64,000 nucleotides of DNA, from positions 62,001 through 126,000 of the forward strand of contig NZ_RKIC01000010.1 of the NCBI RefSeq assembly GCF_003755185.1, given 5' to 3'. The translations under genes and the position numbers were made by a program. Each line of letters begins with the position of its first letter. The stretch's first letter is position 1. Below are positions 1 to 64,000 of this stretch, one piece after another. The notes below the pieces were generated by a model that had not been told where the DNA came from, did not search any database, and saw only the letters and a list, made by a program, of their open reading frames with translations. Source of the stretch: Frigoribacterium sp. PhB24. Lineage in GTDB: Bacteria > Actinomycetota > Actinomycetes > Actinomycetales > Microbacteriaceae.

Positions 1-652
1 TCTCGCTGATCTGCTGCACGACGCCGAGGTTGTGCGAGATGACGACGTAGGTGATGCCCGTGTCGACCTGGATCTCGCGCAGCAGCTCGAGCACCTGGGC
101 CTGCACCGACACGTCGAGCGCGCTCGTCGCCTCGTCGCAGATCAGCAGGTCGGGGCTCGACGCCAGGGCCCGGGCGATGCCGATGCGCTGGCGCTGTCCG
201 CCCGAGAACTCGTGCGGCCGACGGTCGAGAGCCGTCGAGGGCAGGCCGACGCGGTCGATCAGGCGGGCCGCCTCGGTGGCGCGCTCCTGCGCCGACCGCA
301 CCCCCTTCAGCCGCAGCGGCTCGGCGACGATGTCGCGGGCGCTGAGGTGCGGGTCGAGCGAGCCGTAGGGGTCTTGGAAGACCATCTGGAACCGGTGCCT
401 CAGGGGCCGCAGCCGCGCCTCCGACAGGGTCGCGAGGTCGGTGCCGTCGAGCACGATGCGCCCGCTGGTCGGCTGCAGCAGGCGCATGACGGCCTTGGCG
501 ATCGTGGACTTGCCGCAGCCGGACTCGCCGACGATGGCGAAGGTGCTGCCGCGACGCACCGAGAACGACACGTGGTCGACGGCGCGGTGGGCGGTCGAGC
601 CGCTGCCGTAGTCGACGACCAGGTCGTCGACCTCGAGGATGGTGTCAGACAC
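1..652 (-). CDS. Oligopeptide ABC transporter ATP-binding protein, DppF/OppF-like (3' end outside window)
   Basis: This is the second ATPase of a dipeptide/oligopeptide-type importer and would hydrolyse ATP at the inner face of the membrane. It starts at a GTG (650-652) that overlaps the stop of the preceding ATPase gene. About 217 codons are present and the C-terminus runs off the window edge. Visible motifs are Walker A GESGCGKST, Q-loop FQDPYGSLDP, signature FSGGQRQRIGIARAL and Walker B LLICDEATSALD, with the H-loop SHNLG near the edge. The F-type assignment rests on the Q-loop sequence and on its position after a DppD-type gene. The substrate cannot be read from the sequence. Confidence 0.9.
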   Translation of the reverse strand, partial: MSDTILEVDDLVVDYGSGSTAHRAVDHVSFSVRRGSTFAIVGESGCGKSTIAKAVMRLLQPTSGRIVLDGTDLATLSEARLRPLRHRFQMVFQDPYGSLDPHLSARDIVAEPLRLKGVRSAQERATEAARLIDRVGLPSTALDRRPHEFSGGQRQRIGIARALASSPDLLICDEATSALDVSVQAQVLELLREIQVDTGITYVVISHNLGVVQQISE

Positions 653-1526
653 GGGTGGCCTCCGGTCGGTCGGTGCTGGTCGCGGTCGTGGCGGGGGTCT
701 CGTCCCAGGCTCCCAGGGTGGGCACGGCGGCGAGCAGCCCCCGGGTGTATGGCTCGGCGGGGTGCTCGACGATCTGCCGTACGTCGCCCGACTCGACGAA
801 CACGCCGGCCTTCATCACGTGGATGCGGTCGGACACCAGGCGGGCGACGCCGAGGTCGTGGGTGATCATCAGCAGGCCGATGCCGCGCTGCTCCTGCAGT
901 TCGAGCAGCAGGTCGAGGATCCCGGCCTGCACCGTCACGTCGAGGGCGCTGGTGGGCTCGTCGGCCACGATCAGCTGCGGCTCGCAGGCCAGGGCGATCG
1001 CGATCAGCACGCGCTGGAGCATGCCGCCCGACAGCTGGTGCGGGAACTTCCGCAGCTGGGCCGACGGGTCGGGGATGTGCACCTGCTCGAGCAGTCGCAC
1101 CGCCCGGGCCGTGACCGCGGCGCGACCGCTGGCGGCTCCGGCGATGCGGATGGCCTCGCCGAGCTGCGAACCGATCGACCGCACCGGGCTGAGCGCCGTC
1201 ATCGGGTCCTGCGGGATCAGGGCGACGGCCCGGCCGCGCACCTTCCGCACCGCCGAGGCGGAGGCGAGCACGTCGAGGCCGGTGATGCGCACGTGGCCCG
1301 AGACGACGGCCAGGTCGGCCGGCAGCAGCTGCAACACACCCATGGCGGTGGTCGACTTGCCCGACCCCGATTCGCCGATGATCGTGACGGTCTCACCACG
1401 GGCGATGTGGAACGAGACGCCGTCGACGGCCCGCACGATGCCGTTCGTCGTCATCAACTCGATCTGCAGGTCGCGCACCTCGAGCAGCAGGTCGGGGTCG
1501 GCGGTGTCGTCGGTCACGGGGGTCAT
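645..1526 (-). CDS. Oligopeptide ABC transporter ATP-binding protein, DppD/OppD-like
   Basis: A 293-residue cytoplasmic ATPase and partner of the DppF-like subunit downstream. Walker A is GESGSGKSTT, the Q-loop LIPQDPMTALSP, the signature LSGGMLQRVLIAIAL and Walker B LIVADEPTSALD. The C-terminal EPYTRGLLAAVPTLG segment is typical of the oligopeptide/dipeptide ATPase C-terminal region. Length is slightly short for the family (about 320-330). The ATG at 1526 overlaps the stop of the upstream permease gene (ATGA), so the operon is translationally coupled. The N-terminus uses the order given by the domain, and the upstream frame belongs to other genes. Confidence 0.92.
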   Translation of the reverse strand: MTPVTDDTADPDLLLEVRDLQIELMTTNGIVRAVDGVSFHIARGETVTIIGESGSGKSTTAMGVLQLLPADLAVVSGHVRITGLDVLASASAVRKVRGRAVALIPQDPMTALSPVRSIGSQLGEAIRIAGAASGRAAVTARAVRLLEQVHIPDPSAQLRKFPHQLSGGMLQRVLIAIALACEPQLIVADEPTSALDVTVQAGILDLLLELQEQRGIGLLMITHDLGVARLVSDRIHVMKAGVFVESGDVRQIVEHPAEPYTRGLLAAVPTLGAWDETPATTATSTDRPEATRV

Positions 1527-2536
1527 GCGATCGTTCCCTTCGTGCGGGTGGCCGCCGCTGCGGGGCGCGGTCCGACGAACCGGCGGAGGCGCGAGGCCGT
1601 CGACCGCCGCGGACGGTCCCGCAGGGCGTCGCCCAGCAGGTTCACCCCGACGACGAGCAGCACGATGAACAGGCCGGGGATCGTGACCATCCACCAGGCG
1701 GTGGTGACGTAGTCCTGGCCGTCCGAGATGATGCGGCCCCAGGTGGCGAAGGGCCGCTGCGGGCCCGCGCCGAGGAAGCTCAGCGCGCTCTCCAGCAACA
1801 CGGCCTGCGCGAGCAGCAGCAGCACGACCAGCGTCGCCTGCTTGATGACGTTGGGCACGACGTGGCGCAGCAGGATCGTGAAGCGGTTCAGGCCGAGCGT
1901 GCGGGCCGACGAGACGTAGGGCTTCTCGCGTTCGACGAGCACGAGCGACCGGGTCAGGCGGGCCACCTCCGGCCACTGCGCGATCGCGATGACGAAGGTG
2001 ATGACGGGGATCGACGGGCCGAACAGCGCGACCACGAGCAGCAGCATCATCAGCAGCGGCAACGACATCTGGGCCTCGAGCAGGCGGCTGATCAACGTGT
2101 CGGCCCAGCGCCCGTAGAAGCCGGCGATCGAGCCCAGCACGACGCCGATGGCACCCGAGACGATGACGGCGAGCACGCCGATCGCCAGCGAGACCTGACC
2201 GCCGTGCAGCACGCGCGACAGCAGGTCCCGGCCGAGCTGGTCGGTGCCGAACAGGTGGCCGGCCGTGAACGGAGGCGCGAGGCGGTTGCCGAGGTCCTGG
2301 CCGTTCGCGTCGGGCAGCGGCAGCGCCTGGGCCAGCACGATCGGGAGGATGACGACGAGGGCGCAGATCGCGCCGACCCAGAGCTTCACGCGGGCGGCGG
2401 AGGTGCGTCGGGCCGCCTCGGACCTCGTCAGCAGGCGCGGCGTGACCGCGGTGGGTCGCGCCTCCTCGGGGGTGCGGTCGACCGGGCCTGCGGCGTCCGG
2501 TCCGGACGCGCGTCCGGTGGTGTCGGTGCGGGTCAT
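1523..2536 (-). CDS. ABC transporter permease, DppC/OppC-like
   Basis: A 337-residue inner-membrane permease. After about 50 hydrophilic residues comes the first membrane segment (VGAICALVVILPIVLA). This is followed by the conserved LFGTDQLGRDLLSRVLHG motif of DppC-type permeases, then further membrane helices and the EAA-type cytoplasmic loop (YVSSARTLGLNRFTILLRHVVPN). It overlaps the DppD-like gene by four bases and follows the DppB-like permease, also with an ATGA overlap. It should form the heterodimeric pore with the DppB-like protein. Confidence 0.92.
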   Translation of the reverse strand: MTRTDTTGRASGPDAAGPVDRTPEEARPTAVTPRLLTRSEAARRTSAARVKLWVGAICALVVILPIVLAQALPLPDANGQDLGNRLAPPFTAGHLFGTDQLGRDLLSRVLHGGQVSLAIGVLAVIVSGAIGVVLGSIAGFYGRWADTLISRLLEAQMSLPLLMMLLLVVALFGPSIPVITFVIAIAQWPEVARLTRSLVLVEREKPYVSSARTLGLNRFTILLRHVVPNVIKQATLVVLLLLAQAVLLESALSFLGAGPQRPFATWGRIISDGQDYVTTAWWMVTIPGLFIVLLVVGVNLLGDALRDRPRRSTASRLRRFVGPRPAAAATRTKGTIA

Positions 2537-3468
2537 GCGGCACTCGCCTTTCCGAGCCGCACGCGCGGATCGAGCAGGGGATAGGCGAGGTCGATCAGCA
2601 GCTGGACGCCGACGGCGAGCAGCGACGTGACCAGCACGGTCGCCTGGATGAGGGGGTAGTCGCGGGTCTCGAGCGCCCGCACGATGAGCGACCCGACGCC
2701 GGGCCAGGCGAACACGACCTCGACCACGACCACGCCGTTCAGCATCGCCGCGAAGCGCGTGCCGAGCGCCGTGAAGACCGGGATCGCCGAGTTGCCCATG
2801 GCGTAGCGCCAGGTGAGCGCCCGCTCCGAGACGCCCCGCGAGCGGGCCACGGTCAGGTAGGGCGCCGAGAAGTTGGTCGCCATCTCGCGCCGCACCAGCC
2901 GCGAGATGAGAGCCACCTGCAGGATCGCGATCGTCACGGTCGGCAGGACGAGGCCGCCCCAGGTCGCGAAGCCCGATGCCGGGAAGATCGGGATCACCAC
3001 GGCGAAGGCGCTGAGCAGCAGGATGCCGGTCCAGAAGTCCGGCATCGACTGACCCGCGATCGCGACGACGTTGACGCCGGTCTCGCCGCGGGTGTCGGTG
3101 CGGCGGGCCATCCAGACGCCGAGCGGGATCGACACGACCGCCGCCAGCAGGATCGCCGCGAACGACAGGGTCAGCGTGAACGGCAGACGTTCGAGCACGA
3201 CCTGCACGGCCGGCGCCTGGAACGAGTACGAGGTGCCCAGGTTGCCCGTGACGAGCTGCTGCAGGAACACGCCGTACTGCTGCGGCAGCGGGTCGTCGAG
3301 GCCGAACTGCTCGCGCACCGCGGCGAGCTGCTCGTTCGTCGCGAGCGGCCCGGCGTAGGCCACGGCCGGGTCGCCGGGGGCGAGGCGGATCAGCACGAAG
3401 ACCGTCGACACCGTGAGGAACACGGTGAGCAGGCCCTGGCCGAGGCGCTTGAGGATGTAGGTCGCCAT
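2533..3468 (-). CDS. ABC transporter permease, DppB/OppB-like
   Basis: A 311-residue inner-membrane permease, first pore subunit of the importer. The N-terminus MATYILKRLGQGLLTVFLTV is a classic DppB start. It is followed by the LAPGDPA motif, an external region with FGLDDPLPQQYG, several hydrophobic helices and the EAA loop (TVARSRGVSERALTWRYAMGN). The ending PLLDPRVRLG is family-typical. The gene begins three bases after the stop of the binding-protein gene and overlaps the DppC-like gene. Substrate specificity is not visible here. Confidence 0.92.
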   Translation of the reverse strand: MATYILKRLGQGLLTVFLTVSTVFVLIRLAPGDPAVAYAGPLATNEQLAAVREQFGLDDPLPQQYGVFLQQLVTGNLGTSYSFQAPAVQVVLERLPFTLTLSFAAILLAAVVSIPLGVWMARRTDTRGETGVNVVAIAGQSMPDFWTGILLLSAFAVVIPIFPASGFATWGGLVLPTVTIAILQVALISRLVRREMATNFSAPYLTVARSRGVSERALTWRYAMGNSAIPVFTALGTRFAAMLNGVVVVEVVFAWPGVGSLIVRALETRDYPLIQATVLVTSLLAVGVQLLIDLAYPLLDPRVRLGKASAA

Positions 3469-3470
3469 GG

Positions 3471-5045
3471 TCAGGCCCCCAGTCGGACGCTCGAGAGCGG
3501 GTACGAGTTCGACGACGCGAGCGAGAGGCGCTCGACGCGCTCGCGACGGGCGAGCACCGACTTGGGCACGAACGCCCAGGCGCACGGCCAGGTGTCCCAG
3601 GCCGCCTGCTGCGCCTCGGCGAGCCGACGCTGACGCAGGGCCGCGTCGGGCTCGGTGGAGGCGCGGGCGATGGCGGCGGTGACGTCGGGCTGCACGTAGC
3701 CCTGGTAGGTGTCGCGGGTCTGCTCCTTCTCGGCGGTGCCCGCGTACATGCCCTGCAAGATGGTCAACGCCAGTCCCGTGGGGGCGGAGAACCCGTTCCC
3801 GAGCAGGTCCCAGTCGCCGGCCTTGCCCTGGCGCCACTGCAGGATGTCGCCGCCGGGCTCGAACTGCTGCAGGGTGGTCCGCACGCCGATCGCGCCGAAC
3901 ATCTCGACGAGGGCCTCCATGATGAAGGTGTCGCCGGCGAACTCGCCGGTCTCCCAGATGACGCGCAAGGTGAGGTCGCTCGCACCGAGCTCGGCGAGCG
4001 TGCGGCGCGCGAGGTCGGGGTCGTAGGTGTACTCGCCGGTCTTCGCGTAGCCGAGCAGGCTCGGCGGCACGACGCCGTCGGCCTGCGTCACCGAGTCGGT
4101 GAGCACGTCGCGCACGAGGGCGCGACCGTCGATCGCGTGGCTGAGCGCCTCGCGCACCCTGGCGTCGGCCAGCGGGTGCCCCTCGGGCTTGCGGAAGTTG
4201 TAGAAGATCTGGTTGATGCGCAGGCTCGAGGCCTCGTCGAGGGCGATGCCGGGCAGGCCCTGCAGCTGGGTCGCGGAGTCGGGCGTGATCGAGTCGATGA
4301 CGTCGACCTCGCCGCTGCGCAGCGCGATCACCCGGCTCGACTCCTCGGGCAGGAACCGCACCTCGACCCGGTCGACACCCGGGGCCTCGCCCCAGTACTG
4401 CTCGTTGCGGGTGAGGCTGTAGGTGCCGGCGCCCCGGTTGAAGCGGGTGACGACGAACGGCCCGCTGCCCACGCCGTCCTGCAGCTCCTCGGGCTTGTTC
4501 GCCGCGGCCGGGGTGATCAGGATGTTGCTCATCAGGGCGTCGAGCACGGGGATCGGCTGCGACGAGTCGAGCGTGAAGGTGCGGTCGTCGATCGCGGACA
4601 CGGTCGGGAACTCGGGGAAGAAACTGGCGACGAACGAGCCCTGCACCTGCTCGTACATCTGCAGTGCGGTGGCGACGTCGTCGACCGTGACGGGAGTGCC
4701 GTCCGAGTAGCGCACGCCCTCGCGCAGCCGGACCGTCCACTGCGTGTCGCTCGTCGGCTCGAAGCTCTCGGCGAGCACGAGCTCGGGCGTGATGTCGGGC
4801 CCGATCTGGGTGAGCGCCTGCCGTACCGCCCGCTGCACCGTGACGGCCGCGTCGAACTGGTTGAGCTTGTTGTCGAGGCTGACCAGCGAGCGGTTGAGGG
4901 CCAGGGTCAGCGTGCCGGGCCCGGGCAGTCCGGTCGGACCGGCGCAGCCGGCGAGGCTGGTGGCGGTCACGAAGAGGCCGGCCGCGGCTCCCCAGCGGAG
5001 CAGGGTGCGGCGTGACATCTCGTGGTCCGCGAACGGAACGGTCAT
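3471..5045 (-). CDS. Extracellular solute-binding lipoprotein, family 5 (DppA/OppA-like)
   Basis: A substrate-binding protein of about 524 residues that should deliver ligand to the permease pair encoded downstream. The N-terminus carries a twin-arginine-like signal (MSRRTLLRWGAAAG) ending in a lipobox around SLAGC, so it is likely a Tat-exported lipoprotein. Family-5 features include VRLREGVRYSDGTPVTVDDV and a long two-lobe body. ATG codons at 5045 and 5018 are both possible. 5045 has a GAGAGG Shine-Dalgarno at proper spacing, whereas 5018 puts the arginine pair right at the N-terminus. First gene of the five-gene minus-strand operon. Confidence 0.88.
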   Translation of the reverse strand: MTVPFADHEMSRRTLLRWGAAAGLFVTATSLAGCAGPTGLPGPGTLTLALNRSLVSLDNKLNQFDAAVTVQRAVRQALTQIGPDITPELVLAESFEPTSDTQWTVRLREGVRYSDGTPVTVDDVATALQMYEQVQGSFVASFFPEFPTVSAIDDRTFTLDSSQPIPVLDALMSNILITPAAANKPEELQDGVGSGPFVVTRFNRGAGTYSLTRNEQYWGEAPGVDRVEVRFLPEESSRVIALRSGEVDVIDSITPDSATQLQGLPGIALDEASSLRINQIFYNFRKPEGHPLADARVREALSHAIDGRALVRDVLTDSVTQADGVVPPSLLGYAKTGEYTYDPDLARRTLAELGASDLTLRVIWETGEFAGDTFIMEALVEMFGAIGVRTTLQQFEPGGDILQWRQGKAGDWDLLGNGFSAPTGLALTILQGMYAGTAEKEQTRDTYQGYVQPDVTAAIARASTEPDAALRQRRLAEAQQAAWDTWPCAWAFVPKSVLARRERVERLSLASSNSYPLSSVRLGA

Positions 5046-5204
5046 CATCGACCTCTCGATCCAGGGGTTCGACGAGGTCGACGGCGCCCGGTCCCGCAGC
5101 GCTGCGCCGCCCTCGTCCGGGCTGGATGACACTGTGCCACCGCTGCGCGTTCCGCGCAAGACCGGTAGCGCATAACGCGCAGTCGTGTCAGGATGGCCAG
5201 CACC
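5046..5204. promoter_or_regulatory. Divergent promoter region with candidate operator (inverted repeat 5144-5181)
   Basis: About 160 bases separate the divergent importer operon and acid-sugar kinase operon, so both promoters must lie here. TGCGCGTT at 5144-5151 and AACGCGCA at 5174-5181 form a perfect 8-bp inverted repeat with a 22-base spacer. This is a plausible site for the DeoR-family regulator encoded at 7584. Operator function is inferred from position only. Confidence 0.45.
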
Positions 5205-6509
5205 ATGACCCAGATCACCGTCATCGCCGACGACCTGTCCGGCGCCGCCGAGACCGCCGAGCAGTTCCGGCTGCGCGGTCACGAGACCGTGATCTCGCTC
5301 GGCGTTCCGTCGGTGTCGACCGCCCGCATCACGGTCGTCGACGTCGCCACCCGCGCCGGCACGGCCGAGGAGGCGCGGGTCGCGATCGACACGCTGCCCC
5401 TGCCGGTCGGCACCCTCGTCCTGAAGAAGACCGACTCCCTGTGGCGCGGACACGTCGGCCCCGAGCTCGAGGCGCTGACCGCCCGCGGCTACGACGTCGT
5501 CGTGGCCGGAGCGCTACCCGCCCTCGGGCGCACGGTCGTCGACGGGCGGCCCCTGGTCGACGGGCGGCCGCTGGCCGAGACGGCCCTCTGGCACCTCGAA
5601 CCGCACGACGCCCCCTCGACCCTCGCCGAGCTGGCCGGCCATCCGTCGGTGCTCGTCGGGCTCGACGTCGTGCGCTCGAGCCCCGACGCGTTCGCCGCAC
5701 GCCTGGACGACGCCCTCGTCGCAGGGGCCGTCGCCCTCGTCGACGCCGAGACCGACGACGACCTCGCGGCCGTGGTCGCGGCCGTCCTCCGGTTGACCGC
5801 CCGCCCCGGGGCCCGCCGGCCGGTCGCCCTCGCGGGCAGCTCCGCGCTCGCCGCCGCCCTGGCCGACGCGGTGGCACCGGTCGCGACCTCGGTCGACCCC
5901 GTGCCCGTACCCGTGCCCGCGTCCGCGTCGGCGTCCGCGTCGGCCGGTGTCGGGCCCCGCGCCGGTGCCGGGCCCGCGCGACCCGTCCTCGTCGTGGTCG
6001 GATCGGCCGCCGAGGTGGCCCGGGGCCACGCCGACGTCCTCGCCGCCACCGGTGCGGACGTGCACGCGCTCGACCCGGCGGACGACGTGGTCGACGTGGT
6101 CGACGCGACCCGTGCCTCCTTGGCCCGGTCGTCCGTCGCCGTGCTGACGGTGACCGCCCGACGCCTGTCCGACCCGCTCGACGGCTCGGCGGCCCTCGCC
6201 GACGTCGTCACCCGGCTCGCCGCCGACGTCGAGCTCGACCTCGTGCTGACCGGCGGCGAGACCGCCCGGGCCGTGCTCGACCGGCTCGGCACGACCGTCC
6301 TGCGGCCGCTCGCGCAGGTCGAACACGGTGCCGTCCTCAGCCTCGCCGGCGACGACCGGCTCGTCGCCACCAAGCCCGGCAGCTTCGGTGGCCCGACCGT
6401 GCTCGCCGACCTCGTCGACCTGGTGCGCCGCACACGCGCCGGGGCCGACCCCCACGACCTCGCCGCGTCGGCCGCGTCCGGCGCCCCCACGAAACGGAGA
6501 ACCCCATGA
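5205..6509 (+). CDS. Four-carbon acid sugar kinase family protein (DUF1537; threonate/erythronate kinase-like)
   Basis: This family phosphorylates four-carbon aldonic acids such as D-threonate or D-erythronate. The N-terminal signature ITVIADDLSGAAETAEQF and LVLKKTDSLWRGHVG match the sugar-binding domain. The C-terminal nucleotide-binding domain shows LVLTGGETARAVL and LVATKPGSFGG. A low-complexity Val-Pro/Ala-Ser stretch around residues 225-245 links the two domains. Two in-frame ATGs exist (5193, 5205); AGGA at 5190-5193 fits the second, which is used here. The stop overlaps the start of the PdxA-like gene (ATGA). The pair kinase plus PdxA homologue is the known arrangement for D-threonate/D-erythronate degradation. 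The exact substrate is inferred. Confidence 0.82.
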   Translation: MTQITVIADDLSGAAETAEQFRLRGHETVISLGVPSVSTARITVVDVATRAGTAEEARVAIDTLPLPVGTLVLKKTDSLWRGHVGPELEALTARGYDVVVAGALPALGRTVVDGRPLVDGRPLAETALWHLEPHDAPSTLAELAGHPSVLVGLDVVRSSPDAFAARLDDALVAGAVALVDAETDDDLAAVVAAVLRLTARPGARRPVALAGSSALAAALADAVAPVATSVDPVPVPVPASASASASAGVGPRAGAGPARPVLVVVGSAAEVARGHADVLAATGADVHALDPADDVVDVVDATRASLARSSVAVLTVTARRLSDPLDGSAALADVVTRLAADVELDLVLTGGETARAVLDRLGTTVLRPLAQVEHGAVLSLAGDDRLVATKPGSFGGPTVLADLVDLVRRTRAGADPHDLAASAASGAPTKRRTP

Positions 6510-7549
6510 CCACGACGACACCCGACACCCGACCGTTCATCGCCGTCACCATGGGCGACGGAGCCGGCGTCGGACCCGAGGTGACCGTCGGCGCGTTGCT
6601 CGACGAGGCCGCCTACCGCGACGCCCGCCCGGTCGTCGTCGGCGACGCCCACCGGCTGCGGCTCGGGGCCGCGGCCCTCGGGGTCGAGGCCGAGATCGTC
6701 GAGGTCGACGGCCCCGCCGACGCCGTCTTCACGCCCGGCCGCATCAACGTCGTCGACCCGCACCTGCTGTCGGCCGACCTGCCCTGGGGCGCGGTCTCGG
6801 CCGAGGCCGGTCACGCCGCGTACGAGTACATCCGCATCGCGTGCGAGCTCGGCATGGCCGGGCTCGTCCAGGGCATCTGCACCGCACCGTTGAACAAGGC
6901 CGCGCTGCACGAGGCCGGCCACGTGTTCCCCGGCCACACCGAGCTGCTGGCGCACTTCATGGGCGTCGGCGAGGTGTCGATGATGCTCTCGACGCCGAAG
7001 ATCAGGGTGATCCACGTCACGACCCACATCGGGTTGATCGACGCGATCGCCCGGATCGAGCCCGGGCTGGTCGAGCGCACCGTTCGCCGCGGCTGGGAGG
7101 CGCTCCGTCGCGCGGGCGTCGAGGACCCCCGCATCGGCGTCTGCGCCATCAACCCGCACGCCGGCGAGAACGGACTCTTCGGCTACGGGGAGGAGGCCGA
7201 GAAGATCACCCCGGCCATCGAGGTCCTCCAGGCCGACGGCATCCGCGCCGTCGGGCCGTTGCCGGCCGACACCGCGTTCTTCCTCGGCGGCCGTGGCGAC
7301 TACGACCTCATCGTGGCGATGTACCACGATCAGGGGCACGGACCCGTCAAGGTGCTCGGCATCGAGGCCGGCGTGAACATCACCGTGGGGCTGCCCGTGA
7401 TCCGCACGTCGGTCGACCACGGCACCGCGTTCGACATCGCCGGCACCGGCGTCGTGGCCGTCGGTAGCATGATCGAGGCGTTGCGCCAGGCCGTCGAGAT
7501 GTCGCCCAGCCCGGCCGACGCCGCCCGGGTCGGTGCGCCGTCGGCGTGA
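6506..7549 (+). CDS. PdxA-family NAD-dependent dehydrogenase (4-phospho-threonate/erythronate dehydrogenase-like)
   Basis: A 347-residue cytoplasmic enzyme of the 4-hydroxythreonine-4-phosphate dehydrogenase family. Metal- and substrate-binding signatures are visible: MGDGAGVGPEV near the N-terminus, the conserved FPGHTELLA, the INPHAGENGLFG motif and YHDQGHGPVK, which supply the His/Asp ligands. Because it is coupled to a four-carbon acid sugar kinase rather than to pyridoxine genes, it is better read as the PdxA2-type enzyme. That enzyme oxidises and decarboxylates 4-phospho-D-threonate or -erythronate to dihydroxyacetone phosphate. True PdxA cannot be excluded by motif alone. Confidence 0.85.
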   Translation: MTTTTPDTRPFIAVTMGDGAGVGPEVTVGALLDEAAYRDARPVVVGDAHRLRLGAAALGVEAEIVEVDGPADAVFTPGRINVVDPHLLSADLPWGAVSAEAGHAAYEYIRIACELGMAGLVQGICTAPLNKAALHEAGHVFPGHTELLAHFMGVGEVSMMLSTPKIRVIHVTTHIGLIDAIARIEPGLVERTVRRGWEALRRAGVEDPRIGVCAINPHAGENGLFGYGEEAEKITPAIEVLQADGIRAVGPLPADTAFFLGGRGDYDLIVAMYHDQGHGPVKVLGIEAGVNITVGLPVIRTSVDHGTAFDIAGTGVVAVGSMIEALRQAVEMSPSPADAARVGAPSA

Positions 7550-7583
7550 CGTCGCCCGCCCCACCGATCAGGACGGTCACCGC

Positions 7584-8360
7584 ATGAGCACCACCGCACG
7601 AGAGCGACGCCGCGACATCGTCGACCTGGCCCGCACCACCGGGCTGGCGAGCGTCGACGAGCTGAGCCGCCGCTTCGAGGTGACCCCGTCGACGATCCGG
7701 CGAGACCTGGCCGAGCTGACCCGTCGTGGTGAGATCGCTCGCACCTACGGCGGCGCCATGCCGCTGGCCGCCGCCGGGGCCGAGCCGACCTTCCGGCAGC
7801 GCAACCGCGAGGCCGGGGTGGCCAAGGCCGAGATCGCCCGGCACGCCCGCACGCTGCTCGGTGACGGCGAGACGCTGCTGTTCGACGCCGGTTCGTCCGT
7901 CGCGGCCCTCGCCCGGGAGGCGCGGTCGGGTCTGGTCGCGACCGTCGCCACCACCTCGATCGCGGTCATCCAACAGCTCGCGGACTCCGAGGACATCCAC
8001 CTCGAGTGCCTCGGCGGCACGCTCCGCCCGGCCAGCCAGGGATTCGTCGGGCCTCTGGCCGAGGCCGCCCTCGAACGCCTGACCTTCGACCGGGTGTTCC
8101 TCGGGGCCGACGGCGTACTCGCCTCGGGGCACGTGGTCGAGGCCGACCTGGTGCAGACTCGGCTCAAAGAGCTGATGTGCCGGCAGTCGGAGCGGGTCTA
8201 CGTGCTCGCCGACGGGTCGAAGCTCGGTCGCGCGACGTTCCGCGCCCGGGCGGCCCTGCCCGAGGGGTGGACGCTCGTGACCGACTCCACGGCCGCGCCC
8301 GAGGCCCTGGCCGAGTTCGCGGCCGCCGGCGTCGACGTGGTCGTCGCCCCCGCCGGCTGA
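7584..8360 (+). CDS. DeoR/GlpR-family transcriptional regulator
   Basis: A 258-residue repressor-type protein. The N-terminal winged helix-turn-helix (residues 6-60) includes LSRRFEVTPSTIRRDLAELTRRG and the family-diagnostic RTYGGA. The C-terminal DeoRC sugar-phosphate-binding domain shows LFDAGSSVAALA and VFLGADGV. ATG at 7584 is preceded by AGGACGG. It follows the PdxA-like gene by 34 bases and probably controls this catabolic operon and the divergent importer in response to a phosphorylated intermediate. That role is inferred from context. Confidence 0.88.
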   Translation: MSTTARERRRDIVDLARTTGLASVDELSRRFEVTPSTIRRDLAELTRRGEIARTYGGAMPLAAAGAEPTFRQRNREAGVAKAEIARHARTLLGDGETLLFDAGSSVAALAREARSGLVATVATTSIAVIQQLADSEDIHLECLGGTLRPASQGFVGPLAEAALERLTFDRVFLGADGVLASGHVVEADLVQTRLKELMCRQSERVYVLADGSKLGRATFRARAALPEGWTLVTDSTAAPEALAEFAAAGVDVVVAPAG

Positions 8361-8407
8361 CGCCGCGCCGATCCCGCGCGAGACGACCCGCGCCTCCTGC
8401 CCGGGGT

Positions 8408-8621
<214 letters not shown>

Positions 8622-8688
8622 TCCCCCCCCCGCGACGGTGGTGCGACCTCGTCGGAGATCCGGCACCCCGTCGGGCAGGATGGGCGGC

Positions 8689-9468
8689 ATGCCCGCACCC
8701 ACCGCGTCCCTGCCCACCGCGCTCGTCACCGGGGCTTCCGGCGGCATCGGCGCCGAGTTCGCCCGCCGGCTGGCGCCCGACCACGACGTGGTGATCGTGG
8801 CACGCAGCGGCGACCGCCTCGAGCAGGTGAGGTCCGAGCTCGTGGCGACCCGCGCCTCCGGGTCGTTCACGGCCGTGGTCGCCGATCTGTCGACGCCCGA
8901 GGGGGTCGAGACCGTGCTGGCCGCCGTCGCCGACCGGACGATCGACGTGCTGGTGAACAACGCCGGCGTCGGCTCGCACGGCGCCTTCACCGAGTCCGAC
9001 CCCGCCACGGTCCAGGCGCAGGTGCACCTCAACTGCTCGCAGGTGGTCGCGCTGACGCGCGCGCTGCTGCCCGGCATGGTGGCGCGCCGCCGCGGCACGG
9101 TCGTGAACGTCGCCTCGACGGCGGCGTTCCAACCGATCCCGACGATGGCGGTCTACGGGGCGACGAAGGCGTTCGTCCTCTCGTTCAGCGAGGCGCTGCA
9201 CGCCGAGGTGCGCGGGGCGGGCGTCACCGTCACGGCGCTCTGCCCGGGCGCGACCGAGACCGGGTTCTTCGCCGCGACCGGGAGCGACTTCCTCACGAGT
9301 GGCCGCCAGACGCCCGAGCAGGTCGTCACCGCGGCGCTGCGGGCCGTCCGCCGTCGCCGTGCCGTCGTGGTCAGCGGGCTCGGCAACGCGATCGGAGCCC
9401 AGGCGCACCGCTTCCTGCCGCGCCGACTCGTGACCGCGGCCTCGGCCCTGATCGTCCGCGAGCGCTAG
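8689..9468 (+). CDS. Short-chain dehydrogenase/reductase (SDR)
   Basis: A 259-residue classical SDR. The Rossmann motif is TGASGGIGAEFARRL near residue 12, the NNAG motif is LVNNAGVG, and the catalytic Ser and YxxxK appear in NVASTAAFQ and YGATKAF. Substrate is not predictable. It resembles the second SDR in this window (45891) in the same sub-type (GxSGIGAEFARxL, CPGATETGFF). The ATG at 8689 has AGGA eight bases upstream, so the longer upstream frame, which begins just after the G/C block, is not used. Confidence 0.88.
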   Translation: MPAPTASLPTALVTGASGGIGAEFARRLAPDHDVVIVARSGDRLEQVRSELVATRASGSFTAVVADLSTPEGVETVLAAVADRTIDVLVNNAGVGSHGAFTESDPATVQAQVHLNCSQVVALTRALLPGMVARRRGTVVNVASTAAFQPIPTMAVYGATKAFVLSFSEALHAEVRGAGVTVTALCPGATETGFFAATGSDFLTSGRQTPEQVVTAALRAVRRRRAVVVSGLGNAIGAQAHRFLPRRLVTAASALIVRER

Positions 9469-9507
9469 GCCCGAAGCCCGCCCGCTCCGCGTCGCACCAC
9501 GACAGGG

Positions 9508-9539
9508 ACGTCGCACCGCCGACGTGCGCGGTGCGACGT
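9508..9539. terminator. Hairpin between convergent genes
   Basis: ACGTCGCACCGC (9508-9519) pairs perfectly with GCGGTGCGACGT (9528-9539) around an 8-base loop. It sits between the convergent SDR and amidotransferase genes. The outer words GTCGCACC (9491) and GGTGCGAC (9549-9556) also pair, so this may be a nested palindrome related to the 60-nt repeats at 19.7-23.6 kb. Confidence 0.6.
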
Positions 9540-10310
9540 TCAGCCGGCGGTGCGACGCGACCGATCGCCGGTGGTCCGCGCGAGGGCGGCGTCGCGTGCC
9601 GCGACGAGCAGGTCGGTCAGCACCGTGCCGGTCGCGCCGCGGTCCTCGGGGTGCCACTGGACGCACCACACCGGGGCCGAGTCGTGTTCGACGGCCTCGA
9701 CCGTACCGTCGTCGGCCCAGGCCACGGCCCGCAATCCGTCGCCCAGTCGGCCCACCGCCTGGTGGTGCGAGCTGCGCACGACCAGCGACGTCGTGCCGAG
9801 CATCGACGCGAGGGTGCTGTCGTCGGCGAGGCGGACGGGGTGGTCCACCATGCTGTCCGAGACGTCGTCCGCGTTCACGTGGCCGGGGTGCTCGAGGTGC
9901 TGCACGAGGTCGCCGCCGAGCGCGACGTCGACCACCTGCATGCCGCGACAGATGCCGACCAGCGGCAGCCGCGCCTCCACGGACCCGCGGACCACCTCGA
10001 ACTGCACCCGGTCGGCGTCGGCGAAGGTCTGGCCGCGCCCCGGGTAGTCGACGGGGCCGCCGTAGTGGCTCGGGTCGACGTCCTCGCCGCCGGTGACGAG
10101 CACCGCGTCGGCCTCGCCGAGGGCGGCGCGCACGTCACCGAGCCGGTTCGCGGGCACGCGGCGCGCCGTGAAGCCGACCTGCTCGGCGGCGGCGACCACC
10201 GAGGTCGACAGGTCGTCGAGCTCGCGCTCGAACGCCGGATCGTCGCGGGCCTCGTCGGTGACGTCGAGGACCAACAGGTTCAGGAGGCGCGGTGCGGTCG
10301 AGTCGCTCAT
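9540..10310 (-). CDS. Class I glutamine amidotransferase-like hydrolase (PuuD / gamma-glutamyl-GABA hydrolase family)
   Basis: A 256-residue cytoplasmic hydrolase. The Peptidase C26 fold is shown by VTGGEDVDPSHYGG, the nucleophile elbow GICRGMQVVDVALGG (catalytic Cys), SSHHQAV and the His-Glu dyad CVQWHPED. Members cleave gamma-glutamyl amides, for example in putrescine catabolism. No putrescine genes are adjacent here, so the substrate is open. The ATG at 10310 follows GGCGAG and the preceding longer frame lacks conserved residues. Divergent from the AraC-type regulator at 10457. Confidence 0.85.
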   Translation of the reverse strand: MSDSTAPRLLNLLVLDVTDEARDDPAFERELDDLSTSVVAAAEQVGFTARRVPANRLGDVRAALGEADAVLVTGGEDVDPSHYGGPVDYPGRGQTFADADRVQFEVVRGSVEARLPLVGICRGMQVVDVALGGDLVQHLEHPGHVNADDVSDSMVDHPVRLADDSTLASMLGTTSLVVRSSHHQAVGRLGDGLRAVAWADDGTVEAVEHDSAPVWCVQWHPEDRGATGTVLTDLLVAARDAALARTTGDRSRRTAG

Positions 10311-10456
10311 CTCGCCATCCTGGCAGCGTCCGTGCCCGACGGCGACGCGGGCCGCGCCGGGGGTCGAGGACGGCGACCGGCGTGGCCCGCGGCAGCACGC
10401 TGGCCTCGATGCGAACCGGACTGGACGGGTGCCGCGCCGCACGGGACGATGACCTC

Positions 10457-11461
10457 ATGTGCCCCGTCGCCGCGCCTCCTGCGAGGTTCCGGGTCGGGGG
10501 AGTGCGGCCCGAGAGCGCGATGCGGGCATTCGAGCTCGGGTACGAGGGGCGCGACCTCGAGTCGGGCCGGCCGGGTGACGACTTCTCGTGGCAGCACGTG
10601 GCCGTGGGGTCGGGCCCGGTCTCGCTCATGAGCTGCCGCTTCGACGCCTCGTTGCGCGGCACGGTGCGGCCGCCCGACGACTACGTCGCGGCGTGGTTCA
10701 CGGCCGGTGGTGGTGTCGTCGACGTCGGTCGGAGCGAGGTCGGCGTCCGCACCGGAGAGCCCTTCGCGTTCCCGTCCGACCGGGAGTTCTCGTTCGAGTA
10801 CGCCGCCTACCGCCTGAACCTGCTGCATCTCGACCGGCGGTGGCTGACCCGGTACGCCGCGGCGCGCGACGGACGCGACCCGATGCCCGTCACGCTGCGG
10901 CACGACGTCACCCTGAGCGGCGGGCAGCGTCTCGTCTGGCATCGGGCGACGGCGTCGCTCGCCGCCGTGCTGCTCGGCCCGGCCACGACGACGGCGCTCG
11001 CGCTCGCCGACGCCACGGCCCTCGCGGCGGACACCCTGCTCGACGTCTTCGCCGAGCCCCTCGACGGTCCTGGAGGCGCGCGCGGCACGACCGCGTCAGG
11101 TGACGTCCTCGGAGCGTCGGCGCGGAGGTCCCGGCTCGACGCCGCGCTCGAGTACATCGACGCGCACGCCGGCCGGCCGATCAGCGCGGTCGACGTCGCC
11201 GAGGCCGTCGGAGTGAGCGCGCGGGTGCTGCAGAGCACGTTCCAGCGGCAGCTCGGTCACACGCCGACCGCCCACCTGCGCGGTGTGCGCCTGCGCCGGG
11301 CCCACGACGAGCTCGCCCGGCTCGAGGGACTGCCCGGCGAGACCGTCGCCGCGGTCGCCCGCCGGTGGGGCTTCGCGCACCTCGGACGGTTCTCGGCCCG
11401 GTACGCCCGCGAGTTCGGCGAGCGACCGAGCGACACCCTCGGCGGCGCGGGCAGGCCCTGA
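10457..11461 (+). CDS. AraC-family transcriptional regulator
   Basis: A protein of about 334 residues. The C-terminal 100 residues hold two helix-turn-helices: ISAVDVAEAVGVSARVLQST and ETVAAVARRWGFAHLGRFS, ending in REFGERPSDTL, as expected for AraC/XylS. The N-terminal 200 residues resemble the AraC-binding-like (AraC_binding_2) sensor domain, without an identifiable ligand. Start is uncertain: ATG 10457 is chosen because codons upstream encode only Arg-rich sequence, and ATG 10520 is an alternative. It is divergent from the amidotransferase gene, which could be its target. Confidence 0.83.
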   Translation: MCPVAAPPARFRVGGVRPESAMRAFELGYEGRDLESGRPGDDFSWQHVAVGSGPVSLMSCRFDASLRGTVRPPDDYVAAWFTAGGGVVDVGRSEVGVRTGEPFAFPSDREFSFEYAAYRLNLLHLDRRWLTRYAAARDGRDPMPVTLRHDVTLSGGQRLVWHRATASLAAVLLGPATTTALALADATALAADTLLDVFAEPLDGPGGARGTTASGDVLGASARRSRLDAALEYIDAHAGRPISAVDVAEAVGVSARVLQSTFQRQLGHTPTAHLRGVRLRRAHDELARLEGLPGETVAAVARRWGFAHLGRFSARYAREFGERPSDTLGGAGRP

Positions 11462-11465
11462 CGCC

Positions 11466-11567
11466 GCCCGCCCGGCCTGGTCGGTGCCGCCCGGCCTGGT
11501 CGGTGCCGCCCGCCCGGCCTGGTCGGTGCCGTCGGCGGTGCCCGCTCGGCCTAGTCGGTCCCGTCGA
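11466..11567. repeat. Tandem repeat of a 19-23-nt unit (CCCGGCCTGGTCGGTGCCG)
   Basis: Three near-identical copies plus one degenerate copy of CCCGGCCTGGTCGGTGCCG follow the AraC gene stop. The array runs into the last codons of the minus-strand gene ending at 11551. Copy number may vary between strains. Confidence 0.75.
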
Positions 11568-12327
11568 TGCCGCCGAGCCGCTCGAGTACGCCCGTGAGGA
11601 TCGTGCCGGCCGCGTCGGGCAGCACGTGATGGTTCATGTAGATGGCCTCGAGCCAGGGCAGCACCTCGTCGCGACCCCAGCCGACGGCGTCCCAGTCGAC
11701 GCCGGGAAGGGCCTTGGTGACGGGTTGGTCGGTGCGCGGGTCGAGCCAGGCCTCGGCTATCGGTACGGCGTCGGACGCGCCCTGCGGCGTCCAGGCCAGC
11801 GCGATCGGGTGGTCGTCGCCCTCGATGTGGTCGTGCTCGACGGCACCCGAGCCGAGCCACGGCAAAGTGAGCAGCTCGCCCTCGATGTCGACCTCGACGA
11901 GGTCGAGCTTGCGGGGCTCCTCGACCTCGCAGACGTAGAGGTCGAAGCCGGCGTCGTGCCAGGCGGCGGCCTCGTCGACCTCGTCGAGCAGGTCGGGCAT
12001 GCGGCGGTGCAGGTCGACGATCAACCGGGTCGACCATTCGACCAGCACGCGCGTGTCGGCGACCCCGAACGGACTGAGGTCGCTGTCGTCGCCGTTCGCG
12101 AGGTGGAAGTGGTGCTCGACGTCGCCGGACGGCGTCGTCTCGAGGTGCACCTGCCCGGTCTCGTAGCCGACGTACAGCGCCGTGATCAGGTCGTCGTCGT
12201 CGTACTCGGCGTAGAGGTTCGGCTTGCCGAGAGCCGTCGGGAGCGGCGTCTGCGCGGCCGGGCGTTGGCCCAGGTCGAACACGGCACGGAAATGGGTGGT
12301 GGGGAGCCTCAGGCTCATGTCGGTCAC
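11551..12327 (-). CDS. Hypothetical protein, acidic, 258 residues
   Basis: I do not recognise a family. The protein is strongly acidic with no signal peptide or membrane segment, so it is likely cytoplasmic. Compositional highlights are YDDDDLITALYVGYETG, a His-rich DVEHHFHLANGDD stretch and a Trp-rich C-terminus (DWDAVGWGRDEVLPWLEAIY). Codon use matches the neighbours and the reading frame is open in full, so I believe it is a real gene. The start is 12327 (MTDMSLRL) or the Met three codons in. Its 3' end is overlapped by the tandem repeat at 11466-11567. Confidence 0.7.
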   Translation of the reverse strand: MTDMSLRLPTTHFRAVFDLGQRPAAQTPLPTALGKPNLYAEYDDDDLITALYVGYETGQVHLETTPSGDVEHHFHLANGDDSDLSPFGVADTRVLVEWSTRLIVDLHRRMPDLLDEVDEAAAWHDAGFDLYVCEVEEPRKLDLVEVDIEGELLTLPWLGSGAVEHDHIEGDDHPIALAWTPQGASDAVPIAEAWLDPRTDQPVTKALPGVDWDAVGWGRDEVLPWLEAIYMNHHVLPDAAGTILTGVLERLGGIDGTD

Positions 12328-12398
12328 GGCGTGGGGTCCAATCGGTTGCTCACGCCAGGGTAGAGGACGAAGGCATCCGTCCGCGGCCCGTCCACGGA

Positions 12399-12440
12399 CG
12401 AGGAGGCGCGCTCCGGGACCCCCCGGAGCGCGCCTCCTCG
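12399..12440. terminator. 19-bp perfect hairpin downstream of fruA
   Basis: The arms at 12399-12417 and 12422-12440 are perfectly complementary over 19 bp with a 4-base loop (ACCC). The arm begins CGAGGAGGCGCG, so the structure is two opposed copies of the word that is over-represented in this window. No T-tract follows. It lies 26 bases past the fruA stop and probably terminates that operon. Confidence 0.8.
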
Positions 12441-12465
12441 TGTGGTCGCCTCGTCGGCGGTGCGA

Positions 12466-14532
12466 CTACGCGGCGACGGGGCTGCGCTGACCGACGACCG
12501 AACCGGCCTCGGCGGCCTCGGTCGACGCGTCGGCTCCGGCGGCGGCACCGCGGCGGACGAACTTCTTGAGCAGGATGAGCACGAGCGCGCTCACCACGGT
12601 GCCCGCGAGGATGGCGACGACCCACATGCCGAGCCCGGTGATGGCGAAGAACACGAAGAAGCCGCCGTGCGGGGCCTGCGACGTGACGCCGGCGGCCATC
12701 GAGATGGCTCCGGTCACCGCGCCTCCGACCATGCTCGCGGGGATCACGCGCAGCGGGTCGGCCGCGGCGAACGGGATCGCGCCTTCCGAGATGAACGAGG
12801 CGCCGAGCAGCCAGGCCGCGGTGCCGTTCGAGCGCTCGACCTGCGAGAAGCCCTTGCGGTACAGCACGGTCGACGCCAGGGCCATGGCCAGCGGCGGGAC
12901 CATGCCGGCGCCCATGACGGCGGCCATGATCATCAGCGGGGCGGGGTTGTCGGTGAGCGAGCCCGCCGACAGTCCGGCGACGGCGAACGAGTACGCGACC
13001 TTGTTGACCGGACCGCCGAGGTCGATGCACATCATGAGGCCGAGGATGACGCCGAGCACGATGGCGCCGGTGCCGCTGAGCCCGTTGAGGAAGTCGGTCA
13101 GGGCGACGGTCAGGGCGGCGATCGGTCCGCCGAGGACGAGCACGAGCAACCCGGACGCGAAGATCGATGCCAGCAGCGGGATGATCACGACGGGCATCAG
13201 GCCGCGCAACCAGCGGGGCACGTCGGGTTTGCCGATCCAGTAGGCGGCGAAGCCGGCGAGCAGACCGCCGACGAGGCCGCCGATGAAGCCGGCGCCCATG
13301 AAGACGGCGACGGCACCGGCGACGAAGCCGGGCGCGATGCCCGGGCGATCGGCGATCGCGTAGGCGATGTAACCGGCCAGGGCGGCGACCAGGAAGCCCA
13401 TCGACAGGTTGCCGATCTGGAAGGCCGCGGCACCGAGGAAGTAGACCAGGCCCTCGGGCGGCAGGTTGAAGAGCGAGTAGTCGGTCAGCACGGTCGCGGC
13501 GTTGCCCGCGATCTCGTAACCCGAGAGCAGGAACCCCAGCGCGAGCAGCAGACCGCCACCGGCGACGAACGGGATCATGTACGAGACGCCGGTCAGCAGC
13601 CAGCGCTTGAGCGATGAGCCGAAGCCCTGCTTCTCGGTGGTCGAGCCCGCGGCGGCACCGGCTGCGGTGCCGCTCACGCGGACGGCGTTCGGGTCGGTCG
13701 CGGCGGCCAGCGCCTCCTTCACCATGGCGTCGGGCGCGTCGACGCCGCGCTTGACCGGTCCGCGCACGACGGGCTTGCCCGCGAAGCGGCCCTGGTCGCG
13801 CACGTCGACGTCGACGGCGAAGATCACGGCGTCGGCCTCGGCGATGACGGCCGGGTCGAGCGGGGTGACCTTGCCCGAGCCCTGCGGCTCGATCTGCAGG
13901 TCGGCACCGAGGCGCTTCGCGGCGGCGACGAGGGCGTCGGCGGCCATGAAGGTGTGGGCGATGCCGGTGGGGCAGGCGGTGACGCCGACCAGCTTCGGGC
14001 GACGGGCGCCGTCGGCGGACGAGGAGGCGCTGGTGGCGCCGGCCGCGGAGGTCGCGGTCGTGCCGCGCGTCTCGGCGACCTCGCCGCTGACCTCGTCGTC
14101 GACCAGCGTCACGATGTCGGCGGGCGTCTTCGCGGCGCGGAGCGCGGCGGTGAAGTCGTCGCGGATGAGGGCGCGGGCGAGGGTCGAGAGGACCGTCATG
14201 TGGTCGCCGTCGGCGCCTTCGGGCACCGCGATCATGAAGACGATGTCGGCGTCGCCGTCGGGGGCGCCGAAGCCGACCGTGCGCGCGAGGCGCGAGAAGG
14301 CGAGCGTGGGTTCGGTGACCGAGGCCGACCGGGCGTGGGGGATCGCGATGCCGCCGGGGACGCCGGTGCCGACCGACGCCTCGCGTGCGATGGCGTCGTC
14401 GGCGAGCGAGTCGGCCGAGCCGGCGCGGCCCGAGGCGGCCACGCGGGCGGCCAGGGCCCGGATGACGTCGGTCGACGTGCCGCCCAGGTCTTCGTCGAGA
14501 CCGACGAGGTCGGTGCTGATGAGGGATGACAT
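12466..14532 (-). CDS. fruA: PTS fructose transporter subunit IIABC
   Basis: A 688-residue multidomain permease that imports fructose and phosphorylates it to fructose 1-phosphate. Residues 1-150 are EIIA, with phospho-acceptor His66 in GIAIPHARS. Residues about 178-275 are EIIB, with Cys187 in VGVTACPTGIAHTFMAA. An Ala/Ser linker follows, and residues about 305-665 form the membrane EIIC (TGVSYMIPFVAGGGLLLALG, IDLGGPVNKVAYSF, SEGAIPFAAADP). Domain order A-B-C is that of actinobacterial FruA. It follows fruK (33-base gap) and fruR on the same strand. The terminator hairpin is at 12399-12440. Confidence 0.96.
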   Translation of the reverse strand: MSSLISTDLVGLDEDLGGTSTDVIRALAARVAASGRAGSADSLADDAIAREASVGTGVPGGIAIPHARSASVTEPTLAFSRLARTVGFGAPDGDADIVFMIAVPEGADGDHMTVLSTLARALIRDDFTAALRAAKTPADIVTLVDDEVSGEVAETRGTTATSAAGATSASSSADGARRPKLVGVTACPTGIAHTFMAADALVAAAKRLGADLQIEPQGSGKVTPLDPAVIAEADAVIFAVDVDVRDQGRFAGKPVVRGPVKRGVDAPDAMVKEALAAATDPNAVRVSGTAAGAAAGSTTEKQGFGSSLKRWLLTGVSYMIPFVAGGGLLLALGFLLSGYEIAGNAATVLTDYSLFNLPPEGLVYFLGAAAFQIGNLSMGFLVAALAGYIAYAIADRPGIAPGFVAGAVAVFMGAGFIGGLVGGLLAGFAAYWIGKPDVPRWLRGLMPVVIIPLLASIFASGLLVLVLGGPIAALTVALTDFLNGLSGTGAIVLGVILGLMMCIDLGGPVNKVAYSFAVAGLSAGSLTDNPAPLMIMAAVMGAGMVPPLAMALASTVLYRKGFSQVERSNGTAAWLLGASFISEGAIPFAAADPLRVIPASMVGGAVTGAISMAAGVTSQAPHGGFFVFFAITGLGMWVVAILAGTVVSALVLILLKKFVRRGAAAGADASTEAAEAGSVVGQRSPVAA

Positions 14533-14565
14533 GGTGTTCTGCTCCTTGGGGTTGGGCGACGCTGC

Positions 14566-15534
14566 TCAGAGGTGCCCGACGGCCGCGGGGGCCACCGGGA
14601 CGACGTCGATGTCGTCAGGGAAGGTCTGGTCGAGGCGGGGGACGATGCTGCCGGGGAGGGCCGCGGCTGCGGCCCCGGACGCGACGGCCTGGGCGAGGCG
14701 GGCCGGGGCGGGGGCTCCGGTCGTCTCGGCGAACAGGTAGCCCGACAGCGACGAGTCGCCGGCGCCCACCGTGCTCAGGGCGGTGATGACGGGGGCGGCG
14801 GCGAACCACGACCCCTCGTCGTCGATCAACAGGGCACCCGCGCTGCCGAGGGTGAGCAGCACGGTCTCGACGCCGAGCTCGCGCAGGCGGCGGGCTCCGG
14901 CGACCGCCGAGGCCGGATCGGCCTCGTACGCCTCGGGGTCGCCGCCGACGATCTCGGCGAGCTCGTCGGCGTTGGGCTTGACGAGGTCGATGCCGACGCC
15001 CGACGCGATGAGCGCGGCGAACGGCTCGCCCGACGAGTCGACCGCGATGCGCGGGGCGGCGTCCCCACAGGAGGCGCGCACGGCCCGGACGACGTCGGCC
15101 AGCCAGGTCGTCGGCAGGCCCGGGGGAAGCGAGCCCGCGAGCACCAGCCACGAGGCGAGCGTCGCGTGCTCGACGACGAGGGCGGTGAGTTCGTCCACGT
15201 GGGCGCCGAGGTCGGGCCCGAGCTCGTTGATCTTGGTGGTGGTGCCGTCCGGCTCGGTCAGCGTGACGTTGGCCCGCAGGCGCTGCGCGATCGGCAGGTT
15301 CACGGTCGGCACGCCGCGCTCGCGCAGGGCGACGAGGACCGGGTCGTCGAGGGCACCGGGCAACAGGGCGACGGTCTCGGCCCCGGACGCGGCCAGGGCC
15401 CGGGAGACGTTGACCCCCTTGCCGCCGGGCTCGTCGGTGGTGCTGACCGAGCGCTGCACCGCGCCCCGCTGCAGGGCGCCCGGCAGGTCGATCGTGCGGT
15501 CGAGCGAGGGGTTCGCGGTGACGGTGAGGATCAT
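14566..15534 (-). CDS. fruK: 1-phosphofructokinase
   Basis: A 322-residue PfkB-family kinase that converts fructose 1-phosphate to fructose 1,6-bisphosphate. The start MILTVTANPSLDRTI is typical. PfkB signature 1 is DEPGGKGVNVSRALAASG, and signature 2 with the catalytic Asp is STVGAGDSSLSGYLF. KPNADELAEIVG is also conserved. It sits between fruR and fruA, completing the canonical fructose operon, and its length is normal for the family. Confidence 0.96.
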   Translation of the reverse strand: MILTVTANPSLDRTIDLPGALQRGAVQRSVSTTDEPGGKGVNVSRALAASGAETVALLPGALDDPVLVALRERGVPTVNLPIAQRLRANVTLTEPDGTTTKINELGPDLGAHVDELTALVVEHATLASWLVLAGSLPPGLPTTWLADVVRAVRASCGDAAPRIAVDSSGEPFAALIASGVGIDLVKPNADELAEIVGGDPEAYEADPASAVAGARRLRELGVETVLLTLGSAGALLIDDEGSWFAAAPVITALSTVGAGDSSLSGYLFAETTGAPAPARLAQAVASGAAAAALPGSIVPRLDQTFPDDIDVVPVAPAAVGHL

Positions 15535-15604
15535 GCGGCTGCCTCCTGGCGGCGGTGAGGTGTCGAGCGGTGCCGCGAGAGACGGGGCGACGGGGACGAG
15601 GTGC

Positions 15605-16393
15605 TCACGCGACGATCACCTCGACGTCGGCGAGTTCGAGGGCGTCGCCCAGGTCGGGGGCGGGGGGCGCGTCGGTGACCACCGTGTCGATCTCGGCCAG
15701 GCGCGCGAACCGCACCAGCGCCTCCTCGCCGTGTTTGGTCTGGTCGACCACGGCGACGACGCGGCGTCCGGCGCGGACGTAGGCCGACTTGACGGCTCCC
15801 TCGAACTCGTCGGGGGTCGACAGGCCGAAGCCGGCGCTGAGGCCGTTCGCCCCGACGAAGACGATGTCGGGGCGCAGCGCCTGGATCTGCTCGACCGTGC
15901 TGGTGCCGACGGCGGCGCTGGTGAGGCCGCGGACGCGTCCGCCGAGGAGGTGCAGGTCGACGTGCGGGCTGTGCTGCAGCAGGGCCGCGATCGGCACGGC
16001 GTTCGTGATGACGGTGAGGACCGTGCCGGGGGTCGCCGGGGTCCAGCGTGCGAGCTCGGCGGCGACGGCGGCCGTGGTGGTGCCGGCGTCGAGTGCGATC
16101 GAGCCCGTGAAGGTGGAGGGCACGAGGTGGGCGGCGGCCTGGGCGACCGAGGTCTTCTCGGGGCTGTGCCGGGTCTCGCGCTCGCTGAGGCTGAGCTCGC
16201 TGACGCTCGAGCGGCCCGCGGCGACGGCCCCACCGTGCACGCGCTGCAGCAGGCCCGCCTGTTCGAGGGCGTCGAGGTCGCGGCGGACCGTCTCGGCCGT
16301 CACATCGAGACGGAGGGCGAGATCGCTGACCGACACCCGCCCCGCCGACCGCAGGGCCTCGGCGATCGACTCGTGGCGTTCGGTGGCGTACAT
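15605..16393 (-). CDS. fruR: DeoR-family repressor of the fructose operon
   Basis: A 262-residue regulator. The N-terminal HTH is visible as VSVSDLALRLDVTAETVRRDL followed by the family signature LQRVHGGAV. The C-terminal DeoRC domain includes IALDAGTTTAAVA and DIVFVGANGLS. Placement upstream of fruK-fruA makes fructose 1-phosphate the likely inducer, by analogy with corynebacterial FruR. The ATG at 16393 opens MYATERHESIAEALR. The frame continues upstream only through a His/Gln-rich repeat (TGGTGC units, 16420-16445) that I regard as untranslated leader. Confidence 0.93.
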   Translation of the reverse strand: MYATERHESIAEALRSAGRVSVSDLALRLDVTAETVRRDLDALEQAGLLQRVHGGAVAAGRSSVSELSLSERETRHSPEKTSVAQAAAHLVPSTFTGSIALDAGTTTAAVAAELARWTPATPGTVLTVITNAVPIAALLQHSPHVDLHLLGGRVRGLTSAAVGTSTVEQIQALRPDIVFVGANGLSAGFGLSTPDEFEGAVKSAYVRAGRRVVAVVDQTKHGEEALVRFARLAEIDTVVTDAPPAPDLGDALELADVEVIVA

Positions 16394-16745
16394 GCGACGC
16401 GACCTCCTCGTCGTCTGGTGCTGGTGCTGGTGCTGGTGCGGGTGTCCGTGTGGCTGGTGTGGCCGTTCGGCTCTGTCGTGTGCCGGCGTGGGCCGACTGT
16501 ACGACGCTTCCACAGAGAAAACAAGACAAAGCCAGAAAAACGAAGAAGAACGCAGATCGTGGACTCGCGGGCGGGGCCATGTCCGCAATGCGCACTCTCG
16601 CCGATCTGGCTAGTTGATCTAGCTATCTCCCTGCCACAGTGGTGGACGTACCGGTTCACGGCGGTACGGGCACCGACTTCACGGGCGGCGTCATCGCTTC
16701 AGCAGGTTCCTCAGGTGGCACAGGGTCACCAGAAATGAGAAGAAC
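16394..16745. promoter_or_regulatory. Intergenic promoter region between fruR and the small-ORF operon
   Basis: This 350-base gap holds a (TGGTGC)n microsatellite at about 16420-16440 and one of the most A-rich tracts in the window (about 16510-16560). It also holds CTAGTTGATCTAGCTA at about 16610-16625, a short imperfect palindrome. Promoters for the divergent fruR operon and the plus-strand small ORFs must lie here. I could not fix a -10/-35 pair with confidence. Confidence 0.4.
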
Positions 16746-17060
16746 ATGAACACCAGCAGCACCTCCCTCCAGGGCCTCGGCCACGAGCAGCTCGTCGCCC
16801 TCGTCCGGGGAACCGTCGGGTCGGCTCGCCCCTCGGCGTCCCGTCCGACCACCGCTCGAGTCGACGCCGGCCTCTACCGCCGCGACCCCCGCGTGCCGGC
16901 CGTCCGCATCGAGACCTACCCGCGTCGTCGTCGGGCTCGCGTCGCGGCCGTCGCCCTCGCCGCCCCGATCTCGGCGGCCGTCTCGTCCGTGGGTCGGGTC
17001 GACGAGCCCACCTACGCAGACTTCCTCGTGGCCGCCCCGGCGCACGCGATGTCCGCCTGA
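16746..17060 (+). CDS. Small hypothetical protein, 104 residues
   Basis: No family recognised. The protein begins MNTSSTSLQGLGHEQLVALVR, has a basic centre (YPRRRRARVAAVALAAP) and ends in an Ala-rich tail. The ATG is preceded by GAGAAGAAC. It is the first of three small plus-strand ORFs (with 17071 and 17175) that end at a strong hairpin at 17391, which suggests one transcript. The hydrophobic Ala/Val patch after four arginines is too weak to call a membrane helix. Confidence 0.6.
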   Translation: MNTSSTSLQGLGHEQLVALVRGTVGSARPSASRPTTARVDAGLYRRDPRVPAVRIETYPRRRRARVAAVALAAPISAAVSSVGRVDEPTYADFLVAAPAHAMSA

Positions 17061-17070
17061 GCCGGTCACG

Positions 17071-17163
17071 ATGACCTTCGCGCAGCGCATCCTCGCTGAT
17101 CAGGTCGGCGACCACGTGTCGTACTTCGACACGGCACTCGACGACACCGACGACCTCGACTGA
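17071..17163 (+). CDS. Putative 30-residue micropeptide with acidic C-terminus
   Basis: ATG at 17071 opens a 30-codon frame, MTFAQRILADQ followed by GDHVSYFDTALDDTDDLD, ending at TGA 17163. It starts ten bases after the stop of the 104-residue gene and ends eleven bases before another small ORF. No clear Shine-Dalgarno. The amphipathic start and acidic end look non-random for this GC content, but coding status is unproven. Confidence 0.4.
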   Translation: MTFAQRILADQVGDHVSYFDTALDDTDDLD

Positions 17164-17174
17164 ACGGCCCGGCC

Positions 17175-17285
17175 ATGACCCCCTCGCTTCCCTCGCTCGA
17201 CACCCTCGTCCACCCCGACCTCCACGAGTACGTCACGGACCGCTACCCGTTCGTGGCGGGCCCGGTCGACGACGACCAGGTCTGA
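17175..17285 (+). CDS. Putative 36-residue micropeptide
   Basis: ATG 17175 to TGA 17285 encodes MTPSLPSLDTLVHPDLHEYV and TDRYPFVAGPVDDDQV. Like its neighbour at 17071 it ends in an acidic tail. It is the last frame before the terminator hairpin at 17391-17426. No homologue is recognised. It could be a leader or signalling peptide, or chance. Confidence 0.38.
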   Translation: MTPSLPSLDTLVHPDLHEYVTDRYPFVAGPVDDDQV

Positions 17286-17390
17286 CCTCCCCGGGCTCCG
17301 GCCCGGTGCACGGCTTCGGACGGGCTGACGCCCGGCCCGTCGACGGTGCGTACCAGCGGCCCGCAGCGCGGGACGCCGACGAGCACCCCA

Positions 17391-17426
17391 CGAGAACCCC
17401 TTCGCCCCTCGGCGAGGGGGTTCTCG
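17391..17426. terminator. Bidirectional terminator hairpin
   Basis: CGAGAACCCCTTCGCC (17391-17406) pairs with GGCGAGGGGGTTCTCG (17411-17426), a 16-bp stem with one G-T wobble and a CCTC loop. It lies between the plus-strand small ORFs and the converging minus-strand lipoprotein gene whose stop is at 17431. Confidence 0.85.
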
Positions 17427-17430
17427 TGTA

Positions 17431-18630
17431 TCACCGGACCAGTAGCGCCTCGGCGAGGGCGGGCGGGAGGGCGTGTGCCTGCCCGCCGCTCGCGGACAGC
17501 CGCAGGCACCCGTCGAGCTCGATCGTCAGGGCGACGTCGACCGGCCGCGCGCCGGGGTCGGAGCGCGGGAGGGTGGCGATCCGGGTCGGGCGGTCGGAGC
17601 AGTCGCCGCGCACCGAAGGGCTGTCCGTCGCCTCGACGAGTGCCTCGGCCGTGGTCGGGTCGAGCGGGACGACGCGATCGAAGGTCGCCGTCACCCCGGA
17701 CTTCGTCGGGACCGAGGAGCCGGAGCCGGAGCCGGAGCCGGAGCCTGCGCCCGCGTCGGCGTCACCGACCCCGGGGGTGCCGGGCGGGACGGGCTCGTCG
17801 TCCGGCGCGACCACGCGGTACAGACACACCCGGTCGAGATCGGCGGGGTCGACGGTGGTCGGTTCGGGCAGCGCCGGCGCGGCGGGCAGGGAGGTGGCGC
17901 CCCCGTCGTCGAGATCCGTCGCGTCGCCGTCGGGCGAGAGCCCCTCGATGCCCAGATCGTTCGCGTCGAAGAAGGCCGGTGTCGTCGCCGATGTGCCGCA
18001 CCCCGCGTCGAGGGCGTCGCGGCTCTCGATCCTCTGCACCGGCACCTCGCGCTCGGACCGCACGGTCAGGGCCGCGACCGCCCCGTCGGTGTCGCCCGCG
18101 GTCTTGCCGCACCCGTCGACGGGTCGAGCGGCACGCATCGAGGCGCCGGAGGCGTCGACCAGCCAGAGGTCGGCCACGATCTCCATGTCGGCCGTGCAGA
18201 TCGGGAGGCGCCTGCCGTTCGGCTCGGCCAAGGCCGCCAACAGGCGGTCGAGCTCACCCCCGAGAGTCCTCTCGGTGACGGCGCTCCACAGACCGTCGGG
18301 GCGTTCCACGGTCGACATCGAGACGATGCCGCACTCGACGACGGAGGTCGGCACGAAGCCTTCGGGAACCGACCCCGCTCGCGGGGGGCCGGGCCGTGCG
18401 GGCGCCTCGTCGTCCGAGGTCGGCGGCGGCAGCAGCGCGACATCGGCCCCCGAGGTCGTGCAATCGGGCGCGGTGTCGACGACCTCGGCGACCGGGCGCT
18501 CGAGCGGCTCGCCCGGCATCGCCCGCGCGCACGCCGCGACGAGGAGGGCGACGCCGGCCGTCACGACGACCGCGGGGACGACGACGGCGTGCCACGATCG
18601 CCGGCCGGACGACGGGCGGAGGTCCTTCAT
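17431..18630 (-). CDS. Hypothetical secreted lipoprotein, Cys-rich, 399 residues
   Basis: No known family. The N-terminus has a basic stretch, a hydrophobic run (VVVPAVVVTAGVALLVAAC) and a lipobox-like LVAAC near residue 34, so it is probably a cell-surface lipoprotein. The mature part has about ten Cys residues spread through the chain (e.g. DCTTS, VECGI, LPICTAD, DGCGK, AGCGT), which could form disulfides. A Gly-Ser repeat (GSGSGSGSGS), encoded by a run of CCGGAG units at about 17715-17745, links two regions. It ends within 5 bases of the terminator hairpin. Confidence 0.65.
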   Translation of the reverse strand: MKDLRPSSGRRSWHAVVVPAVVVTAGVALLVAACARAMPGEPLERPVAEVVDTAPDCTTSGADVALLPPPTSDDEAPARPGPPRAGSVPEGFVPTSVVECGIVSMSTVERPDGLWSAVTERTLGGELDRLLAALAEPNGRRLPICTADMEIVADLWLVDASGASMRAARPVDGCGKTAGDTDGAVAALTVRSEREVPVQRIESRDALDAGCGTSATTPAFFDANDLGIEGLSPDGDATDLDDGGATSLPAAPALPEPTTVDPADLDRVCLYRVVAPDDEPVPPGTPGVGDADAGAGSGSGSGSGSSVPTKSGVTATFDRVVPLDPTTAEALVEATDSPSVRGDCSDRPTRIATLPRSDPGARPVDVALTIELDGCLRLSASGGQAHALPPALAEALLVR

Positions 18631-18848
18631 GCCCTGAGCCTAGGAGGCGAGGATTTGTCGTGACGTGATCGTCACCCGATCGAGACCGGACCGGTCGGGC
18701 CCGCGGCATCCGCGACCCGCGGGGGAGGCGGGTGGTCCTCGGGGCGGACGCCGCGCCTCCTCGGAGTTCGTAGCGTGGACGGGTTCGCACCCGTCGGGGC
18801 GACGGTGCGGCCGCCCGGTCCGCGCCGACGACGAACCGAGGAGGCGCG

Positions 18849-19664
18849 GTGCCCGCCGTCGAGATCGTCCCGCGTCTGCGCCTGGGTCACGCCGCCCGCG
18901 CGCGCGAGTCCCTGCTCGACCTGCTGGCCTTCGGCCGCGCCCAGGCCCTCTCGTGCGCGTTCGCGGTCGCGATCTTCGCCGGGCTCGCCGTCACCCGCGT
19001 GGTGGACGTGGGCATCCCGCGCTACGACGCCCTGCTGATCTGGTGCCTGCTCGTGCAGGTCGTCCTCGTCGCGACACGACTCGATACCCGGGACGAACTG
19101 CTCGTGATCTGCGTCTTCCACGTCCTGGGCCTCGGGCTCGAGGTGTTCAAGGTGTCGATCGGATCGTGGACGTACCCGGACCCCGGCGTGCTGTGCCTGG
19201 GTGACGTGCCGCTCTACAGCGGCTTCATGTACGCGGCCGTCGCGAGCTACATCTGCCAGGCGTGGCGACGGTTCGACCTGCGCGTCGACCCCGTGCCGAT
19301 GGCGGCGACCATGGCCGTCGCGGTCGGCTTCTACGTCAACTTCTTCACGAACCACTGGATCACCGACCTGCGCTGGGTGCTGCTCGGCGTCGCCGCGCTG
19401 CTGATCGCCCGGCGGTCGGTGACCTTCCGCGTGCGGGGCCTCGACCGCCGCATGCCGTTGCTCGTGTCGTTCGCCCTGATCGGGCTGTTCATCTGGGTCG
19501 CCGAGAACGCCGCGACCCTGCTCGGCGCCTGGACCTACGCCTCGCAGGCCGACGGCTGGAGCCTCGTGCACGCCAGCAAGATCGGCTCGTGGATGGTGCT
19601 CGTGATCTTCAGCTTCGTGCTCGTGCTGTGGCTGAAGCAGCGGAAGGGGGCGCCGCGCCCGTGA
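18849..19664 (+). CDS. DUF817 integral membrane protein (YoaT-like)
   Basis: A 271-residue polytopic membrane protein. The central block ELFKVSIGSW-like sequence (EVFKVSIGSWTYPDPGVLCL), DVPLYSGFMYAAVASYICQ and AWRRFDLRVDP are hallmarks of the DUF817 family as I remember it. About seven hydrophobic helices can be traced. Function is unknown. It starts with GTG at 18849. GAGGAGG six bases upstream is an excellent Shine-Dalgarno and is here part of the over-represented GAGGAGGCGCGG word. Confidence 0.8.
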   Translation: MPAVEIVPRLRLGHAARARESLLDLLAFGRAQALSCAFAVAIFAGLAVTRVVDVGIPRYDALLIWCLLVQVVLVATRLDTRDELLVICVFHVLGLGLEVFKVSIGSWTYPDPGVLCLGDVPLYSGFMYAAVASYICQAWRRFDLRVDPVPMAATMAVAVGFYVNFFTNHWITDLRWVLLGVAALLIARRSVTFRVRGLDRRMPLLVSFALIGLFIWVAENAATLLGAWTYASQADGWSLVHASKIGSWMVLVIFSFVLVLWLKQRKGAPRP

Positions 19665-19677
19665 CGACGTGAGGGTC

Positions 19678-19737
19678 GCACCACCGTCGCGTCGTCGAAC
19701 CACGCTCTGGAGTGGTTCGACGACGCGGACGTGGTGC
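19678..19737. repeat. 60-nt palindromic repeat, family B copy 1
   Basis: Structure: GCACCAC, CGT, CGCGTCGTCGAACCA, 10-base loop, TGGTTCGACGACGCG, GAC, GTGGTGC. The arms pair except for a symmetric 3x3 internal loop (CGT/GAC). Two further copies of exactly the same length and design lie at 22461 and 23532. It also separates the DUF817 gene from the converging SGNH/GAF gene, so it can act as a terminator. Confidence 0.9.
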
Positions 19738-19758
19738 ATCCTCGCTCGCGGGTCGCGT

Positions 19759-21585
19759 TCAGGGGGCGGCGTGGCGCCCGACGCGCGTGGGGGCCGGCGC
19801 GGCCGGCGCGGCGGCAGCCGCGACCGCGGGGACCGCGGCGACGGGAACGGCGCCCGCGGCGTCGGCCACGTCCTGGGCCAGCCTGGCCGCCTGCGGGGGG
19901 CGACCCGACACGGCCGCCGCGACCGCCGCCTCCCGCGTCTCGTACATCGTCGGCAGGTCGTGACCGCCGTCGGCCGTCTCGTAGCTCTGCAGCTCGATCT
20001 CGGCGAGACGGGCGAACTCGGCCAGCTTGTCCGACGAGACGCTCCTGGCCTTGCGCGGACGCGTGTTGTGCAGGCAGAACGTGCCGATTGCTTCGCCCGT
20101 GGACGAGTGGATCGGATGCCCGGCGTAGAAGTAGCCGTGGTTGAGGTCGAGGTAGGGGTTGTCCTTGAACCGGTCGTCCTTGCGGGCGTCCTCGACGATC
20201 ACGGGGGCGTCGGCCGCCACGGTCACGTCGCAGAACGTCAGCTCGCGCGGGATCGACACCGGCAGCAGCTCGGTGTTGACGGCGTAGTAGAGCTTCTTGC
20301 CGTCGAGCAACGAGACGACGGCGACGTCGACGCCGAACTCCTTCTCGGCGCGGCGGGCGAGGTCCTGCAGGGTGTCCGATCCGCCCGAACTCGCGAGTTC
20401 GACGAGCTTCTCGGCACCGGACCACTCGAAGGTGGGCTCGGGCAGGACGCGTCGCGGACGGGCAGGAGGCGCGGTGTCGGTCGACGGCGCGGGCTCGGTT
20501 TCCGGCGCGGGCGCGGGGACCGCCTCGAGCCGGGCGGCCTCGGCCCGGGCGGCCCCGAGCCGGGCGGCCTCGGCCCGGGCGGCCTCGGCCCGGGCGGCCT
20601 CGGCCCGGGCGGCCTCGACTCGGGCGGCCTCGACCCGGGACGCCTCGAGCCGGGCCGCGATCGGGTCGACGGCCGCGGGGGCGGTCGCCGGGCCGGACGC
20701 GGTCGGCGAGGGAGCCATCGGGTTCGTCGTCCACGCCGGCGCGGGCGCCGCGACGGACGCCGCGAGTCGCGCCCCCTCGAGTTGGGCGGCGACGCGCTCG
20801 GGCACGACCGGAACGACCGAGGTGCGTCCGATGTGCTCCACGGCCTCGCCGCGGCGCACCACGTCGAGGGTCGGGGCGACCCGGTCGGCGACCACGGCGC
20901 CCCACTGCCGGTACATCGTCTCGCAGCCGTGCGGTCGGCCCGGCTGCAACTCGCCGGCCGGAAGGCGGAAGTACGAGGTCGACGGGTGCTGCGAGGCGAT
21001 CCGCTCGGTGATCTCGTTCATGCGGGCCGCGTGCCGTTCGGCGACCGATCCGAACGGGTTGTCGAACCGCGTCACCGAGCGCACGGGCTGCACGCCCACC
21101 AGCACGATGCGGGCGGTCGGATGGACGCGCCGCGTGACGTCGGTGACGAGCCCCGAGACGTCGCGCTGCCAGCCGTCGAGGGGGGTGAGCATGACGGCGT
21201 CGTTCAGGCCGAGCATCACGACGACCGTGTCGTACAGGCTGAGGTCGTGGTCGCCGATCCACGAGCGGGCCGAGCCGGCGTTCATCATCTCGTCGCCGAT
21301 GTAGTCGACCGAGCAGGCGCGTCCGGTGCTCTTCGAGGTCTCCTTGGCGATCTGGCCGGTGAGGGCCTGCTCGTGGCTCGTCACGCCGAAACCGTGGGTC
21401 GGGCCCGTGCCGATCAGCAGCACGGTGTCGGGGTCGGGGGAGTCCGCTCGGTAGGTCGGCCGGCCGCGGGGCGAGGGCACGTGCCGCGAGCGCGAGAGCG
21501 TCCACAGGTAGAACAGGCGCATGGCGGGGCGCAATCGTTCGTAGCTGCGCGTCGGGTGCGCGGGTGTGTCGACCGTCCTGGTCAC
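19759..21585 (-). CDS. SGNH-hydrolase-like domain fused to C-terminal GAF domain (nucleophile apparently lost)
   Basis: A 608-residue protein. Residues about 50-240 have the SGNH layout: VLLIGTGPTHGFGV in the place of block I and MLGLNDAV for block III (GxND). The block I GDS is GTG here and no DxxH is visible, so hydrolase activity is doubtful. A long Glu-Ala-Ala-Arg repeat linker (EAARAEAAR units, about residues 320-365) follows. The rest contains a GAF domain (FCDVTVAADAPVIVEDARKD, GYFYAGHPIHSSTGEAIGTF), then an Ala/Pro tail. GTG start 21585 has GAGGAG six bases upstream. A shorter paralogue lies at 39710. The role may be sensory rather than catalytic. Confidence 0.75.
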   Translation of the reverse strand: MTRTVDTPAHPTRSYERLRPAMRLFYLWTLSRSRHVPSPRGRPTYRADSPDPDTVLLIGTGPTHGFGVTSHEQALTGQIAKETSKSTGRACSVDYIGDEMMNAGSARSWIGDHDLSLYDTVVVMLGLNDAVMLTPLDGWQRDVSGLVTDVTRRVHPTARIVLVGVQPVRSVTRFDNPFGSVAERHAARMNEITERIASQHPSTSYFRLPAGELQPGRPHGCETMYRQWGAVVADRVAPTLDVVRRGEAVEHIGRTSVVPVVPERVAAQLEGARLAASVAAPAPAWTTNPMAPSPTASGPATAPAAVDPIAARLEASRVEAARVEAARAEAARAEAARAEAARLGAARAEAARLEAVPAPAPETEPAPSTDTAPPARPRRVLPEPTFEWSGAEKLVELASSGGSDTLQDLARRAEKEFGVDVAVVSLLDGKKLYYAVNTELLPVSIPRELTFCDVTVAADAPVIVEDARKDDRFKDNPYLDLNHGYFYAGHPIHSSTGEAIGTFCLHNTRPRKARSVSSDKLAEFARLAEIELQSYETADGGHDLPTMYETREAAVAAAVSGRPPQAARLAQDVADAAGAVPVAAVPAVAAAAAPAAPAPTRVGRHAAP

Positions 21586-21777
21586 GTGGTGCTCCTCGGG
21601 TGTCTCTCGGTGTGTCGTCCCCCCGATCCAGGCTAGGCAGCGGTCCGGTGGCGGGCTGCCCCCAGTGCGGGTCGGCGGTGGCCCCCCTTCTGGTCGCAGG
21701 CCCGGGCGGCCCCGCGGTTCCGGGGCGTCCCTCGCGAACCTGGACGCCGGAGGCGCGGGGCGAGCAGGCTGATACTC

Positions 21778-22407
21778 GTGACTCCCGCAGACAGCACGTC
21801 CCCCGACGACGACCACGGTTCCGTCGCCACCGCCCTCGAGCTCGTGGCGGACGAGGTCGACGCCGCCGTCTCGGCGGTGCTCGACGCCGACGCCGGAGGC
21901 GACGACTCGTCCGACACCTCCGGTCAGCTCGACGCCTTCGCCGACCTGGTCGACGACGCCGAACGGGTCTTCGTCCACGGAGCGGGCCGCTCGGGTCTCG
22001 CCCTGCGCATGACCGCGATGCGACTCATGCACCTCGGTCTCGAGGTGCACGTCGTCGGCGAGGTGACGACTCCGGCCATCGCCGAGGGGGACGTGCTGCT
22101 CACCGCCAGCGGGTCGGGCACCACGTCCGGCATCGTCGCCGCGGCCCGCACGGCCGTCGACGCCGGGGCCCGGGTGGCCGCGATCACCACCGCCGCCGAC
22201 TCGCCACTGGCCGACCTGGCCGAGGCCGTGCTCGTCGTCCCCGCCGCCGACAAGCAGGACCGTTCGGGCACCGCGTCGGCGCAGTACGCGGGGGGGCTGT
22301 TCGAGCAGACGGTCGTGCTGCTCGGCGACGCCGTGTTCCACGCCCTCTGGAAGCGTTCCGGGGCCGACGCCGACGAGCTCTGGCCCCGCCACGCCAACCT
22401 CGAGTAG
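21778..22407 (+). CDS. SIS-domain isomerase, 6-phospho-3-hexuloisomerase-like
   Basis: A 209-residue sugar isomerase family protein. The SIS domain is clear: RVFVHGAGRSGLALRMTAMR, EGDVLLTASGSGTTSGIV and the C-terminal GGLFEQTVVLLGDAVFHAL with the likely catalytic Glu, all close to PHI enzymes. An acidic N-terminal extension of about 25 residues precedes it. No hexulose-phosphate synthase gene is beside it, so its pathway is unclear and it could act on another sugar phosphate. Start is GTG 21778. Divergent from the SGNH/GAF gene. Confidence 0.8.
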   Translation: MTPADSTSPDDDHGSVATALELVADEVDAAVSAVLDADAGGDDSSDTSGQLDAFADLVDDAERVFVHGAGRSGLALRMTAMRLMHLGLEVHVVGEVTTPAIAEGDVLLTASGSGTTSGIVAAARTAVDAGARVAAITTAADSPLADLAEAVLVVPAADKQDRSGTASAQYAGGLFEQTVVLLGDAVFHALWKRSGADADELWPRHANLE

Positions 22408-22460
22408 CCCCCCCGCGCCTCCGTTTTTCCGCGCCAGCGCGCCACCGCGCCACCGGGGCC

Positions 22461-22520
22461 GCACCACCGTCGTGTCGTCGAACCACCTTGCAAAGTGGTT
22501 CGACGACACGAAGGTGATGC
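22461..22520. repeat. 60-nt palindromic repeat, family B copy 2
   Basis: GCACCAC, CGT, CGTGTCGTCGAACCAC, 8-base loop, GTGGTTCGACGACACG, AAG, GTGATGC. C-to-T changes in one arm are matched by G-to-A in the other (CGTGTC/GACACG versus CGCGTC/GACGCG in copies 1 and 3), so pairing is conserved. It lies 66 bases upstream of the AbiEi-DUF559 gene. Confidence 0.9.
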
Positions 22521-22585
22521 GACCTGTGGTCGCCGTACTTGTGGACAACCGCCGCCGCGTCTCCACGTGACGGCAGTCTCGAGAC

Positions 22586-23521
22586 GTGTTCGAACATCTG
22601 CCCCACATCATCCGGTCCGCCCGTCTCGAGCACGGGCGGCGAGAGTCCGAAGCCGTGCGTCGTGGTGTCCAACGGGGTGAGCTGGTCCGGGTCTGTCGTG
22701 GAGCCGCCGTCGACGCTGCCGCATGGCGAGCGGCGTCGTCTCGCGATCGCCACCTGATCCGCGTCCTCGCCGTCACGCCGCGGCTCGCTCCGCGGGCGGT
22801 GGTGTCGCACGCGTCGGCGGCCGCTTGCTGGGGCATCCCGGCCCTCGCTCCGTGGCCGAGCCGTGTGCACGTCGTCGACCCCGACCGCAGCACGAGCCAG
22901 ACGACGGCGAACGTCGTGCGGCACCCCGGGTCCCTCACCCCCGAGGACCTACGGTCGCTTCCTCCGATCACCGTCACCTCCCCGGCTCGAACAGGGGCTG
23001 ATCTCGCTCTCACCTCACCGTTCCGGGATGCCGTGGTCGCGCTCGACGCCCTCGTCCAGAGGGGGCTCGCCACTGCGGACGACGTGCGTCATGCCCTCGA
23101 CGGACGTGGATCGCCCAGGGGCATGCCGAGCGCCCGTCGTGCCGTCGCCTTTGCGACGCCCGAGGCCGAATCCCCGGGGGAATCGCTGACGCGGGTCGTC
23201 CTGCACGAGCTGGGCGCGCCTCCTCCGACGTTGCAGAAGCGTTTCCCCTGGGGGGACGGCGACCTCTTCGCCGACATCGTCGACTTCTGGTGGCCACGGT
23301 TCGGCGTCGTGCTCGAGTTCGACGGTCGGGTCAAGTACGCGGAGGGGCGGTGGAGTGGGAGGCGGTCTGCCGAACAGGTCGTCGTGGACGAGAAGATCCG
23401 GGAGGACCGCATCCGCAACCGGCCCGAGGTCCACGGATTCGCCCGAACGGTCTGGGACGAGTTGTCGCACCCGCCGCGCCTCGCAGCAAACCTCCGCTCA
23501 GCGGGGCTGCCCCTGCCGTGA
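22586..23521 (+). CDS. AbiEi-like N-terminal domain fused to DUF559-type nuclease-fold domain
   Basis: A 311-residue protein of the kind often labelled type IV AbiEi antitoxin-domain or DUF559 protein. The N-terminal part has a winged-helix-like region (RRGVQRGELVRVCRGAAV) and the typical RAVVSHASAAACWGIPAL and VHVVDPDRS segments. The C-terminal region contains D233, then E244-F-D246-G-x-x-K250 (LEFDGRVKY), an arrangement like PD-(D/E)xK/Vsr endonucleases. No cognate AbiEii toxin is adjacent. The gene starts at GTG 22586 and is enclosed by two 60-nt palindromes (22461-22520, 23532-23591). A second member at 49533 is likewise hairpin-enclosed. Confidence 0.78.
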   Translation: MFEHLPHIIRSARLEHGRRESEAVRRGVQRGELVRVCRGAAVDAAAWRAASSRDRHLIRVLAVTPRLAPRAVVSHASAAACWGIPALAPWPSRVHVVDPDRSTSQTTANVVRHPGSLTPEDLRSLPPITVTSPARTGADLALTSPFRDAVVALDALVQRGLATADDVRHALDGRGSPRGMPSARRAVAFATPEAESPGESLTRVVLHELGAPPPTLQKRFPWGDGDLFADIVDFWWPRFGVVLEFDGRVKYAEGRWSGRRSAEQVVVDEKIREDRIRNRPEVHGFARTVWDELSHPPRLAANLRSAGLPLP

Positions 23522-23531
23522 CGGCTGGGCC

Positions 23532-23591
23532 GCACCATCGTCGCGTCGTCGAACCAGTCTCGAGCGTGGTTCCGTGACGCGACCATGGTGC
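23532..23591. repeat. 60-nt palindromic repeat, family B copy 3
   Basis: GCACCAT, CGT, CGCGTCGTCGAACCA, 10-base loop, TGGTTCCGTGACGCG, ACC, ATGGTGC. It has the same 60-base length and internal 3x3 loop as copies 1 and 2. One three-base segment of the right arm (CGT for GAC) has diverged. It starts 10 bases after the DUF559 gene stop, and another GTGGTGCGAC half-arm follows at 23605. Confidence 0.88.
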
Positions 23592-23617
23592 GACGTCGAG
23601 TCCGTGGTGCGACATCG

Positions 23618-23695
23618 GTGCGGGTGCGGGTGCGGGTGGGGGCGGGGGCGCGGGTGCGGGCGCGGGGCGCGGGGCGCGGGGCGCGGACGGGGCCG
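23618..23695. repeat. G-rich low-complexity tract (GCGGGT and GGGGCGC units)
   Basis: Tandem GCGGGT units pass into GGGGCGC units on the plus strand over about 75 bases, with almost no A. It separates the palindrome from the AT-richer promoter of the importer operon. G-quadruplex formation is possible. No coding role is seen. Confidence 0.7.
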
Positions 23696-23724
23696 CCGGG
23701 CGACGTTTTACCCGCGCGAAACAA

Positions 23725-23767
23725 TTCGTATACAAAACTGGGGCGTGCGGCAGGATTGTATGCAATC
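23725..23767 (+). promoter_or_regulatory. Two candidate GntR operators in the promoter of the peptide importer operon
   Basis: TTCGTATACAAAA (23725-23737) and the perfect palindrome GATTGTATGCAATC (23754-23767) lie 42-84 bases upstream of the binding-protein ATG, in the only AT-rich stretch nearby. Both match the TTGTATACAA type recognised by many FCD-class GntR repressors. The operon ends with exactly such a regulator (30982). Binding is inferred. Confidence 0.6.
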
Positions 23768-23808
23768 CGCGCTGCACAGACCGATACCACCCGAGCATCG
23801 GAGGCCCG

Positions 23809-25536
23809 ATGGCCCGCCCACCCCGCCCGACCCGCGCCGCGACCGCGGCCCGCGCCGCGACCGCGGCCCGCGCCGCGATCGCGACCGCACCAGCCGGTCG
23901 TCGCCGCCTGCGCCGGGCCCTCGCGCTGCCGGCCCTCGCCGCGGCCGCGACCTTCGCGCTCGCGGCCTGCGTCCCGCAGCAGCCCGCCGGCACGAACCCG
24001 CCCGACAAGACCGACGTGACGACCGCGCCCGTCGGCGACAGGACGATCGTCGAGGGCGGCGACCTGGTCATGGCGCTCTCGGCCGAGCCGGACGCCCTCG
24101 ACCCCACGACGTCGTCGTCGCTCTACACGCGGTACGTCATGGAGACGATGTGCCAGAAGCTGTTCGACATCGACGCCGAGGGCGACCTGGTGCCGTTGCT
24201 GGCGACCGAGTTGCCGACGCTGTCGGACGGCGGGTTGACGGTCGACATCCCCGTGCGGACCGACGCCGTGTTCGCCGACGGCACCCCGCTCGACGCCGAG
24301 GCCGTCGTCACGACGCTGCGACGCCACCTCGACAAGCCCGACTCGTCGCGGGCCAGTGAGCTCGGCCCGGTCATCGGGGTCGAGGCGCGGGGCGACGACA
24401 CGGTGCGTCTGACCTACGAGCGCCCCTTCGCCCCGCTCACCGCGGCCCTCGCCGACCGTGCCGGCATGATCATGTCGCCGACGGCGCTCGAGGCCGAGGG
24501 CGACGACTTCGGTGACGCCCCGGTCTGCGTCGGCCCGTACAAGTTCGTCGACCGCGTGCCGCAGACCTCGATCTCGGTCGAGCGGGACCCGCTCTACTAC
24601 AACGCCGAGGACGTGCACCTCGACACGATCACCTACCGCATCATCACCGACGCCAGCATCCGAGCCGCCAACGTCCGCGCGGGCGACGTCCAGGTCGCGG
24701 ACTCGATGTCGACCATGGACGTCGACTCGCTGATGGCCGACGACGGTCTCACGGTGCTGCAGGTCGGCTCGTTCGGCTACCAGGGCGTGACGGTGAACAT
24801 CGGCAACCAGGACGGCGTCGGCACCGACCCCGTGCAGATCGACACCCCGCTGGCGAGCGACGTGCGCGTCCGGCAGGCGCTGGCCATGTCGATCGACCGC
24901 GATTCGCTCGTGCAGAGCGTCTTCGGCGGCTGGAACGACACCGCCTGCTCGCCCGTCCCGCCCAGCAGTCCCTTCGTCACACCGGCCAGTGTGGCCTGCC
25001 CGGGTTACGACCCCGAGGGCGCGAAACGCCTGCTCGAGGAGGCCGGGGTCACCCTGCCCTACGAGATCGAGATGCAGGCCAGCAACAACGCCGACACGCT
25101 CCGCGTCGTGCAGGCGCTTCAGGCGCAGGTCGCCGACGGCGGGTTCCGCCTGTCGATCACGCCCGTCGAGTACTCGACCCTTCTCGACGTGCAGTCGCGT
25201 GGCGACTTCGACGCGCTGCAACTCGGCTGGTCGGGTCGTGTCGACCCGAACGGCAACATGGTCAACTTCTTGCGCACCGGGGGTGGCAACAACTACTCGG
25301 GCTACAGCAACCCCCGGGTCGACGAGCTGTTGGCCGACGCCGCCGCGACCATCGACGTCGACGAGCGCGCCGCGCTCTACGGCGAGGCCGTGACGCAGGT
25401 GCAAGAAGACGAACCGTTGATCTACCTGTACCGCACCCGGAGCCTGACCGCGTTGACGAACGAGGTCGCCGGGGTGTCCACCTACGCCGACGGCGTCGTG
25501 CGCCTCAGTGACGCCGCGTTCGTCGAGGGGGAGTGA
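23809..25536 (+). CDS. Extracellular solute-binding lipoprotein, family 5 (peptide importer)
   Basis: A 575-residue binding protein, first gene of the importer operon. An unusually long, basic, Ala-Thr repetitive N-terminus (ATAARAATAARAAIATA) precedes a hydrophobic segment and lipobox LAAC near residue 48, so it is a surface lipoprotein. The family-5 body is shown by LSAEPDALDPTTSS, VFADGTPLDAEAVV and VGPYKFVDRV. A start further inside, at the residues before RRRLRRALALPALAAA, is possible but no better start codon is evident. It would pass ligand to the permeases at 25541 and 26491. The neighbouring gamma-glutamyltransferase hints at gamma-glutamyl peptides. Confidence 0.88.
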   Translation: MARPPRPTRAATAARAATAARAAIATAPAGRRRLRRALALPALAAAATFALAACVPQQPAGTNPPDKTDVTTAPVGDRTIVEGGDLVMALSAEPDALDPTTSSSLYTRYVMETMCQKLFDIDAEGDLVPLLATELPTLSDGGLTVDIPVRTDAVFADGTPLDAEAVVTTLRRHLDKPDSSRASELGPVIGVEARGDDTVRLTYERPFAPLTAALADRAGMIMSPTALEAEGDDFGDAPVCVGPYKFVDRVPQTSISVERDPLYYNAEDVHLDTITYRIITDASIRAANVRAGDVQVADSMSTMDVDSLMADDGLTVLQVGSFGYQGVTVNIGNQDGVGTDPVQIDTPLASDVRVRQALAMSIDRDSLVQSVFGGWNDTACSPVPPSSPFVTPASVACPGYDPEGAKRLLEEAGVTLPYEIEMQASNNADTLRVVQALQAQVADGGFRLSITPVEYSTLLDVQSRGDFDALQLGWSGRVDPNGNMVNFLRTGGGNNYSGYSNPRVDELLADAAATIDVDERAALYGEAVTQVQEDEPLIYLYRTRSLTALTNEVAGVSTYADGVVRLSDAAFVEGE

Positions 25537-25540
25537 CCCG

Positions 25541-26494
25541 ATGACCCGTTACCTGCTCACCCGGCTCTGGCAGTCGGTCGTCACGCTGGTGATCGCCTCG
25601 ATCGTCGTGTTCTGGGGCGTGCGCCAGCTGCCCGGCGACCCGGCCCTGGCCCTCGCCGGAGAAGAGGCGACGCCCGAGCGCGTCGCCGCGATCCGGGCCG
25701 ACCTCGGCCTCGACGACTCGTTGCTCGTGCAGTACGGCCGGTTCGTCGGCAACTTCTTCCGAGGCGACTTCGGCGAGTCGACCCGCACGGGCACGCCCGT
25801 CACCGAACTGATCGGCGCGACCCTGCCGGTCACGTTGTGGCTGGCGCTCTACGCGATCGTCGTCGCGGTCGTCGTGGGCGTCGCGCTGGGCGTCGTCGCC
25901 GAGCGGTACCGCGGCCGCTGGCCCGAGTGGATGGCCAACGCCGCCGCCCTGGTCGGTCTGTCGGTGCCGAACTTCTGGCTCGGCATCCTCGCGATCCTCT
26001 GGCTCGCGGCGGGCCTCGGCCTCTTCCCGGCGTCGGGCTACGTGCCGGTCGCCGAGAACCCGGCGAGCGCGTTCTACCACCTGACCCTGCCCGCCGTGAT
26101 CCTCGGCACGAGCCTCGCCGCCGTGATCATGCGGCAGACGCGGGCCTCGATGATCGAGACGATGAAGACCGACTACGTGCGGACCGCACGGGCGAAGGGC
26201 CTCGGTCGCGGCCGGGTGCTGATGCGCTACGGCCTGCGCAACTCGATGATCGTGGTCGTCACGATCGTCGGCCTGCAGCTCGGCGGCCTGATCTCGGGCG
26301 CCGTGGTCACCGAGCGCATCTTCGCGCTGCCGGGCTTCGGCAAGCTCACGCTCGACTCGGTGTTCACCCGTGACTACCCGGTGATCCAGGCCGTCGTGCT
26401 GATCATCACCGTCGGCTACATCGTGATCAACCTGGCGGTGGACGTCCTGTACTCCGTCATCAACCCGCGCATCAGGGTAGGAGGCGCATCGTGA
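25541..26494 (+). CDS. ABC transporter permease, DppB-like
   Basis: A 317-residue membrane protein beginning MTRYLLTRLWQSVVTLVIAS, with the QLPGDPA motif, several helices, the EAA loop (YVRTARAKGLGRGRVLMRYGLRN) and the C-terminal INPRIRVGG. ATG 25541 has GAGGGGGAG upstream; a longer frame overlaps the preceding gene but is not needed. Its stop overlaps the GTG of the next permease. It forms the pore with the DppC-like partner. Confidence 0.93.
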   Translation: MTRYLLTRLWQSVVTLVIASIVVFWGVRQLPGDPALALAGEEATPERVAAIRADLGLDDSLLVQYGRFVGNFFRGDFGESTRTGTPVTELIGATLPVTLWLALYAIVVAVVVGVALGVVAERYRGRWPEWMANAAALVGLSVPNFWLGILAILWLAAGLGLFPASGYVPVAENPASAFYHLTLPAVILGTSLAAVIMRQTRASMIETMKTDYVRTARAKGLGRGRVLMRYGLRNSMIVVVTIVGLQLGGLISGAVVTERIFALPGFGKLTLDSVFTRDYPVIQAVVLIITVGYIVINLAVDVLYSVINPRIRVGGAS

Positions 26495-27378
26495 CCGTCA
26501 TCGAGACACCCACCGCCGCAGGGGCGGGGCTCGGCTCGGCCAGGGGGCGCGTCTGGCGTGGCCTCGTCCGCAACAAGCTCGGCGTCACGGGCGGCGTCAT
26601 GCTCGTCGTCGTCCTCGTCGCCGGCCTCGCCGCCCCGCTCATCGCCCCGTACGACCCGACCCGGGTGAACTTCGACTTGCCGTTCCAGGTGCCCGGCACG
26701 GTCGGCTACGTGCTCGGCACCGACGACCTCGGCCGCGACATCCTCTCGCGCACCGTCTACGGCATCCGTGTCTCGCTGCAGGTGGGCGTGCTCTCGGTGC
26801 TGCTGGCCGTGGTGGTGGGCACGCCGCTCGGCCTGCTGGCCGGTTACTGGCGCTGGCTCGACGGCGTCATCTCGCGCCTGACCGACGTGATGCTGGCCTT
26901 CCCGTTCTTGATCATCGCCGTGGCGCTCGCCGCGATCAGCGGCCCGAGCCTGACCAACGCCGTGGTCGCCCTCGGCATCGCGCAGGTGCCGACGATGATC
27001 CGCGTGGTGCGCGGCGAGACGCTGCGCATCAAGTCGACCGACTTCGTCCTCGCCGCGACGACCATGGACGCCACGGGTCTGCGCGTGATCTTCCAGCACG
27101 TCCTGCCCAACTGCGTCTCGGCGATCATCGTGCAGGCGACGGTCATCATGCCGGTCGCCGTCATCGGCGAGGCCCTGCTGTCGTTCCTCGGGCTGGGCAT
27201 CCAGCCGCCGACGGCCAGTCTGGGCATCATGCTCAGCGACGCGCAGCAGTACCTGGCGAAGGCACCGTTCGCCGCCGTCGTGCCCGGTCTCGCGATCGCC
27301 GTGATCTGCCTGGGCTTCAACCTGTTCGGCGACGCCCTGCGCGACGCCCTCGATCCCACCGCCAGCGACCGGAAGTGA
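26491..27378 (+). CDS. ABC transporter permease, DppC-like
   Basis: A 295-residue membrane protein. The first helix is GVTGGVMLVVVLVAGLAAPL and the signature LGTDDLGRDILSRTVYGIRV is typical of DppC/OppC. The EAA loop is FVLAATTMDATGLRVIFQHV. It begins at GTG 26491 in a GTGA overlap with the DppB-like gene. Stop is 7 bases before the gamma-glutamyltransferase gene. AGGAGG just upstream (26479) acts as Shine-Dalgarno. Confidence 0.93.
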   Translation: MTVIETPTAAGAGLGSARGRVWRGLVRNKLGVTGGVMLVVVLVAGLAAPLIAPYDPTRVNFDLPFQVPGTVGYVLGTDDLGRDILSRTVYGIRVSLQVGVLSVLLAVVVGTPLGLLAGYWRWLDGVISRLTDVMLAFPFLIIAVALAAISGPSLTNAVVALGIAQVPTMIRVVRGETLRIKSTDFVLAATTMDATGLRVIFQHVLPNCVSAIIVQATVIMPVAVIGEALLSFLGLGIQPPTASLGIMLSDAQQYLAKAPFAAVVPGLAIAVICLGFNLFGDALRDALDPTASDRK

Positions 27379-27385
27379 CCCCCTC

Positions 27386-29353
27386 GTGACCTACACCACC
27401 CCTGACGAGTTCGTCACCCGCCCGGACCTGCGCGGCACCTTCGGCATGACGTCGTCGACGCACTGGCTGGCGACGGCCTCGGCCCAGTCGGTCCTCGAGC
27501 GCGGCGGCAACGCGTTCGACGCGGCCGTGGCCGGTGCCTTCGTCCTGCACGTCGTCGAGCCGCACCTGAACGGCCCCGGCGGCGACCTCACGGCGATCTA
27601 CGCGACCGCCGAGGCGCCCGGCGCCCCGACCGTGCTCGTCGGCCAGGGCCCGGCCCCGGCCGCGGCGACCCGTGAGCACTACCTGGCCGAGGGTCTCGAG
27701 CTCGTCCCCGGGTCGGGAGCCCTGGCCGCCGCGGTCCCCGGTGCCGTCGACGCCTGGCTCAAGCTGCTGGCCGAGCACGGCACCTGGTCGCTGGCCGACG
27801 TCCTCGCGTACGCGATCGGCTACGCCCGCGACGGCCACCCGATCGTGGCGCGCGTGGCAACCACCATCGGGACCGTCGCCGACCTCTTCACCGAGCACTG
27901 GCCCACCTCGGCCGCCCAGTGGATGCCCGGCGGTGAGGTGCCGCGCGAGGGCGACCTGCTGACCAATCCGGCGTACGCGGCCGTCCTGGACGAGCTGGTC
28001 GCGGCCGGCGAGGCCCTCGGGCCCGACGCGAGCCGTGAGGCGAAGATCGAGGAGGCGCGGGTCGAGTGGGGCAGCGGACACGTCGCGCAGGCGATCGACG
28101 CGTTCGTCCGCGCTCCGCACCGTCACTCGTCGGGCACCGACCACGCGGGTGTCATCACGGCCGCCGACCTCACCGCCTTCCGGGCCACGACCGAACCGGC
28201 GACCACGATCGAGTTCCGTGGCCACACCGTCGCCAAGACGGGTGCCTGGGGCCAGGGCCCCGCCCTGCTGCAGGTGTTGGCGCTGCTCGAGCCGCTCGAC
28301 GACGGGCTGCTCGACCCGTCGACCGCCGATGGCGCCCACACGATCATCGAGGCGCAGAAGCTCGCGATGGCCGACCGCGAGGCCTGGTACGGTCCCGGCG
28401 ACGTGCCTCTCGACACCCTGTTGTCCGCGGCCTACGCCGACGAGCGCCGGGCCTTGATCGGTGAGCAGGCCTCGCACGAGCTGCGACCCGGTGAGGTCCC
28501 CGGGCGCGTGCCGTTCGCCCTGCCCACGATGCGCACCGAGTACCTCCCGCCCGCCCTCAGCGAGGCACCCGCCGGCGTCGGTGAACCCACGGTCGCCGCG
28601 CCCGCCGCCCGCACCGCGACGACGTCCCCGGCCGCACCGGCCGCACCCGTCCCACCGCCCGCACCGGCCGCACCCGTCGCACCGGCCGAGGACGTGCCGC
28701 CGACCGGCACTGCGCCTCCGGCCGACCGCCTGGCCGAGCCGTTCACCGAGCCGACCGGCGAGACGCGGGGCGACACCTGTCACCTCGACGTCGTCGACCG
28801 CTGGGGCAACGTCGTCTCGGCGACCCCGTCGGGTGGCTGGTTGCAGTCGTCGCCGACCATCCCCGAGCTCGGCTTCTGTCTCGGCAGCCGGTTGCAGATG
28901 TCGTGGCTCGACGAGGGCACGGCGTCGACGCTCGAACCCGGCACGCGCCCGCGCACCACACTGACGCCCACGCTCGTGCTGAAGGACGGCGAGCCCGTCG
29001 TCGCCCTGGGATCACCCGGCGGCGACCAGCAGGACCAGTGGCAGCTGCTGTACCTGTTGCGCACGATCGTCGGCGGCTACACGCCGCAGCAGGCGATCGA
29101 CGCCCCCGCCCTGCACACCACGTCGTTCCCCGGCAGCTTCTGGCCCCGCACGTGGGAGCCCGGAGGCGTCGTGGTCGAGGACCGCCTGGGCGACGACGTC
29201 ATCGAGGCCCTGGTCGCCCGCGGGCACGTCGTCACCCGCGCCGGCGGCTGGTCCCTGGGCCGACTGTCGAGCGTCTCGCGAGACCCCGAGACCGGCGTGC
29301 TGTCCGCCGCCGCCAACCCCCGAGGAGCCCAGGCCTATGCCGCAGGACGCTGA
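27386..29353 (+). CDS. Gamma-glutamyltransferase family protein, apparently cytosolic
   Basis: A 655-residue Ntn-hydrolase precursor that should self-cleave and hydrolyse or transfer gamma-glutamyl groups. The fold is shown by ASAQSVLERGGNAFDAAVAG, NGPGGD, a PGAVDAW segment and, in the small subunit, SPGGDQQDQW. The processing nucleophile is expected at Thr464 in GDTCHLDVVDRWGN. No signal peptide is visible, unlike periplasmic or secreted GGTs. A Pro/Ala-rich stretch (about residues 400-450) precedes the cleavage site. Gene order (permeases, GGT, ATPase) implies that imported gamma-glutamyl peptides are cleaved inside the cell. Its last 17 bases overlap the ATPase gene. Confidence 0.85.
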   Translation: MTYTTPDEFVTRPDLRGTFGMTSSTHWLATASAQSVLERGGNAFDAAVAGAFVLHVVEPHLNGPGGDLTAIYATAEAPGAPTVLVGQGPAPAAATREHYLAEGLELVPGSGALAAAVPGAVDAWLKLLAEHGTWSLADVLAYAIGYARDGHPIVARVATTIGTVADLFTEHWPTSAAQWMPGGEVPREGDLLTNPAYAAVLDELVAAGEALGPDASREAKIEEARVEWGSGHVAQAIDAFVRAPHRHSSGTDHAGVITAADLTAFRATTEPATTIEFRGHTVAKTGAWGQGPALLQVLALLEPLDDGLLDPSTADGAHTIIEAQKLAMADREAWYGPGDVPLDTLLSAAYADERRALIGEQASHELRPGEVPGRVPFALPTMRTEYLPPALSEAPAGVGEPTVAAPAARTATTSPAAPAAPVPPPAPAAPVAPAEDVPPTGTAPPADRLAEPFTEPTGETRGDTCHLDVVDRWGNVVSATPSGGWLQSSPTIPELGFCLGSRLQMSWLDEGTASTLEPGTRPRTTLTPTLVLKDGEPVVALGSPGGDQQDQWQLLYLLRTIVGGYTPQQAIDAPALHTTSFPGSFWPRTWEPGGVVVEDRLGDDVIEALVARGHVVTRAGGWSLGRLSSVSRDPETGVLSAAANPRGAQAYAAGR

Positions 29354-31001
29354 GAACACCACCTCCCCGCTGTTGAGGGTGCGCGACCTGCGCGTCTCGT
29401 TCGGCGACACCCCCGCAGTGCACGGCGTCGACCTCGACGTCCTGCCGGGCGAACGGGTGGCGATCGTCGGCCAGTCCGGCTCGGGCAAGTCGACGGTGGT
29501 CGCGGCGATCCTGCGCCTGCTGCCCGGCGCCGGTCACATCACGGGCGGCTCGATCGAGCTCTCGGGCCCCGACGGCAGCACCCTCGACCTCGCGCAGGCG
29601 ACCGAGGCGCCGATGCGCCGGGTGCGCGGCGCCCGCATCGGCCTCGTGCCGCAGGACCCGTCGACCAACCTGAACCCGTCCATGAAGGTCGGGGCCCAGA
29701 TCGCGGACGCGTTGCGCGCCCACGGCCTGCGTGGCCACGACGAGGTGCAGCGCCGTGTCGTCGCCCTGATGACCGAGGCGGGCATCCCCGAGGCCGAGCG
29801 CCGGGCGGGGCAGTTCCCGCACGAGTTCTCGGGCGGCATGCGCCAGCGCGTGCTGATCGCGATCGCCCTGGCGCGCGAGCCGCAGCTGCTGATCGCCGAC
29901 GAGCCGACCAGCGCGCTCGACGTGACCGTCCAACGGCAGATCCTCAACCACCTCCAGACCCTGGTCGAGAGCCGGGGGACGTCCCTGCTCTTCATCACGC
30001 ACGACCTCGGACTCGCCGCCGACCGCACCGACCGCATCGTCGTGATGCTCGAGGGCCGCGTGGTCGAGCAGGGCACGCCTGAGCAGATCCTGCGCCGCCC
30101 TCGGCACGAGTACACGAAGCGTCTCGTCGCCGCCGCGCCGACGCTGGCCTCGGCCACCGCCCTGCGTCGCGGCGAGACCGTTCTCGACGAGGGGGCCGGA
30201 GCCGAGGAGGCGCGGGTCGACCCGATCCTGACCGTCACCGACCTGGTCAAGGAGTTCCGCCTCCGTGGTCGCCGTGGCGAGCAGGTGCGGGCGGTCGACC
30301 ACGTCTCGTTCGAGGTCCCGCGCGGCACCACGACGGCGATCGTCGGCGAGTCCGGTTCGGGCAAGACGACCGTCGCCCGCATCGTGCTCGGCCTCGAGTC
30401 CGCGACGAGCGGGTCGGCCCTGATCGACGGCGAGAGCATCACGGTGAGCCGGGGTGCCTCGCGTCGTGCGCTGCGTCGGCGGGTGCAGCCGGTGTTCCAG
30501 GACCCTTACGGGTCGCTCGACCCGTCGTACAGCGTCGAGCGGCTGATCGACGAGCCGTTGCGCATCTTCGGCGTCGGTGACCGGACCACGCGTCGGCATC
30601 GCGTGGCCGAGCTGCTCGACCAGGTCACGCTGCCCCGGTCGGTCGCGCAGAGCCGGCCGAACGAGTTGTCGGGTGGCCAGCGTCAGCGGGTGGCGATCGC
30701 CCGGGCGCTCGCGCTCGAGCCCGAGCTGTTGATCTGCGACGAGGCCGTCTCGGCGCTCGACGTGCTCGTGCAGGAGCAGATCCTGGAGCTGCTCGGCGAC
30801 CTGCAACGTCGGCTCGGCCTCAGCTACCTGTTCATCACGCACGACCTGGCCGTCGTGCGACAGATCGCCCATGACGTGGTGGTGATGCGCAAGGGCGCCG
30901 TGGTCGAGCACGGTAGCGTCGACGACATCTTCTTGTCGCCCCGTGCCGAGTACACGACCGAGCTGTTGGGAGCCATCCCCGGTGCCAGCCTCGCCCTCTG
31001 A
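29337..31001 (+). CDS. Dipeptide ABC transporter, fused double ATP-binding protein (DppD-DppF)
   Basis: A 554-residue protein with two complete ATPase cassettes. Domain 1 (about 10-265) has Walker A GQSGSGKST, signature FSGGMRQRVLIAIAL and Walker B LLIADEPTSALD. Domain 2 (about 295-550) has Walker A GESGSGKTT, FQDPYGSLDPSYS, LSGGQRQRVAIARAL and LLICDEAVSALD. It therefore replaces two separate subunits. The ATG lies inside the end of the GGT gene. In contrast the importer at 1-5045 keeps its two ATPases separate. Confidence 0.94.
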   Translation: MPQDAENTTSPLLRVRDLRVSFGDTPAVHGVDLDVLPGERVAIVGQSGSGKSTVVAAILRLLPGAGHITGGSIELSGPDGSTLDLAQATEAPMRRVRGARIGLVPQDPSTNLNPSMKVGAQIADALRAHGLRGHDEVQRRVVALMTEAGIPEAERRAGQFPHEFSGGMRQRVLIAIALAREPQLLIADEPTSALDVTVQRQILNHLQTLVESRGTSLLFITHDLGLAADRTDRIVVMLEGRVVEQGTPEQILRRPRHEYTKRLVAAAPTLASATALRRGETVLDEGAGAEEARVDPILTVTDLVKEFRLRGRRGEQVRAVDHVSFEVPRGTTTAIVGESGSGKTTVARIVLGLESATSGSALIDGESITVSRGASRRALRRRVQPVFQDPYGSLDPSYSVERLIDEPLRIFGVGDRTTRRHRVAELLDQVTLPRSVAQSRPNELSGGQRQRVAIARALALEPELLICDEAVSALDVLVQEQILELLGDLQRRLGLSYLFITHDLAVVRQIAHDVVVMRKGAVVEHGSVDDIFLSPRAEYTTELLGAIPGASLAL

Positions 31002-31806
31002 GGGCCCGCCGCCCGTCGTCCTCGTCGACGCCCTGCGCCGCGAGATCGTCGAGGGCACCCTCGTGCCGGGTACGCGCATCACCGAGGCCTCGGTCGCCCG
31101 CCGCCACGGTGTCTCGCGCGTCCCGGTGCGTGAGGCGCTTCGGGCGCTCGAGGTCGAGGGGTTCGTCGAGTCGACCCCGAACGTGGGCAGCCGGGTCGCG
31201 GCGATCCCGGTCGACGAGGCCGACGACCTCTTCGCCGTGCGCGAGGCCCTCGAGATCTCGACGGCCCGGCGGGCAGCCCTGCGGGCGCGCGAACTGTTCC
31301 GCGAGCCTCGGCCGCCCGAGGACTGGTGGCGGACCCGCCGCATGCTGGGGCAACTGCTCGACGACGGGGACGCCGCCGTCGAGGCCGGCGACCTCGACCG
31401 TCTCGTCGAGCTCAACGACCGGTTCCACGTCGGTGTGGCGCACCTGAGCGGCAGCGCCACCCTGGCGACCCTGCTGCGTCAGCTGTCGAACAAGATCGAG
31501 TGGCTCTACGCGCTCGACACCTTCTCGCGGGGCAAACGGCTGTGGCCCGACCACCGTCTCATCCTCGCGGCGATCGACGCCGGCGACGAGGCTCGGGCCG
31601 CCGAGTTGATGGGCTGGCACGTGCGTGAGTCGCGCATCGGGTTCCTCGCCCGGACCGAACCGGCCGACCGGGTGGCCGACCTGCGGGCCACACCGCCCGC
31701 CCTGCCCCCCACGATCGCGGCGAGCACGACCACGACACCGACGCCCACGACCACGACACCGACGCCCACGACCACGACACCGACGCCCACGATCCCGACG
31801 GCCTGA
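30982..31806 (+). CDS. GntR-family transcriptional regulator, FCD type
   Basis: A protein of about 274 residues. The N-terminal winged helix (GTRITEASVARRHGVSRVPVREALRALE) and the C-terminal all-helical FCD ligand domain (FAVREALEISTARRAALRA, ELNDRFHVGVAHLSG with metal-binding His/Asp candidates) are clear. Start is taken as GTG 30982, overlapping the ATPase gene. The 13 codons before it are also open. A 21-bp tandem repeat encodes three TTTTPTP units at the C-terminus. It is last in the operon and probably represses it through the TTGTATACAA-like sites at 23725-23767. Confidence 0.88.
   Translation: MPASPSEGPPPVVLVDALRREIVEGTLVPGTRITEASVARRHGVSRVPVREALRALEVEGFVESTPNVGSRVAAIPVDEADDLFAVREALEISTARRAALRARELFREPRPPEDWWRTRRMLGQLLDDGDAAVEAGDLDRLVELNDRFHVGVAHLSGSATLATLLRQLSNKIEWLYALDTFSRGKRLWPDHRLILAAIDAGDEARAAELMGWHVRESRIGFLARTEPADRVADLRATPPALPPTIAASTTTTPTPTTTTPTPTTTTPTPTIPTA
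31726..31788 (+). repeat. Three 21-bp tandem repeats at the 3' end of the GntR gene
   Basis: The unit ACGACCACGACACCGACGCCC occurs three times in frame, each encoding TTTTPTP, just before the stop codon. It is an expandable, probably disordered tail. Confidence 0.9.
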
Positions 31807-31882
31807 CCCGCGCCTCCTGCCCTCGTCGAGACGTGAGCGTGCATCGACTGCACGTTCTCAGGAGTCGGTCGGCGGTCCTGCT

Positions 31883-31888
31883 TACTGT
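31883..31888 (+). promoter_or_regulatory. Candidate -10 element (TACTGT) for a leaderless leader-ORF transcript
   Basis: TACTGT at 31883-31888 is placed so that transcription would begin within a base or two of the ATG at 31897. The leader ORF lacks a Shine-Dalgarno, which fits a leaderless start, common in actinobacteria. The -35 region is not obvious (TTCTCA at 31855 is too far). Confidence 0.4.
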
Positions 31889-31896
31889 TCTCGATC

Positions 31897-31986
31897 ATGG
31901 ACGAACCTCCCTCTCACATGCCCTGGCCTCTCCCACGCCTGACCGCCCGCGCGGTCGTCACAGACGGGGAGGGGCGACATGAATGA
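31897..31986 (+). CDS. Putative 29-residue acidic/proline-rich leader peptide upstream of the CNNM transporters
   Basis: ATG 31897 opens MDEPPSHMPWPLPRL followed by TARAVVTDGEGRHE, stop TGA 31984-31986. Residues 2-5 are Asp-Glu-Pro-Pro and five of the first 14 residues are proline. Enterobacterial MgtL also begins with acidic-Pro residues that destabilise the ribosome at low magnesium (established for MgtL). The stop overlaps the start of the downstream transporter (ATGAATGA at 31979-31986), so the two frames are coupled. Function as a Mg-sensing leader is my inference. Confidence 0.5.
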   Translation: MDEPPSHMPWPLPRLTARAVVTDGEGRHE

Positions 31987-33358
31987 CTGGGTCATGGTCG
32001 GCATCGGCCTCGTGCTCACCGTCGGCACCGGCTTCTTCGTCGCGTCCGAGTTCTCGTTGGTCAACCTCGACCGCAACGAGCTGGAGGCGCGGCGCGACCG
32101 GGGCGAGAAACGCCTCGGTCCCACGATCAAGGCGTTGCGCATCACCTCGACGCACCTCTCCGGCGCGCAGCTCGGCATCACGCTGACCACGCTGCTGACC
32201 GGGTACACCTTCGAGCCCGCCATCAGCTCGATGCTGAGCGGTCCGCTCGACTCCCTCGGCGTGCCCGCGGCGGTCGTCCCGGTCGTCGGAAGCATCGCGG
32301 GCATCGTGCTCGCCACCCTCTTCTCGATGGTGGTCGGCGAGCTCGTGCCGAAGAACTTCGCCCTCGCCCTGCCGCTGGCCACGGCGAAGTTCGTCGTGCC
32401 GTTCCAGGCGGCGTTCACGACCGTCTTCAAGCCCCTCATCCTGCTCTTCAACAACACCGCGAACGCCGCCATCCGCGCCATGGGCATCGAGCCCAAAGAA
32501 GAGCTGTCGGGTGCCCGTTCGGCCGAGGAGCTCAGCTCGCTCGTGCGCCGGTCGGCACTCGAGGGCCAGCTCGACCAGGACCACGCGACCCTGCTGGGAC
32601 GCACCCTGCGCTTCTCGCAACACGACGCCTCTGAGGTGATGACGCCGCGCGTGCGCATGACGACCATCGCCTCCACCGGCACGGCCGCCGACATCGTCGA
32701 CGCCGCGTTGTCCTCGGGGTTCTCCCGCTTCCCGGTGATCGGCGACGATAGCGACGACATCGTGGGCGTCGTGCACGTGAAGCACGCGTTCGCCGTCCCG
32801 CTCGACGAGCGCGCCTCCGTCGCCTCGACCTCGCTGATGCAGGAGGCGCGGTTCGTGCCCGAGAGCATGGGCACCGACTCGCTGCTCGGCCTGCTGCGCC
32901 ACGGTGGTCTGCAGATGGCGGTCGTCCGTGACGAGTTCGGCGGCACCGCGGGCCTCGTCACGCTCGAGGACGTCGTCGAGGAGCTCGTCGGCGAACTCGA
33001 GGACGAGCACGACCGCGCTCGCGTGGGCATCGTGCGCCAGGCCGGCACCGTCCTCTTCGACGGTGCCCTCCGGCCCGACGAGTTGGCCGACCGGGCCGGC
33101 ATCCGCGTGCCCGACGACGGCGACTACGAGACGGTGGCCGGATTCGTGATCGACCGGCTCGACCGCCTGCCCGAGGTGGGCGACGAGGTCGCCCTCGAGG
33201 GCGGCAGCGGCAGCCTGCGGGTCGAGCGCGTCGCGAACGGACGCCTCGAGCGCCTGCGATTCGTCCCCGCCCCGTCGACCGACGGTCTCGACGCCGTCGC
33301 GCCCACCACGGAGCACGACCGCGTCGTCGCCTCGCTGAAAGAAGGGGTGACCCGATGA
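31979..33358 (+). CDS. CNNM/HlyC-CorC-type transporter with CBS pair and C-terminal CorC_HlyC domain
   Basis: A 459-residue membrane protein of the DUF21-CBS family implicated in Mg/Co export or tolerance. The DUF21 membrane domain (1-190) includes GTGFFVASEFSLVNLDRNELE, STHLSGAQLGITLTTLLTGY and SMVVGELVPKNFALALP. A CBS pair follows (VMTPRVRMTTI, VVRDEFGGTAGLVTLEDVVEE). The C-terminal domain contains VLFDGALRPDELADRAGI and GDYETVAGFVIDRLDRLP. ATG 31979 has GGGAGGGG upstream. The next gene overlaps by ATGA and encodes a shorter paralogue. Confidence 0.92.
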   Translation: MNDWVMVGIGLVLTVGTGFFVASEFSLVNLDRNELEARRDRGEKRLGPTIKALRITSTHLSGAQLGITLTTLLTGYTFEPAISSMLSGPLDSLGVPAAVVPVVGSIAGIVLATLFSMVVGELVPKNFALALPLATAKFVVPFQAAFTTVFKPLILLFNNTANAAIRAMGIEPKEELSGARSAEELSSLVRRSALEGQLDQDHATLLGRTLRFSQHDASEVMTPRVRMTTIASTGTAADIVDAALSSGFSRFPVIGDDSDDIVGVVHVKHAFAVPLDERASVASTSLMQEARFVPESMGTDSLLGLLRHGGLQMAVVRDEFGGTAGLVTLEDVVEELVGELEDEHDRARVGIVRQAGTVLFDGALRPDELADRAGIRVPDDGDYETVAGFVIDRLDRLPEVGDEVALEGGSGSLRVERVANGRLERLRFVPAPSTDGLDAVAPTTEHDRVVASLKEGVTR

Positions 33359-34395
33359 ACGAGTACCTGCCCGGCATCGTCTGGCTCGTCGTGCTGCTGA
33401 TCGTCAACGGCTTCTTCGTCGGCGCCGAGTTCGCCGTCATCTCGGCCCGTCGCTCGCAGATCGAACCGCGCGCCGAAGCCGGGAGCAAGGCCGCCAAGAA
33501 GACCCTCTGGGCGATGGAGCACGCGACCCTCATGCTGGCCACCAGCCAGTTGGGCATCACCGTCTGCTCGTTGGTCATCTTGAACGTGTCGGAGCCGGCG
33601 ATCCATCACCTGCTCGAGATCCCGCTCGGTCTCACCAGCCTGTCGGCCGAGGCCATCGGCGTGGTCGCGTTCGTGGTGGCGCTCGTCCTCGTGACGTTCT
33701 TGCACGTCGTGGTCGGCGAGATGATCCCGAAGAACCTGTCGTTCTCGGTGCCCGATCGCGCCGCACTCATCCTGGCGCCGCCGCTGGTCTTCGTGGCGAC
33801 CGTCTTCAAGCCGGTCATCTGGTCGCTGAACGCCGTCGCCAACGGCGTGCTGAGGGTGTTCCGGGTCGAACCGAAGGACGAGGCGACGAGCTCGTACACG
33901 CTCGACGAGGTCGCGACGATCGTGCAGCAGTCGACGCGTGAGGGCACGCTCATGGATTCGTCGGGCACCCTCTCGGCGGCCTTCGAGTTCACCACCCGCA
34001 AGGTGCGCGACGTCGAGGTTCCTCTCGACGAGATGGTGCACCTGGCGCCGGGGTCGACCCCGGCCGACGTGCAGCGGGCCGTGGCGGCTCGTGGCTACTC
34101 GCGATACGTGCTCACCGACGGCGACGGTCAGCCCACGGGCTACCTGCACCTGAAGGACGTCATGGACCTCACCGAGGACGGGGCGTTCGAGGCGCCCGTG
34201 CCCGAGAAGCGCATCCGACGCCTGGGCGCCGTGGGCCGCGACACCGACCTCGAGGACGCCTTGGCCTCGATGCGTCGGGTCGGTGCGCACGTGGCCCGCT
34301 CCGTCTCGCCCGAGGGCGTCACGACGGGGGTGCTGTTCTTGGAGGACATCATCGAAGAACTCGTCGGCGAAGTGGACGACGTCACCGCGGTCTGA
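33355..34395 (+). CDS. CNNM-type transporter, short paralogue lacking the CorC_HlyC domain
   Basis: A 346-residue protein with the DUF21 membrane domain (VNGFFVGAEFAVISARRSQIE, TSQLGITVCSLVILNVSEPA, VVVGEMIPKNLSFSVP) and a CBS pair ending ITTGVLFLEDI-like (TTGVLFLEDIIEELVGEVDD). The C-terminal domain of its upstream partner is absent. This long-plus-short tandem arrangement is common in actinobacteria. It is translationally coupled to the first gene and the two may form a heterodimer. Confidence 0.92.
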   Translation: MNEYLPGIVWLVVLLIVNGFFVGAEFAVISARRSQIEPRAEAGSKAAKKTLWAMEHATLMLATSQLGITVCSLVILNVSEPAIHHLLEIPLGLTSLSAEAIGVVAFVVALVLVTFLHVVVGEMIPKNLSFSVPDRAALILAPPLVFVATVFKPVIWSLNAVANGVLRVFRVEPKDEATSSYTLDEVATIVQQSTREGTLMDSSGTLSAAFEFTTRKVRDVEVPLDEMVHLAPGSTPADVQRAVAARGYSRYVLTDGDGQPTGYLHLKDVMDLTEDGAFEAPVPEKRIRRLGAVGRDTDLEDALASMRRVGAHVARSVSPEGVTTGVLFLEDIIEELVGEVDDVTAV

Positions 34396-34427
34396 CGGCA
34401 CCGAGCCCGGCCGGCCGTCCTCGCCCC

Positions 34428-35087
34428 TCAGGCGACGGGACGCCGGCCGGGCAGGGCGTGCAGTTGTTCGGCGGCGAGTTCGGCCGCCAGTGGATCGCCG
34501 GCTTGGGTCGCCTCGCGGAGGGCGACGAACGAGTCGGCCATCGATTCCCACTGCAGCACCTGCACGATGTCGGGCACGCGCAGTTTGTAGGCGAGGCCGT
34601 CGGTGACGTCGGTGCAGACCTTGACCAGCGCCGGATTGCCGCAGTGGTGGACGTAGGTCGAGAAGAGCGCGACGGCGTGGGTGTTCAGGGCCGGGCCGTC
34701 CTCTCGGTCGAGGTCGGACAGGCAGACGTCGATCATGCGGACGATCTCTCGCGTCACGGCGGCCGACAGGTGCGGCACGGCCAGGCGGACCGCGCCACCG
34801 AAGAGCACGCCGAGGGTCTGGACCGCCTCGACGGCCTCGTCGGCCTTCGGCATCGCGACCTTCGTGTACCGGTTCGGAGCCATCTCGACGAGGCCGGCGC
34901 GGACGAGGTCGCCGAGTGCCTCGCGGATCGGCGTGCGCGACACCTGCAGCCACGCGATCAGTTCGTCGTCGTGCAGGCGTTCACCGGGTTCGAGCGTGCC
35001 GTCGATGATCGCGTCACGGATGCGGATGCGGACCGTGTCGCGCAGCAGCTGTCGCTCGGCGGTGGGGGGAGTGGCGGGAACGGGCAT
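34428..35087 (-). CDS. GntR-family transcriptional regulator, FadR/FCD type
   Basis: A 219-residue regulator. The N-terminal winged helix includes RIRDAIIDGTLEPGERLHDDELIAWLQVSRTPIREALGDL. The C-terminal helical domain is less conserved, with YVHHCGNPALVK as candidate metal/ligand region. ATG 35087 follows GGAGGC on the minus strand. It converges on the CNNM genes and lies downstream of glpD on the same strand but behind glpD's terminator, so it is probably monocistronic. Its target is not known; direct TTACCCG repeats upstream suggest autoregulation. Confidence 0.85.
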   Translation of the reverse strand: MPVPATPPTAERQLLRDTVRIRIRDAIIDGTLEPGERLHDDELIAWLQVSRTPIREALGDLVRAGLVEMAPNRYTKVAMPKADEAVEAVQTLGVLFGGAVRLAVPHLSAAVTREIVRMIDVCLSDLDREDGPALNTHAVALFSTYVHHCGNPALVKVCTDVTDGLAYKLRVPDIVQVLQWESMADSFVALREATQAGDPLAAELAAEQLHALPGRRPVA

Positions 35088-35106
35088 GCGGCCTCCTGGA
35101 TGCTCT

Positions 35107-35165
35107 CGGTCAATTACCCGGCCAGAATCTTACCCGAAGAGCATCACATTTTGCCCGATGGGCAC
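35107..35165 (-). promoter_or_regulatory. AT-rich promoter of the GntR gene with direct repeats TTACCCG
   Basis: TTACCCG occurs at 35114-35120 and 35130-35136, with a variant TTGCCCG at 35151-35157. The copies are 16-21 bases apart in an AT-rich island just upstream of the GntR start. They could be regulator half-sites. Inference from position only. Confidence 0.4.
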
Positions 35166-35236
35166 CGAAGGTGACATGTCTCATTCTCCCACAAGCGAGC
35201 GAGCGAGCGAGCGACGGGCGGGTGGCCGGACGGCGA

Positions 35237-35266
35237 GGCCCCACCTTCCCAGGGGAAGGTGGGGCC
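35237..35266. terminator. 14-bp hairpin downstream of glpD
   Basis: GGCCCCACCTTCCC (35237-35250) and GGGAAGGTGGGGCC (35253-35266) are perfectly complementary. It lies 22 bases past the glpD stop. A (GAGC)n microsatellite sits at about 35195-35215, between the hairpin and the GntR promoter. Confidence 0.85.
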
Positions 35267-35287
35267 GTCGGGGCCGGGTCGGTGCCG

Positions 35288-37030
35288 TTACTTCGCGACG
35301 GCCGGGGTCGCCGCGGGCACGTGCTGCGAGGCGACCTCGACGCCGTGCGAGTCGCGCAGGGTCGTCAGGGTCCGCTCGATCTCGTCGTCACGCTGCTCGG
35401 TCGTCCAGCCGAGCGAGCCGGCCATGACGTCGGCGATCTCGGTGAGCAGCTCGATCGTGACGCCACCGACGAACGCGAGGTTCGTGCGGCGCAACACGAC
35501 GTCGGCGAGGTGGACGGCGTCCTCGTGCTCGGCGAAGTAGGCGATCTCGGCCGTGGTCAGCGTGGGGTCGGCCTCGAGGGCCTGCGACGGCTGGTCGAGC
35601 AGGACGTCGATGACCTCGGAGGCGCGGGTGCCGTAGCGGGTCAGCAGACGATCGACCTGGTCGCGGTCGAGCCCGTCGGCGTGTGCCGCGACCCAGGTGG
35701 TGCGGGCGCCGTCGGTGGTCGGGAACCCCTTGCCGCCGCCGATCGCCATGCCCGTCGTGTCGATGGAGCGCTTCACGCCGAGCTTGGTCGTCGCTTCGGT
35801 CGAGAGGTGGGCCGACAGGGCGCGGAAGGTCGTCCACTTACCGCCGACGAGGCTGAGGACGGTCGTGCCGGGCAGTTCCGTGACCTCGGTCTCGACGATG
35901 CGGTAGTCGCGCGACACGAAGCCGGCCGCGAGGTCGTCGTGCTTGGGCAGCGGTCGGACACCCGAGTATCGGTAGACGATGTGGTCGCGGTTGAGCTCGA
36001 TGTCGGGGTAGACGTGCTTCACCAGATCGAAGAAGTAGTCGACTTCTTCTTCGGTGCAGACGGCGGGCTCCGCCATGTCCGCCTCGAGGTCGGTCGTGCC
36101 GATGAGCACACGCCCCTTGAGCGGGTAGATGAGGACGATCCGGCCGTCGTTGTTCTCGAAGAAGATCTCGCGACCGTTCGTGGCCTCGAGCAGCTCGGGG
36201 CTGTCGACGACGATGTGCGACCCCTTGGTGCCGCCCATGTACTGGGACTCGGCACCGAAGGCCTTGTTGGTGAGGTCGGTCCACGGGCCCGACGCGTTGA
36301 TGACCACGTCGGCCGTCATCGTGAACTCGGTGCCGGTGACGACGTCGCGCAGGGTCACCCCGCCGTCGGCGGTGCCGACGGCCTCGAGGTAGTTGGCGCT
36401 GCGGGCGTTGTCGCCGGCGGCCAGGCCGTCCTTCAGTACGTCGAGCGCGAGGCGCTCGGGCTCGTGCACCGACGCGTCGTAGTAGGTGCCCGTGTACTTG
36501 AGCGCCTTGTTGAGGTGCGGCATCTCGGCCAGGGCCTTCTTGCGGCCGAGGAACTTGTGACGGGGGACCGATCCGCCGTCGCGCGAGAACGAGTCGTACA
36601 TCGTCATGCCGACCTTGATCAGCAGGGCGCCGCGCTCCTTCGTGGAACGCTGCTTGTGCGTGAGCATGCGCAACGGCGCGTTCATGATGCCGCTGAACGT
36701 CGAGAAGATCGGCATCGTCGTCTGCAGGGGCTTGACGTAGTGCGGAGCGATCTTGAGAAGGCCGTTGCGCTCCTCGACGCTCTCGCGGACGAGGCGGAAC
36801 TCGCCGTTCTCGAGGTAGCGGATGCCGCCGTGGATCATGTGCGACGAGGCGGCCGAGGCGCCCGAGGCGTAGTCGGCACGCTCGACGAGCACGACGTCGA
36901 CCCCCTGGAGGGCGAGGTCGCGGAAGGTCGCGATCCCGTTGATGCCACCGCCGACGACGAGCACCTGTGCCGTCGGGCGGTCGACGATGCGCTGCACGTT
37001 GGGACGGATCGAGTCTGTCTTCTTCGACAT
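35288..37030 (-). CDS. glpD: Glycerol-3-phosphate dehydrogenase, FAD-dependent
   Basis: A 580-residue membrane-associated flavoenzyme that oxidises sn-glycerol 3-phosphate to DHAP and feeds electrons to the quinone pool. The FAD motif is VLVVGGGINGIATFRDLALQG near residue 24; ASSHMIHGGIRYLENGEF, GSHIVVDSPELL and SGVRPLPKHDD are family-conserved, as is LVGGKWTTFRALS. Length is normal. The ATG at 37030 is the only start before the divergent SorC-type regulator at 37160, which probably controls it. DHAP/G3P made or used here could also feed the ether-lipid cluster at 41-49 kb. Confidence 0.95.
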   Translation of the reverse strand: MSKKTDSIRPNVQRIVDRPTAQVLVVGGGINGIATFRDLALQGVDVVLVERADYASGASAASSHMIHGGIRYLENGEFRLVRESVEERNGLLKIAPHYVKPLQTTMPIFSTFSGIMNAPLRMLTHKQRSTKERGALLIKVGMTMYDSFSRDGGSVPRHKFLGRKKALAEMPHLNKALKYTGTYYDASVHEPERLALDVLKDGLAAGDNARSANYLEAVGTADGGVTLRDVVTGTEFTMTADVVINASGPWTDLTNKAFGAESQYMGGTKGSHIVVDSPELLEATNGREIFFENNDGRIVLIYPLKGRVLIGTTDLEADMAEPAVCTEEEVDYFFDLVKHVYPDIELNRDHIVYRYSGVRPLPKHDDLAAGFVSRDYRIVETEVTELPGTTVLSLVGGKWTTFRALSAHLSTEATTKLGVKRSIDTTGMAIGGGKGFPTTDGARTTWVAAHADGLDRDQVDRLLTRYGTRASEVIDVLLDQPSQALEADPTLTTAEIAYFAEHEDAVHLADVVLRRTNLAFVGGVTIELLTEIADVMAGSLGWTTEQRDDEIERTLTTLRDSHGVEVASQHVPAATPAVAK

Positions 37031-37091
37031 GGTCACTGCTTCTTTCGAGATGCGATGTCTGGTGGTGGTGACCGACTCGTCGTGCGGGCCG

Positions 37092-37148
37092 GTAGATTCA
37101 TCGTCGTCCCGATGCACACAGGGTGCAACGGATCTGCACGAACGTGCA
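37092..37148. promoter_or_regulatory. Divergent glpD/regulator promoter with two TGCAC...GTGCA operators
   Basis: TGCACACAGGGTGCA (37113-37127) and TGCACGAACGTGCA (37135-37148) are palindromes with identical half-sites. They lie between the divergent genes just before the regulator's Shine-Dalgarno. TAGATT (37092-37097) is a possible -10. SorC/DeoR-type regulators bind such sites, so autoregulation plus control of glpD is likely. Confidence 0.6.
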
Positions 37149-37159
37149 AGGAGGTCCCC

Positions 37160-38122
37160 TTGGCCGTCGGCGATCAGTCGGAACGCACGCAAGAAGCCCT
37201 GCGCGCCGCGCATCTGTACTACATGCAGGACCTCACGATGGAGGCCATCGCGCACGAACTCCAGACGTCCCGCTCGTCGGTCTCGCGCCTCCTGAAGTCG
37301 GCTCGTGAGACGGGGCTGGTCGACATCCAGATCAAGTCCCCGCTCGATCAGCCGACGGCCGTGGGCGAGGGGTTGCAGCGTCGGTTCGGCGTGGTCGCGC
37401 ATGTGGTCCCCGTGCCCGACCAGACGAGCGACGTCGACCGGCTCGACCGGGTCGCGTTGTCGGCTGCACGAACGCTCACGCAGTACGTCGACTCGAACAT
37501 GGTCGTCGGGGTCGCCTGGGGCTCGACCGTCAGCGCGGTCAGCCGCTACCTGGTGCCCAAGACGACGCACAACACCGTCTTCGTGCAGCTGAACGGAGCC
37601 GCCAACACCCGCACCACCGGCATCGAGTACGCCAGCGAGATCCTGCGGAGGTTCGGTCACGCGTACGGCGCCCTGATCCAGCAGTTCCCGGTGCCGGCGT
37701 TCTTCGACGACCCCGCGACGAAGCGGGCCCTCTGGCGGGAACGCAGCACCCGTCGCGTCCTCTCGCTGCAGGGCACCATGGACCTCGTCGTCTTCGGCGT
37801 CGGATCGCGCGAGGCGCACGTGCCGAGCCACGTCTACTCGGGCGGCTACCTCGAGCAGAGCGACCACGAGAGCCTCGTCCACGACCACGTGGTGGGCGAC
37901 GTCGCGACCGTGTTCTTCCGCGAGGACGGCTCGTCGGCCGACATCGAGCTCAACCAGCGCGCCACGGGCCCCGACCTGGCGACCATCCGGCGCACGCCGC
38001 GTCGGGTCTGCGTCGTCGCCGGCGAGGCCAAGGTGGCCAGTGTCCGCGGTGCGCTCGCCGCGGGCCTGGTCACCGACCTGATCCTCGACGAGGGGACGGC
38101 CAGGGCCCTCCTGGCCAGCTGA
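37160..38122 (+). CDS. SorC/DeoR-type sugar-binding transcriptional regulator (glycerol operon regulator)
   Basis: A 320-residue protein. The N-terminal HTH reads HLYYMQDLTMEAIAHELQTSRSSVSRLLKSARETGLV, and the C-terminal effector domain (sugar-bind) shows VGVAWGSTVSAVSRYL, VQLNGAANTR, VFGVGSREAHVPSHVYSGGY and RRVCVVAGEAKVASVRGAL. The TTG at 37160 is preceded by a perfect AAGGAGGT. No ATG or GTG fits better, so this is a confident TTG start. Divergent from glpD with palindromic sites between them. The effector may be G3P or DHAP. Confidence 0.88.
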   Translation: MAVGDQSERTQEALRAAHLYYMQDLTMEAIAHELQTSRSSVSRLLKSARETGLVDIQIKSPLDQPTAVGEGLQRRFGVVAHVVPVPDQTSDVDRLDRVALSAARTLTQYVDSNMVVGVAWGSTVSAVSRYLVPKTTHNTVFVQLNGAANTRTTGIEYASEILRRFGHAYGALIQQFPVPAFFDDPATKRALWRERSTRRVLSLQGTMDLVVFGVGSREAHVPSHVYSGGYLEQSDHESLVHDHVVGDVATVFFREDGSSADIELNQRATGPDLATIRRTPRRVCVVAGEAKVASVRGALAAGLVTDLILDEGTARALLAS

Positions 38123-38264
38123 GGACGCAGGCGCGGGGGCGACGGGGCAGGCACGACCAGGAGGCGCGGGCGGGGTACAGCGGGCCAGCCGCGACCCAGC
38201 CCGGTCGCGTAGACGGGACGAGTCGCACACCGGGCCCCCGACGGGCCCCGAGAGGAGCATCACC

Positions 38265-38831
38265 ATGGCCAGCACCGAACTCACCGGACGCCGCGTTCTC
38301 GCGATCGTCACCAACTACGGCGTCGAGCAGGACGAACTCGTCGTCCCCTTCGCGAAGCTGCGCGAACAGGGCGCGACCGTCGTCGTCGCAGGCGTCTCCA
38401 CCGAGCCGATCGAGACGCTCGTCGGCGACAAGGACCCGGGTCAGACCGTCCGCCCCGACACGACGATCGCCGAGGTCGAGGCCGCCGACCACGACCTCCT
38501 GCTCGTGCCCGGCGGCACCATCAACGCCGACACCCTCCGCACCGAGAGCGACGCGGTCGACCTGATCAAGGCCTTCGCCTCGGCAGGCAAGCCGATCGCC
38601 GCCATCTGCCACGGGCCGTGGGCGCTGATCGAGGCGGGCCTCGTCCAGGGCAAGGAGCTGACCTCCTTCGCGTCGTTGCAGACCGACGTCCGCAACGCCG
38701 GCGGCACCTGGGTCGACCGCTCGGTCGTGACCGACGTCGAGCAGGGTTTCACGCTCGTCACGTCGCGCGATCCCGGCGACCTCGACGACTTCGTCCGCGA
38801 GACCTCGACGGCACTCGCCGCCACGGCCTGA
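38265..38831 (+). CDS. PfpI/DJ-1 family protein (type 1 glutamine amidotransferase-like)
   Basis: A 188-residue cytoplasmic protein. The nucleophile elbow is IAAICHGPWALIEAGL with the Cys-His pair, and an upstream Glu is in NYGVEQDEL. DLLLVPGGTINADTLR is also characteristic of the YhbO/PfpI stress-protein group, associated with protein deglycation or proteolysis claims. ATG 38265 has GAGAGGAG upstream. Stands alone between the SorC regulator and an unknown gene. Confidence 0.9.
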   Translation: MASTELTGRRVLAIVTNYGVEQDELVVPFAKLREQGATVVVAGVSTEPIETLVGDKDPGQTVRPDTTIAEVEAADHDLLLVPGGTINADTLRTESDAVDLIKAFASAGKPIAAICHGPWALIEAGLVQGKELTSFASLQTDVRNAGGTWVDRSVVTDVEQGFTLVTSRDPGDLDDFVRETSTALAATA

Positions 38832-38971
38832 GCCCTCGCCCTCCGTCGCGGCGGGGTCCGGCGTCCCACCTCGGGGCGGCGAACCCCGCCGCGGGTCTTT
38901 AATGGACCGTCGGGCCGTCGTCGGTCCGACCCCGGGTGCTCCGGCGCCCATCCGGTCGAGAGAGAGGCGCG

Positions 38972-39574
38972 ATGAAGTTCGGCAAGGCGAGCAAGGTCCC
39001 CTCCGAGCCGGCGACACCCGACCCCGCGGCTCTCGAGCGGGCCGTCTCCGAGGGCGTGCTCATCTCCCGTGCCGCCGCCGTCGTCTCGGTCGCCAACTCG
39101 ATCGTCATCCGTGCCCTCCGCGACGACGAGCACTTCGACCACGAGCGCACCCGCGAGGCCGTGCGGACCATCCTCGGCCGTCTCGCGGCCGAACAGCGCG
39201 AACAGAACGAGCGCATCGGCGGCGAGCGTGCGAAGGCCCTCAAGGCCAAGGGGCGGTCCCGGCACCAACACGACTATCGACGGGGTGACGACGACACCCT
39301 CTGGTTCCGCGAGAAGACCTACACGGCCGTCGCCGAGAGGTTGGACGACCTGCAGTCCGACGACGGCTTCGTCGACGGCATCGTCTCCTCGGCGGTCGAC
39401 CGGGCGTGGGGTGACGTGGGTGCTGCGATCGTCACCAAGGTCTCGGCGGTCGAGGCGGTCGACCCGGCGTATCCCGACGAACGCGACCAGCGCCTCCGTG
39501 AGTTCGTCGACGTCGACATCGCGCGGTTGCTCGCCCAGCCTCCGGCGGGGTCAGACGCGCCACGTCCGACCTGA
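38972..39574 (+). CDS. Hypothetical protein, 200 residues, charged and helical
   Basis: No family is recognised with confidence. The sequence is hydrophilic and predicted helical, with a basic patch (KALKAKGRSRHQHDYRRGDDD) in the middle and acidic flanks. There is no signal or membrane segment. GAGAGAGG precedes ATG 38972, and codon bias matches neighbours, so it is a real gene. I have a vague memory of similar Microbacteriaceae proteins carrying misleading enzyme names and prefer no function. Confidence 0.7.
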   Translation: MKFGKASKVPSEPATPDPAALERAVSEGVLISRAAAVVSVANSIVIRALRDDEHFDHERTREAVRTILGRLAAEQREQNERIGGERAKALKAKGRSRHQHDYRRGDDDTLWFREKTYTAVAERLDDLQSDDGFVDGIVSSAVDRAWGDVGAAIVTKVSAVEAVDPAYPDERDQRLREFVDVDIARLLAQPPAGSDAPRPT

Positions 39575-39709
39575 CCGACGACCCCGTCCACCGGCCCCCG
39601 ACCTGGGGCTTTCCCGGCCCGGCCCGGGACGACACCATGAATCGACACGCTCGGCCCTCACCACGCGGAGCCCTCGTCGATCAGGCCACCGCTGTGGGAG
39701 GAACCCGGC

Positions 39710-40918
39710 ATGCATCGTTTCGTGAGCCCGCTCGTGCGCGGGGTGATCCGACAGCGCAACCGCTGGTTCGACCGGCGGCTCGGGCTGCCCCGGCCCGAGG
39801 GCGTCGCGCGGGCTCACGCCCCGGGTATCACGCCCGACCGCGTGCTGCTGTTCGGCAGCGGGCCCGCCGTCGGATGGGGTGTCCGGAGCCACGACCTGGG
39901 GCTCGCCGGCCATCTCGCGCGAGCGGTCTCGCACGCGACCGGGCGCGGTGTCGACGTCGACGTCCTGGCCGACCCCGCGATGCGGACGGTCGACGCCAGA
40001 CGTGTGCTCGGGGATCGTGATCTCACCCGCTACGACGCCGTGGTCGTGGTGACCGGCATCAACGACGCCCTCGAGATGACGGACGTCACCAGGTGGCGGC
40101 GTGCCTTCGTCGACCTGCTCGTGCACATCGAGACCGAGACCGGGGGAGCGAGCAGTCCCGTGCTCGTCACGGGCGTCCAGGCACCCAGCGAGGTGACGGT
40201 GTTCCGCATCGCCGGCGGGGGCCTCGTCGACCGGCACACGGCCGAACTGAACAGGATGATCCGCGACGTCTGCTCGACGCATCCCCGCGTGCACGTGCTC
40301 ATGCCCCCCTCGCCGCTCTCGGGTCACGACGACCGCGACCGGCTGATCGCCAAGTACGCCCGGTGGGGCGAGGCGCAGGCCGAGGTGCTCGCGCCCATGC
40401 TCGACGCCCAGATGTCCGCCGGCGGAGGGGTGGCCCGGGCACGTCGGCACGCACCGCAGGCCGAGATCGACCGGGTCGACGCGATCCGGTCCCTCGGCCT
40501 CCTCGACACCGATCCCGAGGAGCGCTTCGACGACATCGTCGAACGGGCCCGCACGCTGCTCGGGGCGCGCGGTGCCGCGTTCTCGCTCGTCACGGCGGAC
40601 CGGACCTGGAACAAGGCGCTCGTCGGGGGCGGTGACCGCGAGATGCCGGCCGCCCTGTCGTTCTGCGCCCACACGGTGGCCGGCGGCCAGCCCTTCGTCG
40701 TCGAGGACGCCTGGGCCGACGAACGGTTCGGCGTCGACGCACCGGCCCGGTTCTACGCCGGTTACCCCGTCGAAAGCCCCGAGGGTGTCCGCATCGGGGC
40801 CCTCTGCGTCGCCGACCCCGACCCCCGCACGGTCGAGAGCGTCGACCTCGTCATGCTGCGCGAGCTCGCTCTCAGCGTGCAGCGTGAGCTCGCGAAGCAG
40901 GTCGTCGCGCGGGCGTGA
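39710..40918 (+). CDS. SGNH-hydrolase-like domain fused to GAF domain, short paralogue
   Basis: A 402-residue paralogue of the protein at 19759, without the Glu-Ala-Arg repeat linker. SGNH-like residues 40-230: VLLFGSGPAVGWGVRSHDLGL at block I (GSG instead of GDS), VVVTGINDALEM for block III, and the conserved KYARWGEAQAEVLAPM where the partner has MYRQWGAVVADRVAP; no DxxH. GAF residues about 250-400: FSLVTADRTWNKAL, FCAHTVAGGQPFVVEDAWAD, FYAGYPVESPEGVRIGALCV. The two paralogues lack the usual Ser nucleophile in the same way, suggesting a shared non-hydrolytic role. Confidence 0.75.
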   Translation: MHRFVSPLVRGVIRQRNRWFDRRLGLPRPEGVARAHAPGITPDRVLLFGSGPAVGWGVRSHDLGLAGHLARAVSHATGRGVDVDVLADPAMRTVDARRVLGDRDLTRYDAVVVVTGINDALEMTDVTRWRRAFVDLLVHIETETGGASSPVLVTGVQAPSEVTVFRIAGGGLVDRHTAELNRMIRDVCSTHPRVHVLMPPSPLSGHDDRDRLIAKYARWGEAQAEVLAPMLDAQMSAGGGVARARRHAPQAEIDRVDAIRSLGLLDTDPEERFDDIVERARTLLGARGAAFSLVTADRTWNKALVGGGDREMPAALSFCAHTVAGGQPFVVEDAWADERFGVDAPARFYAGYPVESPEGVRIGALCVADPDPRTVESVDLVMLRELALSVQRELAKQVVARA

Positions 40919-41019
40919 CGTCTCGTCCGTCGTCGTCCCGTGTCGCCCCGTGTCGGCCTCACCGGTCGGCCGCCGTCGGCGGACCGACGAGCCGTGCCCC
41001 TTCGGTGCACAATCGACGC

Positions 41020-41349
41020 ATGAGCGCCGAACCCCTGGTCACGCCCGACGGCCGGTACCTGGTCGTCCGGGGCCGGCTGTGGCGGCGGACGGACCCCCGC
41101 CTCGACGAGGCGACCCGCGCCTCCTTGGTCCACGACCTGATGGAGGCGCGGCGCGCGAAGAAGGCGGCGCTGGCCGACGGCGACGACGCCGCCGTCGAGG
41201 ACGCCCGGGCCCGGGTCGACGCGGCGAAGACCTCGCTCGGCGAACGTGGACCGGTGTGGTGGGACGACGACGCCCCTGACGAGACCCGCCGCATGGCACG
41301 GAACACGCGGTACTCCGAGTGGTTCGCCGGCGTCGAGTCCACGAGCTGA
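41020..41349 (+). CDS. Small conserved hypothetical protein, 109 residues
   Basis: Begins MSAEPLVTPDGRYLVVRGRLWRR, a pattern I recall from a widespread small-protein family sometimes mislabelled as a Tol biopolymer transporter. The centre is an Ala-rich charged helix (MEARRAKKAALADGDDAAVEDARARVD), followed by a Trp-rich GPVWWDDDAPDE and ARNTRYSEWFAG. Soluble; function unknown. The long hairpin at 41372 lies 22 bases past the stop. Confidence 0.75.
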   Translation: MSAEPLVTPDGRYLVVRGRLWRRTDPRLDEATRASLVHDLMEARRAKKAALADGDDAAVEDARARVDAAKTSLGERGPVWWDDDAPDETRRMARNTRYSEWFAGVESTS

Positions 41350-41371
41350 CTAGCGCGCGATGAGATGCACT

Positions 41372-41435
41372 CCGCACCACGAAGTGGACACCGCACCATG
41401 AGAAAACGTGGTGCGGTGTCCACTTCGTGGTGCGG
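41372..41435. repeat. Perfect 27-bp hairpin, palindrome family A copy 1
   Basis: The left arm (41372-41398, starting CCGCACCACGAAGTGGACAC) and right arm (41409-41435) are perfectly complementary over 27 bp with a 10-base loop (TGAGAAAACG). The arm aligns with those at 49366 and 50552 (shared pattern CRCCASGAWRTGGNCAC). It lies between convergent genes and may also terminate transcription. Confidence 0.92.
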
Positions 41436-41465
41436 TGGCGGGTTGGTTGCCCGCCGCGGGCGTGC

Positions 41466-41813
41466 CTAGCGGCCCTGGCGCTTCTTGAACGGCTTGGGCT
41501 GACCCTTGACGGCAGGGGTGCGGCCCTTGCCCTTGGACGCCTTGGCCTTGCCGCCGGCCGGCGGGGGCGGCGGCGGTGTCGGGGTGGACGGACTCGCCAG
41601 TTCGTCCTCGGCGACGACGACGGCAGCCTGGCCGGCCTTGGTCAGACGGTAGGGCGTGGCGTCGCGGTCGAACAGCTTGGCGCCGAACTCGAGCTCGAGC
41701 GCCTCGATCGACGACTCGAGCTTCTGGCGCGAGATGCCGAGCTTGTCGGCCGCGACCGGGAAGTGCAACACCTCGGCGGCGACGAGGAAGTGCCTCAGGT
41801 GACTGGTCTTCAC
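41466..41813 (-). CDS. LysR-type HTH-only small protein with Pro/Lys-rich tail
   Basis: A 115-residue protein. Residues 1-65 are a LysR winged helix-turn-helix (MKTSHLRHFLVAAEVLHFPV, DKLGISRQKLESSIEALELE, FGAKLFDRDATPYRLTKAG) but the effector domain is missing. It is replaced by a poly-proline run (PTPPPPPPAGG) and a basic tail (KAKASKGKGR, PKPFKKRQGR). The frame is intact, so it is a designed small protein rather than a truncation remnant. It overlaps the diiron gene by ATGA as last gene of the lipid operon and could be a nucleoid-like or local regulator. Confidence 0.78.
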   Translation of the reverse strand: MKTSHLRHFLVAAEVLHFPVAADKLGISRQKLESSIEALELEFGAKLFDRDATPYRLTKAGQAAVVVAEDELASPSTPTPPPPPPAGGKAKASKGKGRTPAVKGQPKPFKKRQGR

Positions 41814-42637
41814 GCGGTGGCGACCGAACCGCCGGCGGGGGAGTCCGCCCGGATGCCCAGGCCGTCGAGCGCCTTCTGGAAGATCGTCAGACCGCTCATG
41901 CCGGGCAGGTTCGAGATGTTCTGGTCGAGCTTGACGGCGGCCTTGCGTCCGTCCTCGCCGCTCATCAACTGGCCGAAGACGAACTTCACGTCGTCGACCT
42001 CCATGATGGACGAGCCCACCGGGGCCCAGACCTTCGACAACAGGAACCGCGTGAGCTTCTGGGCCTTCTTGCTAGCGAGCAGGCGCTCACGGGCCTGCGA
42101 GACGTAGAAGGCGACGTGGCGGGCCTCCTGCTTGGCGATGCGTTTCAGCAACTCGGCGAGGACGGGGTCCTTCTCGAGCTCGGCCATGCGCTTGTAGGCC
42201 GAAACGGCCGAGTACTCGTTGGCCGCGCCCCACGACATGTGGACGGCGACGAAGTCCGAGCCGACGATCTTGCCCAGCAGACCCTGCTTGACCGGGTCGA
42301 GGCGCTCACGCCACCCCAGCTTGAGCCGGTTCGCGCGCAGCTGGTCGTAGTCGACCGTGATGCCGTGCACCTCGAGGATGGCGGCCAGGGCCTCGCCGTG
42401 CCAGAACTCCTCGCGGTTCCACATCGTCATGAACGTGGTCATCTCGTTCTCTTTGTGAGAAGGCGTGGTGAGCAGGTCACGGGTGTAGCAGACGGTGTGG
42501 TACTCGACGTCGGCCATGTAGCGCAGGGTCCGCAGCGAGTCGGCCGACAGCGGGTTCTTGCGGAAGTGGTCGAGGTCGAGGTCGTCCCAGCTCAGTCGTT
42601 CGGAGGTCGCCGCGAACTTGTCGATGTCGAAGGCCAT
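41810..42637 (-). CDS. Diiron ferritin-like oxidase/desaturase-type protein with intact ligand set
   Basis: A 275-residue soluble four-helix-bundle protein. The ligand pattern is complete: Glu45 (VEYH), Glu77-Phe-Trp-His80 (REEFWH), Glu141 (NEYS) and Glu171-Ala-Arg-His174 (EARH), the E..ExxH..E..ExxH set of ribonucleotide-reductase-like/acyl-ACP-desaturase-like enzymes. In the lipid operon it is a candidate O2-dependent enzyme acting on an acyl or alkyl chain, possibly forming the vinyl ether of plasmalogens. A chain desaturase or an aldehyde oxygenase are alternatives. It follows the reductase gene by 21 bases. Confidence 0.82.
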   Translation of the reverse strand: MAFDIDKFAATSERLSWDDLDLDHFRKNPLSADSLRTLRYMADVEYHTVCYTRDLLTTPSHKENEMTTFMTMWNREEFWHGEALAAILEVHGITVDYDQLRANRLKLGWRERLDPVKQGLLGKIVGSDFVAVHMSWGAANEYSAVSAYKRMAELEKDPVLAELLKRIAKQEARHVAFYVSQARERLLASKKAQKLTRFLLSKVWAPVGSSIMEVDDVKFVFGQLMSGEDGRKAAVKLDQNISNLPGMSGLTIFQKALDGLGIRADSPAGGSVATA

Positions 42638-42658
42638 GTGATGTCAGGAGGCGCGGGC

Positions 42659-44974
42659 TCAGGCCCTGCCTCCGTCTCCTTTCGCTGTGGTGCCGCTGGT
42701 GCCGCTGCGCGTCCAATCCCGGATGCTCCATCTTCTTCGGAGCGCTTCGCGTGCCAGATTGCTGTCGGGGTTGACCGCGTTCGGATGGCCGACCATCTCG
42801 AGCCAGGCGAGGTCGGCGAACGAGTCACCATAACCGTACGACCCCGAGAGATCGATGTCGTTCGCCTGGGCGTACTGGCGCAGCCATGCGGCCCGTGCCT
42901 CGTCGACCAGCGGGGGCTGCGCGAGGTAGCCGGTGTAGACCCCGTCACGCTGGTGCATCGTGCTGGCGACGACGTCGTCGAACAGGTGCGCCAGGGGAGT
43001 GGTCAAGGTGTCGATCGAGCCCGTGACCAGCACGGTGCGGTGCCCGGCGGCGCGGTGCTCGGCGAGGCGGGCGAGCGCGTCGCGGAGCGTGTGGCGGAGG
43101 ACCGTGTCGGCGTAACCGCGCGAGCGGACCACCCCCGAGAGCCGTGCCACGGGCATCCCCTCGTAGCGTCGCGAGAAGGTGCGGATGAACTCGCCGCGGT
43201 CGCGACCCTCGGCGCGCAGGTAGCGGGGCAGCGAGGTGAGCAGGCTGGCGACCTCGCCGGGCCAGGCGGCCTTGCGGAATCCGGCGGACCGCACCCAGAG
43301 GTACTGCTCGACGATGTTGCTGTCGAGCACCGTGCCCTCGAGGTCGAACACGGCCACGACGTCGTCACGCCGCGGCAGGGCCCGGGTGTCGGCGACGACG
43401 GCCGACGCGGCGGGCCGCACCGAGAACGCCCGGGTCATCGAGGTGATCGACGGGAAGTGCACCTCTTGGAAGTAGGCCTCCCAGTCGACGTCGGTCACGT
43501 CGAAGCCGATGTCGGCGGGCGAGTCCGACGGAAGCCCGGCGTGCAGGGCCCGCGTGCGGCGGTCGTCGAAGATGATCTCGGACTGGACGTAGTGGCGGTA
43601 GAGGTCGGTCAGGCTCTGCAACGACTCGAGGTCGGCCCGGCGGGTCTGCACCCCGGCCAGGGCCGTGCGGGTGCGGAGCGTGCTCGGCAGCCGGGTGAGC
43701 ACGGCCTCGCGGACGTCGTTGACGCGGTTGGCGGTGCGGATGGCACCCTCGACCTTCCGCACACCCGGGAACTTCCAGTGCGGGGCCTCGATCGACGAGT
43801 GCTCGTCGCGGGGTAACGGGTTGGCCGTGAAGAACGCCTTGAGGTTCTCGAACATGCGCAGGATCGAGAACGGGTTGCTGCCTCCCGAGCTGGCGTGGAA
43901 GTACTGCGGACTGCCGGCCTCGACCGGGTTCGCGGCGACGGCGAGGATGACGTTGACCACGTAGTCGACCGGGATCACGTCGAGCACGCTGTCGGGCACC
44001 CCGGGGAACTCGGGCAGCAGGCCGCGGGCGTACGACATGATCAGCGGGTCGGCGACCTTGAAGCCGTCGATCCACCCGGGGTAGGGGTGGCGGTGCGCGC
44101 TCTCGACGATCGCCGGTCGGACGATCGACAGGCGGTGCCCGGCGTCGGCCCAGAGCTCTTCGGCGGCGCGCTCGGCGAACGCCTTGGTCAGTGTGTAGAC
44201 GTCCGTCCAGCCGAGCGTCTCGGCTCGGGTCCGTCCGTAGTCGACGAGACGGGCCTTGACCCAGGCGACCCGCGCCTCCTCAGCCGCCGCGGCGACCGCC
44301 TGCGGGCCGGTCTTGCCGTGCGCCGCACGACCCTGGGCGAGGAAGGTGCGCAGCGTCTCGGGCTGACGCGAGGCTGCCTCGACCCGGGCGCGCGCGTCGG
44401 CGGCCGCGGCGCGCTCGACCCGCCAGTCGACGGTGTGGGCGAGGGACGCCTCGGGGAACACGCCCTTGCGGATGCCGCCGACGTAGGCCGTCGACACGTG
44501 CACCACGTGCGGGTCGGTGCCGGTCTTCCGAAGGGCCTCGTAGAGCCCGACCGCCCCGCCGACGTTGGTCTCGAAGGCCTGGTCGATCGGTGGGTCGAAC
44601 GACACCGTGGACGCGCTGTGGATCACGACGTCGAGGTCGCCGGGCAGGTCGGGCAGGTCGCCGAGACCGCTCTCGATGACGCGGAGCCGCTCGGCGAGGG
44701 CCTTCTCGACGCCCTCGGGCCCCACGGCCTCGCGCCAGGACGAGAACACGGGCTTCTTCAGCAGGTGCCGCAGACGACCCTCGGCCGAGGTGCCGGCCTT
44801 GGGGCGGATCAGCAGCGTGACCGTCGTGCCGGGGTGCGACGAGAGGAGGCGCTCGAGGATGGCCTGGCCGACGAAGCCCGTGCCGCCGGTCAGCAGGACG
44901 TGCGAGTCACCCAGATCGACCCGGGTCGCGCCGGGGGTGCGGTCGGGCAGGGCGAGGCCGGGGGCGGAGCTCAT
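42659..44974 (-). CDS. Fatty acyl-CoA reductase-like SDR (male-sterility type) fused to HAD-IB domain
   Basis: A 771-residue fusion. Residues about 20-480 are an extended SDR of the FAR/NAD_binding_4 type: LLTGGTGFVGQAILERLL, VVIHSASTVSFDPPIDQA, VHVSTAYVGG, catalytic Tyr260-x3-Lys264 (YTLTKAF) and RPAIVESAHRHPYPGWIDG. Residues about 535-760 are a HAD-IB phosphatase-like domain starting FDLEGTVLDSNIVEQYLW (Asp544), with LVTGSIDTL and YGYGDSFADLAWLE. The family can reduce acyl-CoA to fatty alcohol, the second substrate of the AGPS encoded nearby. The HAD motif I has Glu where DxD is usual. It overlaps the upstream gene by ATGA. Confidence 0.85.
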   Translation of the reverse strand: MSSAPGLALPDRTPGATRVDLGDSHVLLTGGTGFVGQAILERLLSSHPGTTVTLLIRPKAGTSAEGRLRHLLKKPVFSSWREAVGPEGVEKALAERLRVIESGLGDLPDLPGDLDVVIHSASTVSFDPPIDQAFETNVGGAVGLYEALRKTGTDPHVVHVSTAYVGGIRKGVFPEASLAHTVDWRVERAAAADARARVEAASRQPETLRTFLAQGRAAHGKTGPQAVAAAAEEARVAWVKARLVDYGRTRAETLGWTDVYTLTKAFAERAAEELWADAGHRLSIVRPAIVESAHRHPYPGWIDGFKVADPLIMSYARGLLPEFPGVPDSVLDVIPVDYVVNVILAVAANPVEAGSPQYFHASSGGSNPFSILRMFENLKAFFTANPLPRDEHSSIEAPHWKFPGVRKVEGAIRTANRVNDVREAVLTRLPSTLRTRTALAGVQTRRADLESLQSLTDLYRHYVQSEIIFDDRRTRALHAGLPSDSPADIGFDVTDVDWEAYFQEVHFPSITSMTRAFSVRPAASAVVADTRALPRRDDVVAVFDLEGTVLDSNIVEQYLWVRSAGFRKAAWPGEVASLLTSLPRYLRAEGRDRGEFIRTFSRRYEGMPVARLSGVVRSRGYADTVLRHTLRDALARLAEHRAAGHRTVLVTGSIDTLTTPLAHLFDDVVASTMHQRDGVYTGYLAQPPLVDEARAAWLRQYAQANDIDLSGSYGYGDSFADLAWLEMVGHPNAVNPDSNLAREALRRRWSIRDWTRSGTSGTTAKGDGGRA

Positions 44975-45792
44975 GCGGTCAGCTTTCTGGTCACGGCGGC
45001 GCCGACGGTGGCATCCATGCCCGGCAGGTCGACGACGAGTGCGCCCACGCGGTCGGCGCGCAGGTGCCCCTCGGCCCCGCCGAAGACGGTGGCGTCGAAG
45101 AAGGTGCGCTCGGAGTCGGCGCGCTCGACGGCACCGACGGGCCACACGGCAGTCAGCAAGGAGGCGCGGGTCATCGTGACCGAGCGGCGTGAGTCGCGCA
45201 GACGCCAGTCGGCCTCGCTCGCGAAGAACCGCTCGTGGCGGGCCTTCACGACCCGGGCCCGGTCGATCACGGTGGTCAGGGTGGGGTGGCCCCCCAGCTC
45301 GTCGAGCCGGTCGTATGCCTCTCGGAGCACCCATTCGTCGACGGCACCCGTCGTTGTGTGGACGGCGACGATCGGGGACCCGACGGTGATGGCCTGGAGG
45401 GCGCGCGTGATGGGGCCGCGACGCTCGACCGCCTCGGAGGCGGCGTGCCGCTTCGGGCCCTCGGGCACGTCGCGGTTGCGGGGCTCGTCGTGGGCCTCGA
45501 GGACGGCGTCGAGAGCGTCGGCCAGCCAGAACTTCTCGAACGCCCAGGTGACGAGGAACGCGGTGACCCTCGTGTCCTTGTGGGTGGCCGTGACCAGCAG
45601 GTTGCGCAGGTTCTCCATCGTCGCGCTCTCGAGCCGGCCGAGGTGGCGGACGAGACGCAGGGCGTCGGGGCCGAGAGGCGTGTCGGCGAAGCCGGACAGA
45701 TCGAGGTCGGGGCGCCAGTTGCCCTGGGCCGTCTTGGTGAACTCGCGGATGTCGAAGTCGAGGTCGGCGCGCGGGGCATCTCTGGTCGTCAT
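44971..45792 (-). CDS. Degenerate diiron-fold protein, paralogue of 41810 gene
   Basis: A 273-residue protein that aligns along its length with the intact diiron protein (e.g. VTAFLVTWAFEKFWLADALDAVLEAH against its counterpart). Of six expected ligands Glu55, Glu153 and His186 remain, but the first ExxH is Lys87-x-x-Leu90 and the second Glu is Lys183 (KARH). It should not assemble a normal diiron site and may be a regulatory or scaffolding partner. It is first in the minus-strand lipid operon, with GGAGGA eight bases before ATG 45792. The frame is intact, so it is under selection rather than decaying. Confidence 0.78.
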   Translation of the reverse strand: MTTRDAPRADLDFDIREFTKTAQGNWRPDLDLSGFADTPLGPDALRLVRHLGRLESATMENLRNLLVTATHKDTRVTAFLVTWAFEKFWLADALDAVLEAHDEPRNRDVPEGPKRHAASEAVERRGPITRALQAITVGSPIVAVHTTTGAVDEWVLREAYDRLDELGGHPTLTTVIDRARVVKARHERFFASEADWRLRDSRRSVTMTRASLLTAVWPVGAVERADSERTFFDATVFGGAEGHLRADRVGALVVDLPGMDATVGAAVTRKLTA

Positions 45793-45890
45793 GACGGGTG
45801 ATCCTCCGGGGCAGATGTGGACGAGGCGAGAAGGGCCTCGAACGGGTCTCGATGCGCGCAGTCTGCTCTCAGCACCGTATCGTAAGCGGC
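45793..45890. promoter_or_regulatory. Divergent promoter of the two lipid operons
   Basis: Only 98 bases separate the divergent starts. TATCGT at 45878-45883 suits a plus-strand -10, placing the start site at the ATG at 45891 (leaderless, as no Shine-Dalgarno is present). The minus-strand TACGAT overlaps it (45879-45884), so the two promoters may share or compete for the same site. The LysR-HTH protein is a candidate binder. Confidence 0.45.
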
Positions 45891-46670
45891 ATGGCTGTAG
45901 CGCTCGTCACCGGGGGCACGTCCGGCATCGGAGCCGAATTCGCCCGCCAACTCTCCACGCGCGGCTGGGACATCGTCCTGGTCGCCCGTGACCTCACCCG
46001 ACTCGACGAGACGGCGACCGCGCTGCGCGCGCTCGGCCGCGACGTCGAGGTCATCGCGGCCGACCTCGGCGACCGTCGTGACGTCGATCGGGTCGCCGAA
46101 CGACTGGCCGATCCGACCCGTCCCGTCGACCTCTTGGTGAACAATGCCGGCTTCGGCATGCACACCCCGCTGACCTCCACCGACGTCGCCGCGCACGACC
46201 TCGCGTTCGAGGTCATGTGCCGGGCCGTCCTCGTGCTCTCGGGTGCCGCCGCCCGGTCGATGCGCGAGCGCGGGCACGGGCGGATCATCAACGTGTCGAG
46301 CACCGCGGGCCTCATGGCCATGGGCGGCTACTCGGCCGTCAAGGCGTGGGTGACGTCGTACAGCGAGGGACTGTCCGTCGAGCTGAAGGGCACCGGCGTG
46401 GGCGTCACGGCCCTGCTGCCGGGTTGGGTGCGGACCGAGTTCCATCAGCGCGCCGGCATAAAGTCGTCGTCGATACCCAACGCCCTGTGGCTCAGCACCG
46501 AACAACTCGTCGTCGCGTGCCTGCGCGACGTCGACAAAGGCAAGGTGATCTCCATGCCCACGCTTCGGTACAAGGTGCTGATGGGATTGGTCCGACACGC
46601 CCCGAAGGGCGCCGTCCGTGCCGCGTCGGGCGCGATCTCGTCGAGCCGCCGCAAGCCAGGGGGGCAGTGA
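45891..46670 (+). CDS. Short-chain dehydrogenase/reductase, candidate acyl/alkyl-DHAP reductase
   Basis: A 259-residue classical SDR: TGGTSGIGAEFARQL at the N-terminus, LVNNAGFGMHTP, catalytic Ser in NVSSTAGL and Tyr-x3-Lys in YSAVKAW. The C-terminus is basic (AISSSRRKPG), which could favour membrane contact. Encoded directly before PlsC and AGPS homologues and overlapping the PlsC gene by GTGA, it is well placed to reduce alkyl-DHAP to alkyl-glycerol 3-phosphate. This is inferred from context, not from motifs. ATG 45891 seems leaderless. Confidence 0.82.
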   Translation: MAVALVTGGTSGIGAEFARQLSTRGWDIVLVARDLTRLDETATALRALGRDVEVIAADLGDRRDVDRVAERLADPTRPVDLLVNNAGFGMHTPLTSTDVAAHDLAFEVMCRAVLVLSGAAARSMRERGHGRIINVSSTAGLMAMGGYSAVKAWVTSYSEGLSVELKGTGVGVTALLPGWVRTEFHQRAGIKSSSIPNALWLSTEQLVVACLRDVDKGKVISMPTLRYKVLMGLVRHAPKGAVRAASGAISSSRRKPGGQ

Positions 46671-47626
46671 GCGTGCGGAACGATCGCGACGGGCGCCGCG
46701 AACACGCGCGCCTCGACGCCGTGGCCCAGCGCGTCGACGACGTCCGGGCCGACGTGGCCCAGCGCGCCGGTGACGTGGCCCAGCGCGCCGGCGGCGTGGC
46801 GAGCGACGTCCGCGACCGGTTCAGTTCACGTCGGCACGCGATGGCGCGCTACGTCGCCCAACGCATGGTGCTCAAGCCGACGATCTGGTCCATCACCGAC
46901 GTGACCGTGATCGACCGTGACCGCGTCGAAGGCCTGACGGGCGGCTTCATCGTCGTCGCGAACCACTCGAGCCACCTCGACGCCCCGCTGATCCTGGGCG
47001 CCCTGCCGCGCAAGCTGGCGCGGTACCTCGCCACGGGTGCCGCGGCCGACTACTTCTTCGACGTGCCCTGGCGGCGTCAGCTGACCGAACTGTTCTTCAA
47101 CGCGTTCCCGGTGCAGCGGGGCTCGGGGACCCCGGCGTCCGCGGCCGACGCGACCCGCGCCTCCTCGTCCGGTGCGTCGGCGGGGTCGACGCCGCAGAGC
47201 TCGGCCCGTCGGCGGGCCGCGGCCAAGGCGGCCGCCCGCGGACGACAGGGACAGCCCACGGTCAGCGCGCGATCGCTGTTGCAGCGCGGTTATCCGGTCC
47301 TGGTGTTCCCCGAGGGCACCCGCTCGAAGGACGGCACGGTCGCCGCGTTCAAGCCCGGAGCCGCGGCCCTCGCGTCGGCCTGTGGCGTGCCGGTGGTGCC
47401 GCTCGCCCTGATCGGCGCCAACATCGCCCAGCCCCGGGGCCGGAGCTGGCCCCGGCCCGGCCGGCTCCCCGTCGGGGTCGCGTTCGGCGACCCGATGCGA
47501 CCCCACGACGGCGAGTCCGTCACCGACTTCTCGACGCGTGTGCGCACCGAGATCCTGCGTCTGAAGGACGCCAACACCGCCCGCATCCTGGGCCCGTCAG
47601 ACCCGCTCGAAGGAGAACGCCCGTGA
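46667..47626 (+). CDS. 1-acyl-glycerol-3-phosphate acyltransferase family protein (PlsC-like)
   Basis: A 319-residue acyltransferase. The catalytic HX4D is NHSSHLDAP (His100, Asp105), substrate motif FPEGTRSKDG (Glu216), and GVPVVPLALIG completes the family pattern. The N-terminus has heptad-like repeats (VAQRAGDVAQRAGGVASDV) that look amphipathic. An extra low-complexity Ser/Ala/Arg segment of about 45 residues separates motifs I and III. It would acylate DHAP, alkyl-G3P or lyso-lipid in the ether-lipid pathway. GTG 46667 overlaps the SDR stop; the next gene overlaps by GTGA. Confidence 0.85.
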   Translation: MSVRNDRDGRREHARLDAVAQRVDDVRADVAQRAGDVAQRAGGVASDVRDRFSSRRHAMARYVAQRMVLKPTIWSITDVTVIDRDRVEGLTGGFIVVANHSSHLDAPLILGALPRKLARYLATGAAADYFFDVPWRRQLTELFFNAFPVQRGSGTPASAADATRASSSGASAGSTPQSSARRRAAAKAAARGRQGQPTVSARSLLQRGYPVLVFPEGTRSKDGTVAAFKPGAAALASACGVPVVPLALIGANIAQPRGRSWPRPGRLPVGVAFGDPMRPHDGESVTDFSTRVRTEILRLKDANTARILGPSDPLEGERP

Positions 47627-49320
47627 CCGACGTCCAGCAGAAGAAGAGCCCCGCCGTCGACGGCGTCAAGCACATGAAGTGGTGGGGTTGGGGCGTCGAG
47701 GGCGTCGCGTTCCACCACGACGACAAGCCGGCCTTCGCCCCCTTCGTGAAGAAGATCGTGGGCGTCGAGTTGTCCCAGGGGCACGACACCGGCCTCTCGT
47801 TCGACGACCTCGACGTGCCCGCCTCGCGGGCCGGCACCGAGGTGCTCGACTCGCTCGTCCAGATCGTGGGCGACGGCCAGGTCGTCACCGAGGACCACGA
47901 CCGGGTCGTCCACACCTACGGCAAGAGCATCCGCGACCTGATCCGCATCCGTGCGGGACGCCTCGATCGTGTGCCCGACGTCGTCGTCTACCCGGCCGAC
48001 GAGGACGAGATCCAGCGGATCGTCGACCTCGCCGTCGCGAGCGACCTCGTGCTGATCCCGTTCGGCGGCGGCAGCAACATCGTCGGCAGCCTCGAGCCGC
48101 TCCCCGCGGAGGAGCGCACGGTCGTCTCGCTCGACATGGGTCGCCTCGACAAGGTGCTCGACATCGACGAGGACGGCGGACTCGCGCGCATCCAGGCGGG
48201 CGGCCAGGGCCCCGACCTCGAAGAGCAGCTGAACGCCCGCGGGTGGACCCTCGGGCACTTCCCGGACAGCTTCACCCACTCGACCATGGGCGGCTGGGTC
48301 GCCACCCGGTCGTCGGGCATGCAGAGCGACAAGTACGGCGACATCGCCGACATCACCAAGGGGCTGCGGGTCGTCCGACCCGGGGGCGTGCTCTCGATCC
48401 GCGCCGTGCCCAGCGCCTCGACCGGGCCGTCGCTGCGCGAGATGATCATCGGCAGCGAAGGACGCCTGGGCGTCATCACCGAGGTCACGGCCCAGGTGCA
48501 CCGCCTGCCCGAGAAGCGCGAGATCCTCGCGTACCTGTTCCCGTCGTGGCACGACGGCCTCGCCGCCATGCAGGCCATCGCCGAGAGCGACGTCAGCCCG
48601 TCCGTGACCCGCGTCAGCGACGCGCACGAGACCGCGTTCTCGTTCGCCACCTCGAAGCCGGGCAAGGGCATCTCGCAGAAGGTCACCGACCTGCTGCCGA
48701 CGATCCTGAAGGCCAAGGGTTGGGACGTCGACGCCATGTGCCTGTCGTTCATCGGCTACGAGGGCAGCCCCGAGCACGTCGCCCACACCCAGAAGGCGGT
48801 CGCCAAGATCGTCAAGGCGAACAAGGGCATGAGCGTCGGCAAGGGGCCGGGCAAGCTCTACGACCAGAAGAAGTTCGACACGCCCTACCTGCGCGACTTC
48901 TTCATGGACCACGGAGGCGCGGCGGACGTCTCCGAGACCGCCGCCCCCTGGTCGAAGCTGCGCCTCGTGTCGTCGCGGGTCTACGCGGCGGCGAACCAGG
49001 CGTTCGACCAGATCGGCAAGCAGGGCTGGATCATGGGCCACCTGTCGCACTCGTACCACTCGGGGGCGTGCCTCTACTTCACCTTCGCCTTCGAGCACGG
49101 CGACGACGCCGAGGCCGAGTACGACGTGGTCAAGCACGCCATCCAGCAGGCCTTCATCGACACCGGGGCGACCGTCTCGCACCACCACGGCGTCGGGCTC
49201 GAGCACCAGCCGTGGCTCGCACAGGACGTGTCGCCCGAGGGCGTGGCCGTCATGCAGGGGCTGTTCGACTCGGCCGACCCGGGCCGCGTGTTCAACCCCG
49301 GGAAGGTGACGGGCGCGTAG
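47623..49320 (+). CDS. Alkyldihydroxyacetonephosphate synthase-like FAD enzyme (AGPS family)
   Basis: A 565-residue flavoenzyme of the VAO/FAD_binding_4 group. AGPS-specific features include HMKWWGWGVEG near residue 16, YGKSIRDLIRIRAGRLDRVP, the FAD loop LIPFGGGSNIVGSLE, THSTMGGWVATRSSGMQSDK, GSEGRLGVITEV, SYHSGACLYFTF and the HHHGVG active-site histidines. AGPS exchanges the acyl chain of acyl-DHAP for a fatty alcohol and so makes the ether bond. The match is along the whole chain, which separates it from D-lactate dehydrogenases. Last gene of the plus-strand operon; a hairpin at 49366 follows. Confidence 0.9.
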   Translation: MTDVQQKKSPAVDGVKHMKWWGWGVEGVAFHHDDKPAFAPFVKKIVGVELSQGHDTGLSFDDLDVPASRAGTEVLDSLVQIVGDGQVVTEDHDRVVHTYGKSIRDLIRIRAGRLDRVPDVVVYPADEDEIQRIVDLAVASDLVLIPFGGGSNIVGSLEPLPAEERTVVSLDMGRLDKVLDIDEDGGLARIQAGGQGPDLEEQLNARGWTLGHFPDSFTHSTMGGWVATRSSGMQSDKYGDIADITKGLRVVRPGGVLSIRAVPSASTGPSLREMIIGSEGRLGVITEVTAQVHRLPEKREILAYLFPSWHDGLAAMQAIAESDVSPSVTRVSDAHETAFSFATSKPGKGISQKVTDLLPTILKAKGWDVDAMCLSFIGYEGSPEHVAHTQKAVAKIVKANKGMSVGKGPGKLYDQKKFDTPYLRDFFMDHGGAADVSETAAPWSKLRLVSSRVYAAANQAFDQIGKQGWIMGHLSHSYHSGACLYFTFAFEHGDDAEAEYDVVKHAIQQAFIDTGATVSHHHGVGLEHQPWLAQDVSPEGVAVMQGLFDSADPGRVFNPGKVTGA

Positions 49321-49365
49321 TCCCGCGCCGCGCCTCCTGCGCTGCCGCCGCCGCGCCGGCCCATC

Positions 49366-49425
49366 ACGCCACGAAATGGTCACAGCACCACGATTAGTCG
49401 TGGTGCTGTGACCATTTCGTGGCGT
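49366..49425. repeat. Perfect 28-bp hairpin, palindrome family A copy 2
   Basis: Left arm 49366-49393 (ACGCCACGAAATGGTCACAG...) pairs perfectly with 49398-49425 around a 4-base loop TTAG. The core CCACGAAATGGTCACAGCAC matches the arm at 41372 with few changes. It is 45 bases past the AGPS stop and about 107 bases before the AbiEi-DUF559 start. Confidence 0.92.
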
Positions 49426-49532
49426 GGTACGTGATGCATCATCTCGTGCACAGGACCGGCGCCCCTGCATCGCGTCCACAAGGAGGCGCGGGTCACGCCC
49501 CGAGGACGCGACCGGTCGATCAAGGTGGCCTC

Positions 49533-50582
49533 GTGTCCACCTTCCTTCCGCCCCTCGTCTTTGCGGCCACCCACGGTTCACAGAGCAGACACGGCTCCGC
49601 CCTCCGTCGTGACGCCAGGCGCGGGGTGTTGCATCGCGTGCATCCCGGGGCCTACGTCGTGACGGCGGACTGGATCCGGCTCGACCCGCGTCGGCAGCAC
49701 GTCCTGACGGTGCGAGCCGTCCTCGCTGGACTGTCCCCGAGTGCCGTGGTGTCACACGCGTCGGCGGTCGCCCTGCACGGGCTCCCGAGCGTGGACTGGC
49801 CCCGTGGACCGGTCCACGTGATCGATCCGTCGCGCGACCGGGTGCACGTGACCGACCGTGTCGTCCGTCATCCCGGGCCGATCGACACCCAGGACGTCGT
49901 CGAGGTCGACGGGCTCCCCGTGACGAACGACGTACGGACGGCCGTAGACAGGTCCAGGACGTCGTCGTTCGCCGACGGCGTGCTCTGCGTCGACGCCGTC
50001 CTGCGGCGCGCGGCGATCCGTGCCGGTTGCTTCACCTCGTCCGCCCGACGAGACCCGACGTCTGCCGCCGGACATCGGTGTCGCGTGGAGGACGCGGCCG
50101 AGGACGCACGTCAGTCGCTGGTCGAACGGCTGGCCCGGGCACCCGGGACGCGGGGACTCTCCACGGCTCGGCGGGTCGCGCTGTTCGCCACTCCATGGGC
50201 AGAGAACGGCGGTGAGTCGTTGTGTCGCCTTGCACTGCTCGAGCTCGGCGCTCCGGAGCCGGCGATGCAGGTCGAGTTCTTCGACGGGCGGGGGTTGGCG
50301 GGTCGATGCGACTTCGTCATCGGTGACGCGGCGCTCGAGTTCGACGGCAAGGCCAAGTACGACGACGCGGCGATGCGCGCAGGCAAGGTGCCGTCGGCGG
50401 TGGTGAAGGCTGAGAAAGACCGTGAGCGGCGTCTCGTGCGATCAGGCAGGATCACCGCCATCGGTCGATGTGACGCCGAGGACGTCGCCCTGCGCCTTCC
50501 CCTCGCCGGAACCCTCCGAGACCTCGGCATCCAGCTCAGGCCGCGCCACAACGCCAGGATGTGGGCACACCGCCAGGTTTAA
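49533..50582 (+). CDS. AbiEi-like/DUF559 nuclease-fold protein, second copy
   Basis: A 349-residue paralogue of the gene at 22586. Conserved blocks: LHRVHPGAYVVTADW, PSAVVSHASAVALHGLPS, VHVIDPSRD and the nuclease-like Asp260 with Glu269-F-Asp271-G-x-x-Lys275 (LEFDGKAKY). Start taken at GTG 49533 with AAGGTGG five bases upstream. An earlier in-frame ATG lies inside the upstream hairpin. The last ten codons and the TAA stop are formed by the left arm and loop of hairpin A3 (50552-50609), so the palindrome has become part of the coding sequence. No toxin gene adjoins. Confidence 0.75.
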   Translation: MSTFLPPLVFAATHGSQSRHGSALRRDARRGVLHRVHPGAYVVTADWIRLDPRRQHVLTVRAVLAGLSPSAVVSHASAVALHGLPSVDWPRGPVHVIDPSRDRVHVTDRVVRHPGPIDTQDVVEVDGLPVTNDVRTAVDRSRTSSFADGVLCVDAVLRRAAIRAGCFTSSARRDPTSAAGHRCRVEDAAEDARQSLVERLARAPGTRGLSTARRVALFATPWAENGGESLCRLALLELGAPEPAMQVEFFDGRGLAGRCDFVIGDAALEFDGKAKYDDAAMRAGKVPSAVVKAEKDRERRLVRSGRITAIGRCDAEDVALRLPLAGTLRDLGIQLRPRHNARMWAHRQV

Positions 50583-50609
50583 GCATGGTGCTGTGCCCAC
50601 ATCCTGGCG
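50552..50609. repeat. 18-bp hairpin, palindrome family A copy 3, overlapping the DUF559 3' end
   Basis: CGCCAGGATGTGGGCACA (50552-50569) is perfectly complementary to TGTGCCCACATCCTGGCG (50592-50609). The 22-base loop can extend the stem by CC/GG pairs. The design matches copies at 41372 and 49366. It contains the stop codon of the DUF559 gene (50580-50582). Confidence 0.9.
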
Positions 50610-50741
50610 GGATGGGGCAGGCAGGCAGGCAGGGGCAGGGGCGGCGTCGCTCGGGGACACACAGGGGGACGGCGCAGGGCGGCTGCCTAAGATGAGCGTC
50701 GATCCGTCCGCACAGACCCCGTTCACGGAAGAGACCCGCGC

Positions 50742-51680
50742 ATGCCCGGAATCCACGCCGACATCACCTCGGCCTTCGGCAACACCCCCCTCGTCAAGCT
50801 CAACTCGTTGCCCGCCGAGGGCGGGGCCGAGGTGCTGGCCAAGCTCGAGTTCTACAACCCGGGTGCCAGCGTGAAAGACCGCCTCGGCGTCGCCATCGTC
50901 GACGCGGCCGAGGCCTCCGGCGACCTGAAGCCCGGCGGCACGATCGTCGAGGGCTCGAGCGGCAACACCGGCATCTCGCTCGCCCTGGTCGGTGCCGCCC
51001 GCGGCTACCAGGTGATCGTCACGATGCCCGAGACGATGAGCGTCGAACGACGCACCGTGATGAAGGCCTACGGCGCGAAGATCGTGCTGACCCCCGGCCC
51101 CGAGGGCATGAAGGGCGCCGTCGAGCGGGCGAAGCAGATCGCCGCCGAGACCGAGAACGCGATCTGGGCGCAGCAGTTCGAGACCCGGGCCAACGCCGAG
51201 ATCCACCGCCGCACGACGGCCCCCGAGATCCTGCGGGACACCGACGGCCAGATCGACTTCTTCGTCGCGGGCGTCGGCACCGGCGGCACGATCACGGGCG
51301 TCGGTCAGGTGCTGCACGAGAAGGTCCCGGGCGTGAAGGTCGTCGCCGTCGAGCCCGCCGACTCGCCGCTGCTGAGCGAGGGCACGGCCGGTCCGCACAA
51401 GATCCAGGGCATCGGGGCGAACTTCGTCCCCGAGGTGCTCGACCGCTCGCAGATCGACGAGGTGTTCCCCGTGCAGCTCGACGACGCCCTGCGCGTGGCC
51501 CGTGAGCTGGCCACGCGAGAGGGCATCCTCTCGGGCATCTCGTCGGGCGCCATCGTCCACGCCGCGCTCGAGATCGCGAGGCGACCCGAGAACGCCGGCA
51601 AGCGCATCGTGGCGATCGTCTGCGACACGGGCGAGCGTTACCTGTCGACGGTGCTCTTCCAGGACCTCGCGGACGCCTGA
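50742..51680 (+). CDS. cysK: Cysteine synthase A (O-acetylserine sulfhydrylase)
   Basis: A 312-residue PLP enzyme that makes L-cysteine from O-acetylserine and sulfide. The PLP lysine is Lys45 in [23 protein letters not shown], the phosphate-binding [12 protein letters not shown] and GEGxxSG-like [11 protein letters not shown] are all present. GGAAGAG precedes ATG 50742, and TAAGAT at 50688-50693 could be its -10. cysE begins two bases after its stop, the usual actinobacterial cysK-cysE pair. Confidence 0.97.
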
Positions 51681-51681
51681 C

Positions 51682-52233
51682 GTGCACCTGGTCGCCCGCC
51701 TGCGGGAGGACCTCGACACCGTCACGGGGCGAGACCCGGCAGCCAGAGGACGCCTCGAGACGGCCCTGGTCTACTCGGGCCTGCACGCCGTCTGGGCGCA
51801 TCGCGTGACCTCGCGGCTCTGGCGTGCGGGGCCGGCACCGCGCCTCCTCGGCTCCCGGTTCGTCGCCCGGGTGGTCTCGCAGCTCACCCGGACGCTGACC
51901 GGCGTCGAGATCCACCCCGGGGCCCGCGTCGGGGCCCGACTGTTCATCGACCACGGCATGGGCGTCGTCATCGGCGAGACCGCCGAGATCGGTGACGACT
52001 GCACGATCTTCCACGGCGTGACGCTCGGCGGGAAGGGACGAGGAGGCGCGCTCGGCCGCCGACACCCCACCGTCGGCGACGGCGTGACGATCGGTGCCGG
52101 GGCCGCCGTGCTCGGCGGCGTCACCGTGGGCGACGGCAGCGTCGTCGGGGCCAACGCGGTGGTGACGAAGGACGTCCCGCCCGGCTCCGTCGCCGTCGGT
52201 GTGCCCGCCGTCGCCCGCCCGCGCCGACCCTGA
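51682..52233 (+). CDS. cysE: Serine O-acetyltransferase
   Basis: A 183-residue short-form serine acetyltransferase that supplies O-acetylserine to CysK. The left-handed beta-helix hexapeptides are visible ([44 protein letters not shown]) with the catalytic His-Asp area at [15 protein letters not shown] 51682 follows the cysK stop with one base between, so translation is coupled. A longer frame inside cysK is rejected. The C-terminal tail is short and lacks the final Ile that anchors enterobacterial CysE to CysK. Confidence 0.93.
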
Positions 52234-52350
52234 CCACGGGGCCGGGACCGGTCAGCGGCGGGGCTCCCAGCGGAAGAACTTCACGGCCACGAGCCACCAC
52301 GAGGGCGTCTTCCGCACCGAGGCCCGAGCCCCGCGCTCGAGGGGTGACAC

Positions 52351-52953
52351 GTGATCCGCGTGCTGCTGGCCGGCGACGAGACGTTGCTGCGCCGGTCGAT
52401 CGCCGCTGTTCTCGACCTGGCCGACGACATCGAGGTCGTCGCGCAGGCCGCGGACGGCCTCGAGGCCGTCCGGCTGGCCGCCGAGCACGAGCCCGACGTG
52501 GTGTTGCTCGACCTCGAGATGCCGGGCATGGACGGCATCGAGGCGGCGACCGCCATCCTCGCGCGGCGACCTGGCCAGGCCGTCGTGCTGTTGACGCGGC
52601 ACGGTCGACCGGGGGTGTCGAAGCGCGCGCTGACCGCGGGCGTCCGCGGGTTCCTGCCGAAGTCGGTCGACCCGGACGAACTGCACCGGGTCATCGTGCA
52701 GGTGCACGGCGGCCGCCGGTACATCGACGCCGACATCTCGGCGGCGGCGATGATGGACGACTGCCCGCTGGCCGATCGTGAACTCGACACCCTGCGTCTG
52801 ACGACCGACGGCTTGCCGGTGCGCGAGATCAGCGCACGGTTGCATCTGGCATCGGGCACGGTGCGCAACTATCTGTCGTCGGCGATGCAGAAGACGGGCA
52901 GCTCGTCCCGGCACACCGCCGCCCGGGTCGTGCGCGAGCGCGGCTGGCTCTGA
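52351..52953 (+). CDS. NarL/LuxR-family response regulator, orphan
   Basis: A 200-residue two-domain regulator. The receiver has the phospho-acceptor Asp54 (VLLDLEMPGMDG), Thr82 and Lys104 (FLPKSV). The C-terminal LuxR HTH reads LPVREISARLHLASGTVRNYLSSAMQKTG. Closest in style to DesR-type thermosensor regulators. No histidine kinase is adjacent. GAGGGG precedes GTG 52351. Confidence 0.9.
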   Translation: MIRVLLAGDETLLRRSIAAVLDLADDIEVVAQAADGLEAVRLAAEHEPDVVLLDLEMPGMDGIEAATAILARRPGQAVVLLTRHGRPGVSKRALTAGVRGFLPKSVDPDELHRVIVQVHGGRRYIDADISAAAMMDDCPLADRELDTLRLTTDGLPVREISARLHLASGTVRNYLSSAMQKTGSSSRHTAARVVRERGWL

Positions 52954-52971
52954 TCGGCGGTTCCGCGAGAC

Positions 52972-53010
52972 GCGTCAGGCGTCAGGCGTCAGGCGTCAGG
53001 CGTCAGGCGT
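52972..53010. repeat. Tandem 7-bp repeat (GCGTCAG x5)
   Basis: Five perfect GCGTCAG units plus GCGT. The array overlaps the stop codon of the minus-strand acyltransferase (53003). It lies between convergent genes and may vary in copy number. Confidence 0.92.
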
Positions 53011-54178
53011 TGGTCAATTGGCGCTCTCGTGACGCATCGGTGGACGAGGAGGCGCGGCGTGGCTCCCGGGGCTCGAAGCGACCCTTGAGCTTGAGGGCGG
53101 GCTTCTCCACGAAGTGATGCGAGAGCACCGACGTGCCGATGGCTGCGGCGAGCACGAGGACGATGCCGAGGGTGCCCTGCACGTACGGCTCGACGAGCGC
53201 GATGAAGACGACGTGCCAGAGGTAGAGCGGGTACGAGATGGCACGTCCGAACCAGGCGACCGGCGCCAGGGACAACACCCACGCGACGGGTGAGGACGCC
53301 GTGACGAGACCGCCGATCAGGAGCATCGACGCGAGACCCACGGCGGGCAGCATCACCGCGAAGGTCAGGACGCTCTGCTGCCAGCCCGATCCGATGACGA
53401 ACAACGAGCCCACGACCCCGGCGAGTCCGAGCCAGGTGGCCAGCGCTCCCCAGCGGCCGGCCAGGGCTGACCGCACGCGGTCGGACCGTAGGACGATCGC
53501 CAGTACGCAGCCCATCAGCAACGGGGCCACGTTGAGGACAGGGCTGAAATAGATGTCGGGGGTGGCGCTGCCCGACGGACGGTCGTACAAGAACCACGTC
53601 GCCACCGCCGAGGCGACGATGACGACCGACAGGCCGGCGAGCAGCGCCCTGCGCCGGACCGCGACGGCGAGCAGCAGTACGAGCACCGGCGGCCAGACGA
53701 GGTAGAACTGCTCCTCCATCGACAGGCTCCACATCGGGGCGAAGACGCCCTGGGACGTGTCGAAGAAGGCGCGGGCGAGGTTGCCGGTGTAGGTCAGGGC
53801 GATCAGAGCGGCACCGACGGGACCGAGGGTCGACCCCTGGTAGTCGCCGACGAGCCACCACAGCGCCACGCCGACGACGACCACGGCCAGCAACGTCGGG
53901 TAGAGCCGCAGCAGACGCCGCACCCAGAAGCGACCGAGGCGGATGCGTCCCGTCGTGGCGTGCTCGCGGAGCAGCAGGGTGGTGATCAGGTAGCCCGACA
54001 GCACGAAGAAGACGTTGACACCCACGAATCCGCTGCCGAAGCCCGGCACGTGCAGGTGGTACAGGACGACGAGGGCGATGGCCAGCGTGCGCAGCCCGTC
54101 GAGCGGCAGCACGCGGTCCCGACGGGTGGTCGACGCGGGGCGCACGGTCGGCTCTGTGGCGGGCAGGGCTGAGGGCAT
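53003..54178 (-). CDS. Acyltransferase 3 family membrane protein (OafA/YrhL-like)
   Basis: A 391-residue integral membrane acyltransferase that O-acylates sugars or cell-wall polymers. The start LPLDGLRTLAIALVVLYHLH has the conserved Arg and His. GVNVFFVLSGYLITTLLLRE, FWVRRLLRLYPTLL and SLSMEEQFYLVWPPVLVLLL are all hallmark segments. About ten membrane helices. There is no C-terminal SGNH domain, so it is the short form. ATG 54178 is preferred over GTG 54196. The stop lies in the GCGTCAG repeat. Confidence 0.9.
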   Translation of the reverse strand: MPSALPATEPTVRPASTTRRDRVLPLDGLRTLAIALVVLYHLHVPGFGSGFVGVNVFFVLSGYLITTLLLREHATTGRIRLGRFWVRRLLRLYPTLLAVVVVGVALWWLVGDYQGSTLGPVGAALIALTYTGNLARAFFDTSQGVFAPMWSLSMEEQFYLVWPPVLVLLLAVAVRRRALLAGLSVVIVASAVATWFLYDRPSGSATPDIYFSPVLNVAPLLMGCVLAIVLRSDRVRSALAGRWGALATWLGLAGVVGSLFVIGSGWQQSVLTFAVMLPAVGLASMLLIGGLVTASSPVAWVLSLAPVAWFGRAISYPLYLWHVVFIALVEPYVQGTLGIVLVLAAAIGTSVLSHHFVEKPALKLKGRFEPREPRRASSSTDASRERQLTNA

Positions 54179-54340
54179 CGTTGCAGTGTGCCTCACGATC
54201 CTTGGTGCCGCCCGAACGAGGTGGCCGGGTTCGCATCCCGGCTGTGCCCGCCGGTGGCCGCCACCCAGGCAGCGCCTCCGGACGGCGCCCTCGGACGGCG
54301 CGTCCCGGGCGGCGCGCCTCCGGGCGGTACCCGGGCGGCG

Positions 54341-55849
54341 CTACCCGCGCTGCTGCGGGACGCGACGCGGCAGGGCGAACACCAGCCCGAACGAGGCCAG
54401 GGCGAAGATCGCGCTGACGAGCATCGCGTGGGCCGCGGCGTCGGTGAACCCGGTGGCGACGTCGGCCGGTGTGCGGCCCGAGATGGTGAGCGTGCCGAAC
54501 AGCACGCTGCCGATGATCGCGATGCCGACGGCCGAGCCGATGCGTTGGATGGCCGAGATGACGGCGCTGGCCGAGCCGGCGTCCTGCCGGTCGACGGTGG
54601 CGACGATGAACTGCACGTTCGGTGCGATGAAGAAGCCGTTGCCCAGGCCGGCGAGCAGCAGCGGCACGAGCAGCATCCAGTTGGTGAGGTCGGCGGCGTC
54701 GACGGTGACGAGCACGAGCCACATCCAGGTGAGGCCGATCGTGACGAGGGCCGTGCCGAGGATCAACACGCCTCGCCCGAGTCGGGCGGCGATGCGGTTG
54801 CTCTGCGACGAGCTGATGATGCTGCCGACCGCGAACGGGATCGCCACGGCGCCCGAGGCCAGCGCGCTGTGGCCGAGACCGGACTGCCAGAGCAGCGAGA
54901 TCGTGAAGAAGATGCTGGTGAAGGCCGCGAAGTAGACGAGCGCGAGCACGACGCCGCCGGTGAACGACGGGTGGGCGAACAGCTTCGGCGGGACGAGGGG
55001 GGTCTTGCCGCGCTTCGTGTAGGCGACCTCCCACAGGCCGAAGAGGGCGAGCAGCACGACACCGGCGGCGATGGTCAGGTAGGTCCAGAGCGGCCAGCCC
55101 TCGTCCTGTCCTTGGATCAGCGGGACGAGCAGGGCGACGAACGCGCCCGAGACCAGCACCAAGCCGATCCAGTCGAGCCCGCGGTCGGGGCGGGGCACCG
55201 ACTCGTCGCGCTTGGGCAGCAGGACGGCGGCGGCGACGAGGGTGATGATGCCGAACGGCAGGTTGACGTAGAAGACGAGACGCCAGCCGTTCTCGTCGCC
55301 GAACGCCTGGATGATCAGACCGCCGATGATCGGGCCGAGCGCCGACGAGACGCCGATCACGGCACCCATGATGGCGAAGGCCTTGCCGCGCGAGCGACCG
55401 GGGAACAGCAACTGGATGAACGCCGTGACGGCGGGCACGAAGATGCCGCCGGCCAGACCCTGCACCACGCGGAACACGACGAGTTGGGTGTCGTCCTGTG
55501 CGAGGCCGCAGGCGAGCGACGCGAGCGTGAAGAGCAGCACGCCCGTGAAGTAGACCCACTTGTGCCCGATGCGGTCGCCGATGCGCCCGGCGGGGATCAG
55601 CGCGAGGCCGAAGGCGAGCGCGTACCCCGAGATGATCCACGAGAGCGTCGACTCCGAGGCGTCGAGGGTCGTGCGGATCGTCGGCAGGGCGACGTTGACG
55701 ATCGTCGTGTCGAGCAGGGCGATGAACATGCCGAGCAGCAACGCGACGAGCGCGTACCAGGCGTGGCGGGGCACACCGGCGGGCTGGCCGGGTCCCGCCC
55801 CGGGGGAGGACGGCGACGAGGCACCGGTCGGAGCGGAGGCGTGGGTCAT
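54341..55849 (-). CDS. MFS transporter, DHA2 (EmrB/QacA-like) drug exporter
   Basis: A 502-residue, probably 14-helix major facilitator. Motif D1 is LLDTTIVNVALPTIRTTL, motif A GRIGDRIGHKWVYFTG, and motif C-like GPIIGGLIIQAFG. ATG 55849 has AAAGG upstream. No TetR/MarR gene adjoins. The upstream gap contains TGCACGTTCTGCA (about 55994-56006), a possible operator. Substrates are probably hydrophobic drugs or toxic metabolites. Confidence 0.92.
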   Translation of the reverse strand: MTHASAPTGASSPSSPGAGPGQPAGVPRHAWYALVALLLGMFIALLDTTIVNVALPTIRTTLDASESTLSWIISGYALAFGLALIPAGRIGDRIGHKWVYFTGVLLFTLASLACGLAQDDTQLVVFRVVQGLAGGIFVPAVTAFIQLLFPGRSRGKAFAIMGAVIGVSSALGPIIGGLIIQAFGDENGWRLVFYVNLPFGIITLVAAAVLLPKRDESVPRPDRGLDWIGLVLVSGAFVALLVPLIQGQDEGWPLWTYLTIAAGVVLLALFGLWEVAYTKRGKTPLVPPKLFAHPSFTGGVVLALVYFAAFTSIFFTISLLWQSGLGHSALASGAVAIPFAVGSIISSSQSNRIAARLGRGVLILGTALVTIGLTWMWLVLVTVDAADLTNWMLLVPLLLAGLGNGFFIAPNVQFIVATVDRQDAGSASAVISAIQRIGSAVGIAIIGSVLFGTLTISGRTPADVATGFTDAAAHAMLVSAIFALASFGLVFALPRRVPQQRG

Positions 55850-56061
55850 GGGGTGGCCTTTCGGGCGGCGGCACGGGCCGTGAGGCGAGGCGGGGCGTGG
55901 GGCGGCACGAGGCCGGAGCGCGTGACGGCGACGTCGGGGCGGGCGCGGGACGCAGGAGGCGCCGGTCACCGACCAGCACCTCCTGATTTTTGCACGTTCT
56001 GCACTCGGGCGCGCACCGCCGGGCAGGTGTCGGGTCGGTTCCCGCGGCCCGCCCCGGGACG

Positions 56062-56096
56062 CCGAAGGGCCCCGCCGGTGTGGCGGGGCCCTTCGG
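56062..56096. terminator. 15-bp perfect hairpin
   Basis: CCGAAGGGCCCCGCC (56062-56076) pairs with GGCGGGGCCCTTCGG (56082-56096), loop GGTGT. It is 19 bases past the stop of the PRC-barrel gene. The rest of the gap 55850-56114 holds only the MFS promoter region. Confidence 0.88.
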
Positions 56097-56114
56097 GGTG
56101 GGACTGCGACGCGG

Positions 56115-56471
56115 TCAGCGGCGGCCGAGGCGGCGTTCGCCGGCCGCACCGGTCTGGTACACGAGACCGTAGTGCTCGAACACGGCGGGCTCGCGGGCGG
56201 CCTCGAGTTCTCCGTCGGTCTCGATCGACGGAGCGTCCTTGACGAGCTTCTTGGCGAACTGCACCTTGAGGTGCTTGGGAGCGACGACCGCGCCCTGCAA
56301 CGGCACGAAGACCAGGCGCGAGCGGCCGAGCAGGCCGGCCGTCACCGTGGCGAAGGCGGGCTGGTCGGCGGCGGTGTCGAAGTAGATGCTCTCGAGCGAG
56401 CCGACCTTGTCACCGTCGGGGTCGACGACCGGCATGCCGATCCAATCGCGGATGTTCTCGGCTTCGAACAT
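56115..56471 (-). CDS. PRC-barrel domain protein
   Basis: A 118-residue cytoplasmic protein. The PRC barrel is evident in NIRDWIGMPVVDPDGDKVGSLESIYFDT, AFATVTAGLLGRSRLVFVPL and APKHLKVQFAKKLVKDAPSI. Such proteins are common in actinobacterial stress loci. ATG 56471 follows GGAGGCATCC. Related to the N-terminal part of the protein at 62300. Confidence 0.9.
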   Translation of the reverse strand: MFEAENIRDWIGMPVVDPDGDKVGSLESIYFDTAADQPAFATVTAGLLGRSRLVFVPLQGAVVAPKHLKVQFAKKLVKDAPSIETDGELEAAREPAVFEHYGLVYQTGAAGERRLGRR

Positions 56472-56613
56472 GGATGCCTCCTCTGGCGGGGGCCGCGTCC
56501 CGGCCCGTCGCGTCCGACGTTAGCCGTGCCCGACCGCGCACGTCCGATCACGCGCGCCCGACGTGCGCTCCCGAGGGCAGGCCCGAGCGCGCGGTCGGCC
56601 GCCGGATGTCCTG

Positions 56614-57195
56614 TCAGGCGGACGAGCGTCCGGTGAACACCTCGCGGATCGTGGGCCCGTGCTCGGGTCGTGACAGCACGACGACGGCGTCGCCCGACTC
56701 CACCGGGCCGGACTTCACGACCTTCAGGTACGCCCCCGGCCTCCCTTCGGCCATGAACCGCTTCACCCACTGCGGCTCGCCGAGTCGTCGGGCGAACGTG
56801 GCGCAGGGGACGCGCGGCGCGGTGACCTCGAGCACGAGCGTCTCGCCGACGGCCCACCGCTCGCCGATCACGGCGCCGGTGACGTCGAGGCCCGAGGTGC
56901 GGAGGTTCTCACCGAACAGCCCCGGCGTGACCTCACGCCCCAGCAGCTCGGCGAAGTGGGAGGCGTCCTCGTCGGCGAAGGCGTACACCGCCTGGTCGAG
57001 GCCGCCGTGGTGCTTGCGATCGGCTTGGACGTCGGCCCGCAGGCCCAGGGGTCGCACGTGCACCGGCCCGTCCACGGGGCGCTTGTCGATGGCGGTCACG
57101 CCGATCGTGCCCGAGTCGGGACGCAGGGAGGAGACGCGGCAGACGGCGGTCACCACCGCGGTCGCGGCGATGACGGAGGCGGGGGCGGCGGTCAT
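56614..57195 (-). CDS. MOSC domain-containing protein
   Basis: A 193-residue protein of the MOSC (molybdenum cofactor sulfurase C-terminal) superfamily, YiiM-like. Features: GVTAIDKRPVDGPVHVRPLGL, HHGGLDQAVYAFADED, GLFGENLRTSGLDV and the single conserved Cys in APRVPCATFARR. It may detoxify N-hydroxylated compounds or transfer sulfur with Mo cofactor. Start uncertain between 57195 and 57204. Confidence 0.9.
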   Translation of the reverse strand: MTAAPASVIAATAVVTAVCRVSSLRPDSGTIGVTAIDKRPVDGPVHVRPLGLRADVQADRKHHGGLDQAVYAFADEDASHFAELLGREVTPGLFGENLRTSGLDVTGAVIGERWAVGETLVLEVTAPRVPCATFARRLGEPQWVKRFMAEGRPGAYLKVVKSGPVESGDAVVVLSRPEHGPTIREVFTGRSSA

Positions 57196-57350
57196 GCCCT
57201 CCATCGTGGCGGACGACGCGATCGACGGGAAGCGCCGATCCGCGCCTCCTGACCCCGGGTCCCCCCACCGCCCCACGACGGGTGTCACCCGATTGCGGGC
57301 TGGATGCCCATCGGGCAACCTGCCAGGCTCGGCGCGACGAAAGGGGTGAC

Positions 57351-58946
57351 ATGGTGCACGGCGGCTACGCGGTCATCGACGTCGAGACGACCGGGCTCTG
57401 GCCCGGGAAGCATCACCGCGTCATCGAGATCGGCATCGTGCACCTCGACGCCCGGGGCGAGGTCGAGGCGTCCTACGAGACCGTCGTCGACCCCTCGAGA
57501 GATCTCGGGCCCATCCACGTGCACGGCCTCCGCGGCGCCGACGTGCGTGGGGCGCCCCGGTTCGAGAACATCGTCGACGACCTCTGCGACCGCCTGCGCG
57601 GACGCGTCGTCGTCGCGCACAACGCCCGTTTCGAGGCGCAGTTCCTGGCGGCGGAGTTCGCTCGCCTCGGGCTGGTCTCACCGCTCGGGCCCGACGGTGC
57701 GGGCGCCCTCTGCACGATGAAGCTCGCGCCCACCTACCTGCCCGGTGCCGGACGGACGCTCGCCGACTGCTGCGCCGCCATCGACGTCGACCTCACCGTG
57801 GCGCACGAGTCGTTGGCGGACGCGACCGCGACGGCCCGCCTGCTGTCCGCCTACCTGCGGATGGGCGACGCCCAGTCGGCCTGGTGGCAGGACTGGGGCC
57901 GGTATGCCGCCCTGCAGCAGTGGCCGACGGCCGAGACCCCGAGGACGACACCCAACCCCCGGTACGCAGGAGGCGCGGGCGGAGCGGACGACGGAGGTCA
58001 CGGTCCCGGCGGCGCGGTCTGGCGATCCCGGCGCCGCGTCGTCCGCGTGCCCGAGCTCGCGTCCGCCCCGTCGGCGGGCGCGGTGCTCTCGGCGTCCGGC
58101 GCGGTCGCACCGACCGCTCCCGCCGCGGTGCCCCCGGCGAGCCCCACGGGCAGCATGCACCTCACGGGCCCCGTCGACCTCGACCTCGATCGCGACGTCT
58201 ACGGCCTGCCCGTCGAGCCGGCTCCCGCCGAGCCGCGGTTCCTCGAGCGGGCGACGGAGCTCCTGCCGCAGCTCGACCTCGACCGTCGGCAGAACCAGTA
58301 CGCCGCGATGCTCGACAAGGCGCTGTCCGACGGCTATCTCTCGCCGGACGAGGCCGGCAACCTCGCGACCCTCGCCGACGAACTCGACCTGGACGGGTCG
58401 GCTCGGGCCGTGCTGCACGACCGCTACTTCTCGTCGTTGGTCTCGACCGTCTGGGCGCACGACGTGCTCTCGGACGACGAGCGGCGACAGGTGGACGCGG
58501 TGGCCGAGATGCTCGGCATCGCCCCGCACCGGCGCGACGCGGCTCTCGTGCCGTCGGTGCTCGAGCGCGCACCCCGCCCGGTGGACGACGACGAGCTCGA
58601 CGAGTTCGAGGTCATCGAGGGACTCGACGAGTCCCTCGGGGTCCCGTCCGAACCCCGGACGCCGACCCTGGCCCGGCCCGACGTCGGCCCGTTGGCGCCC
58701 GGCGCGCGTGTGGCGCTCACCGGTTCGCTCAGCCAGGGGCGAGACGCCCTCGCCCGATCGCTCGAGCGGGCGGGCCTGGTGGTCTGGCCGGCGGTCACGA
58801 CCGAGACGTCGCTGGTCGTCGCGGCGGACGTCGCCTGCCCGTCGGGCAAGGTCCGGAAAGCCCTCCGGTACGGCGTGCCGGTGGTCGACGAGACGCAGTT
58901 GCCGTTCGTGCTGGCCCGCTCGCGTCGGTCGCGCACCGCGGCCTGA
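57351..58946 (+). CDS. DEDDh 3'-5' exonuclease with TerB-like middle region and C-terminal BRCT domain
   Basis: A 531-residue protein. Residues 5-180 are a DnaQ-type exonuclease: Exo I YAVIDVETTGLW, Exo II HNARFEAQFLAAEF, Exo III with the DEDDh His-Asp in AHESLADATATARLL. The middle contains LDKALSDGYLSPDEAGNLA and VWAHDVLSDDERRQVDAVAEML, reminiscent of TerB-type helices. The C-terminus (about 465-525) is a BRCT domain (RVALTGSLSQGRDALARSLE). This resembles actinobacterial exonuclease-BRCT proteins and suggests a repair function. AAAGGGG precedes ATG 57351. Confidence 0.85.
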   Translation: MVHGGYAVIDVETTGLWPGKHHRVIEIGIVHLDARGEVEASYETVVDPSRDLGPIHVHGLRGADVRGAPRFENIVDDLCDRLRGRVVVAHNARFEAQFLAAEFARLGLVSPLGPDGAGALCTMKLAPTYLPGAGRTLADCCAAIDVDLTVAHESLADATATARLLSAYLRMGDAQSAWWQDWGRYAALQQWPTAETPRTTPNPRYAGGAGGADDGGHGPGGAVWRSRRRVVRVPELASAPSAGAVLSASGAVAPTAPAAVPPASPTGSMHLTGPVDLDLDRDVYGLPVEPAPAEPRFLERATELLPQLDLDRRQNQYAAMLDKALSDGYLSPDEAGNLATLADELDLDGSARAVLHDRYFSSLVSTVWAHDVLSDDERRQVDAVAEMLGIAPHRRDAALVPSVLERAPRPVDDDELDEFEVIEGLDESLGVPSEPRTPTLARPDVGPLAPGARVALTGSLSQGRDALARSLERAGLVVWPAVTTETSLVVAADVACPSGKVRKALRYGVPVVDETQLPFVLARSRRSRTAA

Positions 58947-58961
58947 CGCGGACGTCTCGAC

Positions 58962-59084
58962 TCAGAGAGCCGGATCGGCCTCGGGGTGGTCCTCGGTGTC
59001 GAGTGACGGCCACTCGCGTAGCTGGTCGGCGGCGGTGTCGTCGAAGGGGTTGCGCGGCATCGGTTCCATTGGATCGGGGTGCAC
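58962..59084 (-). CDS. Putative small protein, 40 residues
   Basis: GTG 59084 with GGAG five bases upstream opens VHPDPMEPMPRNPFDDTAAD followed by QLREWPSLDTEDHPEADPAL, stop at 58962. It is acidic and Pro-rich. It fills part of the otherwise empty gap 58947-59193. No homologue recognised; coding status uncertain. Confidence 0.4.
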   Translation of the reverse strand: MHPDPMEPMPRNPFDDTAADQLREWPSLDTEDHPEADPAL

Positions 59085-59193
59085 GGGGGCTCCAGTCAGT
59101 CCGCCTCCGCGACATGCGAGAGGACGGCGACCAGGGTCTGGGGCTGCCGGCTACCACCGTACCCGTCCCGAGGGGCTGCGCCTAGGGGGTCGT

Positions 59194-59907
59194 CTACACG
59201 GTCAGGCGCTGTGCCACGATGTCGGACGCGACCTCGACCAGTGGCCGCCGGTTGGCCCGGGCGTGCTGACGGATGCGTTGGAAGGCCTCGTCCATGTCGA
59301 CGGACCGCGTGTACGACACGACGCCCTTCGCCTGTTCGATCACGACGCGGCTGTCGAGGGCTCGTTGCAGCTGGTCGCGCGTGGAGTCGATCTCGCGCAG
59401 GGCCCGCTCTTGCAGGATGCTGATGGTCGCCACGTCGGCGAGGGCCTGAGCGGCCGTCGCGTCGTCGGGGTTCAGGGTGCCGGTGGTGTCGCGGAAGAGG
59501 TTGAGCGAGCCCAGCGTCTGGTGACGGAGCCGCAAGGGGATGGCGTGCACCGAACCGTAGCCCGAGTCGCGGGCGAGGTCGGCGAAGACCGGCCACCGAT
59601 CGTCGATCTCACCGAGGTCGGGGACCGAGACGACCGAGCCCGTGGTGTACGACTCGACGCAGGGGCCCTCACCGGCACGCAGCTGCAAGAGCCCGACGAG
59701 CTTGCTGCGCTCGTTCGTCGAGGCGATCACCTCGAGGTCGCCGGTCGAGCCGGCGAGGATGATGCCGGCGTCCGCGGCGTCGAAGAGGGCCGTGGTGCGC
59801 TCGACCAACATCTGCAGGACGTCGATGGTGTCGAAGCCGGTCACGAGCGAGTCGGCGAGCGTGACGAACGTCTGCAGGAGCTGCGTCTCTCTGTCGCGGT
59901 CGGTCAC
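59194..59907 (-). CDS. GAF-ANTAR regulator
   Basis: A 237-residue protein. The GAF domain spans about 20-160 (FDAADAGIILAGSTGDLEV, GEGPCVESYTTGSVVSV, SVHAIPLRLRHQTLGSLNLF). The C-terminal ANTAR (about 175-235) reads ALDSRVVIEQAKGVVSYTRSVDMDEAFQRIR and is expected to bind a two-hairpin antitermination RNA. GTG start at 59907. Paired with a second GAF-ANTAR gene 43 bases upstream on the same strand. Confidence 0.9.
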   Translation of the reverse strand: MTDRDRETQLLQTFVTLADSLVTGFDTIDVLQMLVERTTALFDAADAGIILAGSTGDLEVIASTNERSKLVGLLQLRAGEGPCVESYTTGSVVSVPDLGEIDDRWPVFADLARDSGYGSVHAIPLRLRHQTLGSLNLFRDTTGTLNPDDATAAQALADVATISILQERALREIDSTRDQLQRALDSRVVIEQAKGVVSYTRSVDMDEAFQRIRQHARANRRPLVEVASDIVAQRLTV

Positions 59908-59950
59908 GGGCGCCAGCCTAGGCCGTGTCGCCGACGACCGTCGTCCGGCC

Positions 59951-60643
59951 TCACGAGAAGTCCAGCCTTCGCAGCACGATCTCGCTCGCGATCTCACGCA
60001 GGGGCCGCCCGCTCGACCAGGCGTGTCCGCGGATGACCAGCAGGGCCTCGTCGACACCGACTCCGAGTTGCACCATGACGATGCCGGAGGCCTGGTGCAC
60101 CTCGCGGGAGAAGGTCGTCGGGAAGAGGCTGTCGTCGCCGGCCTCGAGCGCGTCGAGGGCCCGGGTCAGGACGGCCCGACCCGCGATGCAGGCGAGGGTC
60201 GAGGCCTGGTCCACCTCGTCGTCCGTGAGCTCGCGGCGCTCGTCGCTGTAGAGGTCGACGGCGCCGAGGTCGAGGCGACCGTACGAGAGGGGGAAGGCCG
60301 CGACGCTCGTCACACCGGCCTCGCTCAGGGCGGCCGCCGCGGCGGGCCAGGCCGCCGGTGGGGCCGTGGCGAGGTCGGACTCGACGACGGCACGGTTCGT
60401 GCTGTGCGCCTGCCAGCACGGGCCCTCGCCGAGGTCGAACTGGATCTCGTCCCGACGCGCCGAGAGCCGGTCGCTCGCACAGACGGCGCCGGTGCCGAGA
60501 GGGCCTCCCAGGGTGGACATCGCGGCGCCCGAGACGCCGAAGGCGTCGAGGAACGGGCGGCAGAGGTCGCCTCCCGGGGCGGTCGCCCGGGCGAGGGCGG
60601 CCACTGCAGCCCTCATCGCGACGGGCTCAGCCACGTCGATCAC
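59951..60643 (-). CDS. GAF-ANTAR regulator, second copy
   Basis: A 230-residue protein with a GAF-like domain (FDLGEGPCWQAHSTNRAVVE, GVTSVAAFPLSYGRLDLGAV) and C-terminal ANTAR (QASGIVMVQLGVGVDEALLVIRGHAWSSGRPLREIASEI). It shares the GEGPC and ANTAR core with its neighbour at 59194. GTG start at 60643. These proteins usually antiterminate target operons; no target hairpin pair was found in this window. Confidence 0.88.
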   Translation of the reverse strand: MIDVAEPVAMRAAVAALARATAPGGDLCRPFLDAFGVSGAAMSTLGGPLGTGAVCASDRLSARRDEIQFDLGEGPCWQAHSTNRAVVESDLATAPPAAWPAAAAALSEAGVTSVAAFPLSYGRLDLGAVDLYSDERRELTDDEVDQASTLACIAGRAVLTRALDALEAGDDSLFPTTFSREVHQASGIVMVQLGVGVDEALLVIRGHAWSSGRPLREIASEIVLRRLDFS

Positions 60644-60766
60644 TGGGCGCGTCGTACGCCCACGGGCGCGGTGGAGACGGGTGCACGGGTTCCTCCCCTA
60701 GGGCCCGGGGGCCATCGGGTCGACTCTACTGGGTCGGGGCACCTCGGGCAGGGGTTGGCTGGCGCC

Positions 60767-60920
60767 ATGACCGACCCCGTCGTCACACCCCGCGGCTTCT
60801 CGCACGTGCGGCTCACCGTGACCGACATCCACCGCAGCAGGGCTGGTGGTCCTGTCGCTGCAGGACCCCGACGACGTCGACCTCGAGCTCGCCGCGCCGC
60901 ACCCCGACGGCAGGGCGTAG
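60767..60920 (+). pseudogene. Remnant of a VOC (glyoxalase/bleomycin resistance) family gene
   Basis: ATG 60767 begins MTDPVVTPRGFSHVRLTVTD, a normal VOC N-terminus. After about 22 codons the frame changes: the +1-shifted frame reads LVVLSLQDPDDVDLELAAPH and ends at TAG 60918-60920 like a VOC C-terminus. The middle 70 or so residues are missing. An internal deletion with frameshift explains both. Confidence 0.7.
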
Positions 60921-60929
60921 CGTGCGGGC

Positions 60930-61085
60930 ATGACCAACGACAACGGCATCCCCGACGGCTCGACCGACATCACCGAGGACGACAAGAAGTACACCGAGGA
61001 CCTGGCCGACGGGTCGAAGCAGGGTCTCGTCGACGACTCCGAAGAGAGCGACGACAGCGAGGTCTCGGACGGCAAGGACAGCTAG
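60930..61085 (+). CDS. Small acidic hypothetical protein, 51 residues
   Basis: ATG 60930 opens MTNDNGIPDGSTDITEDDKK and the frame continues to a Ser/Asp-rich end (EESDDSEVSDGKDS). About one third of residues are Asp or Glu. It is hydrophilic and probably disordered. A strong hairpin follows at 61114. Composition resembles small stress-associated disordered proteins, but no family is recognised. Confidence 0.6.
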   Translation: MTNDNGIPDGSTDITEDDKKYTEDLADGSKQGLVDDSEESDDSEVSDGKDS

Positions 61086-61113
61086 TCGCCCCGGGCTCCG
61101 GCCCTGAGAACGG

Positions 61114-61155
61114 CACGACATGCCGCTCACGTGCGAACGTGAGCGGCATGTCGTG
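61114..61155. terminator. 19-bp perfect hairpin between convergent genes
   Basis: CACGACATGCCGCTCACGT (61114-61132) pairs perfectly with ACGTGAGCGGCATGTCGTG (61137-61155), loop GCGA. It lies between the 51-residue gene and the minus-strand membrane protein ending at 61185. Confidence 0.9.
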
Positions 61156-61184
61156 TGCCTGTGGCCGGGCGGTGCGGGGTCGCC

Positions 61185-61721
61185 TCAGCGCCGATCGAGC
61201 AGGCCGGCGAGGGGGCGCTGTTGCTCGCCCTGCTGGGCGCCGAGCACGATCAGGACGCCCGTCAGCACCGGCGTCGCCCACTGCAAGATCTTCTGCTGAC
61301 GCTGCGCGCTCGCCAGGGCCTTCGACGAGTCCGAGCCGGGCTCTGTCGTGCCCTCGGCGCCCTCGGAGGCGTGCTTCGCCATGCGGGCACCCGCGAGGGC
61401 GGACCACAACGTGGTGCCCGCGGCGGCGACGGTCAGCGCGAGCTTGACGCCCGTGTTGGCCCGCCCCTCCTTCTGAGTCGCGAGACGGCCCTTGTTCGAG
61501 ACGATGAGGCCGGCGCCGCCGATGCCGTGCACGACGATCGCCGCGACCTGCACGGGGGCCCACTTGGCCCACCCGAGAGACGACAGCGTGAGGCGTTCGA
61601 CGGGGTCCTTCGCGCCGGCGGCGGCGCCGTTGAGCCCGACGGCGCCCATCAGGCCACCACCGAACCAGGCGGCCATGCCGAGGTCGTGCATGCTACGGAT
61701 GACGGTGTTGCGTCCTGCCAT
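61185..61721 (-). CDS. Conserved actinobacterial membrane protein, 178 residues
   Basis: Begins MAGRNTVIRSMHDLGMAAWF, then GGGLMGAVGLNGAAAGAKDP, a pattern I recall from a hypothetical membrane protein common in actinobacteria. Three to four hydrophobic segments are visible (APVQVAAIVVHGIGGAGLIV, VKLALTVAAAGTTLWSALAG, WATPVLTGVLIVLGA). Function unknown. AAGGAGAACACC precedes ATG 61721. Confidence 0.8.
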   Translation of the reverse strand: MAGRNTVIRSMHDLGMAAWFGGGLMGAVGLNGAAAGAKDPVERLTLSSLGWAKWAPVQVAAIVVHGIGGAGLIVSNKGRLATQKEGRANTGVKLALTVAAAGTTLWSALAGARMAKHASEGAEGTTEPGSDSSKALASAQRQQKILQWATPVLTGVLIVLGAQQGEQQRPLAGLLDRR

Positions 61722-61749
61722 GGTGTTCTCCTTGTGATGGATCGGTCGG

Positions 61750-62205
61750 TCAGAGCGGTGGTGCGGCCGGCTCGCGCGTCACGTCGACGCGTTCGTGCCG
61801 GAGGGTGGTGGAGACGTCGACGTCCTCGACGACCTCATCGACGGTGACGTGGACGCGTTCGACGGGGACGACGGTGCGGTCGACGACCAGGCGTTCCTCG
61901 CACAGGACGATCTCGAACGGTGTCGCGGTCGATCCCGGGTGCACGGCCTCGCCCGGGACCACGTCCTCGCGGACGACCCGGAGCTCTTCGCGGCGCACGG
62001 TCACCGTGACGGTCTCCTCGCGCGAGACGACGACCTTCCGGAGGCGCACCCGCTCGACCGGGAGGGTCACCCTGGTCGCGCGGGCGCGTTCTCCGGAGAG
62101 GACCACGTCCACCGTCGTCGGGGGTGGCGCCGCCGACCCGCCGTCGCCACCGCCGGGTTCGTCGGCGAGGTGCGGGCCGGGCGGGTCGACGACGCCGGGT
62201 GTCAC
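61750..62205 (-). CDS. DUF2382 domain protein
   Basis: A 151-residue protein with the DUF2382 pattern of alternating basic/acidic beta strands: LPVERVRLRKVVVSREETVT, VRREELRVVREDV and VVPVERVHVTVDEVVEDVDV. DUF2382 proteins occur with PRC-barrel domains in stress loci, as here (62300). The GTG start at 62205 lacks a good Shine-Dalgarno, so the start is uncertain. Confidence 0.8.
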   Translation of the reverse strand: MTPGVVDPPGPHLADEPGGGDGGSAAPPPTTVDVVLSGERARATRVTLPVERVRLRKVVVSREETVTVTVRREELRVVREDVVPGEAVHPGSTATPFEIVLCEERLVVDRTVVPVERVHVTVDEVVEDVDVSTTLRHERVDVTREPAAPPL

Positions 62206-62299
62206 CGCAGGTCTCGATCGACGTCGGCCGGGACCTGAGTCTCGACGTCGGGCGTGCGTCGGTACGGGGCGTCGTCCCCGGTACCACCTGCAGCGGTGC

Positions 62300-63163
62300 T
62301 CACGCGGTGGCGGGGCGGTCGTCGGTGCCGAGGTCGTCGCTGACGGTGTCGTCGCCTTCGAGCTCGATCTCCTCGTGGCGGACCTCCTCGGTGACCCGCT
62401 GCTGCTCGGTCACGGTCTCGGTGCCGAGTTGGACGCGCTCGACGGGGACGGTCTCCTTGTCGGTGACGACGTGGTCGGCCGTCAGGGTGACCTCGTGCTC
62501 CTCCTCGGTCAGCTCGCCGCCCGAGAGGGCGTCGCCGACGTTCGCGTCGGTGATCGGCTCGCGCGTGATGCGGACCTCGTCGTGGCTGACCGGGACGGTC
62601 TTGGTGACCTGCTCGGCCACGATGTACTTCCGCAGGCGTGCGCGACCCGCGTCGGTGGTCTCGGTGCCGACGTGCAGGCGTTCCTCGCTGCGGGTCATGG
62701 CGTCGTCGGTGTCGGGGCCCGACGTGTCGTGACCGGCGCCGGTCCCGGTGACGGAGTCCGCCGCGGTGCCGGTCGTCCCGGCGTCCAGGTCGATGGCGTT
62801 CGTGTCGGCGTCCTGGTCGAACAGGGGCGTCTCGACCCCGCCCCCGTCGAGGTGGTAGTAGCGGAACAGGTCGGCCTCCTGGTCGGGCGAGAGGTGGCCG
62901 TCGGAGTCGTCGCTGTGGGGCGCGTCCTTGACCATGGCCTTCGTGACGGGCACGTGGACGTCGTCGCCCTGGACGGTGGCCTCGGCCAGGGGTGCGAACG
63001 ACTCGCCCGTACCGAAGAGTCCGGTCGTGACCGTGACCCAGGCGGGCTCGCCGCCCTGGTCGTCGAGGTAGACCTGGCCGATGCCGCCGATCTTCTTGCC
63101 GTCCTGGTCGATGACGTCACCGCCGCCGGCGAGCAGGGCGTCGAGCTGGGTGGTGCTGATCAT
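62300..63163 (-). CDS. PRC-barrel and DUF2382 domain protein
   Basis: A 287-residue two-domain protein. The PRC barrel (1-90) reads MISTTQLDALLAGGGDVIDQ, DGKKIGGIGQVYLDD, WVTVTTGLFGTGESFAPLAE. DUF2382 (about 155-270) includes EERLHVGTETTDAGRARLRK, YIVAEQVTKTVPVSHDEVRI and TVPVERVQLGTETV. This is a typical actinobacterial stress-response architecture. ATG 63163 follows GTGAGGAACACC. The upstream DUF2382-only gene at 61750 may be a duplicate of its C-terminal half. Confidence 0.9.
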   Translation of the reverse strand: MISTTQLDALLAGGGDVIDQDGKKIGGIGQVYLDDQGGEPAWVTVTTGLFGTGESFAPLAEATVQGDDVHVPVTKAMVKDAPHSDDSDGHLSPDQEADLFRYYHLDGGGVETPLFDQDADTNAIDLDAGTTGTAADSVTGTGAGHDTSGPDTDDAMTRSEERLHVGTETTDAGRARLRKYIVAEQVTKTVPVSHDEVRITREPITDANVGDALSGGELTEEEHEVTLTADHVVTDKETVPVERVQLGTETVTEQQRVTEEVRHEEIELEGDDTVSDDLGTDDRPATA

Positions 63164-63630
63164 GGTGTTCCTCACGGGTCGAGGACCGGGCGGGGTGCCC
63201 GGCCTCAGGGTGTGGCTGACCGGTCGTCGCCGAGGACGACGGGCGCACGCCGGCGGGGTCGTCGTCTTTCGGGGACGGGGTGCCGTGCGTGGGGGAGGAG
63301 GTCGGGGAGGACGCTCGCGGGCTCGATGTCGTTCGTTCGGACGGGGATGGCACGAGGGCCACGTCCCGGTCCTCGTGGAACGTACGCCGCGCCTCCCGGT
63401 GGTGACCGTCTCGGACGACGTGCTGTCCGATCGTGAAGCTTTCGTGCAGACCGGCCTCCGGGTGCCCTCGCGGAACGGGCGCGCGTGACCCCACGCGGAC
63501 CCGGATGTCAATCCCCTGAGGCGTTCTCACCATGACCGGCCTCCACCCCTCGTGAGGGGGACAGGGTGACAGGTCCGACCCCGATCACGACCGTCACCCG
63601 GACGGTCGCCGACGATCCGAGAGGCACGAC
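63164..63630. other. Intergenic region between divergent stress genes
   Basis: About 470 bases with no coding frame that I trust; open frames here are Arg/Gly or Pro/His-rich shadows. It contains a short hairpin CCCCTCGTGAGGGG (63546-63559) and the promoters of the divergent genes at 63163 and 63631. Confidence 0.45.
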
Positions 63631-64000
63631 ATGAGCGACGACAAGCGCTACGACGGAGACCCGTCCACCCCGGTCTACGACAGCACCTCCGAGGGGCAGC
63701 CGCTGCGCGGCGTCGCCTCGGGCCACGACCACCTGCGTCGTGACGACGCCGTCACCGACCTGGGCGACCAGGTCGGCGCGTACGCCGACGTCACCGACCC
63801 CGATGCCACGGCGAGCGACTTCAGCGCGACCGCGGCCCCTGTCGTCGAGGAACACCCCGCACACGACCACACCGGTTCCGGTTCTGGTTCCGGTTCCGAC
63901 GGGGGAGCCGCCGACACCGCGAAGGCCAAGGCCGGCGCCGCGAAGGACGAGGCGGCAGGCGTGGCGGACGACGCGAAGTCCGCGGCCTCCGACGTCGCCG
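63631..64000 (+). CDS. LEA-like/hydrophilic stress protein, 5' part (continues beyond window)
   Basis: ATG 63631 with GAGAGG upstream; 123 codons are inside the window. The N-terminal part is Asp/Thr-rich (MSDDKRYDGDPSTPVYDSTS), followed by a Gly-Ser repeat (GSGSGSGSDGG) and then Ala-Lys-Asp repeats (TAKAKAGAAKDEAAGVADDAK) like those of LEA or CsbD/apolipophorin-like proteins. Such tails often precede a holin-like or DUF3618-type membrane segment, but that part is not visible. Confidence 0.7.
   Translation, partial: MSDDKRYDGDPSTPVYDSTSEGQPLRGVASGHDHLRRDDAVTDLGDQVGAYADVTDPDATASDFSATAAPVVEEHPAHDHTGSGSGSGSDGGAADTAKAKAGAAKDEAAGVADDAKSAASDVA

Follow-up and report, generated by a model that had tools for sequence, protein, structure and literature searches.

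A divergent gene block of Microbacteriaceae encoding a probable AGPS-type ether-lipid pathway and a candidate soluble vinyl-ether desaturase

Plasmalogens are regarded as exceptional in aerobic bacteria, and in the part of the M. xanthus literature used here true CarF homologues beyond the myxobacteria are reported only in Leptospira (PMC9131029). A cluster in Frigoribacterium sp. PhB24 raises the question of whether an aerobic actinobacterium makes ether lipids by an alkyl-dihydroxyacetonephosphate synthase (AGPS) route and, if so, which of its proteins might introduce a vinyl ether. The window, i.e. the whole stretch of DNA analysed, comprises 64,000 nucleotides (contig NZ_RKIC01000010.1, positions 62,001 to 126,000) and holds the cluster at 41466-49320.

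Gene content and enzyme identities

The cluster consists of the following features:

HTH, 41466..41813, minus strand: 115 aa, LysR-type DNA-binding domain only, GTG start (PF00126, E 3.6e-13)
DI1, 41810..42637, minus strand: 275-aa soluble diiron oxidase/desaturase-like protein
FAR-HAD, 42659..44974, minus strand: 771 aa, fatty acyl-CoA reductase-type SDR fused to HAD-IB (PF07993, 8.1e-46; PF12710, 2.6e-28)
DI2, 44971..45792, minus strand: 273-aa degenerate twin of DI1
Divergent spacer, 45793..45890: 98 bp between the two arms
SDR, 45891..46670, plus strand: 259 aa, candidate acyl/alkyl-DHAP reductase (PF00106, 3.3e-42)
PlsC, 46667..47626, plus strand: candidate DHAP acyltransferase or sn-2 acyltransferase (PF01553, 3.4e-20)
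AGPS, 47623..49320, plus strand: 565 aa, AGPS homologue (PF01565 and PF02913)

All seven genes are open frames arranged in two tightly packed divergent arms, the left reading DI2, FAR-HAD, DI1 and HTH and the right SDR, PlsC and AGPS, which confirms the gene list and the coupled divergent operons described in an earlier sequence-only reading. Overlaps of four bases join the FAR-HAD start to the DI2 stop and the HTH start to the DI1 stop in the left arm, and SDR to PlsC and PlsC to AGPS in the right arm; FAR-HAD and DI1 are separated by a 21-base gap. FAR-HAD most likely starts at 44974 rather than at the start of the longer mechanical ORF. A promoter scan of the 98-bp spacer found no sigma-70-type consensus site. 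For the Pfam searches SDR and PlsC were entered with a few extra N-terminal residues.

The assignment of the 47623 protein to the AGPS family, proposed earlier against a closer kinship with D-lactate or glycolate oxidases, holds: comparison with the PDB gave 398 bits to Dictyostelium AGPS and 287 bits to a second AGPS, versus 86 bits to a D-lactate dehydrogenase and 78 bits to a glycolate oxidase (E 4.9e-118 for entry 2uuu, E 2.5e-23 for the D-lactate dehydrogenase). In NCBIfam GlcD ranked first with 130 bits (cut-off 568), and none of the matches was an AGPS model; despite this ranking the PDB comparison settles the matter, and we rule out a lactate or glycolate oxidase. Residues R330, R424, Y485 and H521 align with R419, R515, Y578 and H616 of mammalian AGPS (4bby), which we take to be the catalytic residues. 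The first three are kept in 98 of 98 rows and H521 in 97, the remaining row showing a gap.

The other enzymes retain their family motifs, counted over distinct sequences above a length limit. FAR-HAD keeps YxxxK, and its HAD motif I reads DxE in 98/98 rows; SDR keeps TGxxxGIG and YxxxK, its top NCBIfam model being a mycolate reductase (153 bits, cut-off 380). HX4D and FPEGTR are present in 11 of the 12 PlsC rows of sufficient length, a small number resulting from the truncation of the best PlsC segments, and one row has a gap or variant.

From this gene set we infer the following reactions, their order, a DI1-DI2 complex and its substrate. PlsC would acylate DHAP, FAR would reduce acyl-CoA to a branched fatty alcohol, and AGPS would exchange the acyl group for this alcohol, giving alkyl-DHAP, which SDR would reduce to 1-alkyl-glycerol-3-phosphate. 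Housekeeping enzymes would add the sn-2 chain and the head group. DI1, usually paired with the ligand-less DI2, would then take two hydrogens beside the ether oxygen with the help of O2, leaving a vinyl ether.

That the cluster yields no glycerol ethers at all, its AGPS homologue carrying out another FAD reaction, we consider improbable: the four catalytic residues are retained, the full alkyl-DHAP gene set lies together and dimethyl acetals are reported for taxa bearing the block, as far as the sources cover them. The deletion of the AGPS homologue in M. xanthus, which according to the portion of PMC9131029 consulted lowered the ether lipids only slightly, points the other way.

Conservation of the block and lipids of its hosts

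Among 199 Microbacteriaceae genomes 53 carry both DI1 (>350 bits) and a block-type AGPS (>500 bits), six DI1 only, two AGPS only and 138 neither, the accompanying Fisher's test ignoring relatedness; one of the six and one of the two are contig-edge cases. In all 53 genomes with both, the six enzyme-like genes lie in one stretch, and FAR is present in 55/55 AGPS genomes. These six genes occur together in 54 of 66 layouts and in 64 of 80 named loci, so that the set recurs far more than by chance. It is found in the same divergent arrangement in many genera, in named species and on one Streptomyces plasmid (L031), with members in Subtercola lobariae, Agreia, Frigoribacterium faeni, Frondihabitans and one strain of F. 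endophyticum; the named loci are the best 80 of 254 relatives, and the named taxa are therefore those nearest Agreia. The Frondihabitans AGPS is split in F. sucicola and whole in Leaf304. DI1 and DI2 are present in 12/12 genomes of a group (g8) and AGPS in the 3/3 covered by the AGPS search; the group is likely the genus Subtercola, a name assigned from shared inserts and from the block sequences, which are mostly 78-87% identical in nucleotides. DI genes are missing from one block (G101).

HTH was seen beside DI1 only in Frigoribacterium, namely in the window, in three genus-mates and in 12/12 named isolate loci, and is absent from this position in two MAG loci bearing the Frigoribacterium name. 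The conservation in many genera concerns the six enzyme-like genes, with HTH as the exception. Eight layouts show DI2 and SDR in swapped order with overlapping open frames, which we regard as artefactual, frame midpoints having been used.

The reported lipids of these taxa, above all dimethyl acetals as the marker of plasmalogens, agree in part with the block. The portion of PMC5945732 consulted gives dimethyl acetals for all four Subtercola species in its table and a little for Agreia, bearing out the dimethyl acetals in Subtercola that the sequence-only reading named, and the table gives the Subtercola fatty acids as saturated with a trace of a-15:1 at most. A 15:0 anteiso aldehyde/DMA is given for F. 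faeni in an excerpt of PMC12823222. On the other side, Frondihabitans, a genus carrying the block, is described in the same part of PMC5945732 as without dimethyl acetals, and the excerpt of PMC12823222 reports none for F. endophyticum, of which one strain carries the block. For five Subtercola type strains, the section of PMC9287328 consulted lists much 18:1 and does not mention dimethyl acetals. The literature searched named no gene for the Microbacteriaceae dimethyl acetals.

An AGPS-type ether-lipid pathway is well supported at the level of sequence because of the identity of AGPS and its catalytic residues, the AGPS-FAR coupling and the block taxa with reported dimethyl acetals. To this extent the pathway proposed earlier stands, its vinyl-ether step by DI1/DI2 being plausible only. 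As a reading of the whole block, plasmalogens as the most likely end product, with DI1/DI2 forming the vinyl ether, have in our view slightly better than even prospects.

The diiron pair and the proposed vinyl-ether step

The earlier description of an intact diiron protein and a degenerate twin proved correct. In the alignment the putative DI1 ligands E45, E77, H80, E141, E171 and H174 are invariant in 62/62 rows, and the equivalents of E77, H80 and E171 are lost in 63/63 DI2 rows, both sets including two genomes twice (L036/L072, L046/L087) and the DI2 set two lone distant homologues (L037, L071). A strict ligand-motif regular expression matched 71/89 DI1 rows; we used alignment columns instead because the expression allows no variation around the ligands. 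In Pfam, DI1 has only sub-threshold matches, to rubrerythrin and FA_desaturase_2 (PF03405, 21.0 bits, cut-off 22.7), DI2 has none at E<=1, and neither matches PF10520, the CarF/PEDS1 domain, at E<=1. AlphaFold2 models reached a mean pLDDT of 85 (DI1) and 91 (DI2). Searched against the PDB with Foldseek, the DI1 model matched stearoyl-ACP desaturases best and R2-like ligand-binding oxidases next, the top match being modest (TM 0.61, E 9e-4, about 16% identity). The nearest folds of DI2 are R2-like oxidases, none at E<=0.001.

The cyanobacterial AAR/ADO pair is an aldehyde-consuming oxygenase route, and the neighbourhood of a FAR-type reductase and ferritin-like diiron proteins could be read as a similar route to hydrocarbons or oxidised chains with AGPS as a side branch. 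Aldehyde-deformylating oxygenase does appear among the weak DI2 matches (rank 42, E 0.41; PaaAC at rank 36), but the best 50 matches of DI1 comprise desaturases, R2lox and ribonucleotide reductase R2 with no ADO among those listed, and AGPS and FAR remain together in every AGPS genome, making this the most remote of the readings considered.

PF10520 has no match in the 199 family genomes, and the same search matches 4/149 phylum genomes. In one of the four (G327), the PF10520 gene adjoins a FAR gene and the C-terminal part of an AGPS, in the place taken by DI1/DI2 in the block. Since CarF is not the only lipid desaturase with PF10520, the G327 gene need not be a true CarF. The three other genomes are not among the AGPS-bearing phylum genomes, and in the one neighbourhood viewed of these (L276) no AGPS was seen near the PF10520 gene. 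DUF2229, presumably part of anaerobic PlsA, occurs in 1/199 family genomes (G062) and in none of the DI1 genomes of this sample; the same search matches 4/14 control genomes.

The link of the DI pair to AGPS has exceptions. Eleven of the 80 named loci carry DI2-DI1 without the rest of the block, Agromyces and Leifsonia flava being among the hosts of such orphan pairs. A search of nine of these genomes (L120 and L126 left out) gave no AGPS match at E<=1e-30. Of 19 other Actinomycetota genomes with distant DI1 homologues, only two also have AGPS, which is no enrichment; these 19 remain of 36 among 396 phylum genomes matching at E<=0.001, after subtraction of three family members and 14 weak matches (E 4.7e-10 or worse). 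Viewed by eye from gene starts only, the neighbours of orphan pairs and distant homologues revealed no common pathway. A tie of the DI pair to AGPS everywhere is ruled out by both groups. An obligatory DI2 is likewise ruled out, since two Jiangella genomes have the block and DI1 without DI2.

The orphan pairs and the unlinked distant homologues speak for a reading in which the block makes saturated alkyl ethers through AGPS, DI1/DI2 desaturate a chain elsewhere or hydroxylate it, and any vinyl ether stems from an enzyme outside the block. The acyl-ACP-desaturase-like fold of DI1 fits it as well, and so do the 14:0 2-OH, given for Frondihabitans and Frigoribacterium, and the traces of a-15:1 that partial sources report in block taxa. 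We nevertheless regard it as rather unlikely in view of the tight DI1-AGPS co-occurrence in the family, of DI1 genomes having neither the PF10520 nor the PlsA marker and of the otherwise saturated Subtercola fatty acids (PMC5945732, in the portion consulted).

The proposal of a vinyl-ether desaturase unrelated to CarF accordingly gains from the fold, the absence of PF10520 from the family sample, the AGPS link and the G327 gene, and is weakened by the orphan pairs, the unlinked distant homologues and the missing reports of dimethyl acetals in Frondihabitans and F. endophyticum. DI1/DI2 acting as a third, independent vinyl-ether route, i.e. a soluble diiron desaturase with an inactive partner in most hosts that takes the place of CarF/PEDS1 beside AGPS-FAR, has in our estimate a little less than an even chance. 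If so, the pair would explain the dimethyl acetals of aerobic Microbacteriaceae, would have arrived convergently at a reaction for which the animal gene has been known for only a short time and, being soluble, might be purified more readily than an enzyme of the membrane. With the block, culturable organisms offer a gene set open to testing and, within it, a candidate for a soluble vinyl-ether desaturase.

Comparison with known systems

Myxococcus xanthus makes plasmalogens aerobically with MXAN_1676-1674, the elbA-E operons and CarF, and the sections of PMC9131029 consulted describe components like those found here, i.e. an AGPS homologue, FAR-like and acyltransferase domains, reductases and a HAD protein. 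The present system differs in its single compact divergent block, in the FAR-HAD fusion and in having a soluble diiron pair but nothing that matches PF10520, and no ElbD-like multidomain protein is among its genes. Judged from gene context, DI1/DI2 would desaturate an alkyl ether lipid at Delta1' as PEDS1/TMEM189/CarF does; DI1 itself belongs to the ferritin-like diiron proteins and does not match PF10520. Anaerobic PlsA/PlsR, whose genes occur in some Actinobacteria according to part of PMC9702350, would share the vinyl-ether end product but works reductively from diacyl lipids, and its DUF2229 marker has no match in any family genome with DI1 that was sampled.

Soluble acyl-ACP desaturases and R2-like ligand-binding oxidases have the six-ligand diiron pattern in common with DI1, together with a modest match to its predicted fold; DI1 differs from the desaturases by its score below the FA_desaturase_2 cut-off, its low identity and its usual pairing with a ligand-less paralogue. 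Pairs in which one diiron subunit is active and its paralogue has lost ligands are known from PaaA/PaaC, MMO alpha/beta and yeast Rnr2/Rnr4, which the putative DI1-DI2 complex would resemble in this respect while differing in substrate.

Layout and distribution of the gene block

The seven genes are arranged in two divergent arms separated by a spacer of 98 bp, with four overlaps of 4 bases in the window sequence. Six enzyme-like genes, here called the block, are ordered DI2, FAR-HAD, DI1 on the left arm and SDR, PlsC, AGPS on the right, the seventh encoding a LysR-type HTH protein. The two related diiron-type proteins are:

41810-42637, minus strand, DI1, diiron-type protein
44971-45792, minus strand, DI2, diiron-type protein

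Over 264 alignment columns, the window's DI1 and the DI1 of Frigoribacterium sp. MEB024 are identical. A few kb away from the block (window 35288-38122) are two genes named by eye, one for a SorC-like regulator and one for a GlpD-like glycerol-3-phosphate dehydrogenase; the product of GlpD would be DHAP, the starting point of the ether-lipid pathway.

The block recurs as a whole in other Microbacteriaceae, a check that the sequence-only reading had proposed. Of 199 genomes of the family, 59 have DI1 (counted above 350 bits), 55 have block-type AGPS (above 500 bits) and 56, spread over 28 of 85 genera, have FAR-HAD. DI1 and AGPS occur together in 53 genomes, DI1 without AGPS in 6, AGPS without DI1 in 2 and neither in 138 (Fisher p = 8e-39, uncorrected for relatedness). 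Of the genomes with just one of the two, G107 (DI1) and G113 (AGPS) have that gene at a contig edge. FAR-HAD accompanies AGPS in all 55 AGPS genomes, and all 53 genomes with both DI1 and AGPS, the window's included, hold the six genes within one stretch, 51 of them in the order of the window and two (G097, G159) with the DI pair some kb away from the other four.

Among the best 80 of 254 named relatives, 64 carry all six genes at the locus and 11 the DI2-DI1 pair alone; the other five comprise two Jiangella, an additional copy within a MAG (L118) and the short contigs L133 and L163. Carriers within these best 80 include Agreia bicolorata, Agreia pratensis, Glaciihabitans tibetensis, Galbitalea soli, Frigoribacterium faeni, F. 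endophyticum, Frondihabitans, Subtercola lobariae, Herbiconiux, Labedella, Salinibacterium xinjiangense and a Lacisediminihabitans of a species other than L. profunda (L132). In the group taken for Subtercola, DI1 and DI2 are present in 12 of 12 searched genomes and AGPS in all three of these in which it was searched. The whole six-gene block also sits on a 2.35-Mb linear plasmid of Streptomyces sp. NBC_01450 (L031, 1065753-1084544), suggesting that transfer of the block between families can occur.

AGPS and its partner enzymes

The protein encoded at 47623 sides with AGPS and not with the lactate/glycolate oxidases, whose company would have undone the sequence-only reading, because its matches to Dictyostelium AGPS (2uuu, E 4.9e-118) and mammalian AGPS (4bby, E 2.9e-84) are far better than that to D-lactate dehydrogenase (E 2.5e-23) and because the aligned residues are kept. 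R419, R515, Y578 and H616 of 4bby (numbers counted along the printed alignment row), which we take to be the catalytic residues, face R330, R424, Y485 and H521, of which the first three are retained in 98/98 distinct homologues and H521 in 97/98, the sole exception being a gap. In Frondihabitans sucicola (L156:2309-4008) and in L068 (G135) the AGPS gene is broken into two reading frames, relatives having intact copies.

YxxxK is intact in the FAR domain. Motif I of HAD phosphatases is usually D-x-D; in the fused HAD domain (window 42659-44974) it reads D-x-E in 98/98 homologues examined, so that the activity of this domain is uncertain. PlsC contains the HX4D and FPEGTR motifs, and the nearest NCBIfam model of the SDR is mycolate reductase, scoring under that model's cut-off. 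PlsC, AGPS and SDR, encoded on one arm, would catalyse DHAP acylation, alkyl exchange and reduction, respectively, matching steps of the animal pathway as set out in the accessible part of PMC9131029. The block very probably encodes an AGPS-type ether-lipid pathway.

Between FAR-HAD and DI1, the Subtercola lobariae locus also encodes a Lar_N-domain protein and a second PlsC-type acyltransferase (L174:6596-8856); similar sequence occurs in L032, L086, L094 and partly in the Labedella locus (L131), which has a like-sized insertion at the same place.

A candidate desaturase and its degenerate twin

The description of DI1 as intact and of DI2 as degenerate holds across the alignment: E45, E77, H80, E141, E171 and H174 are kept in 62/62 DI1 rows, and the equivalents of E77, H80 and E171 are gone in 63/63 DI2 rows, DI2 retaining conserved residues of its own. 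DI1 scores just below the Pfam cut-off for FA_desaturase_2, and the folds nearest to its model (mean pLDDT 85) are stearoyl-ACP desaturases (TM 0.61, E 9e-4), followed by R2-like ligand-binding oxidases. R2-like oxidases are nearest to the DI2 model (mean pLDDT 91), with no match at E<=0.001. A DI2-type match is found in all 59 DI1 genomes of the family, and both Jiangella genomes have DI1 without DI2, the rest of the block lying elsewhere in the genome; the simplest history would be a lone desaturase-like DI1, later duplicated to give an inactive partner. Two congeneric genomes that lack DI1 each have a lone DI2-like protein with lost ligands (L037 in G171, L071 in G045).

The 11 loci, among the best 80 of 254 relatives, at which the pair stands alone (Agromyces, Leifsonia, Glaciibacter, Humibacter) speak against its being strictly tied to AGPS. 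AGPS at E<=1e-30 is absent from all nine of their genomes searched (L120 and L126 lay outside the search), and the same holds in the family sample for the DI1 genomes G025, G102, G079 and G057, the sole AGPS homologue of G142 being distant (36% identical). On the DI1 tree the 11 loci group together amid block-bearing rows, unsupported (36). In these genomes the pair either acquired a different function or had a wider one from the start. Distant DI1 homologues show no AGPS enrichment, with AGPS in 2/19 other Actinomycetota genomes versus 69/390 non-family genomes overall. G101 (a draft, 85% complete) carries the block but no DI gene and would fit a pathway ending at alkyl ethers. Overall, we give about even chances to DI1, together with DI2, acting as vinyl-ether desaturase.

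Reported dimethyl acetals and known vinyl-ether enzymes

Methanolysis turns vinyl ethers into dimethyl acetals (DMA). In MIDI profiles, anteiso-15:0 DMA may go under the name 14:0 2-OH, presumably on account of their retention values, a possible reason for taxa in which block and reports disagree. The link of the block to reported DMA, proposed from sequence, stands for Subtercola, Agreia and F. faeni and fails for Frondihabitans and F. endophyticum. The accessible part of PMC5945732 gives iso-16:0 DMA (6.9-17.0%) and anteiso-15:0 DMA (3.2-11.0%) for four Subtercola species, low iso-15:0 DMA for Agreia and no DMA for Frondihabitans; that of PMC12823222 gives 15:0 anteiso aldehyde/DMA for strain D8 and F. 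faeni, and F. endophyticum and F. salinisoli without it. Frondihabitans and F. endophyticum weigh against the desaturase reading, since they carry the block and DMA are not reported in these parts of the sources.

Misnaming is supported by Subtercola boreus and S. frigoramans, in which anteiso-15:0 DMA (11.0% and 10.3%; PMC5945732) agrees with 14:0 2-OH (10.4% and 9.9%; PMC9287328, DMA being unmentioned in its accessible text). The amounts are thus close in two of four species and apart in the other two, S. vilae (3.2 versus 15.6) and S. lobariae (9.7 versus 3.9). Strain D8, listed under both names side by side in the accessible part of PMC12823222, counts against it. As far as these excerpts go, 14:0 2-OH reported in Microbacteriaceae may partly be misnamed anteiso-15:0 DMA; with the TSBA 6 database, the accessible part of PMC7033078 lists 14:0 2-OH at 17.0% for F. 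faeni, 4.2% for G. tibetensis and only a trace for Lacisediminihabitans profunda.

Our literature search, with most subscription papers outside its reach, found no description of the block or its role. DUF2229, which we take to be a domain of anaerobic PlsA, was found in 1/199 Microbacteriaceae genomes and in none with DI1. The CarF/PEDS1 domain PF10520 was found in 0/199; 14 control genomes gave no match either, but the search works, because matches appear in 4/149 phylum genomes. According to the accessible part of PMC9131029, Leptospira is the only reported source of true CarF outside myxobacteria. One of the four PF10520 genomes, G327, belongs to an Actinomycetota family other than the window's; none of the remaining three appears in the set of 72 AGPS genomes from the phylum search. 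In G327 (L274:2903-6065, G327:C68) a FAR gene lies directly 3' of the C-terminal end of AGPS, which is cut by the contig end, and the FAR and PF10520 genes are convergent. In this parallel locus a CarF-type protein stands beside AGPS-FAR; in the window's block that place is taken by DI1 and DI2.
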